43,251 nt of DNA from Bacteroidota bacterium. GTDB lineage: Bacteria; Bacteroidota; Bacteroidia; Chitinophagales; LD1. The stretch is taken from assembly GCA_947476645.1 (NCBI GenBank), contig CANJRM010000020.1, positions 1-43,251 of the forward strand, written 5' to 3'. This document shows positions 1-43,251 of this stretch, piece by piece (the first letter of the stretch is position 1; each line of letters opens with the position of its first letter). A program made the position numbers and the translations under genes. The notes beneath the pieces were generated by a model. It ran no database searches. It was not told the DNA's origin and was given only the letters and a program-made list of their open reading frames with translations.

Positions 1-72
1 CATACTAAAAACAAAGCTTAGCTCGTTATAAAAGCAGAACTTAAATTTTTAACCCCTTTTAAAATCCATTTT

Positions 73-1020
73 ATGAAAAGTAAAAATCAAATCATGTCCA
101 TGTTTTTCATGGTACTTGCATGTGTGGTTGTATTTACCTCATGCAAAAAGAAAGAAACAGGTACTGCTGACCCAAATGCAAAACAGCACAACGAGGATGT
201 GTCGAACACAAAATCGGAATCAGATAATTTGAATAATGATATTAATACCGTAATCAAAGATTCGGGTTTCGGGAAAAAAGAAGGAGTACAGGCTACGATT
301 GAAGGTTGTACTATTGACCTTACCCATCAAGGTGAGAATCCTCCTTATATAGTTTTTACATTTGACGGAACTGCACATGGTAATCCATCAAGAAAAAGAG
401 AAGGAGTAATAAAAGTTACTCTTGTTAATGGTACGCATTGGAGCCAAGCTGGCTCAGTTTTAAAAGTAGAGCACATTGACTATAAAGTGACTTTCGTTAA
501 CTTAAATAATCACTATTTGGTCTTCAACGGAACAAAGTATTTAACCAACCAAACTGGTTTGGTGTATGACTTGTTTACCACTGCTTTCTCAGAAACAATT
601 AAGGAAAGAAGTAATGATATGAAAGTAACTTTTGAAAATGGACAGCAGGAAAGTTGGAATTGTGCAAGGTTGTCTACTTGGAGTGGTACACTAACTCCTC
701 TGGTTTTGAATGCTACTGTAGAAGCGGATTCAATAAGTCCTGGAGGTAAAAGAATAGACTCGTGGGGAACAACTCGCTTTGGAACTAACTTTACTACAGA
801 AATGATTACAGCTTGGAAGTCGGGATCTGCTTGTGGATGGTGGAAACCAACGCAGGGAAAATACACCAGCACAACCGACAACTTTTCCATTACCGCAACT
901 GCCAGTGTAGATCGTGAGGGGAATGTGGTTAACACTGCTTGTGCTGGTTATGGATACAAATTGGAATGGAACTATAATAGCGGAACTGCTACAGGGACTG
1001 TAGTTATTCCTTATTTCTAA
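73..1020 (+). CDS. Putative secreted lipoprotein, function unknown
   Basis: A 315-residue protein that I do not recognise as a named family. The N-terminus is a lipoprotein signal: a hydrophobic stretch runs to FTSC, so Cys24 would be lipidated, followed by the charged KKKE segment. The next 60 residues are polar and low-complexity, like a tether. The remainder (about residues 75-315) is rich in Thr, Gly and aromatic residues with alternating beta-like patterning, and holds a few cysteines (EGCT, WNCA, SACGWW, NTACAG). This suggests an all-beta globular domain exposed at the periplasmic or outer surface. It stands alone, with its own strong terminator at 1037-1073, so it is probably monocistronic. 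The ATG at 73 is chosen because it opens the signal peptide directly. Function is not inferable from sequence. Confidence 0.85.
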   Translation: MKSKNQIMSMFFMVLACVVVFTSCKKKETGTADPNAKQHNEDVSNTKSESDNLNNDINTVIKDSGFGKKEGVQATIEGCTIDLTHQGENPPYIVFTFDGTAHGNPSRKREGVIKVTLVNGTHWSQAGSVLKVEHIDYKVTFVNLNNHYLVFNGTKYLTNQTGLVYDLFTTAFSETIKERSNDMKVTFENGQQESWNCARLSTWSGTLTPLVLNATVEADSISPGGKRIDSWGTTRFGTNFTTEMITAWKSGSACGWWKPTQGKYTSTTDNFSITATASVDREGNVVNTACAGYGYKLEWNYNSGTATGTVVIPYF

Positions 1021-1036
1021 ATTATATTGTTTGAAC

Positions 1037-1073
1037 AAAACAGCCGCATGCTTGTAAAACATGCGGCTGTTTT
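1037..1073 (+). terminator. Rho-independent terminator after the first lipoprotein gene
   Basis: Bases 1037-1050 pair perfectly with 1060-1073 (14 bp, core CAGCCGCATG) around a 9-base loop, followed by a T-rich run. It lies 17 bases after the stop codon at 1020 and isolates this gene from ribH. Confidence 0.92.
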
Positions 1074-1109
1074 TATTTCTATTTGCTCCGTTTCAAAAAA
1101 TAAAACAAC

Positions 1110-1607
1110 ATGTCTTCAAAAAACAAAAACCTTTCAGAATATCAAGCACCCGCCATTAAGAATGCTGCTGCCGGTAAATGGAAAATAGGTATTGTGGTTT
1201 CTGAATATAACGAAGCAATAACCTTTGCACTGCGCGATGGTGCCTTGAAAACTTTGAAGCAATTCGGAGTGAAAGAGAAAAATATTTTTGTTGAGTTGGT
1301 TCCCGGTGCCTATGAACTTCCGCTGGCGGCAAAGTGGTTGTTTGAAAAGAAGAAGGCTGATGCTGTTCTTGCTCTTGGCTGTGTGATAAAAGGCGATACC
1401 GACCACGATATCTATATCAATAGTGCTGTTTCGCACGCGCTCATGAATTTGAGTTTGCAAACCAAAGCGCCTTTTCTGTTTGGTGTAATTACACCAAACA
1501 ATATGCAACAGGCAAAAGACCGCGCAGGTGGCAAACACGGAAACAAAGGAGTGGAATGCGCAGTAGCTGCATTGAAAATGCTAGCATTGAAAAGCAAAAT
1601 CAAATGA
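1110..1607 (+). CDS. ribH: 6,7-dimethyl-8-ribityllumazine synthase
   Basis: Catalyses the penultimate step of riboflavin synthesis, condensing 5-amino-6-ribitylamino-uracil with 3,4-dihydroxybutanone 4-phosphate, normally as a cytosolic capsid-like oligomer. The 165 residues match the family's usual length. Visible family signatures are the substrate-binding PGAYELPLAAK, then LGCVIKGDTDHDIY containing the conserved His, then FGVITPNNMQQAKDRAG near the C-terminus. The stop codon overlaps the ATG of the next gene (ATGA at 1604-1607), suggesting translational coupling to the hydrolase behind it. No other rib gene lies in the window. Confidence 0.97.
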   Translation: MSSKNKNLSEYQAPAIKNAAAGKWKIGIVVSEYNEAITFALRDGALKTLKQFGVKEKNIFVELVPGAYELPLAAKWLFEKKKADAVLALGCVIKGDTDHDIYINSAVSHALMNLSLQTKAPFLFGVITPNNMQQAKDRAGGKHGNKGVECAVAALKMLALKSKIK

Positions 1608-2443
1608 AACTTCACACCATCGAAACGGGTTACTTTAAGTTAGACGGTGGAGCTATGTTTGGTGTGGTGCCTAAGACCATGTGGCAAAAGCTAAATCCAC
1701 CCGATGAAAGAAATCTTTGCAGCTGGCAGATGCGCTGTTTGTTGATTGAAGATGGAAAGCAATTGATTTTAGTTGATTGTGGACTTGGCAACAAGCAGGA
1801 TGAGAAATTCTTCAGTCATTACGAACCACATGGAGATGCTTCTCTCGAAAAATCAATTCATGATTTAGGTTTTGGTTTTGATGATATTACCGATGTGTTG
1901 CTTACGCATTTGCATTTTGACCATTGTGGCGGTGCGATAAAACGCGAAGGAGAGAACCTGGTTCCCGCTTTTAAGAATGCTGTTTACTGGAGCAACGAAA
2001 AGCACTGGGAGTGGGCAACCAAACCAAACGACAGAGAGAAAGCTTCCTTTCTCAAAGAAAATATTCTTCCTATTCAGCAAAGCGGGCAGTTGAAGTTTGC
2101 AGAAGAAGGAAGCAATCCGATTCACCCGAAGATTACTATGAAAACTGTTTCAGGACATACTGAGTCAATGTTCATTCCACATATTAAGGTGGGTGATAAA
2201 ACCCTTGTTTACTGTGCAGATTTATTTCCAAGCATGGCGCATATTCCTTTGCCTTACATTATGGCTTATGATACGCGACCTCTGCTTACGCTTGATGAAA
2301 AGAAAAAGTTCTTGGCAGATGCCGCTGCCAATAATTACTATTTGTTCTTCGAGCACGACCGTGTGAACGAATGTTGTTCTTTGCAACAAACCGAAAGAGG
2401 TGTTCGCGAAAAGGATGTGTTTAAACTGAGTGAGGTCTTCTAA
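1604..2443 (+). CDS. MBL-fold metallo-hydrolase
   Basis: A 279-residue metallo-beta-lactamase-fold hydrolase. The metal-binding motif THLHFDHCGG (HxHxDH) is intact, a later SGHTESM supplies another His ligand, YCADLFPSMAHIP matches the bridging Asp region, and FEHD near the C-terminus fits the last His. The arrangement resembles lactonase-like and general hydrolase members, but the substrate cannot be deduced. An in-frame ATG at 1556 would add 16 residues within ribH. The ATG at 1604 is preferred because it overlaps the ribH stop and begins the typical MKLHTIETGYFKLDGG opening. It is probably cotranscribed with ribH; no functional link to flavin synthesis is evident. Confidence 0.9.
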   Translation: MKLHTIETGYFKLDGGAMFGVVPKTMWQKLNPPDERNLCSWQMRCLLIEDGKQLILVDCGLGNKQDEKFFSHYEPHGDASLEKSIHDLGFGFDDITDVLLTHLHFDHCGGAIKREGENLVPAFKNAVYWSNEKHWEWATKPNDREKASFLKENILPIQQSGQLKFAEEGSNPIHPKITMKTVSGHTESMFIPHIKVGDKTLVYCADLFPSMAHIPLPYIMAYDTRPLLTLDEKKKFLADAAANNYYLFFEHDRVNECCSLQQTERGVREKDVFKLSEVF

Positions 2444-2497
2444 ATCATTATCCACACTGCTTTCTTCTCCATTCCACAATTCAATTTATTTTCGGGC

Positions 2498-3004
2498 GTG
2501 AACAAAAACCTGGCTGACAATTTTGACGAGGTAAAAAATATTTTCTCCGCTTACTTAGAGCGGAAAGATTTGCGCAAAACAAACGAGCGCTATGTGATAC
2601 TCGAAGAAATTTATTCGCGCAGCGACCACTTCGAAGCCGAATCACTCTTTGAAGATATTCTCAAACAAAAGCACAACGTTAGCCGCGCCACAGTTTACAA
2701 TACCCTCGAACTTTTAGTAAGCTGCGACCTGGTGAAGAAGCACCAGTTTGGTAAAAACCACGCGCAGTACGAAAAAAGCTACGGTTATAAACAACATGAC
2801 CATATTATTTGTGTGGATTGTAAAAAAGTAGTTGAATTTTGCGACCCGAGGATTCAGCAGATAAAAAGCATGATGGGTGATTTGCTTAATTTTAAAATTA
2901 CGCATCACTCGCTCAACCTGTATGGCATTTGCGGAAACTGTTTAAAGAAACGTGAAATAGAAGCATCGAACAATAAACCAAAAACAAAAAAACAACTCGT
3001 ATGA
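2498..3004 (+). CDS. Fur-family metal/peroxide-responsive transcriptional regulator
   Basis: A 168-residue Fur/PerR/Zur-superfamily repressor. The N-terminal winged-helix half carries the recognition helix around SRATVYNTLELLV. The dimerisation half has HDHIICVDCKKVVEF, with metal-ligand histidines and a CxxC pair, and a second CxxC (GICGNC) near the end, consistent with a structural Cys4 zinc site. The metal specificity (Fe, Zn, Mn or peroxide sensing) cannot be assigned safely. No in-frame ATG exists upstream, so the GTG at 2498 is taken as the start. The gene overlaps the following STAS gene by ATGA (3001-3004), so the two are probably translated together and lead into purA. Confidence 0.93.
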   Translation: MNKNLADNFDEVKNIFSAYLERKDLRKTNERYVILEEIYSRSDHFEAESLFEDILKQKHNVSRATVYNTLELLVSCDLVKKHQFGKNHAQYEKSYGYKQHDHIICVDCKKVVEFCDPRIQQIKSMMGDLLNFKITHHSLNLYGICGNCLKKREIEASNNKPKTKKQLV

Positions 3005-3339
3005 AACACGAATTAAAAGACGGAGTACTGGTAATTTCAATTGAAGGAAACTTATTGGGTGAAAACACCAACGCACCGGTAATGGAATTGATTAAGCAGA
3101 ACCTTGAAGCGGGAAACAAAAAGCTGATCTTCAATCTTCAAACCATGACCTTTATCAATAGTACCGGTTTAGGTATGATGCTTACGGCTGTTTCAAAAGT
3201 GCGCAATGCGGGTGGTGAAGTAGTGCTTTGCAGTCTGCCTGAGCAAATGAAAAAGCTTTTGCAAATGACTAAACTCGGAAACGTTTTCATTATTCATGCC
3301 GATGAAGCTGCTGCACTTGCTCATTTAAATGCCGCATAA
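3001..3339 (+). CDS. STAS-domain protein (anti-sigma-factor antagonist type)
   Basis: A 112-residue stand-alone STAS domain of the SpoIIAA/RsbV class. Its central motif FINSTGLGMM corresponds to the DSSGLG signature, in which the Ser is the phosphorylation site of partner-switching antagonists; here that region is Ser54-Thr55. Partner kinases (SpoIIAB/RsbW-like) and phosphatases are not seen in the window. It starts inside the stop codon of the Fur gene and lies 39 bases before purA, so a three-gene operon is likely. The role could be control of an anti-sigma factor or another STAS-dependent process; which one cannot be told. Confidence 0.92.
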   Translation: MKHELKDGVLVISIEGNLLGENTNAPVMELIKQNLEAGNKKLIFNLQTMTFINSTGLGMMLTAVSKVRNAGGEVVLCSLPEQMKKLLQMTKLGNVFIIHADEAAALAHLNAA

Positions 3340-3378
3340 CCTGTTCCCTTTCTAATCACACTTTTATTTTTTTGAATC

Positions 3379-4665
3379 ATGAACGTAGATATACTTTTAG
3401 GTCTTCAATGGGGAGACGAAGGCAAAGGAAAAATCATTGACTACCTCGCTCCTAAATACGACATCATTGCGCGCTTTCAGGGCGGGCCTAATGCGGGGCA
3501 CACGCTTGTTATCAATGGAGAAAAGACCGTTTTGCACACCGTGCCTTCGGGAATTTTGCAGGACAGACCGATGAACGTGATAGGCAACGGTGTGGTGATT
3601 GACCCCGTTACACTTCGTAAAGAAATTGAGAACCTGAACTCGAAAGGAGTGGATGTAAACAAGCGCCTTTTCATTTCGAAGAAAGCGCATTTGATTTTGC
3701 CTACGCATAAAATTTTAGATGCGGCAAGTGAAGCAGCTAAAGGAGTAGAGAAAATAGGTTCAACGCTGCGCGGTATTTCTCCAACCTATATGGATAAAAC
3801 CGGTCGCAATGGTTTGCGCATTGGCGATATTATTTCGCCTGCTTTCAAAACTATTTACAACCGCATTAAAGAAAAGCATTTGAACCTGTTGAAGATTTAC
3901 GACTTCGAATTTTCACTCGATGAAATTGAAACAACCTGGTTTGAGGCGATTGAGTTTGTGAAATCGCTCAACCTGATTGATTCAGAATATTACCTCAACA
4001 ATGCACTGGCAAACGGCAAATCAATTTTGGCGGAAGGCGCACAGGGCACTATGCTCGATATTGATTTCGGAACCTATCCTTATGTAACTTCTTCGAACAC
4101 GATTACCTCGGGTGCGTGCAACGGTTTGGGAATTCCGCCTACAAAAATTAAAGAGGTTATTGGTATTGCAAAAGCGTATTGCACGCGTGTGGGCAGCGGT
4201 CCTTTTCCTACCGAGTTGCTGAACGATACCGGTGAACTTATCCGCAAAACAGGCAGCGAGTTTGGTGCTACTACCGGCCGCCCGCGCAGATGCGGATGGA
4301 TTGATTTGCCTCAACTGCGTTATGCTATTATGATAAATGGCGTTACGCAAATAGCCATGACCAAAGCCGATATTCTCAACGATTTTGAGGTGATTGAAGC
4401 CTGCACCGATTATAAAGTGGATGGAAAACTAAGTCGCGAAGTTCCTTACGATATGGCGAACACCGTTATTGAACCGCAATATCATAAACTCTGCGGCTGG
4501 AAAACCGACCTGCGCAAATTCAATACTTACGATGACCTGCCCGAAACTTTCCTCGGCTATCTTTCTTTTGTAGAAGAATACCTCGGCACCGAAGTAACTA
4601 TGATTTCTACCGGACCCGAAAGAGAGCGCCTCGTGTTTAAGCGCGCTATGGAAGCGGTGAGTTAA
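3379..4665 (+). CDS. purA: Adenylosuccinate synthetase
   Basis: Converts IMP, aspartate and GTP to adenylosuccinate, the first committed step to AMP. The 428 residues match the family length. The N-terminal GLQWGDEGKGK loop contains catalytic Asp13, and GPNAGHT contains His41, at the same positions as in the E. coli enzyme. The GTP-binding and IMP-binding regions (QGTMLDIDFGTYPYVTSSNT, TTGRPRRCGW) are intact, as is a C-terminal TKAD. It is the last gene of the Fur-STAS-purA run. Downstream lie a palindromic element (4678-4764) and a bidirectional terminator (4765-4819). Confidence 0.98.
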   Translation: MNVDILLGLQWGDEGKGKIIDYLAPKYDIIARFQGGPNAGHTLVINGEKTVLHTVPSGILQDRPMNVIGNGVVIDPVTLRKEIENLNSKGVDVNKRLFISKKAHLILPTHKILDAASEAAKGVEKIGSTLRGISPTYMDKTGRNGLRIGDIISPAFKTIYNRIKEKHLNLLKIYDFEFSLDEIETTWFEAIEFVKSLNLIDSEYYLNNALANGKSILAEGAQGTMLDIDFGTYPYVTSSNTITSGACNGLGIPPTKIKEVIGIAKAYCTRVGSGPFPTELLNDTGELIRKTGSEFGATTGRPRRCGWIDLPQLRYAIMINGVTQIAMTKADILNDFEVIEACTDYKVDGKLSREVPYDMANTVIEPQYHKLCGWKTDLRKFNTYDDLPETFLGYLSFVEEYLGTEVTMISTGPERERLVFKRAMEAVS

Positions 4666-4677
4666 AAAATACTTTTT

Positions 4678-4764
4678 GGGTTACCCCGCCAAAGCGCGGG
4701 GTCGGGCTATCCTTCAAGTCCTCGTTCGTTCCTCACTGCGGGCTTTTCGTTCTATCCCTAACCC
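4678..4764. repeat. REP-like palindromic intergenic element
   Basis: An 87-bp GC-richer block between purA and its terminator. Its ends are inverted copies (GGGTTA at 4678-4683, TAACCC at 4759-4764). Inside is a hairpin in which CCCCGC (4684-4689) pairs with GCGGGG (4696-4701), and the words CGGGCTATCC and GCGGGCTTTTCG follow. From memory, similar CGGGCTATCC...CTATCCCTAACCC spacers occur in Bacteroidota genomes. Only one copy lies in this window, so its dispersal cannot be shown here. Confidence 0.55.
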
Positions 4765-4819
4765 GAATACCAAATACAAACAGCCCCAATCTCTCAGGGC
4801 TGTTTGTATTTGGGTATTC
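4765..4819. terminator. Long bidirectional terminator hairpin
   Basis: Bases 4765-4786 pair with 4797-4819 with a single one-base bulge (core AAATACAAACAGCCC with its complement). It lies between convergent genes, purA and the minus-strand gene ending at 4948, so it probably stops transcription from both sides. Confidence 0.8.
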
Positions 4820-4821
4820 AC

Positions 4822-4863
4822 TTCTGCATTCTGCAATCGTTAATCGTTGTTCGCTAATCCTTT
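4822..4863. repeat. Degenerate heptamer tandem array
   Basis: Six consecutive 7-base units begin at 4822: TTCTGCA (twice), ATCGTTA at 4836, ATCGTTG at 4843, TTCGCTA at 4850 and a decayed unit at 4857. Neighbouring units are identical or differ by one to four bases, so the array looks like an old slippage product. No gene is present here. Confidence 0.6.
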
Positions 4864-4912
4864 GTCTCAGCAGGGTCTCCGCCTCGGGGCCCTGCGTAAG
4901 TATTTGCATTCA

Positions 4913-4952
4913 ATTCGCTAATCCGCTAATTCTCATATTCTCACATTTCACA
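4913..4952. repeat. Degenerate octamer array abutting a stop codon
   Basis: Eight-base units ATTCGCTA (4913), ATCCGCTA (4921), ATTCTCAT (4929) and ATTCTCAC (4937), then a decayed unit, run up to the stop codon (complement of 4948-4950) of the minus-strand gene. The same words recur at 22444-22470, and in inverse orientation at 35254-35285. Confidence 0.65.
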
Positions 4953-5850
4953 CCGCCTCCATCTTCACCACCACCGTCTTCTTATCTCCGTGCGAAACCA
5001 TAATCGGATCGGTAGTCACATCTTTAAATAAAGAATGCTTTACTTTAAAGAAATGATTTCCTTCTGGTGGGTCTTTATAAGTTACAAAACCTTTCACACT
5101 GCTTTTCTTAGCTTTAGTAGTTCCGTCATGGTAAACCCTCGCATCCTTAATCGGCTTGTCGTTAGCAGCATTCAAAATCTGTAACTTCAACACAGTGTTT
5201 GTCACAGCGGGTTTCACAGGTTTGCGTAATGCCTTGTAGGCTCCCAAAAAACCAGGGTCACTTTCTTCAAAATTCACTATCAGCTTATCCATCTTCTTGA
5301 CGAGTATCCCGTCAGTATCGGTGAACATACCTTTCACCTGTATGCGCTTCGCCTTCTTCATATCTATCGTCACCTTCGGCTGTGGCTCTTTCCCGCCAAA
5401 ATCAAGATACGAATTCTGAAGCGTGGTAAGAACCGCAGGTGTAACCCCATAATCGGCTAAGGCAGGCATATTAGCACTCGCGCGGTCATATATCAGCGTG
5501 CACAATTCCACAGGTCGCATACCCGTTGCCTTCAATATATCGCTTTCGGTAATCTTCATTTCACCTTCCAGCACCTCATCACCAATTTCAACAGCATATG
5601 CACTCACCACTCCGGCTATCGAGCCGCCTAACTTCGCCAAATTGGTTTTGCTGGTGTTCTTGCTCTTGGTCACACCACCTGTCGGTGTTTCCAGCATCGT
5701 GTCTGCGCTTACTATAGCGTTAATGGTTGTTTTAAAAGCACTGTAAGCATTGTTCAGTGCTAGAATTGTGGCTATAAGGATTGTATTATCCTCGCAAAGC
5801 GCTCTTATAGCCTCATACATGTTGAGCTTTGACTTTTGTCGTTTGTTCAT
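4948..5850 (-). CDS. Hypothetical protein with C-terminal carboxypeptidase-regulatory-like domain
   Basis: A 300-residue protein without a signal peptide or membrane segment. The N-terminal half (about residues 1-150) is predicted mainly helical, with long stretches free of proline, ending in DYGVTPAVLTTLQNSYLDF. The middle holds a Lys-rich strand segment. The last 90 residues (PVTNTVLKLQILNAANDKP onward, with ARVYHDGTTKAKKSS and KDPPEGNHFFKVKH) look like a carboxypeptidase-regulatory-type beta-sandwich, the fold commonly used as an appendage in Bacteroidota. No catalytic residues are visible. It is convergent with purA and sits alone between repeat-bearing spacers. Function unknown; an intracellular structural or binding role is possible. 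Met11 is an alternative start. Confidence 0.8.
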   Translation of the reverse strand: MNKRQKSKLNMYEAIRALCEDNTILIATILALNNAYSAFKTTINAIVSADTMLETPTGGVTKSKNTSKTNLAKLGGSIAGVVSAYAVEIGDEVLEGEMKITESDILKATGMRPVELCTLIYDRASANMPALADYGVTPAVLTTLQNSYLDFGGKEPQPKVTIDMKKAKRIQVKGMFTDTDGILVKKMDKLIVNFEESDPGFLGAYKALRKPVKPAVTNTVLKLQILNAANDKPIKDARVYHDGTTKAKKSSVKGFVTYKDPPEGNHFFKVKHSLFKDVTTDPIMVSHGDKKTVVVKMEAV

Positions 5851-6125
5851 AACATTTTTGTTTTGTGCCCACTTCGCTTCCTCAACTGCATTGTTTTTTT
5901 TAGTTGCTAAAGAAAAGTAAGCGGTTATTAAAAAATGTTGAACTGCTGCATCTATGTATTCTTTGTTTTGGTTTTATAAAGTCTAACGTCTATCGTCTCT
6001 TGTCTGCGTTATATCTCATAAACGATACCACACTTCAAAATATTATCTCTTCCATAAAAATTTTAACTCTTCTTTAAATTTCGTCAGCAAACTACATATC
6101 GGTATTAGGTCTAGATAACGAAAGG
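5851..6125. other. Gene-free spacer with a short heptamer array
   Basis: No coding region or RNA gene is evident. It separates two minus-strand genes. The only structure I see is the 4-unit GTCT-headed heptamer array at 5981-6008; the rest is AT-rich and presumably holds the promoter of the 4948-5850 gene. Confidence 0.6.
5981..6008. repeat. GTCTNNN heptamer array
   Basis: Four exact-period units begin with GTCT: GTCTAAC at 5981, GTCTATC at 5988, GTCTCTT at 5995 and GTCTGCG at 6002. The first four bases are invariant and the last three vary. Confidence 0.6.
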
Positions 6126-7139
6126 TTACGCTGCTTTTCTTCTTCTTCCTTCAACAGGAGCATGAAGAATAGCATTGATAATATTCGGCAAGTCGTCATC
6201 AAATCTAATCTGAACGGCTTGCTCATGCCCTAACCAAAACTTTACTTCTTCTTCATTCAATCGGTCAGAAGTTCTAACGCCCATAGCTGCCAGTTCTTTT
6301 GCATTGCTGATTTGCTCACTCTGCTTTTTAATTGGGATAACGAACAATTTTTTGCCTAGATAAAGCGCTTCGCTTACTGTTTGAAAACCCGCAGCTGTAA
6401 TTACCGCGTTACAATTGGAAATGTCCTGCACAAAGTTTTCATTATTCAATGGCTTGATGATACAATTGTTTATTTTTCGTTCTGCCTTCGCGGTTTTAGA
6501 ATAGATAATGAATTGGTTGGTGGTAAAAGATTTCAAATGAAAGAAATGCAGCAACTCTTCATCACTAAATGAATTCAGATAGACTAACGTAAAATTTTTG
6601 CTTCCCGGTATTGCATTTCGTATTTCCGAACGAATAACCGGATAGTAAATGAAGTCATCAAATTTTTGAAAGTGCATTCCTATTTTGTTTTTTGTAGGAC
6701 ACATTACGTTCGCAATAAACTTTGTAGTGCGATTACCTTTTACTCTGCGCAGTTTCTTTGAAGTAACTGAATACATATTTCCTATACCCACCGATTTTAC
6801 TCCCGCAATTTTTGCCCCCCATAAACTAATAGGTTCAAAATCGGAGATAATCAAATCATATTCTTTGAAAGGAACTTTCCATAAACCAATAGCCAGAGAA
6901 AAAAAATTCGCCTTGCCTATTGATTTCATTACCGAAATTTTCCCCTTCTTACCATAATAGAAACTCAACCCCTTGTATTCATAATTTACTTCGAAGGGCA
7001 AACTCATCTGCGCTTTACCTCCGCTAATAAGCACATCGAGTTGTGTAACTTCGGGATGTTGTTTTAGCAGTTTGTAAATTTCAGTTGAGCGGCTGATATG
7101 TCCGTTACCCGTTGCCTGAATTCCGAATAAAATTTTCAT
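6126..7139 (-). CDS. MurG/GT28-like glycosyltransferase (MJ1255/TIGR00661-type)
   Basis: A 337-residue GT-B-fold glycosyltransferase. The N-terminus MKILFGIQATGNGHISRS is the nucleotide-sugar transferase opening with the GxGH loop found in MurG-like and MJ1255-like (TIGR00661) proteins. The C-terminal half has the donor-binding region (NCNAVITAAGFQTVSEALYLGKKLFVIPIKKQSEQ, about residues 245-280), where AAGFQTVSEAL corresponds to the GGxxTxxE donor loop. Donor and acceptor are unknown; a cell-envelope glycolipid or glycan is plausible. It lies downstream of the LpxH-like phosphatase on the same strand with a 130-base gap, supporting an envelope role. It ends in a basic RRRKAA tail. Confidence 0.88.
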   Translation of the reverse strand: MKILFGIQATGNGHISRSTEIYKLLKQHPEVTQLDVLISGGKAQMSLPFEVNYEYKGLSFYYGKKGKISVMKSIGKANFFSLAIGLWKVPFKEYDLIISDFEPISLWGAKIAGVKSVGIGNMYSVTSKKLRRVKGNRTTKFIANVMCPTKNKIGMHFQKFDDFIYYPVIRSEIRNAIPGSKNFTLVYLNSFSDEELLHFFHLKSFTTNQFIIYSKTAKAERKINNCIIKPLNNENFVQDISNCNAVITAAGFQTVSEALYLGKKLFVIPIKKQSEQISNAKELAAMGVRTSDRLNEEEVKFWLGHEQAVQIRFDDDLPNIINAILHAPVEGRRRKAA

Positions 7140-7269
7140 ATCGATTGTTTTAGATTAAACGAAAAGGAGAGAGATGTTATTACGCGAAAGGAGTGGAGAT
7201 GTGTTGAAGAGGCGGCTGAGGAATTTCTTCCGTAGAAAAATGCAGATGAAGCGTATGTTGATTTTTGTT

Positions 7270-8145
7270 TCAGGCGGTCAGTTTTTCTTTGGCTAATGGG
7301 GCTTTCACAACCACTCCGCGATGTTTGTCAAAAGCATCCTGCATGGCAATAATGTCGGGCGACAGTTGCCGCACAATGGTTTCCTCATCGGTAACCGATT
7401 CAAATTTAAGGTCTTTGAAGTAAACCAGTTTCCATTTGTCTGTATATTCAAGAGAAGTAAGGTTTTCAATCCAGTCACCTGAGTTGAGATAAGTAACCGA
7501 ACCGTTTTCGCTCATATACTTCTTCATCACGGGCTCATGAATGTGTCCGCATATAACGTGTGAGTAATCGTTTTGAATCGCAATTTCGGCAGCCGTTTGT
7601 TCAAAACTGTTGATGTGTTTAACCGCTGCCTTCACACTATCCTTCACTTTTTTTGATAACGATATTTTTTCGCATCCGAATTTTTCTAGAATCAGATTTA
7701 CGAAACGATTGATGAGAATTAGAATGTCGTAACCAGCTCCGCCAATTTTTGCCAGCCACTTAGAATGACGCATGGTTACATCAAAAATATCTCCGTGGAA
7801 GAACCAATTCTTTTGACCATCAAGTGTCAATACAAGTTTGTCTTTCAAGTGCAGATTGTCTAGACTGAAGCCGCTAAATTTGCGCAACATTTCATCGTGA
7901 TTGCCGGTGAGGTAATACACCTGTGTGCCATGCATCATCATTTTAATTACCCGCTGAATTACCCGCCAGTGCGAATCGGGAAAATAAAATTTGGAGAGTT
8001 GCCAGATGTCAATAAAATCGCCATTGATGATTAAAATTTCAGGATCAATACTTTTAAGGTAGGTGTTCAGCTCTTCTGCGTGGCAGCCGTAAGTGCCCAA
8101 ATGCACATCGGAGATAACCGCCACTTTCATTTTTCTTTTTTCCAT
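7270..8145 (-). CDS. Metallophosphoesterase, UDP-2,3-diacylglucosamine hydrolase (LpxH)-like
   Basis: A 291-residue calcineurin-like phosphoesterase. The five metal-binding motifs are present in order: ISDVHLG, NGDFIDIW, TGNHD, HGDIFDV and CGHIHEPV. The arrangement, with GNHDE and the HGD-type motif, resembles LpxH and its Bacteroidota relatives, which cleave UDP-2,3-diacylglucosamine in lipid A synthesis. A different envelope phosphodiester substrate remains possible. A longer reading from 8190 exists, but its first 15 residues (MHMMFSAHICKTFRT) do not look like family sequence; the ATG at 8145 opens MEKRKMKVAVISDVHLG. The adjacent glycosyltransferase gene supports a glycolipid context. Confidence 0.88.
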   Translation of the reverse strand: MEKRKMKVAVISDVHLGTYGCHAEELNTYLKSIDPEILIINGDFIDIWQLSKFYFPDSHWRVIQRVIKMMMHGTQVYYLTGNHDEMLRKFSGFSLDNLHLKDKLVLTLDGQKNWFFHGDIFDVTMRHSKWLAKIGGAGYDILILINRFVNLILEKFGCEKISLSKKVKDSVKAAVKHINSFEQTAAEIAIQNDYSHVICGHIHEPVMKKYMSENGSVTYLNSGDWIENLTSLEYTDKWKLVYFKDLKFESVTDEETIVRQLSPDIIAMQDAFDKHRGVVVKAPLAKEKLTA

Positions 8146-8330
8146 AGTTCTAAACGTTTTACAAATGTGTGCGCTGAACATCATGTGCATGTGCTCATTT
8201 CATTAACGTTCAATCAATCTTGTGTTGCTTAATTGTAAATGGTGGAGAAACGCTGTGGTGTTTTTTGGAGTATCCACAAGTTGCATTTGAACGAGGGGAA
8301 TTTTGTTCATCTGCGCGTAATACACAAATA

Positions 8331-9800
8331 CTAGAACCCGGTAATAGCTATCACGCACGATTTATTAAAAGGTGCTGGATTGATAGTATTCGGATGTTGA
8401 ATTGAGAGAAAATATGTTTTGCCATCGGGCGTAAACATGTCGCCTGATGTTTCACAACCTTCGGGTGCTGACATAAAACGTTTCAAATCTTCAAGCTTTG
8501 GATTCTGTATTGATAAATCGAGGAAGTAGACTTCGTTGTATGTTTCTCCTTTCGAACTGACCGCTGCGCTCGCACTTCCATTTTTATTTCCGTTAGTGTC
8601 TTCGCTTATTACTAAATATTTTTTGCCATGAAGAGTTACCGAAGTCATTGCATCGGGGCTGCTGAAACAAAACATAGAATCCTTCTTGCTTACTCCGCCA
8701 TTCAGTAACACTCTAAGTTTATTCGTTTTTAAATCTAACTCCAAAATTCTACCAAACGGGTCACGATAATTATTGCATTCCACTCTGCAAAGTTCATTCA
8801 AATGCTTTGCCGGTCTGCCGCCTTCTGCAATTTCGCTGTTAAAATCAAATTCATTGGTGCCCGATTCGGTGATATAAAGCTTATCGTCAACAGCTTCAAT
8901 CCATTCGTTGCTGATGCACATACAAGCTCCTTTGCATACCGCTACATCAATAATGTTAAGAAGCGAATCGGCTTGCATAGGCAATTCAATCCAAGTTCCG
9001 CTTTCGGCATCGGCACTTTGTTGATAGGCGTAAAGTTGTCCGTTTTCATAATCGCCTTTTTCTTTCGCTACATATTTAAAAATGATAGCTGGCTTGTTAT
9101 CGCTTGTCAGGTAAATGGTTTTTCCATCGGGCACGCATTGTGCATCTTCATGACGGTAACGACCAAAGTTTTTAATCTTCTTGATTGCTTGATGTGTTTT
9201 CGGATTTACTTCAACCATCCAACCGTAATTCAAAAATTTCTTTTTGCCGTTGTAATCAGAAGTGTCGGTAATGCCAAAGCGCGAATTTATTTCTGTATTA
9301 CTCAAGGGAAATTCTTCTTCAGTAGTTAGAACGGTTCCGTTGGGGGTAAGTGTCCCTCCGCAGTTGCGGAAAGTTTCGCCAACGTTGGAGAAATCAATCG
9401 CATGAAAATCTCCTACCACATTCCATTCATCCTTTTCCTTTTTCACTTCGAAAATTGTTCCACCTCCACCATCACCGAGCAAGGCATTTGGTTTATGCTC
9501 TTCGTGATTCACATAGATGTATCCATGTTCACTCGAACTATCAATAGGAATATAAATGACCATATCGTGGCTGCCTTTTGCCGGAGCGTGCGTACCGGAG
9601 TTCATCACCACCGTATCGCCTTCGCTGAAAAGCACCTTATATTTAAACCCTTCGGGAATTAGAACCGTGCGATTGTTGTAGTTGATGGCAACCGGTTTAA
9701 AAATATCAAACGATTGATGCTTTGTTTGGCAAGAGGAGATGCCAAACAGCATGAATGCTACTAGTAGTATTAGAAAACTGAGATTACGCGTATTATGCAT
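8331..9800 (-). CDS. PhoX-family (DUF839) phosphatase-like lipoprotein
   Basis: A 489-residue exported protein. A lipoprotein signal ends at GISSC (Cys24). The rest matches the PhoX/DUF839 beta-propeller family: FRNCGGTLTPNGTVLTTEEE (about residues 144-163), then RHEDAQCVPDGKTIYLTSDN and RDPFGRILELDL, and a late propeller repeat with SPDAMTS and FTPDGKTYFLSIQHP. PhoX enzymes are calcium/iron-dependent alkaline phosphatases that release phosphate from organic esters under starvation. Whether this diverged member is active is not certain, but the Glu-rich EEE and HEDA ligand regions are retained. Its start lies 3 bases after the end of the upstream gene (9804-10574), so the two are almost certainly cotranscribed. 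Confidence 0.88.
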   Translation of the reverse strand: MHNTRNLSFLILLVAFMLFGISSCQTKHQSFDIFKPVAINYNNRTVLIPEGFKYKVLFSEGDTVVMNSGTHAPAKGSHDMVIYIPIDSSSEHGYIYVNHEEHKPNALLGDGGGGTIFEVKKEKDEWNVVGDFHAIDFSNVGETFRNCGGTLTPNGTVLTTEEEFPLSNTEINSRFGITDTSDYNGKKKFLNYGWMVEVNPKTHQAIKKIKNFGRYRHEDAQCVPDGKTIYLTSDNKPAIIFKYVAKEKGDYENGQLYAYQQSADAESGTWIELPMQADSLLNIIDVAVCKGACMCISNEWIEAVDDKLYITESGTNEFDFNSEIAEGGRPAKHLNELCRVECNNYRDPFGRILELDLKTNKLRVLLNGGVSKKDSMFCFSSPDAMTSVTLHGKKYLVISEDTNGNKNGSASAAVSSKGETYNEVYFLDLSIQNPKLEDLKRFMSAPEGCETSGDMFTPDGKTYFLSIQHPNTINPAPFNKSCVIAITGF

Positions 9801-9803
9801 GTA

Positions 9804-10574
9804 TTAATTTTTGTTCGACATTTCAATCCAAGTTTTTAAGCTATCTGAAATTTCATTGTTCAGTTGCGTTTCAACAAGCTGCTGCTTAACAATTTCTTTT
9901 TGCAGTTTCGAATTGATATTAATTCTACTCATGATAAGCACCTTTTTTTCGTTTTCATGTTTAATATCCATTAGCACCATTATTTTTTTTAAACCTGTGA
10001 TATGCGTTCTGTGATGGTTTAACGGTTGAAAATCTTCAAGCCATTGCACCATAAAAATATAGTCGGCTGTATCTTTTCTTATTTGACCAATACCCTCAAC
10101 TCTTGAATATTCAGGTATTTGCTTTTGTATTTTATGAAATAAAAAATCAACAAATGAGCTAAGTTGTTCTGGACTAATTTTTACTAACAACTTCTTACCG
10201 GTTTGCTTTGCTAAGGCATAACCAGAAACATTGGTACGGAAATAAGTCTTTAATCGTTCAAAGTGACTACCCGTAGCTTGTGTATCGGCAACGGTTTGCC
10301 ACACTTCTATATCGTGTTTATGAGCTAGCAGTTGAAGCAAGTAATCATCTCTAAGGTCTTGCGCATACTTGTACATTTTGTTAAGACTGCACACATAACG
10401 AGTGGAATTAAAATTTTTGTCACAGTGGTTAAGCAAATTAAAAATTGTGTTGAGTTGTTCTGCATTATGGCAAAAACGAAGCAAACACAATTGCTCATTC
10501 GTAACTAAAAATTGTTTTAGCTGTATGCGCGAATGTTTCCATAACTCATTGTGATAACCTACCAGCAAATGCAT
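9804..10574 (-). CDS. Hypothetical protein, unrecognised, upstream of PhoX-like gene
   Basis: A 256-residue protein with no signal peptide, no membrane segment and no family that I recognise. It is rich in Leu, Lys, His and Gln, is probably largely helical, and contains several Cys in the first 60 residues (NEQLCLLRFCHN, HCDKNF, YVCS). The last 60 residues (KKVLIMSRININSKLQKEIV onward) look like an amphipathic helix or coiled coil. It starts at the edge of the 359-base divergent spacer and ends 3 bases before the PhoX-like gene, which it precedes in an apparent two-gene transcript. A cytoplasmic partner or regulator is possible but not supported by a motif. Confidence 0.75.
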   Translation of the reverse strand: MHLLVGYHNELWKHSRIQLKQFLVTNEQLCLLRFCHNAEQLNTIFNLLNHCDKNFNSTRYVCSLNKMYKYAQDLRDDYLLQLLAHKHDIEVWQTVADTQATGSHFERLKTYFRTNVSGYALAKQTGKKLLVKISPEQLSSFVDFLFHKIQKQIPEYSRVEGIGQIRKDTADYIFMVQWLEDFQPLNHHRTHITGLKKIMVLMDIKHENEKKVLIMSRININSKLQKEIVKQQLVETQLNNEISDSLKTWIEMSNKN

Positions 10575-10933
10575 GTTGCAATTTTCTGCAAACCTAGAGT
10601 AGCTAGGTTAAGCCCATACCAAGCCACGTATAATTAATTGTTGATGCTTTTGCACATTTAAAAATTTCTTAACGGTCTTATTACAATAAGTTGTCTCTGC
10701 CTTTAAAAAAGAATAAAACGTGGAATAAATTTTTGACGCGTTTGGTCGTGTTAACCCACAAAAATGGGTTGCATTAAAATTGAGCAGGAAAGCAAACCGA
10801 TAAAAAATTTAAAACAAACGTAACACAACCTTCACTATTAAATATTGTGCAGTTTACTTTTTGCACAAAAGCCTTCTTCATGTTTGCACCGTCATTTAAC
10901 GACACACTTTTTTAATTCAATCAAACAATCCCT
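10575..10933. other. Divergent intergenic region between the PhoX pair and the surface locus
   Basis: About 359 bases without a gene, AT-rich, separating the leftward 9804-10574 gene from the rightward surface locus. It must contain both promoters. A small perfect hairpin is visible: AACCCA at 10753-10758 pairs with TGGGTT at 10765-10770 around a 6-base loop. Near the plus-strand gene, TTTG words occur at 10860 and 10883, but their spacing does not fit the Bacteroidota TTTG/TAnnTTTG promoter consensus well, so I assign no promoter. Confidence 0.5.
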
Positions 10934-12328
10934 ATGAAGAAAATCTTACTCTGCATGATTATGTTATGCAATGCACTATTGTACGCTCAAAACGGTTTAG
11001 AATGTATTACCGTAGAAAAATATTATGTCTCTGATGCAAACGACACTACAGTAAATTCAACGGGTGGAGTTTTGCCTGTTGGTTCTGTTACCTACAGAAT
11101 TTATGCCGACATGCTTCCAGGCTATACTTTTCAAGCAGCCTATGGTGTAGATGTTGCTCCTACCGGTGTAATAGGCACAGGCGACCATGAATTGCGCATA
11201 CAAACAACTACTTTGTTTTTTAATAATGAAGACCGTGGAGCAACAACCCCGGGCTTTACAAAATCGCGATGTGCAGATAATACCGTAATGCTTGATTCGT
11301 GGCTTTCAGTAGGTGCTGCGTGTGCAGGAAATTTTGGTATCATGAAAACAGCCGATGATGGTGTAGCAAATGTTTCTAACGGTGATGGGGTTTTACAAAA
11401 TGCCGATGCCTCAGCAGGAGTTCCGCTTACTACACAAGATGGACTGATTGCTGGAACACCTGGCACACTAACAGAAGTAGGTCTTACCAATGACATTCTT
11501 GTTTTCGACAATCAAAATGATGGAACAAACGGTCCATTGTTTTCTACTTATAATGGTTCATGGGCTTGCCTTGGTGGTTGCACAGGACCCGACACCGTTG
11601 ACAATAAATTATTGATTGCACAAATAACTACCGATGGCATTCTGACTTTCGAATTGAATATTCAAATAGGAACTCCTACCGGAGGTGTTCAAAGATTCGT
11701 TGCAAGAAATCCGGTGGGCAATGAAGTTATGTTGTCTTGTTTAATTGATACATTAGGTCGTCCGACTCTTCCATTGCCAACCGTAAGTATTACTGCTCCT
11801 TCAAACGGGGCAAATTATAACGTAGGCGATGCAGTTAATATTACTGCTGATGCAGTAGCCTTATCAGGAACAATTACACAGGTAGAATTTTTTGTTGACG
11901 GAAATTCTGTAGGTATTGATAACAATGCTCCTTACGCAGCTCCGACCTGGACGGCAACACTTGGTGCACACAACTTAACAGCTACTGCTACGGATAGCAA
12001 TAGCGGACAAGCGACTTCTTCGGTAGTTACTATTAACGGATTAGCAGTTGGAATTAATGAATTGAATGCTTCAACTCCAATCGTAAAAGTATTTCCAAGC
12101 CCAACCAAAGATTTGTTTCAATTGCAAATTACAGGAGCAAAAGAAAACTCCAACAGCAGTTACTCTATACAAGATGTAACCGGAAATTTATTGGCTCAAA
12201 AAAACTTAGGAACTATCAATGTAAATTATACTGAGCGCGTAAACATTGCTGCATTTGCCAATGGAATTTACTTTGTAAAAGTAACTGCCAATGGTTTTAC
12301 AACCACACAAAAAATAATCAAGAACTAA
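10934..12328 (+). CDS. T9SS-secreted protein with shared N-terminal domain and Ig-like domain (paralog 1)
   Basis: A 464-residue exported protein. After a signal peptide (MKKILLCMIMLCNALLYAQ) comes a domain of about 260 residues shared with the genes at 15468 and 19433. Shared motifs are EKYYVSDAND, GSVTYRIYADMLPGY, GDHELRIQTT-FFNNEDRG, LDSWLSVG, TTQDGLI, LLIAQITTDG and QIGTPTGGVQRFVARNPVG. A bacterial Ig-like domain (about residues 284-370, VSITAPSNGANYNVGD and VEFFVDGNSVGIDN) follows. The last 80 residues, with VKVFPSPTKDLFQL and ANGIYFVKVTANG, are a type A T9SS sorting domain, so the protein is probably surface-anchored or released. It is first in a tight run with the TonB receptor (31-base gap). 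Biochemical role unknown. Confidence 0.9.
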   Translation: MKKILLCMIMLCNALLYAQNGLECITVEKYYVSDANDTTVNSTGGVLPVGSVTYRIYADMLPGYTFQAAYGVDVAPTGVIGTGDHELRIQTTTLFFNNEDRGATTPGFTKSRCADNTVMLDSWLSVGAACAGNFGIMKTADDGVANVSNGDGVLQNADASAGVPLTTQDGLIAGTPGTLTEVGLTNDILVFDNQNDGTNGPLFSTYNGSWACLGGCTGPDTVDNKLLIAQITTDGILTFELNIQIGTPTGGVQRFVARNPVGNEVMLSCLIDTLGRPTLPLPTVSITAPSNGANYNVGDAVNITADAVALSGTITQVEFFVDGNSVGIDNNAPYAAPTWTATLGAHNLTATATDSNSGQATSSVVTINGLAVGINELNASTPIVKVFPSPTKDLFQLQITGAKENSNSSYSIQDVTGNLLAQKNLGTINVNYTERVNIAAFANGIYFVKVTANGFTTTQKIIKN

Positions 12329-12359
12329 GTTTAACTCACCGAACCCTTCACGATTATTT

Positions 12360-15300
12360 ATGTACAACTTCATGACCAAGTACTGGGCGGCAAAGAAATT
12401 TTTCTTGCTAACGCTGTTTACTTTCATTGCACTTACTTCTGTTTTTGCGCAAGGCATTTTGCGAGGCAAAATTACCGATGAAAATGGCGAAGCTATGATT
12501 AGTGCTACGGTGGTGCTAAAATCAAATAGCACCATTGGAACGGTTACTGATTTAGATGGAAACTTCTCGCTTACACTTCCCGATACTTCGGCACAAACCA
12601 TTGTTGTTTCTGTTTTAGGATACAAGAAAATTGAAGAACTTGTTCATCCGAAAAAAGGAGAAGTAGTGCTTCACAATTTTTCAATGCAGACAGCAGCCAC
12701 TGAAATAAAAGAAGTAGTAATTTCTGCAAAAGCAGTAAGAGCCAACGACACTTACTTAGATAACGTGAAGCGAAAATCTGCTACTACCCTCGATTACATT
12801 TCGGCAGAAACCATGAAGAAAACCGGTGATGCAAATGTAGTAGCAGCTATTGCGCGTGTGCCTGGGGTTTCAACTAACGGTGGTTTTATAACCGTGCGTG
12901 GCATTGGTGACCGCTACGTAAAAACCGGTATCAACGGCTCTCGTATTCCAACACTCGACCCGTTTACAAACAACATTAAACTGGATTTGCTGCCCACAAA
13001 TCTCATTGATAATATTTTGATTACTAAAACTGCCAGCCCCGATGTGCCTGGCGATTGGGCTGGTGCTTACATCTCGGTAGAAACAAAAGATTATCCCGAT
13101 AAACTTGCTGTGAATTTGGAACTTACTTCTGAATTCAATTTGCAAAGCACTTTCCGAAATACGGTTTCCTCCGACCACAGCAAAACAGATTGGTTGGGTT
13201 ACGATAATGGTTTTAGAGAACACGACCACAATTCTTTTGTAGCACCTATAGCTGCACCAAATCAATACGAAGAGTTTGTCGGCTTAGGTATGGGAGACTA
13301 TTATCGTTCACTCGGTGTCACCAAACCGTGGATTTCGGGCACAACAAGCGGAGATAATTTGTTTAAGTTGGGATTAGTTGAATTGGGGTTACTGCCAAAA
13401 GCATTGTTCAACGACCCTGCTGCATTTCAAAAAGCTAAACTTCAATATCTCACAGGACCATATAGCAGCGATGCTTTTAAGTCGTTGAATAGTGCCGCTG
13501 CAAAGTCGGGTCAAACATTTCCAAATAATTGGAATACAAAACAACGGTTTGCTTTACCTAATTTTGGATTCACGTTTACTATTGGTGACCAGGTAAATTT
13601 ATTTAAAAGACCGTTAGGTTTTTTAGTAGGAGTGCGTTATAGCTCTTCTACCGTTTATGATCCTAATTCAGTTGCCGACAGGGTAATAGGTTATCAGGAC
13701 AGTTCAGGTGAAGCTCGAGTGATTCTGACTTCAGATAGCCGACAGAGGTTCAGCAGAGAAACCAACTCCTGGAGTGCTCTCATAAACCTGGCTTACAAAT
13801 TCAACCCTAACAATAGTATTGCCATTTTGTTCATGCCCAATTTTATTGGTGTAAACAATGTGCGCGATGCTGTTGACAGCCTGTCAGGAGAGTACAACAC
13901 ATTTACCAAGAGCCAGTTTTATGAACACAGAAGACAACTCATTTATCAATTGAAAACCGAACATCTTATTCCCGGACCTAACATAAAAATTGAACTAGTT
14001 GGCTCTTACACGATGGGAAAAAGCAACGCCCCTGATTTTAAAAACCTGAATTACAATCAGGATAGAGGTACGCTTCAGTATCAGATTGGGGGAGGCGGAA
14101 ACAGTGTTATTCAAAGATATTACCGCTATCTGAATGATGACTTGCTTGATTCGCGTTTATCGGTTGATGTACCATTAGACAAAAAACCGGGTTTAGTCAG
14201 AAAAATAAAATTCGGAGGAGCGTATCAATACAACCGAAAGAAAAGCGACCAGTATGCTTATGACTTATATCTACATCAGGACCATCAAACATTTGGGGGA
14301 ACTGATATTGATGAATTTTTCAGTCTTGATAATTTTAGTTTAAGCACTGCATCCAATCAAGGAATTCCTTACAGTAAAATGAATGCGTACTATCAGGTGA
14401 GTAGTGACCCTGCTAATCACACTTTTGGTTATAGCCATATTGGTGGAGGATTTGTGATGCTTGATTTTGCAGTTGTTCCTGCTTTCAGAATAAATGGTGG
14501 GTTACGAATAGAATACGCTAAAATTTATACCGATGTTACTTCATACGATTCATTAGGGTATGCTCCCAACGATATCCGAAGACTGAGTTATGCTGTATTG
14601 CCAAATCCGGGAAGTTTGAAAGAAGTAAATTATTTGCCGAGCATAAATTTCATTTACAAAATTAGGCAAGATGAATTGAGTCCTATCAATTTAAGATGGA
14701 GTTACAGCTATGGCGTTGCGCGTCCAAGCATTCGCGAATTATCTGAAACACTTGTATATGACTACGAGTTTAAATCACAGGTTTTTGGAAACTCAAGTTT
14801 GAAGACAGTAAAAATTCACAATGTTGATTTGCGGTTAGAATCGTATTTCAAAGGCGGGCATGATTTATCAGCAAGTTTCTTTTATAAAGATTTTACCAAT
14901 CACATTGAACTCGTCAATTATGATTTTTATACCTGGCAAAACGTTGACCACTCACGAGTGCTTGGTGTGGAACTTGAAGGCAAAGTGACTTTAGTAAAAG
15001 GGCTTGAACTCAGAGCAAACGCTTCTTATATCAATTCCCAAACTACTGTTGTTGAATACAGACTCCGCAATGGTATTCAGGATAAAATTCCGGTAGATAC
15101 CGTTACTCGGACTATGTTTGGTCAGGCGCCTTACGTAGTGAACGCTATTTTATCTTACACGAATGATAAAATCGGATTGACCACAACCTTGAGTTATAAT
15201 ACGCAAGGTCCACGGTTGGTTATTGCCGGAGTTGCTATTGAAGGGAGACCCGATATTTTTGAACGCCCCCGACATCTTCTGGATTTTAAAATCAGCAAAA

Positions 15301-15455
15301 CGCTCGGAAAATATTTCAGCATCAGTTTAACTGCGCGCAACCTGGTGAACTCTCCGGTTAAAAGAACTTATAAATATGACGGACAGTGGCGTCAGGATTT
15401 TGATAGTTACAAAATTGGAACCAGTCTCAGTTTAGGAATCGCATTTAAACTATAA
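12360..15455 (+). CDS. TonB-dependent outer-membrane receptor with carboxypeptidase-regulatory N-domain
   Basis: A 1031-residue outer-membrane beta-barrel importer. A signal peptide ends near SVFAQ (about residue 31). Residues 32-115 (GKITDENGEAMISATVVLKS, TVTDLDGNFSLTLPDTS) form the carboxypeptidase-regulatory-like domain typical of Bacteroidota receptors. Residues about 130-245 are the plug (VVAAIARVPGVST, GFITVRGIGDRYVKTGING). The remaining 750 residues form the barrel, ending in the aromatic-patterned C-terminal strand (SYKIGTSLSLGIAFKL). No SusD-like partner is present, so it is not a canonical SusCD pair. The gene lies between two paralogous secreted proteins with 31- and 12-base gaps, suggesting that they serve the same uptake or surface process. 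Substrate unknown. Met5 (12372) is an alternative start. Confidence 0.93.
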   Translation: MYNFMTKYWAAKKFFLLTLFTFIALTSVFAQGILRGKITDENGEAMISATVVLKSNSTIGTVTDLDGNFSLTLPDTSAQTIVVSVLGYKKIEELVHPKKGEVVLHNFSMQTAATEIKEVVISAKAVRANDTYLDNVKRKSATTLDYISAETMKKTGDANVVAAIARVPGVSTNGGFITVRGIGDRYVKTGINGSRIPTLDPFTNNIKLDLLPTNLIDNILITKTASPDVPGDWAGAYISVETKDYPDKLAVNLELTSEFNLQSTFRNTVSSDHSKTDWLGYDNGFREHDHNSFVAPIAAPNQYEEFVGLGMGDYYRSLGVTKPWISGTTSGDNLFKLGLVELGLLPKALFNDPAAFQKAKLQYLTGPYSSDAFKSLNSAAAKSGQTFPNNWNTKQRFALPNFGFTFTIGDQVNLFKRPLGFLVGVRYSSSTVYDPNSVADRVIGYQDSSGEARVILTSDSRQRFSRETNSWSALINLAYKFNPNNSIAILFMPNFIGVNNVRDAVDSLSGEYNTFTKSQFYEHRRQLIYQLKTEHLIPGPNIKIELVGSYTMGKSNAPDFKNLNYNQDRGTLQYQIGGGGNSVIQRYYRYLNDDLLDSRLSVDVPLDKKPGLVRKIKFGGAYQYNRKKSDQYAYDLYLHQDHQTFGGTDIDEFFSLDNFSLSTASNQGIPYSKMNAYYQVSSDPANHTFGYSHIGGGFVMLDFAVVPAFRINGGLRIEYAKIYTDVTSYDSLGYAPNDIRRLSYAVLPNPGSLKEVNYLPSINFIYKIRQDELSPINLRWSYSYGVARPSIRELSETLVYDYEFKSQVFGNSSLKTVKIHNVDLRLESYFKGGHDLSASFFYKDFTNHIELVNYDFYTWQNVDHSRVLGVELEGKVTLVKGLELRANASYINSQTTVVEYRLRNGIQDKIPVDTVTRTMFGQAPYVVNAILSYTNDKIGLTTTLSYNTQGPRLVIAGVAIEGRPDIFERPRHLLDFKISKTLGKYFSISLTARNLVNSPVKRTYKYDGQWRQDFDSYKIGTSLSLGIAFKL

Positions 15456-15467
15456 GTAGACATAGCC

Positions 15468-16787
15468 ATGAAAAATATTTTATTCATTTTATTGTTTCCT
15501 CTTTTGCTGCAAGCGCAGGTGGAAAAAGTAATTATAGAAACCTATTACGTTTCAGATGCTGCAGATGCAACTGATACTACCGGTGGACTTTTACAAATTG
15601 GGTCTAAAACTTATCGTGTTTATATTGATTTATTACCCGGTAGCAAGCTCAAAAAAATTTATGGCGATGCTAATCACACACTGAAATTTTCAAGCACTGC
15701 TAGTTTTTTTAATAATAAAGAAGACGGGCAAAGTTTTGCAAAAGACTTTAGTAAGACTCGCTATAAAAACAATACAGTGGCTTTAGATACCTGGTTAACT
15801 TTAGGTCAGGTTACAAAAACGGGTTCAAAAACTTATTTCGGAGTTTTGAAAACAAGTGACCGCGATGGTTCGTTTGTTGGAGGTGTAAATAACGATGGAG
15901 GCAGTTCGGTAATTGCAGGTGGGCTACTTACAAATACAGATGCTGCATCGGGTATTCCGTTGACTACCAGTGATGGAATTGATACCATGACAACGTTACC
16001 TTCTAACTGGGGAACTTCAGGAATAATTGATATTATTTCCGGTGAAGATTCTACCATTTTCGGTTCTCTAAAATCAGGGTCTGAATTTATAAGCAACAAT
16101 GTTTCATTACAAAACACCGGTGTAATGGGTGTGTTGCCTCAGGATAATGAGGTTCTTATAGCTCAACTCACCACTGCAGGAGAAATTTCTTTTGAGTTGA
16201 ATATTGAAGTGATTGATTCCAACGGAAACACTAAAAAATATGTAGCTAACGGTGATACTCTTTTGACTAATGAGTTTGTCTATCCTAATTTGAAATATCC
16301 GCCTGCCTGCGGATGCAACAACGCGAATTATCTAGAATACAGTGCTAACTATGCCTGCGGAAATCCTGATTCATGTCGCACACTTATTGTGCTTGGCTGT
16401 ACTGACCCTATGGCTTGTAACTATAATCCGAATGCAAATTTTCCTGTTCCTTCTTTGTGTTGTTATCCGGGTGCGTGCAACGACCTCGACATAAGTTTAG
16501 TTTGTCCGCATCTGAGCATCAACGAAACACTATTAGAAAATTCATTTACGCTTTATCCAAATCCGGTGGAAGATGTTTTGACTATAGAAATTTCTTCTCC
16601 TCAGTTCAAAGTAACCAAGTACACCATCTATGATTATTTGGGAAGAGTTGTTTCAGAGAAGAACGTCACCCGCAGTTCTGTTTTCAATAAAACAGAATTA
16701 AATATCTCTGAATTGAATGCAGGATTATATCTCTTGCGATTAAGTACAGAAATATCTTCCGCAACAAAAATGTTTGTGAAGAATTAA
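15468..16787 (+). CDS. T9SS-secreted protein with shared N-terminal domain and Cys-rich insert (paralog 2)
   Basis: A 439-residue exported protein and the most diverged of the three paralogs. After the signal peptide (MKNILFILLFPLLLQAQ) it shares ETYYVSDAAD, GSKTYRVYIDLLPGSKL, NHTLKFSSTASFFNNKEDG, LDTWLTLGQ, LTTSDGI and VLIAQLTTAGEISFELNIEV. Instead of an Ig domain it has a segment with about ten cysteines (residues about 280-345), including GCTDPMACNYNPNANF, a motif frequent in secreted proteins of marine Bacteroidota. The type A T9SS tail follows (LYPNPVEDVLTIEI, LNAGLYLLRLS). It begins 12 bases after the TonB receptor gene, so it is surely in the same transcript. Function unknown; a surface partner of the receptor is an inference from position. 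Confidence 0.9.
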   Translation: MKNILFILLFPLLLQAQVEKVIIETYYVSDAADATDTTGGLLQIGSKTYRVYIDLLPGSKLKKIYGDANHTLKFSSTASFFNNKEDGQSFAKDFSKTRYKNNTVALDTWLTLGQVTKTGSKTYFGVLKTSDRDGSFVGGVNNDGGSSVIAGGLLTNTDAASGIPLTTSDGIDTMTTLPSNWGTSGIIDIISGEDSTIFGSLKSGSEFISNNVSLQNTGVMGVLPQDNEVLIAQLTTAGEISFELNIEVIDSNGNTKKYVANGDTLLTNEFVYPNLKYPPACGCNNANYLEYSANYACGNPDSCRTLIVLGCTDPMACNYNPNANFPVPSLCCYPGACNDLDISLVCPHLSINETLLENSFTLYPNPVEDVLTIEISSPQFKVTKYTIYDYLGRVVSEKNVTRSSVFNKTELNISELNAGLYLLRLSTEISSATKMFVKN

Positions 16788-16806
16788 TTTTAAAACGAAC
16801 CCGATT

Positions 16807-17535
16807 ATGAAAAGCAGAAACGAAATAAGAGTATGTGCGGTTATCGCGATTATATTTTTTCTATTGCTCGCTGTGGGTTGCGAAAAAGAAACACCGCCAC
16901 CCGCTGAAACCGGAACTGTTACTGATAAAGAAGGTAACGTTTATAAAACAGTAAAAATCGGTAACCAAACATGGATGACAGAAAATTTAAGAGCTACGAA
17001 ATATCGCAGCGGAGTGGCTGTTACACAAATTGAATCGGATACTGCAGCTTGGAGAAAAGATACAACAGGAGCATATTGCTCAGGGGCTTATGGCAATCTT
17101 TATAACTGGTATGCCATTAATTCTACCAAACATAAAATTACACCTTATGGCTGGCACATTCCTACTGATATTGAATGGAAAGTGCTTGAGGAATATTTAG
17201 GCATGAGTGCAGAGGATGCTGACAAGGTAAGTTGGAGAGGAACACACGAAGGCGAAAAATTAAAAATGACAGGGCCAGATAACTGGGTACAACATACCGA
17301 TGTATGGGCTACAAACGAAAGTGGCTTCGCTGCACTTGCCGGAAACTGCCGGCTGTTTAATGGAAAAGGTGGAGACCCGATTGGCTCAGGCTACATGGGC
17401 TTTTGGTGGACGAATACAGAAGACACTACAAACCATCAGGCGTGGTATCGTTACTTAGATTATAAAACCGCCAATGTTTTTCGCTTTTACGGACCTAAAA
17501 CTTACGGTTTTAGCGTAAGATGTGTGAAGGACTAA
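16807..17535 (+). CDS. FISUMP-domain lipoprotein
   Basis: A 242-residue lipoprotein (lipobox LAVGC, Cys25) consisting mostly of one FISUMP domain (Fibrobacter succinogenes major paralogous domain). Hallmarks seen are GNVYKTVKIGNQTWMTENL (about residues 43-61), YGNLYNWYAIN, PYGWHIPTDIEWKVLEEYLG, ESGFAALAGNCR, GFWWTNTED and the C-terminal GFSVRCVKD. The fold is related to C-type-lectin-like sulfatase-modifying domains and acts at the cell surface; its ligand is not established. It follows paralog 2 by 19 bases and seems to end the first transcript of the surface locus, since a 202-base gap follows. Confidence 0.93.
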   Translation: MKSRNEIRVCAVIAIIFFLLLAVGCEKETPPPAETGTVTDKEGNVYKTVKIGNQTWMTENLRATKYRSGVAVTQIESDTAAWRKDTTGAYCSGAYGNLYNWYAINSTKHKITPYGWHIPTDIEWKVLEEYLGMSAEDADKVSWRGTHEGEKLKMTGPDNWVQHTDVWATNESGFAALAGNCRLFNGKGGDPIGSGYMGFWWTNTEDTTNHQAWYRYLDYKTANVFRFYGPKTYGFSVRCVKD

Positions 17536-17737
17536 AACTTTTCCAAATTTTACTTTTGGAAGGAAACATTAACTTATCATTTGCATCATAATTACTGCAC
17601 TGTAAAAGCAAATTAAGATAAGATACAAAGGCAAAACAATAGCCATTTCATAATTATAGCTTGCCCGAAACTTTACACCCGCAGCGTTCTTTTGCACCCG
17701 CATCGCATTGATGCACACTAACAAAAAAAATATTTTT

Positions 17738-19393
17738 ATGAAAAAGACATTTCTCAAAGCTGCGCTTATGTTCGTAGCTACTGCCTCTGCTTTTACGGGC
17801 TTTGCCCAAACTAATCTAGGTGCTGCTTGTGGTTGTCCACCAGTAGCGTCAAGACCTACCGTTAATCTTTCTACCAAAGCAACTTACGTTGGCTTGCCAA
17901 ACGATTACGAATTGAATGATTGCTTTACTGTACTTTCATGCGACACTACTTACATTCTTGACCACAAAATTTACATTCCAAGTGGAAAGACTTTGATTAT
18001 TCAACCAGGTACTGTAATTAAAGGGGCAGCAGCAGCTACTCCGGCTGAAGCAACTTCTCTTGTTGCTGAAGTAGGTGGAAAATTGATTGCTCAGGGTTCT
18101 GAAAGCTGTCCGATAGTTTTTACTTCTACTTCTGATGACCTCACAGGTTCTTATGGTATTAAAAACAGAGGAAAGTGGGGAGGTGTAGTATTGTTAGGAA
18201 GAGCAACGAATAACCTGAAAAGCCCGTTAAACGTAGGTGCAGGTAAATTATGTGTAAGTGATGGGGTAGGATATTTGGAAGGATACAATTCAACTAATAC
18301 CAGAAATAACTTTGGTAAACTTTCAGGTTCTTTTGATGACAACGATAACTCAGGAACTTTGAGTTATGTTTCTATTCGTTATGCAGGTGCCATTATAGCA
18401 CTTGGTAATGAGTTGAACTCACTATCGTTAGGTTCAGTTGGAAGAGGAACCAAAATTGACCACGTTGAAATTATTTCGGGCGATGATGATGGTATCGAAT
18501 TATTCGGAGGCACAGTAAATCTTAAATATTGCGCTACTTTATTCGGAGCAGATGATATGCTTGATTATGATTTGGGCTGGACCGGAAAAGTTCAGTTTTT
18601 CCTTGGTGCAAAAACTGCTGACACTACCACTTGTCCTTCAGCTGACCACGGTATTGAGGCAGATGCTGACGATAATCAATCTTGCTATACCCCACGTTCA
18701 CACCCTATTATCTACAACATGACAGTAGTAGGAAGTAATATTGACTATATCAGTAATGGAGATAACAGCGGTCGTTTCGCTATCAATGCAAAAGAAATGA
18801 CTGAAGGCGAAATCTATAACTCGGTTTTCTCAAGTTTTATGGCCGGTTTTAATATGACTAAGACAGTTCCTGCTGCAAGAACTACCAACAACGGAGGAAC
18901 TCCTAACGAAGCTTATAACAACTGGAATGCAGGTACTTTAATTGTGAAGTGCAATACTTTCATTGGTTGTAAAGATTCTTTAGCTGTAGACAGAGCTGCT
19001 AATGGTGCAGGTCTTTCTGGTGCTGACCTTACTAAATTTTCTGTTACAGATGGAAATTCATCACCTTCATCCGTTCCAGGATTTAATGGTGCATGGGTTA
19101 TGGACGGAACTACCAATGCTGTTACTACAGGATTTGATGCAGTTCCTAATCCAGCACTTGCCACAACTTGCACTCCACCAAACGATGGATTCTTCAAAAA
19201 CGTTAGTTACAGAGGTGCTTTTGGTGACGGAGATAACTGGTTAGCAAAATGGTCTTATGTTTCAATACTTGGTGCTGCAGCAGGAGATGGTTTCAGCAGC
19301 AGTGGATGCCCTACTGATATCAATGGAGATGGCACAACTAACAATGCCGACTTCCTTGATTTGTTAGGAAAGTTCAACCAAACATGCCAATAA
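17738..19393 (+). CDS. Secreted right-handed beta-helix protein with EF-hand/dockerin-like C-terminus
   Basis: A 551-residue exported protein. An in-frame ATG at 17708 would add 10 residues (MMHTNKKNIF); the ATG at 17738 is preferred because it starts a clean signal peptide (MKKTFLKAALMFVATASAFTGFAQ). The body (about residues 50-500) reads as a right-handed parallel beta-helix: YIPSGKTLIIQPGTVIKG, GGKLIAQGSESCPIVFTSTS, GKWGGVVLLGRA, YVSIRYAG, IDHVEIISGDDDGIELFGG and MTVVGSNIDYI. It ends with GCPTDINGDGTTNNADFLDL-FNQTC, a single calcium-loop motif flanked by two cysteines, and has no type A or type B T9SS tail. Such proteins are often found beside TonB receptors in Bacteroidota and are sometimes misnamed multidrug transporters. 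It is the first gene of the second half of the locus, 39 bases before paralog 3. Confidence 0.88.
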   Translation: MKKTFLKAALMFVATASAFTGFAQTNLGAACGCPPVASRPTVNLSTKATYVGLPNDYELNDCFTVLSCDTTYILDHKIYIPSGKTLIIQPGTVIKGAAAATPAEATSLVAEVGGKLIAQGSESCPIVFTSTSDDLTGSYGIKNRGKWGGVVLLGRATNNLKSPLNVGAGKLCVSDGVGYLEGYNSTNTRNNFGKLSGSFDDNDNSGTLSYVSIRYAGAIIALGNELNSLSLGSVGRGTKIDHVEIISGDDDGIELFGGTVNLKYCATLFGADDMLDYDLGWTGKVQFFLGAKTADTTTCPSADHGIEADADDNQSCYTPRSHPIIYNMTVVGSNIDYISNGDNSGRFAINAKEMTEGEIYNSVFSSFMAGFNMTKTVPAARTTNNGGTPNEAYNNWNAGTLIVKCNTFIGCKDSLAVDRAANGAGLSGADLTKFSVTDGNSSPSSVPGFNGAWVMDGTTNAVTTGFDAVPNPALATTCTPPNDGFFKNVSYRGAFGDGDNWLAKWSYVSILGAAAGDGFSSSGCPTDINGDGTTNNADFLDLLGKFNQTCQ

Positions 19394-19432
19394 GAAATCA
19401 GAAACAAATTCTAAAACCATAAAAATAAAACA

Positions 19433-21889
19433 ATGAAAAAAATAATAACGGGCGTATGCCTGCTCCTCATGTGTCTTGCCCTGCAAGCACAGCCGGGATT
19501 GCAAGGCATCATCGTAGAAAAATACTACGTGTCGAATGCCAATGATTCGATTGTAAGTGCGGCTCAGGGCGGAGGTAATCTTCGTGTGGGTTCAGTTACC
19601 TGGAGATTTTATGCGGATTTACTTCCAAGCTATAAATTACAAGCAGTGTATGGAGTAGATGTGGCTCCAACAGGCACTGTAAGTTCGGGTGATCATGAAT
19701 TGCGTTTAGAAACTTCTACTAAATTCTTCAACAACCAAGATAGAGGTGCGGTAACTCCTACTTATACAAAAGCACAAACAGCTTCAAATTCAGTATTGCT
19801 TGACTCATGGTTTTCTATGGGCAACGGTTGTGCAGGATACTATGGCGTGCTAAAATCTGTTGACAACGGAGTAAGCACAACAGCAAACGCAAATGGAATG
19901 CTATTGAACACAGACCCAATTGCCGGAAACTTAACATCGCAAGATGGATTGCTTACAGGCAGTGGTGCTGCACAAGCAGTTACAAGAGTTCCTGCAACTT
20001 TAGGAGATGCAGCTTTTGACAATGTAAGTAATAATGCAAGTCTGTTTTCAACTTACAATGGTTCATGGGCATCTTTGAACGGTTCTTCGGGTCCCGATAC
20101 TTCTAATAAAGTATTGATTGCTCAAATGACTACCAACGGAACGCTGACTTACGCTTTCAATTTACAAATAGGAACACCCTCAGGTGGAGTTCAACGTTTT
20201 GTTGCTGCAAATCCTGTAGGAAGCGAAACTTATAATTCAACTCTAAGCGGTACGTTGTATCCATTTGCCGGTTGTTCTTGCACTACACCTACTTTGCCTA
20301 CTACGCCTGCGTTATTAGCAAGTACGGGAAGTGCAAAAGTATGTCCTGGCGATGTGCGCAAATACACCGTTACTAAGGTTGGTTGTACCCTTCATGTATG
20401 GACAGCACCATCTGGTGCTACAATAACTGCGGGTCAGAATACGGATACCGTAACCATTACTTACGGTGCTGGTTTTACAGCTAACGGAACACTTTCGGTA
20501 GTAGCTCAAAATGCTTGCGGTACATCAAGTGCTGCTAAAACTTTAGCTATTTCGCGCAATGTGCCGGCAACACCAGGTGTTATTACTGGTCCAAGTACTG
20601 TAGTTTGTACTGCAACAAACAAAAACTATTCGGTAGTAAATGTAAGCGGCATTACTTACAACTGGAGTGGAACATCTGGTATTGGAATTACCGGTGGTCA
20701 AGGCTCTAACGCGGTTACGGCAACATTTACCGGATTCACCTCGGGAACGCTTTCTGTTACGGCACATAATACGTGTGCTACAAGTGCTGCTAGAACTTTA
20801 GCAATAACTTCTGTACCTGCCGCAACTACTGGTATCACTGTTACAGGTGGTGCAGTTAAAGTATGCAATGGCGATACAAGAACTTATTCAGTTACTAATG
20901 TTGCAGGTGTTACCTATACATGGACTGTTCCAACAGGTGCTACCATCAATAGCGGACAAGGAACAAATAGCATTTCAGTTACTTACGGTGCAGGTTTTGT
21001 TGCTGACGGAACAATTGGTGTTACTCCTTCAAACGCATGCGGTAATGGACCTTTAAAAACGTTGGCTATTGCAAGAAACATTTTAGCGGCTCCGGCTACT
21101 CTTACGGGAACAACTTACGACCTTTGCGGAGCTACAGGTGTAGTATATACATCTGCATCAGTAAGCGGTGCAAGTAGCTATACATGGACTACCACTACGG
21201 GAACTTTCAATCCTGTAAGCACTACTGAAACAGCTACAATTGATTTCCCTTCTACCAACTTCACCGCTACTATAAAAGTAAATGCTAATAACGGATGCGG
21301 AGCAGGATTACAAAAATCACTGACTGCTTATGCTAAACCAGCAGTACCTGTTATTACTGGTAATGCAACAGTTTGTAACAATGCTTTAGAAACATACTCT
21401 GCTACCGCGGGTGCAAGTTCTTATGTATGGACAATACCGGCTGGAGCTACTTTTGTTGGTTCTTCAACTGGTTCTACGGTTCAGGTTCAGTTTGGAACTA
21501 TTCCTGTAAATCCAAAAATCATTGTGAAAAATTACAATGCTTGTACTTACAATACAAAAACACTTACGCTAGTGTGGGGTTCATGCAAAACGGATGAAGC
21601 TACAACAAGTATTGAAGTAGAAAAAGAAATGGGTATTTCTGATTTGAATGTGTTCCCTAATCCTTCTAGTTCGGTTTTCAATCTTTCTTTTAATAGCGGA
21701 ACAGATGGCGAGCAAATGAATATTCGTGTATTTGATGTCGCAGGAAAATTAGTGAAAGAAGTAAATGAACTTTCTCATTCAGGTGCAACGAATGTTGCGG
21801 TTGATTTGAGTTCAGAAGCTTCGGGTGTTTATGTAATGAGTTTACAAACACAAGGAGTAACAAAACGCATACGCTTAGTTAAAGAGTAA
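19433..21889 (+). CDS. T9SS-secreted protein with shared N-terminal domain and five PKD/Ig-like repeats (paralog 3)
   Basis: An 818-residue exported protein, the largest paralog. After the signal peptide (ending ALQAQ) the shared domain is closest to that of paralog 1: EKYYVSNAND, GSVTWRFYADLLPSY, VYGVDVAPTG, GDHELRLETSTKFFNNQDRG, LDSWFSMG, LFSTYNGSWA, VLIAQMTTNGTL and QIGTPSGGVQRFVAANPVG. Residues about 295-720 hold five degenerate PKD/Ig-like repeats of 75-85 residues. These typically carry a Cys early (KVCPGD, VVCTAT, KVCNGD, DLCGA, TVCNN) and a second Cys in a word like NACG or NTCA, consistent with intradomain disulfides. A type A T9SS tail ends the protein (LNVFPNPSSSVFNLSF, ASGVYVMSLQTQG). 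It is followed by a terminator at 21918-21945. Confidence 0.9.
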   Translation: MKKIITGVCLLLMCLALQAQPGLQGIIVEKYYVSNANDSIVSAAQGGGNLRVGSVTWRFYADLLPSYKLQAVYGVDVAPTGTVSSGDHELRLETSTKFFNNQDRGAVTPTYTKAQTASNSVLLDSWFSMGNGCAGYYGVLKSVDNGVSTTANANGMLLNTDPIAGNLTSQDGLLTGSGAAQAVTRVPATLGDAAFDNVSNNASLFSTYNGSWASLNGSSGPDTSNKVLIAQMTTNGTLTYAFNLQIGTPSGGVQRFVAANPVGSETYNSTLSGTLYPFAGCSCTTPTLPTTPALLASTGSAKVCPGDVRKYTVTKVGCTLHVWTAPSGATITAGQNTDTVTITYGAGFTANGTLSVVAQNACGTSSAAKTLAISRNVPATPGVITGPSTVVCTATNKNYSVVNVSGITYNWSGTSGIGITGGQGSNAVTATFTGFTSGTLSVTAHNTCATSAARTLAITSVPAATTGITVTGGAVKVCNGDTRTYSVTNVAGVTYTWTVPTGATINSGQGTNSISVTYGAGFVADGTIGVTPSNACGNGPLKTLAIARNILAAPATLTGTTYDLCGATGVVYTSASVSGASSYTWTTTTGTFNPVSTTETATIDFPSTNFTATIKVNANNGCGAGLQKSLTAYAKPAVPVITGNATVCNNALETYSATAGASSYVWTIPAGATFVGSSTGSTVQVQFGTIPVNPKIIVKNYNACTYNTKTLTLVWGSCKTDEATTSIEVEKEMGISDLNVFPNPSSSVFNLSFNSGTDGEQMNIRVFDVAGKLVKEVNELSHSGATNVAVDLSSEASGVYVMSLQTQGVTKRIRLVKE

Positions 21890-21917
21890 GTCTTTTTGTA
21901 TCATTTAATATGTGTAG

Positions 21918-21955
21918 CGGCTCGTCAAGTAAAATTGGCGAGCCGTTTTTGTTTT
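21918..21955 (+). terminator. Terminator at the end of the surface locus
   Basis: CGGCTCG at 21918-21924 pairs with CGAGCCG at 21939-21945, followed by TTTTTGTTTT. It lies 28 bases after the stop of paralog 3 and probably ends the surface-locus transcript. Confidence 0.9.
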
Positions 21956-22043
21956 AAACCAACATTCTCTTTCTTAATGAATTGGGTTTTTTTCTCCACT
22001 GTTTCACAGGAGAAAAGTCCGAATTAACACACAAATTACTCCA

Positions 22044-22388
22044 TTTTACAAGCAGTAAACACGTTTGACACGCCCGAAAATCAATTTTACACGTCCAGCA
22101 ACACGGTTTACATTCGTGGAAACTGTTTTGACATACTCGAAAGTCGCTTTTACATCGTCCGCAACGTATTTGACATTCACGAAAACCACTTTTACATCCT
22201 CCGCAAAGCAATTGACACGCACGAAAACCCTTTTGACAAACGTGAAAATCGTATTGACACACACGAAATCGTATTTGACACGCGGGAAAATCACTTTTAC
22301 ATCTCCCGCAAAGCATTGACATGCCCGGAAATCACTTTTACACGCTCCGCAACACATTAAGCAAACCTGTAAACGCAATTAACATGCA
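22044..22388. repeat. Degenerate tandem array with a 21-bp period
   Basis: About 16 units, each headed by TTTGACA or TTTTACA. The ACA of successive heads falls at 22048, 22068, 22089, 22110, 22131, 22152, 22173, 22194, 22215, 22236, 22257, 22278, 22299, 22319, 22340 and (after a decayed unit) 22382. The step is 21 bases throughout except for two 20-base steps. Two unit classes alternate irregularly: TTTGACA heads are followed by a CGAAAA-type tail and TTTTACA heads by a CCGCAA-type tail. Because 21 is a multiple of 3 and the unit lacks stops, three frames stay open through it (minus 21954-22322 and 22046-22378, plus 22065-22319), but none looks like a natural protein. It sits between convergent genes and between two terminators. 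Confidence 0.85.
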
Positions 22389-22390
22389 TA

Positions 22391-22428
22391 AACAAAACAG
22401 CCCCCAGTACTCGGGGGGCTGTTTTGTT
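22391..22428. terminator. Bidirectional terminator hairpin
   Basis: AACAAAACAGCCCCC (22391-22405) pairs with the complementary arm at 22413-22428 with one extra G. The A-rich and T-rich flanks allow function on both strands. It probably serves the minus-strand 22478-26557 gene and closes the right side of the 21-bp array. Confidence 0.88.
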
Positions 22429-22443
22429 ATTACTGGCTTCTCA

Positions 22444-22470
22444 ATTCGCTAATTCTCACATTCTCACATT
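22444..22470. repeat. Octamer array, second copy
   Basis: Units ATTCGCTA (22444), ATTCTCAC (22452) and ATTCTCAC (22460), then a decayed ATT. It ends 8 bases before the stop codon of the minus-strand gene at 22478 and uses the same words as the array at 4913-4952, in the same orientation relative to the adjoining gene end. Confidence 0.65.
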
Positions 22471-22477
22471 ATTTTCT

Positions 22478-25400
22478 CTATCTCATCAACGTTATCGTTC
22501 CCTTCGAGCTTCGGTTCGTATTATCGTCATACACAATTACAGCCGTGTAAGTATAAACGCCCGCCTGGCATTCCTTGCCCTGGTAAGTTCCGTCCCAGCT
22601 TTGTATCGTGCTGTTGCTTTCAAAAACCTTTTCGCCCCAGCGGTTAAAAATGCGGAACTCAAAATAACGCAGCCCCGTGCTGAACACCTGCAACACATCG
22701 TTCTGTCCGTCACCGTTTGGCGTAAACACATTTGGTATAAACACCTTCGGAATGTCGTAAATAGTAATGTAGTTGGCGCGTGCAGCCGTGTCGTTACAGC
22801 CATACACGTTGCTTGCAAAAAGTTCCACATTGTAAATGCCGGCCTTAGTGTAAGCGTGTGTAGGTGCCTGCAAAGCCGAGTTGGTATTGTCGCCAAAATT
22901 CCAAACCCAGGCATCGGAATTAGTGCTTGAATTAGTAAAGCGAATAGGAGCTGCATCGTCATTCACATAACCTATCAAAGGGTTTGCGCTAAAGTCTGCC
23001 ACAGCTACAGGGTGCGTGTAAGCTGTGCCGCTGGTCGTATCAAAACAATTGCCTAATTGCGCAATTAAGGTAACGGCAAATGAATCAACGGTAGCGTAGG
23101 TGTGTGTAGGATTATCCACCACATCGGTAGTGCCGTCACCAAAACTCCAGGCATAAGTATTTCCAAAAACAGGAGTAGAAGTATTGGTGAACGTATTTGG
23201 CAACCCCAAACAAACTTCATCTACAGTAAAACCTGCCACCGGATTTGGATTTACATTTACTGTTGTTGTGGCTGTGTTGCTACAGGTGTTTGCATCGGTC
23301 ACAGTAACCGTGTAAGGCGTAGTAGCCGCAGGTGTAGCAATCGGGTTTTGGATATTGGCATTATTCAAATCGGCAGATGGGCTCCATGCAAAACTTGTTG
23401 CAGTAGCAGCAGTCACGCCTATCTGCGCGCTTTGTCCTGCGCAAATATCTACGGTAGGCACAGTCGAAACAACAGGCAAAGGATTCACGGTGTAATTAAT
23501 ACTGTCAAGCCCCGAGCATCCGGTAATGGCATCGGTATAACTATACACGAGCGAAAAAATTCCCGCGCCCGCAGTAGAAGTATTAAAATCTCCGGTAGGG
23601 TTCACAATTCCTGTTCCTGTCCACGCGCCACCTGCGGGTGAAAAACCTGCAAGCGTTACCAAACCTAAATCAATGCAATCAGCGCGGTCGTTACCAGCGT
23701 TTACTATTGGTGCTGCCTGTACCGCAGTTACTATAGCTGCCGAAGGCGGGCTAACACAACCTAAATCAGTAGCTACCACAGTAACACTGCTTGGGTTTGT
23801 CAAAAGATTGGTGGTATAAATATTTGAAGAACTGCTTTGCACATTCGTTGCACCGTCAAAAAAATCATAAGTGCCATACGTAGCAGGCGAAGCAGTAAAC
23901 GTTATCGAAGTTCCCTGGCAAATCGAATTGTCTGCATCGCTGCTTGTTAGTGTTACTGCTGGAATAGGATTAACTGTAAGCACAATGGCACTAGTAGGTA
24001 AACCCGGGCAGCCCGCTAAAGAACCCGAAACAAAAACAGCATCATTATTATTGAATGCAGAAGAAGAGTAAGTGTTAGCCGTGGTGTTTTGCACCGATAC
24101 ACCGTTCAGATTAAAATCATAATTATCGAGCCCCAAAGGCGAAGCGGTAAACGTAACCGGGTCACCCTGACAAATCGTAGTGTCGGTAGATACCAGTGTT
24201 ATAATCGGAATTGGTTTGACAAACATTGGAATGATATTACTCCAAGGGCTTGAGCATCCAAGGTCAGTAGCTATCACATGAATTTGATTTCCCGTACTCA
24301 GGGTAGTGCTCGTCCACGTAGTGCCCGGTCCCGATTGTTGTAACGAACCGCCCACATAAAAATCATACTGTGCGTATCCCGCAGGAGCAGCAGTAAACGT
24401 TACTGCATCGCCTCCGCAAATGGTATCATCAGCATCTGAACTGGTCACTGTAACCGCAGGAATCGGATTCACCACCGGCCCCAGCACCGCACTTGGATTA
24501 CTGAAACAAACACCGTCAAAGGCCACCACTCTCACGCTATCGCCCTGCACCAAACCATTCGCCAAATAGGTATTGCTATTCGCACTTTGAACAGGATTAT
24601 TGTTTACAAAAAACGTGTACTGCTGATACCCCGCTGGTGTAGCCGTGTAAGTAATAGGGTCACCCGCACAAATAGTAGTGTCAGAAGCCGTAAGGGTAAT
24701 GTTTATTGTATTTGGCTGCACATTAAACACCAATGAATCTTTTACTCTTCCGCAACATTGTGTAGTTACCCAAACCACTACTGTATGACTTCCTGTTGCA
24801 GTAAACGAAACCTGCCCGCTTTGACTGGTTGCAGTAGTATCTTTGTTTGGAGTAGCATTAGGACCAAAATCCCATTCATAAGAAATTCCCGAAAGCGTAT
24901 CAGTAAACACATCGGGGCAACCTACCACTGCAGGATTGTTGGTGTGCGAAAGCGAACCACCCGCCTGTGTTTTCCATAGCTCAATAAAATCGGTAAACGC
25001 AGTTCCACCAAGAGTAATCGTCTTTCTTCCCATCGAACTATACATCACCGAAACAGGGCCAACTGTATTGTTAGCAGTAGCAGGCGTTGCACCCGCACCA
25101 AAATCCCAGTTGCCCGCAACAGGTGTGGTAAAAACAACTTCTGCATTCGTGCACCCGTGATTCAACACCGCAATTGCAGGAGGATTTCCCGGCACCGATA
25201 AAATATTGTTTTGAGTAACAGGTGTTCCACCATTCTGCGAAAGCGCCATACTTAATCCCTGTGCACCTGCACCACCTGCGCCACCCGATGCACCGTCACC
25301 CCCTGCACCACCTGCTGCTCCGTTACTCTGTCCACATCCGAAACCAGGTCCACCTGCACCACCCGCACCACCTGCTGCTCCTGCTGCTCCTGCACCACCC

Positions 25401-26557
25401 GCACCACCCGCACCACCTGCGCCTGCTGTCAATTTGCAATCAGTAATATTTCCACCTGCACCATTATTAAAAAGAAAAACAGCAAACGAGCCACCGCCTC
25501 CGGTACCTCCAGTACCGCCACCACCACCAGTGCCACCACCACCACCACCACCACCACTTCCACCCACATCATCATTTCCATTTTGTTGTCTTCCACCACC
25601 ACCACCACCACCACCACCACCACAACCGCTTGTTCCTGCTGTTCCTGCACCACCTGCAGTACCGGGAACAAAATATCCGGGAATTGCAATTGTTCCTGCC
25701 GGACCAACTCCACCCGCAACTCCATTCGTTACACCTGTACTTCCTGCTACCCCCGCGCTTGGAGAACCACCACCACAACCACCGTTATGTGAAGTGCCGA
25801 ATAAACCACAACCGCAATTAGGACCTGTGCCACCATTACCTCCAGCGGCTCCACAGCTTCCCGCTACTCCAATTGACGATGCCGAACCTGCCCACTTTCC
25901 ACCTGTACCTCCATTTCCTCCACCTGGTAATCCACCAATTCCTCCAGCGGGAACGCACGATTCATCGCAACCTGGTAATCCATTTGCGCCTGGTGTTCCC
26001 GGTACTCCGGGTGCACCTGGCGTTCCTGCTACCCCAGGTGTTCCATCGGCAGAAGTTACATCAACGCGTACAATGTTGTAATTGCTGCAACCGTTTAAAT
26101 AAATGCCGTAAGCAGATGAAGCAATTCCAAAAGGAACATCCATAATCAATGTCAAATCCTGCAAGCGGAAACCCGAAACGTTTACTCCTGCAATTATAGC
26201 TGTGCCGTTAGCCGGAGGCGGAAGTACAATCGCATTTAAGCGATGAATAACAGTTGGAGGTGTGTTTCTTTTCACCCAGTTCTGCAACGGGTCGAAACCT
26301 CCTTCAATGGTGATGTTGTTCACGAGCATCAATTCAGCGTTAATGTCGTAGTTACCCGCAGCTAACCACAAACGACTGTTGGCGGGAGTTACTAATTGAA
26401 GTGCGCGAGGAAGGTTCGCAGGATCAGCTTTGGTTCCTGCTCCTGCAGGATTCCCATTGGGAACCACATAAATTACATCGCATTCCTGTGCCGAAACAAA
26501 AGCAACAGAAAACAGAAGAAATAAGTTGAGGAGAACTGCCTTGTAAATTTTAATCAT
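22478..26557 (-). CDS. Giant T9SS type B-sorted surface protein: beta-helix, glycine-rich region, PKD-like domains
   Basis: A 1359-residue secreted protein. A signal peptide ends near FVSAQ (about residue 23). Residues about 24-165 look like the start of a right-handed beta-helix (WLAAGNYDINAELMLVNNI, IEGGFDPLQNW, VSGFRLQDLTLIMDV). Residues about 170-445 are very rich in Gly, Ala, Thr and Pro, with collagen-like GTPGVAGTPGAPGVPGTPG, poly-Gly runs and GGAGGAGGAG, interrupted by short beta-helix-like rungs (GSFAVFLFNNGAGGNITDCKL). Residues about 450-1240 carry repeated PKD/Ig-like modules (DTTICAGDPITYTATP, DDTICGGDAVTFTAAP, DTTICQGDPVTFTASP, YAWSFGDGTTDVVDNPTHTY, WVWNFGDNTNSALQAPTHAY). The C-terminus (VFIPNVFTPNGDGQNDVL, FRIFNRWGEKVFES, WDGTYQGKECQAGVYTY) is the gliding-motility-associated type B T9SS sorting domain. 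An adhesin or matrix role is plausible, not shown. Confidence 0.93.
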   Translation of the reverse strand: MIKIYKAVLLNLFLLFSVAFVSAQECDVIYVVPNGNPAGAGTKADPANLPRALQLVTPANSRLWLAAGNYDINAELMLVNNITIEGGFDPLQNWVKRNTPPTVIHRLNAIVLPPPANGTAIIAGVNVSGFRLQDLTLIMDVPFGIASSAYGIYLNGCSNYNIVRVDVTSADGTPGVAGTPGAPGVPGTPGANGLPGCDESCVPAGGIGGLPGGGNGGTGGKWAGSASSIGVAGSCGAAGGNGGTGPNCGCGLFGTSHNGGCGGGSPSAGVAGSTGVTNGVAGGVGPAGTIAIPGYFVPGTAGGAGTAGTSGCGGGGGGGGGGRQQNGNDDVGGSGGGGGGGGTGGGGGTGGTGGGGSFAVFLFNNGAGGNITDCKLTAGAGGAGGAGGAGAAGAAGGAGGAGGPGFGCGQSNGAAGGAGGDGASGGAGGAGAQGLSMALSQNGGTPVTQNNILSVPGNPPAIAVLNHGCTNAEVVFTTPVAGNWDFGAGATPATANNTVGPVSVMYSSMGRKTITLGGTAFTDFIELWKTQAGGSLSHTNNPAVVGCPDVFTDTLSGISYEWDFGPNATPNKDTTATSQSGQVSFTATGSHTVVVWVTTQCCGRVKDSLVFNVQPNTINITLTASDTTICAGDPITYTATPAGYQQYTFFVNNNPVQSANSNTYLANGLVQGDSVRVVAFDGVCFSNPSAVLGPVVNPIPAVTVTSSDADDTICGGDAVTFTAAPAGYAQYDFYVGGSLQQSGPGTTWTSTTLSTGNQIHVIATDLGCSSPWSNIIPMFVKPIPIITLVSTDTTICQGDPVTFTASPLGLDNYDFNLNGVSVQNTTANTYSSSAFNNNDAVFVSGSLAGCPGLPTSAIVLTVNPIPAVTLTSSDADNSICQGTSITFTASPATYGTYDFFDGATNVQSSSSNIYTTNLLTNPSSVTVVATDLGCVSPPSAAIVTAVQAAPIVNAGNDRADCIDLGLVTLAGFSPAGGAWTGTGIVNPTGDFNTSTAGAGIFSLVYSYTDAITGCSGLDSINYTVNPLPVVSTVPTVDICAGQSAQIGVTAATATSFAWSPSADLNNANIQNPIATPAATTPYTVTVTDANTCSNTATTTVNVNPNPVAGFTVDEVCLGLPNTFTNTSTPVFGNTYAWSFGDGTTDVVDNPTHTYATVDSFAVTLIAQLGNCFDTTSGTAYTHPVAVADFSANPLIGYVNDDAAPIRFTNSSTNSDAWVWNFGDNTNSALQAPTHAYTKAGIYNVELFASNVYGCNDTAARANYITIYDIPKVFIPNVFTPNGDGQNDVLQVFSTGLRYFEFRIFNRWGEKVFESNSTIQSWDGTYQGKECQAGVYTYTAVIVYDDNTNRSSKGTITLMR
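25509..25624. repeat. Slippage-prone GGT/CCA triplet runs
   Basis: Within the glycine-rich coding region the plus strand shows two long CCA/CAC runs, roughly 25519-25558 and 25588-25624, encoding poly-Gly with almost only GGT codons on the minus strand. Such uniform triplets can expand or contract in steps of one residue without a frameshift. Confidence 0.75.
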
Positions 26558-26725
26558 AGTCAGGGAAAATTTATAAAGTCTTAAAAGTAAAAATTGTCAC
26601 GTAAAACAAGAGCGTGAATATGACAACTAAGTTGGATGCCGCGGAAAAATATTTCAACAGGCAGAAGAGAAAAAAAATCATCACCGCTTTTATGAATTCT
26701 ATTTTCACCGCGTAAACAATAATTC

Positions 26726-28366
26726 ATGCATCCACTCCGCTTTCTTTTTATCTCGTTTCTTTTTTCGTGTGCGCTGTTGTTGAACTCCTGCAACAGTTGC
26801 AACAACTCGGGCAATAATTCATCGCTTCATTTCTTTCGTTACAATCAAAGCAGCGGCATTGCATCGCTCGACCCTGCGTTTTCAAAAGACCAGTCAACCA
26901 TCTGGGCGTGTAATCAGTTGTATAATTCGCTTGTGCAGTTAGACGACAACTTAGATACCCAACCTTCTATAGCGCGCAGTTGGCAAATTTCAGAAGACGG
27001 CAAAACCTACACGTTCAATTTGCGCACCGATGTAAAGTTTCACAACAACCAATGTTTTAAAAACAGCGAAGGAAGAACCGTGAACGCTGCCGATGTAGTT
27101 TACAGTTTGAACAGAATTATTGATAAAAAAATCGCCAGTCCCGGTGCATGGATTTTCAATAACAGTATTGATACGGTTGCTCCTTTTACTGCAATCAACG
27201 ATTCTGTTTTTCAATTGAAGTTGCGCAAAGCATTCCGTCCTATGCTCGGTATTTTGAGTATGCAGTATTGTTCTGTTATTCCTCACGAAGCCATTGAGAA
27301 ATACGGAACTGAATTTCGCGCGCATCCTGTAGGCACAGGGCCTTTTGTTTTTAAAAACTGGAAAGAAGGAACGGCTTTAATTCTACAAAAGAACAACTAC
27401 TACTTCGAACATGATGAAGCAGGAAACGCGCTACCATATCTTGACGGAATTAAAATCAGTTTTATTGACAACAAAAAAACCGAATACCTGTCGTTCAAAC
27501 AGAAGGAGCTTGATTTCATCAATAGCATTGATGCCGCGTATGTAGATGAAGTGCTCGATGAAAACGGTGATGTAAAGGCAGAGCTCAAAGACAAATTCAA
27601 TTTACTCAAAACGCCTTACCTCAACACCGAGTATCTCGGTTTCCTTGTAAACGATAATTCGCAGGATGTCAATCATCCATTGCTCAACAAAAAAATTCGT
27701 CAGGCAATTAATTATGGATTCGACAGAAGAGAAATGCTGAAGTATTTACGCAACGGAGTTGGCAAACCGGCAGAGAGCGGATTCACTCCTTATGGTCTTC
27801 CTTCGTTTAATGCAGAACTGGTGAAGGGCTACACGTTCGATTTGCAAAAAGCAAAACAACTATTGAAAGAAGCAGGACACGAGCAGGGAAAAAATCTTCC
27901 TGAGATAAAACTTTACACCAACGAAACTTACAAGGAGTACGCGCTGTTCATCAGCAAGCAGTTGGAGCAACTTGGTTTGAAGATTAAAGTAGAAATTTCT
28001 CAGCCTTCTATTTTGCGCGAGTGGATGAGTCAGGGCAAGATTGATTTTTTTAGAGGAAGCTGGTTGGCAGATTATCCTGATGCTGAAAATTATTTTGCTG
28101 TTTTCTATAGCAAGAACGGCTCACCGCCAAACTATACCCGATTTAGAAACACAGCCTTTGATGCTTTGTATGAAAAAGCTTTAGCTGAAAATGATGATGC
28201 CAAACGCTACGAACTCTATCACGAAATGGAGAAAATAATTATTGAAGAAGCTCCTGTGGTGTCGCTGTTTTACGATGAAGTATTGCGCTTCTCGCAAAAG
28301 AACGTAGAAGGACTTACTGCCAACGCTATTAATCTTCTGAATTTAAAAAAGGTGAAGTTGAAGTAG
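26726..28366 (+). CDS. Peptide-type ABC transporter solute-binding lipoprotein (SBP family 5)
   Basis: A 546-residue extracytoplasmic solute-binding protein of the OppA/DppA family. The N-terminus is a lipoprotein signal with the lipobox near LLNSC (Cys22), followed by a Cys/Asn/Ser-rich linker. Family landmarks are SLDPAFSKDQSTIWACNQLYN, WQISEDGKTYTFNLRTDVKFH (about residues 86-106), AADVVYSLNRI, HPVGTGPFVFKNW and RQAINYGFDRREML. Bound substrate is probably an oligopeptide. No permease or ATPase gene of this type lies nearby, so it is an orphan or uses a distant transporter. It is divergent from the giant T9SS gene across a 168-base spacer and convergent with the WbqC-like gene. Confidence 0.93.
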   Translation: MHPLRFLFISFLFSCALLLNSCNSCNNSGNNSSLHFFRYNQSSGIASLDPAFSKDQSTIWACNQLYNSLVQLDDNLDTQPSIARSWQISEDGKTYTFNLRTDVKFHNNQCFKNSEGRTVNAADVVYSLNRIIDKKIASPGAWIFNNSIDTVAPFTAINDSVFQLKLRKAFRPMLGILSMQYCSVIPHEAIEKYGTEFRAHPVGTGPFVFKNWKEGTALILQKNNYYFEHDEAGNALPYLDGIKISFIDNKKTEYLSFKQKELDFINSIDAAYVDEVLDENGDVKAELKDKFNLLKTPYLNTEYLGFLVNDNSQDVNHPLLNKKIRQAINYGFDRREMLKYLRNGVGKPAESGFTPYGLPSFNAELVKGYTFDLQKAKQLLKEAGHEQGKNLPEIKLYTNETYKEYALFISKQLEQLGLKIKVEISQPSILREWMSQGKIDFFRGSWLADYPDAENYFAVFYSKNGSPPNYTRFRNTAFDALYEKALAENDDAKRYELYHEMEKIIIEEAPVVSLFYDEVLRFSQKNVEGLTANAINLLNLKKVKLK

Positions 28367-28377
28367 AAATCCTGACT

Positions 28378-28455
28378 GCCCCCTTCAAGGAAACCATTAG
28401 GGGAAATGTCATGCTGAGCTTGTCGAAGCATCTTGTGTCTTCGCGGCTTTGTGGC
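28378..28455. repeat. Dispersed-repeat-like spacer between convergent genes
   Basis: The spacer contains CCCC and GGGG arms (about 28380-28403), then ATGCTGAGCTTGTCGAAGC (28411-28429), and TTCGCGGC (28440) plus TTTGTGGC (28448), which differ by two bases and end at the stop codon of the WbqC-like gene. The CTGAGCTTGTCGAAG word is, from memory, a very common dispersed spacer sequence in several bacterial groups including Bacteroidota. Only one copy lies here. Confidence 0.5.
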
Positions 28456-29060
28456 TACGCATTATCCTTCATCAATAAATACTCTTTCGCCTGCGGTCCC
28501 AAATTGAAAACAATATCTATCACGCTGAGATTTTCCTGAAACCCATTTCGCTCTTCAAACGGTTGGTAGTAACGTTTCAAAGCTTCAACTTCTTTCTTCC
28601 CTCGTAAATCAATCATGCCTTCAGGTTGTTTTTCAAACACAGAAGTCAACTCAAATGGCTTATCTGTTTTCAAAATCTTTAAAACAAGTTTCAGTAATTC
28701 ATAATTGAACTCAAAAAGAAATTCAAATTCCTTTTCATAAAACGGTTGAAAGCGCTCAGCATAAAACTCAAAAAACGGAGTGCTGCCATAAGCCGAACGA
28801 ATACTTTGCCAATGAATTTTTTGCCACTGAACACTATTGTCAACCTTTACATTTTTGTAAAGTTGATGATGGTCTCTTCCGCCAACAATGGGAATACTCA
28901 ACTTCTGTTTACCATTAGCTCCTGCTATTTCACAACGGTTTCTAAAACTGGATTTCACAAAATTTTCTTCGCGTTCAATCAAAGTGTTTTCATACTTCAG
29001 AAAATTTCTGAACCAAATTACATTGGGTAAATAAGGAAGTTCGAGTAGTGTGGCTTTCAT
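28455..29060 (-). CDS. WbqC-like family protein
   Basis: A 201-residue cytosolic protein matching the WbqC-like family, which is linked to O-antigen or capsule sugar biosynthesis in some bacteria and is common in Bacteroidota without a defined reaction. Landmarks are LPNVIWFRNFLKYENTLIE near the start, SFRNRCEIAGANGKQKLSIPI (about residues 38-58), the HWQSIRSAYGSTPFFEFYAE block (about 83-102) and a helical C-terminal half. Its ATG at 29060 faces the DUF3857 gene across a 152-base divergent spacer. No sugar-biosynthesis genes adjoin it, so context does not sharpen the role. Confidence 0.9.
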   Translation of the reverse strand: MKATLLELPYLPNVIWFRNFLKYENTLIEREENFVKSSFRNRCEIAGANGKQKLSIPIVGGRDHHQLYKNVKVDNSVQWQKIHWQSIRSAYGSTPFFEFYAERFQPFYEKEFEFLFEFNYELLKLVLKILKTDKPFELTSVFEKQPEGMIDLRGKKEVEALKRYYQPFEERNGFQENLSVIDIVFNLGPQAKEYLLMKDNA

Positions 29061-29212
29061 GTTTAAACAATGTGAAATAACCCGAATTTCCCACCTGTCG
29101 TAATATATTCATTCAAATAGTTAGTATTGATTTACGAATAAATTAAAATCATTAAACCGTTGTTGGTCTTAGCGCCAACAACCACAAACACCGCTAACCT
29201 GTTTTCAATTTT

Positions 29213-32200
29213 ATGACAAAACACATCACCGTTTTATTCATCGCTTTTCTGTTTCATTCATCGCTCTTCGCCAATAAAGAAAATCTTAAGCAGGGTTGGG
29301 ATGCGTTCAATCAAAACAAACGCAAAGAAGCCAAAGAGTTTTTTACACAGGCGGCTAAAGATGCCGATACAAAAGCAGAAGCTAATCTTGCTCTCGCATT
29401 AGTATGGTGGAGTGAAGACAAAAACGATGAGGGCTTCAAAGCCTTCCAGGATTTTTTTGATGCTTCCGAAAACCCGTATCCGTATTTGTATGCCTTGTGG
29501 ACTTCGCCCATTGTTTTTACCGACTACCAAAAGAAGAACGAAGAGAAACTGAAGTTTTTAAAGAAGTTGACCAATGAACAAAAAACAAACGGCACTATTC
29601 ACGCCATGGCGCACTCTATGTTGGGCAAGCATTATGAAGATGCAGGTGATTTCAAAAAATCGGAAGATGAGTTTTCGCAAATAGGGGCTATTGAAAACTG
29701 GCAGATTCTCGGAACCTTTGATAACACATCCGGCAGTGGATTCAATAAAGATTTTGGTGCTTTAGCAAAACCGGAGCCCGATGCAGTTTTCAAAAATAAA
29801 AATGAAGCTTCGGTAAAATGGTATGCACCGCCACATGCGCGTAGCGACCGCTGGTTCGATTTCGAATATTATTTTCTCATCAGCAATTCGGTGATGTACG
29901 CGCAAACATTTTTGAAGAGCGATGAAGACCGGGAAATTTATTTCAGCAGTGGTAATTCAGGTTCATTTAAAATTTGGGTGAACGATAAACTCGTTACGAA
30001 TATTTCGGAAGAGCGCAATTGTGATTTGGATATTTACATCAACAACGTAAAACTGAACAAAGGATACAATCGCATCCTCGTGCAAATTGGCGAAAGCGAA
30101 ACCAATGCCGCTAACTTCATGATTCGCGCTACCGATAAAGATGGCAAGCCGGTAAAAGGATTGAGCTCTGTTGCGGCTTACCAACCATATTCAAAAGCCG
30201 CTGACTACACCGTTACTTCACAAACTTTATTTGCCGAAGACTTTTTCAATAACAAAGTAAAAGCCGAACCGGAAAATCTGCTGAACTACTTAATGCTCTC
30301 CGATGTTTGCCTGCGAAACGATAAAGTTTACGAAGCGCGTAAAGCATTAAAGCGCGCAAAGGAATTAGCTCCGCAAAGTTCATTTGTGGGCACGCGCATG
30401 ATTGAAGCCTATGGTCGCGATAACAACGTAACAGACCTCACGAAAGAATACGAGAGAATAAAAACCGATGATTCTGATTGTGCATATGCGTTGAAAGGTT
30501 TGCTGAATGAAGCAGCTACGAAAGAAGATTTTGATGAGCAAGAAAAACTCGGAAATCACTACAAAGCTATCTATGGCGAAAGCGAATACACCGATTTGTT
30601 GGAACTGAATTTGGCAGCTAAACGAAATAAATACGATGAAGTAGTCAAGAGCGTTCAACGATTGTATGTGAAGTATCCCGACAATTTTGACTTAATGAAT
30701 TTGACTTACACCATTGAGCGAAACACGAGTAAGAATCTGGCGAAGGCAAATGAAATTTTGAAGGCTTACCTCAAAAATAATTACAGCGATAAGGTGATGA
30801 CCGCCATGGCAAATAATTATTTCGATTTAGGAAAGCGCGAAGAAGGATTGAAAATTTATCAGCAACGCATTCAGAATTATCCTTACTCCATTGGCTACTA
30901 CGTTGACCTCAGCGAATTGTATTTCGCGGCACAGGATTATAACAACGCGCTTACTTACGCGCAAAAAACTTTGGAGTTCGCTTCTTACATTGGAGGTTAC
31001 TGGAGCCGTGTAGGAAAAATTTACGAAGCGTTGAAAGATGATGAGCATGCTAAAGATGCATATCGCAAAGCTATCTATTACACACCATCCAATTACGAAG
31101 CGCGCAAACAATTGCGCAAGCTCGACAACAAAAAAGATTTGTTCGACAATTTTGAAAAGGCAGATGCTTATGACTTGTTTAAGAAATCGCCAAGGGCAGA
31201 AGAGTTTCCTGACGACAACAGCATTATACTTTTGAACGAAACACAGCGCGTGGTTTATCCCGAAGGCCCAACCGAAGAGCGTTCTGAAGTCTTAGTGAAA
31301 GTGTTTAATCAAAACGGCATTGACACATGGAAGGAATATTCTATCGGCTACAATCGTTACCGCCAGAAATTAATTATTGATAAAGCCGAAGTTTTTAAAA
31401 AGGATGGAAGCAAAGTGCAGGCAGAGAAGAACGATGATTATCTCGTCTTCACAAATCTCGAAGTAAACGATGCCATTCACGTTTCGTATCGCATAGAAAA
31501 TTACAACACCGGAAAATTAGCGCAGCATTTTTGGGAGCAGTTCAATCTCAACTTCGAATATCCTGCTAAGATTTCGCGTTACAGTTTGTTGTTGCCTGCC
31601 GATAAAAAATTCAATCATGAAGTGTTGAATGCCGATTTAAAACCAACGGTGAAAGATGTGGAAGACATGAAACTCTACACTTGGGAAATTAAAGACCAAC
31701 CCGCTATTAAGTCCGAACCGTATATGCCGGCATTGTCCGATGCAGGAGTGATACTCGATATTTCTACGCTGCCCGATTGGAAATACATCAGCAACTGGTA
31801 TTCTGATTTATCTAATTCACTCGCAAAATCTGATTTTGAAATAAAAGAAACCGTTGCCGATTTATTCAAAGACAAAAAGAGTTTGACTGAATTGCAGAAG
31901 GCAAAAGTGATTTACGATTTCATTGAAGCCAATGTGAGTTATAGCAATGTGCCTTTCATGCATGGTCCAATTATTCCGCAGAAAGCTTCGCGCACGCTAA
32001 ACACAAAGCTTGGCGATTGCAAAGATGTGTCAACGCTTTTTGTTGCTATGTGTAAGGAAGTTGGGCTGAAAGCAAATTTGATTTTGGTTGACACGCGCGA
32101 CAATGGCGATAAGCATTTGAATTTACCGAGCGTTGATTTCAATCACTGTATTGCGCAATTGCAAGTCAGTGGCAAGAGTTATTACATCGAACTCACCGAC

Positions 32201-32965
32201 CAAAAACTTTCGTTCACTTCTGTGCCACACGTTGATTTGAATTCGAATGTGCTCTTCATTCCGCGCGATGGTGATTCAGCCGTTACTCAACTCACCAAAC
32301 TGGTTTCGAAATATCGTCCGCTGAATAATATTATTCGCACCACCGATTTAAAATTTGAAAACAACGACATCACTTTTGTTCGCAAGAGCACCAAGACAGG
32401 AATGTTTGCTGCGCAAATGCGTGGCGAATATGCCGACCAGGGAAAGGACAAACAAGAGAAACTAATCACCCAAGCTATTGCTTCTGATTTTACAAATCCT
32501 GCAAAACTGCTCAGCTTAAGTTTCGATGACTTGAAGTCGTTGAAAGATTCGGTGAGCTATACCTATTCATTCACCATTAAAAACGAATTGAGCGAAGTAA
32601 TCGGAATAAAAATTTTCCGCATTCCGTGGAGCGAGTCTATTCGCTCACTGGATTTCCTTTCACTCGAAACCAGAAAATATCCTTTCATGGTTTGGAGCTA
32701 CAACTCCGCAGAAACCAGTCGGGAGATCATGAATATTGAAATACCGAAAGGAAAAGCATTGGCAGAAGTGCCGAAGAATGTAGTGCTCACATGCGCTGCT
32801 GCTGATTATTCATTGACATATAACTCAACCACACCCGGTAAGTTGCAAGCCATTCGCGAAATGAAATTCAAAAAAGATAAAGTTAGTCCCGAAGAGTATG
32901 CAGCTTTCCGTGAATTCTTCAATCAGGTAGCTGAAGCAGATACGAAGCAATTGGGATTTAAGTAA
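29213..32965 (+). CDS. Exported TPR, DUF3857 and transglutaminase-like protein
   Basis: A 1250-residue multidomain protein. A signal peptide (MTKHITVLFIAFLFHSSLFA) leads into TPR-like helices (about residues 21-130). A beta-sandwich resembling glycosidase jelly-roll domains follows (about 165-310, with SGSFKIWVNDKLV), then a second series of TPR repeats (about 335-665), then DUF3857 (about 690-870, with KEYSIGYNRYRQKLIIDKAE). The transglutaminase-like domain has an intact Cys-His-Asp triad: Cys936 in LGDCKDVSTLFVAM, His978 in FNHC and Asp996 in ELTDQKLSF. The last 200 residues are beta-rich. It acts in the periplasm or at the outer membrane; the substrate is unknown. The stop overlaps the convergent epimerase gene by 8 bases. 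Confidence 0.92.
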   Translation: MTKHITVLFIAFLFHSSLFANKENLKQGWDAFNQNKRKEAKEFFTQAAKDADTKAEANLALALVWWSEDKNDEGFKAFQDFFDASENPYPYLYALWTSPIVFTDYQKKNEEKLKFLKKLTNEQKTNGTIHAMAHSMLGKHYEDAGDFKKSEDEFSQIGAIENWQILGTFDNTSGSGFNKDFGALAKPEPDAVFKNKNEASVKWYAPPHARSDRWFDFEYYFLISNSVMYAQTFLKSDEDREIYFSSGNSGSFKIWVNDKLVTNISEERNCDLDIYINNVKLNKGYNRILVQIGESETNAANFMIRATDKDGKPVKGLSSVAAYQPYSKAADYTVTSQTLFAEDFFNNKVKAEPENLLNYLMLSDVCLRNDKVYEARKALKRAKELAPQSSFVGTRMIEAYGRDNNVTDLTKEYERIKTDDSDCAYALKGLLNEAATKEDFDEQEKLGNHYKAIYGESEYTDLLELNLAAKRNKYDEVVKSVQRLYVKYPDNFDLMNLTYTIERNTSKNLAKANEILKAYLKNNYSDKVMTAMANNYFDLGKREEGLKIYQQRIQNYPYSIGYYVDLSELYFAAQDYNNALTYAQKTLEFASYIGGYWSRVGKIYEALKDDEHAKDAYRKAIYYTPSNYEARKQLRKLDNKKDLFDNFEKADAYDLFKKSPRAEEFPDDNSIILLNETQRVVYPEGPTEERSEVLVKVFNQNGIDTWKEYSIGYNRYRQKLIIDKAEVFKKDGSKVQAEKNDDYLVFTNLEVNDAIHVSYRIENYNTGKLAQHFWEQFNLNFEYPAKISRYSLLLPADKKFNHEVLNADLKPTVKDVEDMKLYTWEIKDQPAIKSEPYMPALSDAGVILDISTLPDWKYISNWYSDLSNSLAKSDFEIKETVADLFKDKKSLTELQKAKVIYDFIEANVSYSNVPFMHGPIIPQKASRTLNTKLGDCKDVSTLFVAMCKEVGLKANLILVDTRDNGDKHLNLPSVDFNHCIAQLQVSGKSYYIELTDQKLSFTSVPHVDLNSNVLFIPRDGDSAVTQLTKLVSKYRPLNNIIRTTDLKFENNDITFVRKSTKTGMFAAQMRGEYADQGKDKQEKLITQAIASDFTNPAKLLSLSFDDLKSLKDSVSYTYSFTIKNELSEVIGIKIFRIPWSESIRSLDFLSLETRKYPFMVWSYNSAETSREIMNIEIPKGKALAEVPKNVVLTCAAADYSLTYNSTTPGKLQAIREMKFKKDKVSPEEYAAFREFFNQVAEADTKQLGFK

Positions 32966-33965
32966 GCTGAATTTTTTCTTTAAGCGGATTCAACTGAATT
33001 CTTCCGTCTTTAATTTTCATTCCCTCAAACGGGTCGTTAGAAATTAAATACGGACCATCTAAATCGGCATAATCTGCCAATGGTGTAAGATGTGCAGCGG
33101 CTGTACAGCCAACAGATGATTCGCTCATGCACCCAATTAAAATTTTCATGTCGAGTTCGCGCGCGCGTAAAATCATTTGATGCGCTTCTGTAATTCCACC
33201 ACATTTCATCAGCTTTATATTGATGCCATCAAAACAACCTTTCAGCTTTTCAATATCACTCAATCGCTGACAACTTTCGTCAGCATAAAGCGGTAAAACA
33301 GATTTCTGTTTCAGAATTTTCACGTGCTCTAAAGAATTCTTTTGTAAGGGCTGTTCTACCAAAATGCATCCTTCTTCTTTCAACCACGAAATCTTTTCAA
33401 TTGCTTCTTCAACAGTTTTCCAACCTTGATTTACATCCACTGCAAATTTTTTGCTCGATAACTTTTTGAAATTGCGAATCATTTCTTCATCGCCCTCTCC
33501 GTTCAGTTTTATTTTGAAAATTTCGAAACTGTATTTGTTTCCTTCCTCAACTTTCAATTTCATTTCTTCAAATGATGAAACACCAATGGTGTAAGTTGCC
33601 AATGGAAATTCAAATGGACGGATACCAAGGAATTGAATCAGTGTTTTATTTTCTATCTGCGCTTTTAAATCCCACAACGCTATATCAAGTGCGGCTTTAG
33701 CACTAAGATTTGTTTGAATTGGATTTAGCTTTTCAAACCAATCGTCAATAGAGTTTGATGAAATATTTTTGCTGAAGGCTGAAAGAAATTCAGAAACTGA
33801 TTTTTGTGTTTCGGGTAAATAGGGTGGGAGAGTAGCTTCGCCCCATGCGGTAAAACCTTCGTGTTCGAGTTTTACGTAAACTACATCGGTATGCGTTCGC
33901 ACACCATGCGCTATGCGAAACGGAAATTTGAATTGTAGTTGATAAGGATAAAGTGAGAGTTTCAC
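32958..33965 (-). CDS. Dipeptide (L-Ala-D/L-Glu-type) epimerase, enolase superfamily
   Basis: A 335-residue member of the muconate-lactonising subgroup of the enolase superfamily. The acid-base lysine motif is FKIKLNG, metal ligands are in VDVNQGW, VEQPL and ADESC, and the second catalytic Lys lies in INIKLMKCGGI. The DESC and KCGG context fits L-Ala-D/L-Glu epimerases, which recycle murein peptides, although other dipeptides are possible. It starts 8 bases after sucC on the same strand, so the two are probably cotranscribed. Its 3' end overlaps that of the DUF3857 gene, sharing TTAAGTAA (32958-32965) as opposing stop codons. Confidence 0.92.
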   Translation of the reverse strand: MKLSLYPYQLQFKFPFRIAHGVRTHTDVVYVKLEHEGFTAWGEATLPPYLPETQKSVSEFLSAFSKNISSNSIDDWFEKLNPIQTNLSAKAALDIALWDLKAQIENKTLIQFLGIRPFEFPLATYTIGVSSFEEMKLKVEEGNKYSFEIFKIKLNGEGDEEMIRNFKKLSSKKFAVDVNQGWKTVEEAIEKISWLKEEGCILVEQPLQKNSLEHVKILKQKSVLPLYADESCQRLSDIEKLKGCFDGINIKLMKCGGITEAHQMILRARELDMKILIGCMSESSVGCTAAAHLTPLADYADLDGPYLISNDPFEGMKIKDGRIQLNPLKEKIQLT

Positions 33966-33973
33966 TTTGAAAA

Positions 33974-35185
33974 TTATGCCAACGCTTTCTTCACCTCCTC
34001 AGCCGCTTCTTTCAATTGAATTGCCGAACGAACTTTCAATCCGCTTTCGTCAATCAATTTTTTCGCTTCAACAGCATTTGTGCCTTGCAAGCGAACAATA
34101 ATAGGCACCGGAATATTGCCGATAGATTTATAAGCATCCACAATTCCCTGTGCTACTCTGTCGCAACGAACGATACCACCGAAGATGTTCACGAGAATTG
34201 CTTTCACGTGCGGGTCTTTCAGAATAATGCGGAATGCTTTTTCTACGCGTTCAGCATTTGCAGTTCCACCTACATCCAGGAAGTTTGCAGGTTCACCACC
34301 GCTTAGCTTAATAATATCCATAGTTGCCATTGCAAGTCCTGCACCATTGACCATACAGCCAACGTTGCCGTCAAGTTTCACGTAATTCAATTCCGCATTA
34401 CTGGCTTCCACTTCTGTCGGGTCTTCTTCATTCAAATCGCGAAGTGCTTCTAAATCTTTGTGACGGTAAAGTGCATTGTCATCCAACGAAATTTTTCCGT
34501 CAACGGCAATAATTTTATTGTCTGAAGTTTTAAGACAAGGATTTATTTCCACCATCGCAGCATCGGCATTGATATAAGTGTTATAAACCGCTCTCGTAAA
34601 TTTTCCCATTTCTTTCAATGCATTTCCGCTCAAGCCGAGATTGAAACCAATTTTGCGACATTGAAATTCCTGCAGACCAACACTTGGGTCAATCCATTCT
34701 TTCAAAACTTTATCGGGAGTGTGCTCAGCTACTTCTTCAATGTCCATTCCACCTTCAGTCGAGTAAATGATTACGTTCTTTCCCTTCGCGCGGTCGAGCA
34801 GAATAGAGAAATACATTTCTTTAGTTGGGCTTTCACCGGGGTAGTAAACATCCTGTGCTACTAAAACTTTGTTCACTAATCTTCCGGCAGGTCCTGTTTG
34901 TTTGGTCACCAGTGTTCCTCCTAAAATATTTGTAGCAATTGTTTTTACTGCATCATGACTTTTTGCAAGTGCCACACCGTTTTGTTCTGTGCCAACAATT
35001 TTTCCTTTGCCTCTGCCACCCGCATGAATCTGACTTTTCACTACCACCCAATCAGTGTTATAAAGTTCTTTCAGTTTTTGCGCAGCAGCTACAGCCTGCT
35101 CAGGAGTTTCGGCAACAATTCCTTCCTGAATAGATGCACCGTTTTTCTTCATTAATTCCTTTGCCTGATATTCGTGTAAGTTCAT
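33974..35185 (-). CDS. sucC: Succinate-CoA ligase (ADP-forming), beta subunit
   Basis: The ATP-grasp beta subunit of succinyl-CoA synthetase, the TCA-cycle enzyme that makes ATP from succinyl-CoA. The 403 residues are close to the family norm. It opens with MNLHEYQAKELMKKNGA, has KSQIHAGGRGKGK for nucleotide binding (about residues 53-65), MVEINPCLKT around the metal site, and NGAGLAMATMDIIKLSGGEPANFLDVGG (about 280-307) plus VNIFGGIVRCD in the ligase domain. The alpha subunit gene sucD is not adjacent. It faces the LolD-like gene across a divergent spacer that contains an octamer array. Confidence 0.97.
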   Translation of the reverse strand: MNLHEYQAKELMKKNGASIQEGIVAETPEQAVAAAQKLKELYNTDWVVVKSQIHAGGRGKGKIVGTEQNGVALAKSHDAVKTIATNILGGTLVTKQTGPAGRLVNKVLVAQDVYYPGESPTKEMYFSILLDRAKGKNVIIYSTEGGMDIEEVAEHTPDKVLKEWIDPSVGLQEFQCRKIGFNLGLSGNALKEMGKFTRAVYNTYINADAAMVEINPCLKTSDNKIIAVDGKISLDDNALYRHKDLEALRDLNEEDPTEVEASNAELNYVKLDGNVGCMVNGAGLAMATMDIIKLSGGEPANFLDVGGTANAERVEKAFRIILKDPHVKAILVNIFGGIVRCDRVAQGIVDAYKSIGNIPVPIIVRLQGTNAVEAKKLIDESGLKVRSAIQLKEAAEEVKKALA

Positions 35186-35253
35186 TCGATTGATTGTTGG
35201 TTATTGAAAGCGAGACGAAAATAATTTAATGGGGTGAATAGGCAACAGTCAAT

Positions 35254-35285
35254 TTGAGAATGTGATGATGTGAGAATGTGAGAAT
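35254..35285. repeat. Octamer array, inverted copy in a divergent promoter region
   Basis: Units TTGAGAAT (35254), GTGATGAT (35262), GTGAGAAT (35270) and GTGAGAAT (35278). These are the reverse complement of the ATTCTCAC words at 4937 and 22452. The array lies between the divergent sucC and lolD-like genes and supplies a spurious in-frame GTG to the latter. Confidence 0.65.
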
Positions 35286-35304
35286 GATAATTCATATTAG
35301 CACC

Positions 35305-35958
35305 ATGATTTTAGAAGCCAGCAACATTCATAAAAAATACGGAACGCTCGAAGTGCTACGCGGTGTTTCGCTCCAAGTGAAGAAAGGCGAAATTGTTTCG
35401 CTGGTTGGTCCTTCGGGTGCGGGCAAGTCTACGTTGCTGCATATTATTGGAACGCTCGACAAACCCGATGCAGGCAATGTAAAGATTGAAGACAAAGAAG
35501 TTTTTAAGCAGAACGAAAAAGCGCTTTCGGCTTTCCGAAATAAATCTATCGGATTCATTTTTCAGTTTCACCACTTGCTTCCTGAGTTCACAGCGGTAGA
35601 AAATATTTGTATCCCCGCTTTTATAGGCGGCAAAGGAAAAAACGAAAGCGAAGCGCGTGCAAAAGAATTGTTGTCACTGCTCAATCTTTCTCACCGCGCC
35701 AACCATAAACCTTCGGAACTTTCGGGTGGCGAACAACAGCGTGTAGCTGTTGCAAGAGCTTTAATAAATAATCCTGCTTTGATAATGGCAGATGAACCAT
35801 CGGGAAATCTTGACACCAATAACGCGCGCGATTTGCACAAACTTTTTTTCGAGCTGCGCGATAAACTGAATCAGACTTTCATCATTGTTACACACAACGA
35901 AGAGTTGGCAGATATGGCTGATAGAAAAGTGCAGATGAAAGACGGAATGATTGCTTAA
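35305..35958 (+). CDS. LolD-like ABC transporter ATP-binding protein
   Basis: A 217-residue ATPase subunit of the MacB/LolD/FtsE group. It has Walker [10 protein letters not shown], a Q-loop in [17 protein letters not shown], signature [15 protein letters not shown], Walker [14 protein letters not shown] and the H-loop VTHN. The LPEFTAVEN block and the [12 protein letters not shown] segment are typical of LolD, which powers lipoprotein release from the inner membrane, although macrolide-type exporters share them. No permease gene adjoins it. A longer frame starting at the GTG at 35278 lies inside the octamer repeat; the ATG at 35305 opens [13 protein letters not shown], the usual ATPase start. 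The stop overlaps the convergent hutI stop. Confidence 0.93.
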
Positions 35959-37187
35959 GAATTTCCGTTCACGATTACTCGCTCTACTAAATTACTTCCA
36001 AAAGAATATGGCAGCATCGTTAATGATGAAGCCAGTTTTGTGATAACGAGATTTGCTTTTTTGCCAATGGTAATTGAACCCAATTCTTTTTCCACTTCCA
36101 TAGCGTAAGCACCATTGATAGTGGAAGCATTGATTACTTCTTCGGCAGTCATATTCATATTGATACACGCGAGAGAGTTTACAAGATTCATATTTCCACT
36201 TGGAGCAGAGCCGGGATTACAATCAGTGGCGAGTGCCAAAGGCAAACCTGAATCAATAATTTTTCGTGCCGGTGTGTAAGGTATTTTAAGAAATAGCGAA
36301 CAACCGGGTAGGGCGACAGGAATTGTTTCAGAGTTTTTGAGCACAGCAACATCTTCGTCAGAAATTAACTCCAGATGGTCAACACTTAAAGCGTTTTGCT
36401 CCACGCACATTTTCACCGCACCAAGGATATTGAATTGATTGACGTGAACTTTTGGGCGTAAACCAAACTTTGCTCCGGCTTCGAGTATGCGTTTGGTTTC
36501 TTCCACACTGAAATAATTCGTTTCACAAAACACATCTATGAAATCAACTAAGTTTTCATCTGCAATTTTGGGAAGTAACTCTTCGAGCAAGAGTTTCAAA
36601 TATCCTTGATGATTGCTTTTGAATTGTTTCGGATAAGCATGTGCTCCAAGAAAAGTAGCTTTAATAGTGAGCGCAGATTTTTCTTTGAGTTTTCTGATTA
36701 CACGAAGCATTTTCATTTCGCCTTCGTAGCTTAAACCATATCCGCTTTTAATTTCCACGGCACATGTGCCGAAGTTTTTCATTTCATCTAATCGCTGCCA
36801 GGCAGATTCAAATAATTCTTCTTCGCTGGTTTCGTTAAGGCGTTTCGCAGAATTTAAAATGCCACCACCACGCGCAGCAATTTCTTCGTAAGTCAGTCCG
36901 TTTATTTTGTCGGCAAATTCATTTTCGCGTGAACCTGCATACACAATATGTGTGTGCGAATCGCACCAGGCGGGCAAAACAAATTTTCCTGTGGCGTCAA
37001 TTATTTCATCTGCACGTTCAGGTGCATCTTCATTTTTGCCAAATGATTTTATAATTCCATCTTCAATTAACAGAAAAGCATGTTCCATAGCGGGCAGCGT
37101 TTTCATTTCTGCTCCGCGCACTAAGCGAACATTGGCTTCACGAATTCCTACTAGCGATTTTATGTTACGAATCAGAATTGAATTCAT
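35955..37187 (-). CDS. hutI: Imidazolonepropionase
   Basis: Hydrolyses 4-imidazolone-5-propanoate to N-formimidoyl-L-glutamate in histidine degradation. The 410 residues match the family. Amidohydrolase metal ligands are in WCDSHTHIVYAGSRENEF; GGGILNSAKR, EIKSGYGLSYEGEMKMLRVI, HVNQFN, SVDHLEL and the catalytic Asp region ATDCNPGSAPSGNMNLV follow. The other hut genes (hutH, hutU, a formiminoglutamase) are not in the window. The stop TAA is shared as TTAA (35955-35958) with the convergent LolD-like gene. Divergent from aroC, with a 66-base spacer that holds a heptamer array. Confidence 0.96.
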   Translation of the reverse strand: MNSILIRNIKSLVGIREANVRLVRGAEMKTLPAMEHAFLLIEDGIIKSFGKNEDAPERADEIIDATGKFVLPAWCDSHTHIVYAGSRENEFADKINGLTYEEIAARGGGILNSAKRLNETSEEELFESAWQRLDEMKNFGTCAVEIKSGYGLSYEGEMKMLRVIRKLKEKSALTIKATFLGAHAYPKQFKSNHQGYLKLLLEELLPKIADENLVDFIDVFCETNYFSVEETKRILEAGAKFGLRPKVHVNQFNILGAVKMCVEQNALSVDHLELISDEDVAVLKNSETIPVALPGCSLFLKIPYTPARKIIDSGLPLALATDCNPGSAPSGNMNLVNSLACINMNMTAEEVINASTINGAYAMEVEKELGSITIGKKANLVITKLASSLTMLPYSFGSNLVERVIVNGNS

Positions 37188-37215
37188 AAAACAAGGTTAG
37201 CATTTTTGCATTTCA

Positions 37216-37250
37216 ATTTGTAATCCGTAATTCGCACTTTGTAATTGAAT
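37216..37250. repeat. Heptamer array upstream of aroC
   Basis: Five 7-base units: ATTTGTA (37216), ATCCGTA (37223), ATTCGCA (37230), CTTTGTA (37237) and a decayed ATTGAAT (37244). It ends 3 bases before the aroC ATG at 37254, within the hutI/aroC divergent spacer. Confidence 0.6.
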
Positions 37251-37253
37251 ACA

Positions 37254-38339
37254 ATGGCAGGAAATAGCTTCGGAGAAATTTTTCGTATCACTACTTTTGG
37301 CGAGAGCCACGGCAAAGTCATTGGAGTGGTCATTGATGGCTGCCCCGCGGGTTTAGAAATTGATTTGGATTTTATTCAACAAGAATTAGACAGACGCAAG
37401 CCCGGACAATCAGCCATTACCACACAACGAAAGGAAAGCGACACCTTCGAAATTCTATCAGGTATTTTTGAAGGAAGAACACTTGGTTCTCCAATTGCGG
37501 TTACAATCAGGAACGAGGATGCGAAGAGCGATGACTACGCACATTTAAAAGATGCTTATCGTCCCAGTCATGCAGACTTTACTTACGAAATGAAATATGG
37601 TTTACGCGATTATCGAGGTGGAGGAAGAGCCAGCGCGCGCGAAACCGCTGCGCGTGTAATTGCAGGAGCAATTGCAAAGCAACTACTAAAGACGAAAGGA
37701 ATTGAAACTGCTGCTTATGTTTCTTCTGTAGGAAAAATTCAGTTAGAGAAAAATTATCAGCAACTTGATTTATCAAAAATAGAAGCAAACATCGTTCGCT
37801 GCCCCGATGAAGAGACAGCGAACCGCATGATTAAGTTGATTCAGGAAACGAAAGAAAAAGGTGATACCGTTGGCGGAATTATTTCCTGCGTTATAAAAAA
37901 CACTCCAGTTGGTTTAGGTGAACCTGTGTTTGATAAACTGCATGCCGATTTAGCAAAGGCAATGCTTTCGATAAACGCAGTTCACGGTTTTGAATATGGA
38001 AGTGGATTTGCCGGAACAAAAATGAATGGCTCTGAACACAATGATGTTTTCGAAAAATCTTCTGACGACAAAATCATTACACAATCCAATAACTCAGGTG
38101 GAATACAAGGTGGCATTTCAAACGGAATGGATATTTATTTCAACGTAGCTTTTAAACCGGTAGCTACCATTATGCAATCACAAACTACAATTGACAAAGA
38201 AGGCAACGAAACTGAAATAAAAGGCAAAGGTCGCCACGACCCTTGTGTGGTTCCCCGAGCAGTTCCTATTGTAGAAGCTATGGCTGCATTAGTTTTAGCT
38301 GACCATCTTTTGCGCAATAAAGTTTCAAAACTCGACTAA
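37254..38339 (+). CDS. aroC: Chorismate synthase
   Basis: Last enzyme of the shikimate pathway, converting 5-enolpyruvylshikimate 3-phosphate to chorismate with reduced FMN. The 361 residues match the family. Motifs are [73 protein letters not shown], and [19 protein letters not shown] with the late His-Asp. An upstream TTG would add three residues (position 37245), but the ATG at 37254 opens the usual [20 protein letters not shown]. Followed 10 bases later by the VF530-type gene, then a lipoprotein gene, probably one transcript. Confidence 0.98.
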
Positions 38340-38349
38340 GAATATTTCA

Positions 38350-38574
38350 ATGAAAGACCCGCAAGCCAATAACCCACTTCACGGTATTACGCTCGAAAAA
38401 ATATTACTGCATTTAGTGGAGAAGTATGGCTGGGACGAGATGTATGCTTACGTAAATATCCGCTGCTTTCAACTTGACCCGAGTATCAAATCAAGTCTTA
38501 CATTTTTGCGCAAAACACCTTGGGCACGCGAGCGCGTAGAGAATATGTATTTGAAAAGTTTAAGAGAGAAATAA
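38350..38574 (+). CDS. VF530-family (DUF2132) small protein
   Basis: A 74-residue cytosolic protein of the VF530/DUF2132 family, named after a Vibrio fischeri protein whose structure suggested DNA binding. The family core is complete: [20 protein letters not shown] (about residues 7-26), [20 protein letters not shown] and [16 protein letters not shown]. Biological role undefined. It lies 10 bases after aroC and 10 bases before the next lipoprotein gene, so it is likely cotranscribed with both, although no functional connection is known. Confidence 0.93.
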
Positions 38575-38584
38575 AATTTCAACT

Positions 38585-39004
38585 ATGAAAAGGCAGTTCG
38601 TGTTTTTTATCTGCATTGTAAGTGCCTTGTTTTTTTCTTGCAACACGCAACAATCAAAACCTATTGATACCCAAACTAAGTTGGTTTTTCATTTTGAGCT
38701 CGACAGCGCAGGAAATATTACGAACGAAGAAGTAAAACAAAAACTGATTCAACTTGCTAGAGAGATAAGCCGCAATGCCGACCGCTTAACATTGAATGCT
38801 TACAGTGAAGAAACTGGTAGCAAAGAAAAGAACGAGCAAATTGCTTCCGACATGTCGTATGCAGCAAAAAGAGTAATGCTGCTTAATGCCGAGCGCGCTT
38901 ATTATAATGTTGGTGTAAACGTGGTTGGTTATGCTAACCCAATTAACCCAGCAAATCCTGCTGATATCCAAAACAGAAGAATAGAGTTTACGTACATTAA
39001 GTAG
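38585..39004 (+). CDS. Small lipoprotein with OmpA-C-like tail
   Basis: A 139-residue lipoprotein (lipobox LFFSC, Cys19). The mature part, about 120 residues, resembles a reduced OmpA-like peptidoglycan-binding domain: LVFHFELDSAGNITNEEVKQ at the start, an amphipathic helix LARLAREIS-like segment, LTLNAYSEETGSKEKNEQIA as the usual GHTD-like region, a helix with MSYAAKRVMLLNAE, and IQNRRIEFTYIK at the end (the NRRVEF ending). The canonical GHTD and Arg contacts are not clearly kept, so binding to peptidoglycan is uncertain. Its stop overlaps the convergent permease by 8 bases (38997-39004). Confidence 0.8.
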   Translation: MKRQFVFFICIVSALFFSCNTQQSKPIDTQTKLVFHFELDSAGNITNEEVKQKLIQLAREISRNADRLTLNAYSEETGSKEKNEQIASDMSYAAKRVMLLNAERAYYNVGVNVVGYANPINPANPADIQNRRIEFTYIK

Positions 39005-40451
39005 GATTACTCTCTGCCTGTCCTTTCTTTTTCCAGTAGTAAAACACCGGAACCCCAATAGCCACAATCAACAAACCTGGCCAGCAGGCAGAAAATTTTA
39101 CAAAAAGAAGATTGATGCAAAATGCAGAAGCAAGAACCAAATATAGGGCGGGTACCAACGGATATCCCCAAGCTTTGTAAGGTCGCTCGGCATCGGGCAT
39201 TTTTTTGCGCAGAATAAAAATTCCTGCAATAGTGAGAATGTAGAAAAGCATAACCGAAAACATTACGTAATCGAGCAGGTCGCCATACTTGCCGCTTAAA
39301 CAAAGTAGAGCCGACCAAATGAATTGAATCCAAAGTGCAAAGCCTGGTACTCCGTTCTCATTGTTGTGTTTCATTTTTTCGAAGAACAAACCATCCTTCG
39401 CCATTGCCTGATACACGCGCACACTCGCCAGCACAATTCCGTTATTGCAACCAAAAGTTGAAATCATAATCAGCACAGCCATGATAACCGCAGCAGCACC
39501 GCCAAACATCATTTGAGCAGCAGCAGTTCCCACTCTTTCATTTTGTGCAAACTGAATTCCACGCGCAAAAACATTAGCGCCATCTGGAGTTCCTGTAAGT
39601 GGTAGCAAATAGAGGTAAGCGATATTCGCAAGCAGATAAAGCGAAACAACAATGATTGTTCCTATCCCTAAACTCAAAGGAATATTTCGTTTCGGGTTTT
39701 CAATATCGCCCGAAATAAAAGTGACATTATTCCATGCATCGCTACTAAAAAGTGAACCCACTAAACCAACTCCTACAGCCGACATCAATGCGATTGCGGA
39801 GAGATTACTTTGAATCCAGTTTCCATCGGCATCTTTTGCCCAATGCGATAAACTGAAGGCATCGCTCCAGTTCATGGTCCACGTTTCTGAACTTCCGTAA
39901 ACAAAAATACCGAGCACAATAATGCCGAAGAGAGCAATCAGTTTTGCCGAAGTAAAAATGCGAAGCACAATTTTACCGTAGTTGATTCCTCGGCTATTGA
40001 TGAGTGTGAGAATCAGAATGGAAAAAATGCCGAAGAGTTGCGCAGCAGAAATTTTAAAACTTCCAAGAGCAAACAAAATATTGTTCTCGCTCAAAACAGG
40101 AAACAACACTCCTGTGTATTTTGCAAACGCAACTGCTACCGCTGCTATCGTTCCGCATTGCACTACTAAAAAAATTGTCCAACCATAAAGAAAACCAACG
40201 AGTGGGTTATAAGCATTTTTCAAATACACATATTGTCCTCCAGCATGAGGAAACATGCTGGCAAGCTCGCCATAACTTAATGCAGCAAAAAGTGTAATCA
40301 CTCCCGAAATAATCCACGACAGCAACAACCAGCCCGAGCCACCTGTTTGTCGTGCAATGTCGGCACTCACAATAAAAATTCCCGAGCCAATCATACTTCC
40401 CGACACAATCAAGGTTGCGTCAAGAAGGTTGAGCGATTTTTTTTCTGTCAT
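38997..40451 (-). CDS. APC-superfamily amino acid permease (SteT/LAT-like)
   Basis: A 484-residue integral inner-membrane transporter with about 12 hydrophobic helices. TM1 contains IVSGSMIGSGIFIVSADIA, the substrate-binding GSGIF motif of the APC superfamily. Later segments are FAALSYGELASMFPHAGGQYVYLKNAYNP and the long TM bundle ending FSACWPGLLIVAIGVPVFYYW. It is closest to LAT/SteT-type exchangers of neutral amino acids, but specificity cannot be fixed. It lies downstream of a second APC permease on the same strand, with a terminator between, so it is probably transcribed separately. Confidence 0.92.
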   Translation of the reverse strand: MTEKKSLNLLDATLIVSGSMIGSGIFIVSADIARQTGGSGWLLLSWIISGVITLFAALSYGELASMFPHAGGQYVYLKNAYNPLVGFLYGWTIFLVVQCGTIAAVAVAFAKYTGVLFPVLSENNILFALGSFKISAAQLFGIFSILILTLINSRGINYGKIVLRIFTSAKLIALFGIIVLGIFVYGSSETWTMNWSDAFSLSHWAKDADGNWIQSNLSAIALMSAVGVGLVGSLFSSDAWNNVTFISGDIENPKRNIPLSLGIGTIIVVSLYLLANIAYLYLLPLTGTPDGANVFARGIQFAQNERVGTAAAQMMFGGAAAVIMAVLIMISTFGCNNGIVLASVRVYQAMAKDGLFFEKMKHNNENGVPGFALWIQFIWSALLCLSGKYGDLLDYVMFSVMLFYILTIAGIFILRKKMPDAERPYKAWGYPLVPALYLVLASAFCINLLFVKFSACWPGLLIVAIGVPVFYYWKKKGQAESNPT

Positions 40452-40483
40452 AATTAGAGTTTGTGATTTATGGATGAATACAA

Positions 40484-40520
40484 AAACAAAATCCCTCTAC
40501 ATTTTAGAGGGATTTTGTTT
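40484..40520 (-). terminator. Rho-independent terminator downstream of the CAT-like permease
   Basis: A perfect 16-bp stem pairs 40484-40499 with 40505-40520 (core AAAATCCCTCTA) around a 5-base loop CATTT. Read on the minus strand, the 3' arm continues into a T-rich run. It ends the gene at 40530-41984. Confidence 0.93.
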
Positions 40521-40529
40521 GATAAAAAC

Positions 40530-41984
40530 TTACTTCTGATTTCTGAGCTTGCTACGTTTTGCGCTATAGAGAAAATAAATTGCAAGACCAATTGCCATCC
40601 AGATAATTAAACGAAGCCAGGTGTCGCCAGGTAAAAATACCATCATACCAAAGCAAACAAGTATGCCGAGTATAGGAACCACCGGAACAAAAGGAGTTTT
40701 GAAAACGCGCGGAGCATCAGGCATTTTGTAACGCATGTAAAGCACACCTGCACATACTAATATGAACGCGAAGAGTGTTCCGATACTTGTCATTTCGCCT
40801 ACCACTCGTGCAGGTACAAATGCGGCAAACAAACTCACGAAGACCATGAAAAGTAAATTCGATTTGTAAGGAGTTTTGAAAGTGGTATGCACTTCAGAAA
40901 AAACTTTTGGCAGCAAACCATCTTTACTCATAGAGAAGAAAACTCTCGATTGACCCATCAGCATCACCATAATAACAGAAGAGTATCCTGCGAGGATAGC
41001 GATGATTACTGCTTGTTGTAACCAAATATAAGGTGTGTGTCGAATAGCTACTGCCACAGGTGCAATTCCATCTTGTCCCTGAAACTCTTTGTAGTTAGCA
41101 AGCCCTGTCATTACGTGCGCAAACAAAATATAGAGCACGGTGCAAATGGCAAGCGAAACCAAAATTCCAATCGGCATATCGCGCCCCGGATTTTTTGCTT
41201 CCTGAGCAGCAGTGCTCACTGCATCAAAACCAATGTAAGCAAAGAAGATAATTCCTGCTGCGCGAATAATCCCGCTCCAGCCAAACTCTCCGAAAGTTCC
41301 TGTGTTGATTGGAATATAAGGAGTATAGTTAGCGGTATTAATGTATGCCCATCCTAATCCAATGAACACCATTACCACTGTTACCTTTAAGGCAACAATA
41401 ATATTGTTTACAAAAGCCGATTCGCGTGTTCCTTTAATAAGTAGCATGGACACTACCACTACAATAAAAACAGCGGGAACATTAATCATACCGTGAACGA
41501 TACTTCCGTCACCACAGGTAACGGTATCGAATGGCGACATCACTAACTGCGCAGGCAAATAAATTTCGTAATACTCTAGCAACTTCACCAAGTAACGCGA
41601 CCAACTGATAGCTACTGTTGCTCCGCCCACTGCATATTCCAAAACTAAGTCCCAGCCGATTACCCAGGCAATAAATTCACCCATGGTTGCGTATGCGTAT
41701 GTGTACGCACTTCCTGCAACAGGAATCATACTAGCAAATTCGGCATAACACAAACCTGCAAAACCGCAACCGATGGCAGCTACTATAAATGAAATAGTTA
41801 CTGCGGGTCCTGCATTGTGTGCAGCGGCTCCTCCTGTTATAGAAAACAATCCGGCACCTATAATGGCACCTATACCGAGTGTGACAAGATTGAATGCAGA
41901 AAGTGTGCGATGCAATGAATGTTCGCCATCGTGCGATTCGCTGATGAGTTGCGGAATTGATTTTCTTTTAAAATAATCAGACAT
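40530..41984 (-). CDS. APC-superfamily amino acid permease, CAT-like
   Basis: A 484-residue inner-membrane transporter with about 12 helices, of the cationic amino acid transporter-like APC subfamily. Markers are LVTLGIGAIIGAGLFSITGGAAA (the GAGIF-like motif in TM1), CGFAGLCYAEFASMIPVAGSAYTY, GEFIAWVIGWDLVLEYAVGG, FFAYIGFDAVSTAAQEAKNPGRDMP (about residues 252-277) and RVFFSMSKDGLLPKVFSEVH. Substrate could be a basic or neutral amino acid. It has the same length as its downstream neighbour but a clearly different subfamily, so they are not a recent tandem duplication. Followed by the terminator at 40484-40520. Confidence 0.94.
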   Translation of the reverse strand: MSDYFKRKSIPQLISESHDGEHSLHRTLSAFNLVTLGIGAIIGAGLFSITGGAAAHNAGPAVTISFIVAAIGCGFAGLCYAEFASMIPVAGSAYTYAYATMGEFIAWVIGWDLVLEYAVGGATVAISWSRYLVKLLEYYEIYLPAQLVMSPFDTVTCGDGSIVHGMINVPAVFIVVVVSMLLIKGTRESAFVNNIIVALKVTVVMVFIGLGWAYINTANYTPYIPINTGTFGEFGWSGIIRAAGIIFFAYIGFDAVSTAAQEAKNPGRDMPIGILVSLAICTVLYILFAHVMTGLANYKEFQGQDGIAPVAVAIRHTPYIWLQQAVIIAILAGYSSVIMVMLMGQSRVFFSMSKDGLLPKVFSEVHTTFKTPYKSNLLFMVFVSLFAAFVPARVVGEMTSIGTLFAFILVCAGVLYMRYKMPDAPRVFKTPFVPVVPILGILVCFGMMVFLPGDTWLRLIIWMAIGLAIYFLYSAKRSKLRNQK

Positions 41985-42051
41985 AGTGTGGTTGGTTGAT
42001 TAAGAAAATGGTTATCGGGTAAAACTATTCTTTTTTTCTTCTCGAAAAATC

Positions 42052-42813
42052 TTAGACAGAAATTTTCAGACCGTCATACGCTACTCGAATATGTGCAGGA
42101 AATTTTTTCTCCATCTCTTCATGCAAACCAAATTGATGACTCATGTGAATCAAATAAGTGAGTTCGGGTTTTACATCGTTCACTAAATCTAAAGCTTCAT
42201 CAATAGTAAAATGCGAATAGTGATTTTCGTGACGAAGTGCGTTCACCACTAAAATTTTTGTGCCGCGAATTTTATCGCGTTCTTCTTTAGCAATTGTTTT
42301 TGCATCGGTTATGTAAGTGAAATCGCCAAACCGATAACCGAAGACAGACATGTTAGCGTGCATGACTTCAATCGGGTGTATTTTCAAATGCTGAATGCTG
42401 AATCCCGAATGTTGAATTTGATGGAAATCCATTTTCGGTAAATACGGATAATCTGTTTCAGTAAAAGCGTAGCTGAATTGTTCTTTGATGCTTTGTTCTG
42501 TTTCTTGAGTGCAGTAAACATCAATAGCTTTCTTCTGCATGAAATTGAACGCGCGTATATCGTCAAAGCCCGCGGTGTGGTCTTTGTGTGCGTGTGTCAT
42601 TAATATAGCATCAAGTTTACGCACATCTGCCCGCAACATCTGCTGACGAAAATCGGGTCCGCAATCAAGCACAATATTTAAACCATCATGTTGAATGAGA
42701 ATAGAAGTGCGCAGCCGTTTATTGCACGGATCATTGCTTTTACAAACCTCGCATTGGCAGCCAATCAAAGGAACTCCGCCTGATGTGCCTGTGCCGAGGA
42801 ATGTAACTTCCAT
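42052..42813 (-). CDS. MBL-fold hydrolase of the PhnP type
   Basis: A 253-residue metallo-beta-lactamase-fold phosphodiesterase-like protein of the PhnP group. The opening GTGTSGGVPLIGCQCEVC contains the usual SGVP loop and a CxCxxC zinc cluster; LDCGPDFRQQ and MTHAHKDHTAGFDDIRAFN (HxHxDH) follow, then IEVMHANM, YITDAK and a final HFTIDEAL-MSHQFG region. E. coli PhnP opens 5-phospho-ribosyl 1,2-cyclic phosphate, but Bacteroidota members occur outside C-P lyase operons. None is seen here. The region encoding about residues 131-143 (HQIQHSGFSIQHLK) is a 7-bp tandem array at DNA level (42387-42421). A 36-base spacer separates it from the upstream small gene. Confidence 0.92.
   Translation of the reverse strand: MEVTFLGTGTSGGVPLIGCQCEVCKSNDPCNKRLRTSILIQHDGLNIVLDCGPDFRQQMLRADVRKLDAILMTHAHKDHTAGFDDIRAFNFMQKKAIDVYCTQETEQSIKEQFSYAFTETDYPYLPKMDFHQIQHSGFSIQHLKIHPIEVMHANMSVFGYRFGDFTYITDAKTIAKEERDKIRGTKILVVNALRHENHYSHFTIDEALDLVNDVKPELTYLIHMSHQFGLHEEMEKKFPAHIRVAYDGLKISV
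42387..42421. repeat. Heptamer array inside the PhnP-like coding region
   Basis: Five plus-strand 7-base units: AATGCTG (42387), AATGCTG (42394), AATCCCG (42401), AATGTTG (42408) and AATTTGA (42415). The minus-strand frame stays open and gives the His/Gln-rich peptide IQHSGFSIQHL. Confidence 0.65.
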
Positions 42814-42849
42814 TGATAAATAATTAGAGGTGATTGATTATGCCCAGCC

Positions 42850-43137
42850 TTACTTTGCGAACAAAGTTTCTTTTTCAGTTTTTATCTGCTGATAGAACTG
42901 CATGCTTTCGCTCGAAAGGTTTTCTAATTCCAAATCAGAAATGTTTACGAGTATTTCCATCATGGAATTTATTTTTGCTTCGGGCTCGTGAAAGCGGTTA
43001 ATAACCACCACTCTTCTTTTTTCGAGCACGCAGTAACCGTTTTGAAAGTTGCCTTTTTCATAGCGCACGCTATAGCCGCCTTCTTTAAAAATGTCTTCCA
43101 TTTTTTTGAGCTGCGCAATATTATATTTGAATGCCAT
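42850..43137 (-). CDS. Small conserved hypothetical protein
   Basis: A 95-residue soluble protein with no signal peptide or membrane segment and no named family that I recognise. The pattern is an N-terminal helix (IAQLKKMEDIFKEGGY), a beta-hairpin (SVRYEKGNFQNGYCVLEKRRVVVINRF, about residues 23-49) with one Cys, and a C-terminal helical half (MMEILVNISDLELENLSSES). It reads as a compact alpha-beta fold. It precedes the PhnP-like gene by 36 bases on the same strand, so the pair is probably cotranscribed. The N-terminus is clear (ATG at 43137). Confidence 0.8.
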   Translation of the reverse strand: MAFKYNIAQLKKMEDIFKEGGYSVRYEKGNFQNGYCVLEKRRVVVINRFHEPEAKINSMMEILVNISDLELENLSSESMQFYQQIKTEKETLFAK

Positions 43138-43217
43138 CGTAAATTTTTATTGTTAATCTTTCTGTTACACTACTTTCATAAAACTAAAACGAAAATATTC
43201 GCCCGAAATTTCGAAGC

Positions 43218-43251
43218 ATGAAGAAGAAACTAACACTGTGGATATTATTAC
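43218..43251 (+). CDS. 5' end of a gene leaving the window, probably exported or membrane protein
   Basis: An ATG at 43218 opens 11 codons (MKKKLTLWILL) before the window ends. The Lys-rich start followed by hydrophobic residues resembles a signal peptide or first membrane segment. It is divergent from the small conserved gene with an 80-base spacer. Nothing more can be said. Confidence 0.5.
   Translation, partial: MKKKLTLWILL

Follow-up and report, generated by a model that had tools for sequence, protein, structure and literature searches.

A decayed array with a 21-base step in a Bacteroidota genome: probable member of a lineage-specific class of intergenic minisatellites

Tandem repeats usually come either with many periods in one genome or as one word copied to many places, and ordinary bacterial VNTR and minisatellite sets have mixed periods. 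One of the closest described cases is from Porphyromonas gingivalis, which belongs to the same phylum as the host of the array described here. The BrickBuilt and MITE464/PgRS elements of that species are intergenic and built of imperfect tandem units, 23 and 41 bases long, that follow one another directly with no spacers; BrickBuilt-type elements place one word family at many loci, with a leader, a tail and inverted-repeat ends (PMC4596501). Borg repeats have independent origins and nearly all unique words that differ between close relatives; they are mostly perfect and A-rich, with intergenic unit lengths divisible by three in only 14–38% (PMC9879509). TAACTGA intergenic heptamer repeats occur in Beggiatoaceae and also in five Bacteroidetes, with one word throughout (PMC4679880).

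Our array (Table 1) lies in a window of 43,251 nucleotides, the whole stretch of DNA analysed, on contig CANJRM010000020.1 of a Bacteroidota bacterium. Like intergenic minisatellites, it and the arrays that share its step are made of head-to-tail units of about 10–100 bases, without spacers and outside genes. They resemble bacterial VNTRs and minisatellites generally in their tandem units and, presumably, their copy-number dynamics, but differ from the mixed-period sets in having one locked step. Like BrickBuilt and MITE464/PgRS they are intergenic, with unit lengths near two and four helical turns; they differ from BrickBuilt (PMC4596501) in that the word is specific to its locus in most cases and that no common ends could be detected. 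Independent origin and private words recall Borg repeats, whereas the units here are decayed and their step is fixed (PMC9879509). Genome-wide intergenic direct repeats, and the fact that 21 is 3 x 7, recall the TAACTGA repeats (PMC4679880), but identity at lags 7 and 14 is near background in the window array (0.23 and 0.22) and likewise in most arrays of the class. We accordingly rejected an intergenic heptamer repeat of the STRR/TAACTGA type, the window array having no 7-base periodicity. A search of the full-text literature by titles and abstract openings, with most subscription papers outside its coverage, found no report of an array class that is locked in period and private in its words.

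Table 1. Coordinates of the array and of neighbouring features in the window
Feature	Position	Strand	Remarks
Degenerate 21-base-step array, about 15–16 units	22044..22388	.	Two unit types, TTTGACA...CGAAAA and TTTTACA...CCGCAA, in largely alternating order
Best-preserved core: eleven consecutive 21-base units and a twelfth of 20 bases	22064..22314	.	Contains the four successive G-type units
Segment with no homology detected in G014/G015	21959..22478	.	Its sides lie on different sister contigs
Left neighbour gene	19433..21889	+	PKD_6 repeats and Por_Secre_tail sorting domain
Right neighbour gene	22478..26557	-	PKD, Ig_7 and CHU_C type IX secretion signal domains
Left gene's terminator-like hairpin	21916..21947	+	Slightly changed version in both sister species
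Terminator-like hairpin, right side of the array	22401..22417	.	Reads in both directions

The array holds 15 TT[G/T]ACA (TTKACA) heads, starting at 22045, 22065, 22086 and onward to 22337, and the original prediction of about 16 units is close, with decayed units at both ends. Of the 14 head-to-head steps, 12 are exactly 21 bases and two are 20, these being the first and the thirteenth. Self-identity is 0.49 at lag 21, 0.57 at lag 42 and 0.51 at lag 63, against a maximum of 0.39 at any lag from 10 to 63 among 2000 first-order Markov sequences of the array's composition. The near-exact 21-base step, which had been equated with two turns of the helix, is therefore real and far beyond chance; TRF also detects the array, fragmented into periods of 42 and 21. 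The two covarying unit types were likewise confirmed. Fourteen units could be classified, that at 22045 being left out as "other". All 8 units with G at base 4 have a GAAA/GGAA-type tail, and 5/6 with T there have a GCAA tail, the unit at 22107 being the exception (Fisher p = 0.003). The types mostly alternate, with four successive G-type units at heads 22212–22275, and the array is thus in part a 42-base composite. Across 11 units the TT and ACA columns are invariant and the other columns are free.

The window units abut at 21 bases without spacers, which agrees with the earlier statement that the array is not a CRISPR. Terminator-like hairpins do enclose it, as had been claimed, on the plus strand at the left and on both strands at the right; 3 such sites were found against 0.7 expected in shuffles. 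Both flanking genes, which converge on the array, carry type IX secretion signals. Recurrence at convergent gene ends, which the original prediction named as a sign of function, was not a special feature: members of the class occur between genes of any relative orientation (convergent, divergent or same-direction), so the convergent setting of the window array is incidental.

To place the array among its relatives we counted tandem arrays of at least 80 bp with TRF, excluding those within an ORF that extends at least 300 bases beyond them, and called a period "near 21n" if it fell within 2 bp of a multiple of 21. The own-genome sample covered 443 kb, about 12% of the genome, and consisted of the window and 20 further stretches of 20 kb. 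Stretches here and in the relatives were in general selected by contig number irrespective of arrays, exceptions being the window and C17, where arrays were already known, and those named below; the genome is a draft of 201 contigs (completeness 89.89), stretches other than the window are at most 20 kb, and gene calls are simple ORFs. Eleven of the 12 arrays outside longer ORFs were near 21n (9/10 without the window and C17 arrays), with periods of 21 five times and 41, 42, 63, 84, 105 and 147 once each; the exception was a weak period of 24. The congener G009 gave 17/17 (280 kb), G016 1/1 (34 kb) and G017 1/1 (20 kb), G009 and G016 having been noticed through an array. An even spread of periods would put about 24% within 2 bp of 21n, and the chance of 17/17 is near 1e-11. 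Several arrays of the class have 41-base steps. Arrays inside longer ORFs are unlocked, with 7/29 near 21n in the own genome and 3/9 in G009. A separate lag scan, which omits arrays crossed by chance ORFs and among them the window array, agrees, with 8/8 in the own genome and 7/7 in G009.

This lock is patchy across species. The closest species, G014 and G015 (hereafter the sisters), have 0/2 arrays near 21n in 434 kb, some of it chosen for homology to array sites, with periods of 38 and 51. In eight other congeners 1/2 arrays (periods 25 and 83) are near 21n; no arrays occur in nine stretches from outside the genus but within the family, and 20 stretches from other families hold 0/8 near 21n. 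Four more distant genomes (G179, G359, G198 and G181), selected on the strength of arrays that a biased search had turned up, gave 5/11. The G016 arrays L062, L063 and L106 stand at contig starts, so assemblies may break on such arrays and the counts may be too low. Elsewhere, TTTACA/TTGACA heads recur at 22- or 23-base steps in other families (L043 and L070 in G179, L031 in G047, L069 in G219, L032 in G326). They were found with a biased pattern, and a lag scan of 80 kb more of G179 showed no further arrays of these steps; other species perhaps lock to other steps.

What the arrays do not share is their sequence. An all-vs-all comparison of 44 arrays yielded four strong pairs (E <= 1e-10), each inside one genome, and four weak pairs (E 0.0004–0.003), three of them between genomes; judged by sequence similarity, most arrays have private words. 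The words of the window array occur at one further locus in the draft genome, as four units 81% identical at C17:14259-14332, behind a gene that presumably encodes a phytoene-desaturase-like oxidoreductase. A second array beside this copy has a different word and again a 21-base step. In 98 other genomes of the order the best match to the window words is 20 bases long (E = 0.0076). The exact word pair has 3 matches in 257 billion bases of genome contigs, each single and without a surrounding array, 0 in viral contigs and none in phages or plasmids, in searches that may leave out the window's own genome. Three TTKACA heads at 19–23 spacing match 108/396 genomes of the order, many of them through heptamer repeats or chance and with reversed-pattern controls often equally high; the search nonetheless led to true arrays in G009, G016, G234, G359, G179 and others. 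The proposed check for recurrence in the genome and its relatives thus came out in part: the 21-base step recurs in the genome and in some relatives, but the window words are at one other place and the words of other arrays differ. The step is the sole common feature that we found across the class.

The arrays also do not share positions. Seven own arrays were compared with the sisters (one genome per species), of which six are informative, the L078 array lying in a region without synteny in the sisters. None of the six was found in G014 or in the inspected G015 sequence, and three (C17, L082 and L080) are insertions relative to colinear flanks in at least one sister. The C17 locus has 590 bases with both arrays here against 0 bases in both sisters, where the next gene's leader follows directly after the stop codon. 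At L082, 283 bases lie between homologous flanks here against 18 in G014, and the region is rearranged in G015, with no array in the fetched stretches. L080 has about 845 bases here, array included, and about 130 in G014; its flanks are separated in G015, where the inspection covered the left one. A small helix-turn-helix-like gene, identified by reading the sequence and not by family search, stands directly behind the array in the L080 insertion (L080:17343-18179). For L074 and L089 the flanking genes were located in the sisters with changed neighbours and no non-coding array next to them was found; at L089 the right flank matches many places, so that certainty of placement is limited to the left gene.

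At the window locus, sister homology ends at 21953–21958, just beyond the left terminator, and resumes at 22479, in the right gene's stop codon. On our reading of the sequence, the right gene in both sisters is closely followed by another same-direction gene, and the fetched sister flanks hold no non-coding array. The window and L074 arrays, and perhaps the L089 array, coincide with breaks in synteny with both sisters. We do not claim a rearrangement hot spot at arrays; breaks without arrays also occur (around L080:9640 and 12800 against G014). The array-rich G009 has no array outside genes at the loci matching these flanks (L162, L180, L192 and L199). With arrays missing at matching loci in the sisters and in G009, array positions are not conserved. 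The check for conserved spacing between orthologous genes was therefore negative in the relatives examined, and the chromosome-domain marker that had been suggested is disfavoured, at least as a conserved one.

The ages of most of these arrays raise no difficulty. The distance to the sisters at fourfold sites is 0.41–0.70, and mean unit identity is 0.48–0.77 in the 21 of 36 arrays that pass the filters given below. Identities of 0.75 (L089), 0.66 (C17 array 2), 0.60 (L082) and 0.55 (L074 and L080) correspond, from highest to lowest, to about 0.30–0.69 substitutions per site, and these five could have arisen by neutral drift on this branch. The window array has a mean unit identity of 0.50, or about 0.82 substitutions per site (Jukes-Cantor, both unit classes mixed), which exceeds the distance to the sisters, where this array is missing; loss in the sisters, ready-made import or faster-than-neutral change must therefore be invoked for it.

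Import is what a miniature mobile element of the BrickBuilt kind would provide, by carrying a ready-made, already diverged minisatellite into the locus. This would solve the age problem of the window array, and both the three insertions against colinear flanks and the recurrence of the window words at one other locus are in keeping with it. Against it, words mostly differ among loci, and 69 flanks of 36 arrays have no common leader or tail. Four pairs of flanks match at E <= 0.001; two of these matches span only 22 bases and another falls within the beginnings of two related genes. Terminal inverted repeats occur in 2/36 arrays against 0.6 expected, the window array not among them. We rejected shared flanks or mobile-element ends as a class property on these grounds, and consider a mobile origin improbable. 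To the right of two unrelated arrays, the ORFs starting at L077:19182-19272 and L089:10974-11064 are 79% identical over their first 91 bases, and both hold 60-base internal repeats.

Because 21 bases equal seven residues, an array could also be, or once have been, a coding heptad repeat. Open frames of 84, 110 and 122 residues do run across the window array. In its 11-unit core one plus frame of the six has the codon-position variation expected of coding (third-highest, second-lowest), but it holds 7 stops, and that order is absent from all four stop-free frames. The window frames reach Pfam scores far short of the cutoff, in several arrays of the class every one of the six frames is interrupted by stops, and a step of 41 bases cannot preserve a reading frame. 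The statement that the array is not an obvious coding repeat stands, these tests giving no evidence of coding; coding was rejected as a class property on frame stops and codon-position variability, and as an explanation it is barely credible. In favour of coding, the second 21-base array in C17 reads as a 64-residue coiled-coil-like frame with EQRLxTL heptads (L007:1891-2085, minus strand; G000 C17), with most variation at third codon positions and least at second ones. By its sequence this frame is possibly a gene born from an array of the class. Rfam returned nothing at gathering score for the window array, only sub-threshold matches.

DNA bending had been proposed, and the predicted curvature of the window array is strong: its end-to-end ratio is 0.49 against 0.90 in column-permuted controls (p = 0.02), it is the most curved of 36 arrays, and its AA/TT power at 10.5 bases has p = 0.04. 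A curved-DNA element, in which a step of whole helical turns would let the bends of the units accumulate, would fit these values, which were predicted from wedge values. As a property of the class, however, curvature was rejected: 3/36 arrays pass the curvature test (median p 0.43) and 6/36 the AA/TT power test. The bending idea thus held for the window array and not as a common trait, and we regard a curved element as very unlikely to be the explanation.

A phased binding platform, also among the earlier suggestions, would place a putative protein or filament on one helix face every two turns, selection keeping the step while words drift or stay locus-specific. The two-turn step speaks for this, as do the invariant TT and ACA columns in 11 window units. 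Column conservation is more uneven than in neutral simulation in 6/21 arrays, the window array included (p = 0.02, 60 simulations), under one neutral model and with filters of at least 8 units and mean identity of at least 0.45, by which 15/36 arrays were dropped; in the window array the uneven columns hint at a constraint on TTKACA. About a third of the arrays also fold better than column-permuted controls (z < -2 in 11/36 on each strand), a share on which we rejected hairpin folding as a class property. Opposed to a platform are the missing common word, the lack of any array found at orthologous sites, the existence of 41-base arrays and the window array's own fold, which is no better than its controls (z +0.84). 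We judge it unlikely.

The class is not accounted for by curvature, by hairpins, by coding or by common mobile-element ends; its observed basis is the shared step, mostly private words, a patchy species distribution and the absence of arrays in close relatives. On balance we favour, as somewhat probable, the view that the window array belongs to a lineage-specific class of intergenic minisatellites with a step locked to 21n, corresponding to two, four and six helical turns, and mostly locus-specific words, born by tandem duplication, homogenised in multiples of 21 and then decaying. Tandem duplication of whatever intergenic sequence is present, with a two-turn step, would start an array; unequal exchange or slippage in whole units would let it grow and homogenise, which would produce the 42-, 63-, 84- and 105-base composites and the decayed end units; and the array would then drift. 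The higher identity at lag 42 than at lag 21 in the window supports higher-order homogenisation. Of the three roles suggested originally, a decayed slippage product comes nearest, in the form of a decayed product of tandem duplication, and there is no need to invoke a function for the window array. Against this class explanation stand the divergence of the window units relative to the sisters, the uneven columns in 6/21 arrays, and the period-24 and 41-base arrays, which are not an exact helical lock.

The cause of the 21-base step is the interesting part, with a dedicated generator or a phase-reading protein as candidates. For the duplication step itself a mutational cause seems likeliest, perhaps copying or repair on DNA held at helical register; we found no known mutational process with a 21-base step. 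A dedicated heritable activity in some species of the genus is possible, although doubtful. It would write or maintain two-turn arrays on arbitrary intergenic sequence, either through copying or repair machinery that advances 21 bases at a time or through a protein lattice that reads length and helical phase in place of sequence. The sisters, without such arrays in the sampled sequence, would presumably lack that activity too. Should the step prove to be under selection, this would suggest a protein that responds to helical phase rather than to sequence.

Here a single period unites many unrelated words, in a trait that some species carry and that was not observed in very close relatives. Comparing gene content between array-rich species and their array-free sisters thus offers a way to learn how a minisatellite comes by its unit length.

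The window holds two further sets of repeats. An 8-base tandem repeat is common to 4929–4952, 22452–22470 and 35251–35286, twice as ATTCTCAC and once as AATGTGAG, the rotated reverse complement of ATTCTCAC. Dense 3/9/15/18/27-base coding repeats occupy 25262–25627 within the PKD/CHU_C protein, whose sister orthologues also show repeats at a lag of 18 bases.
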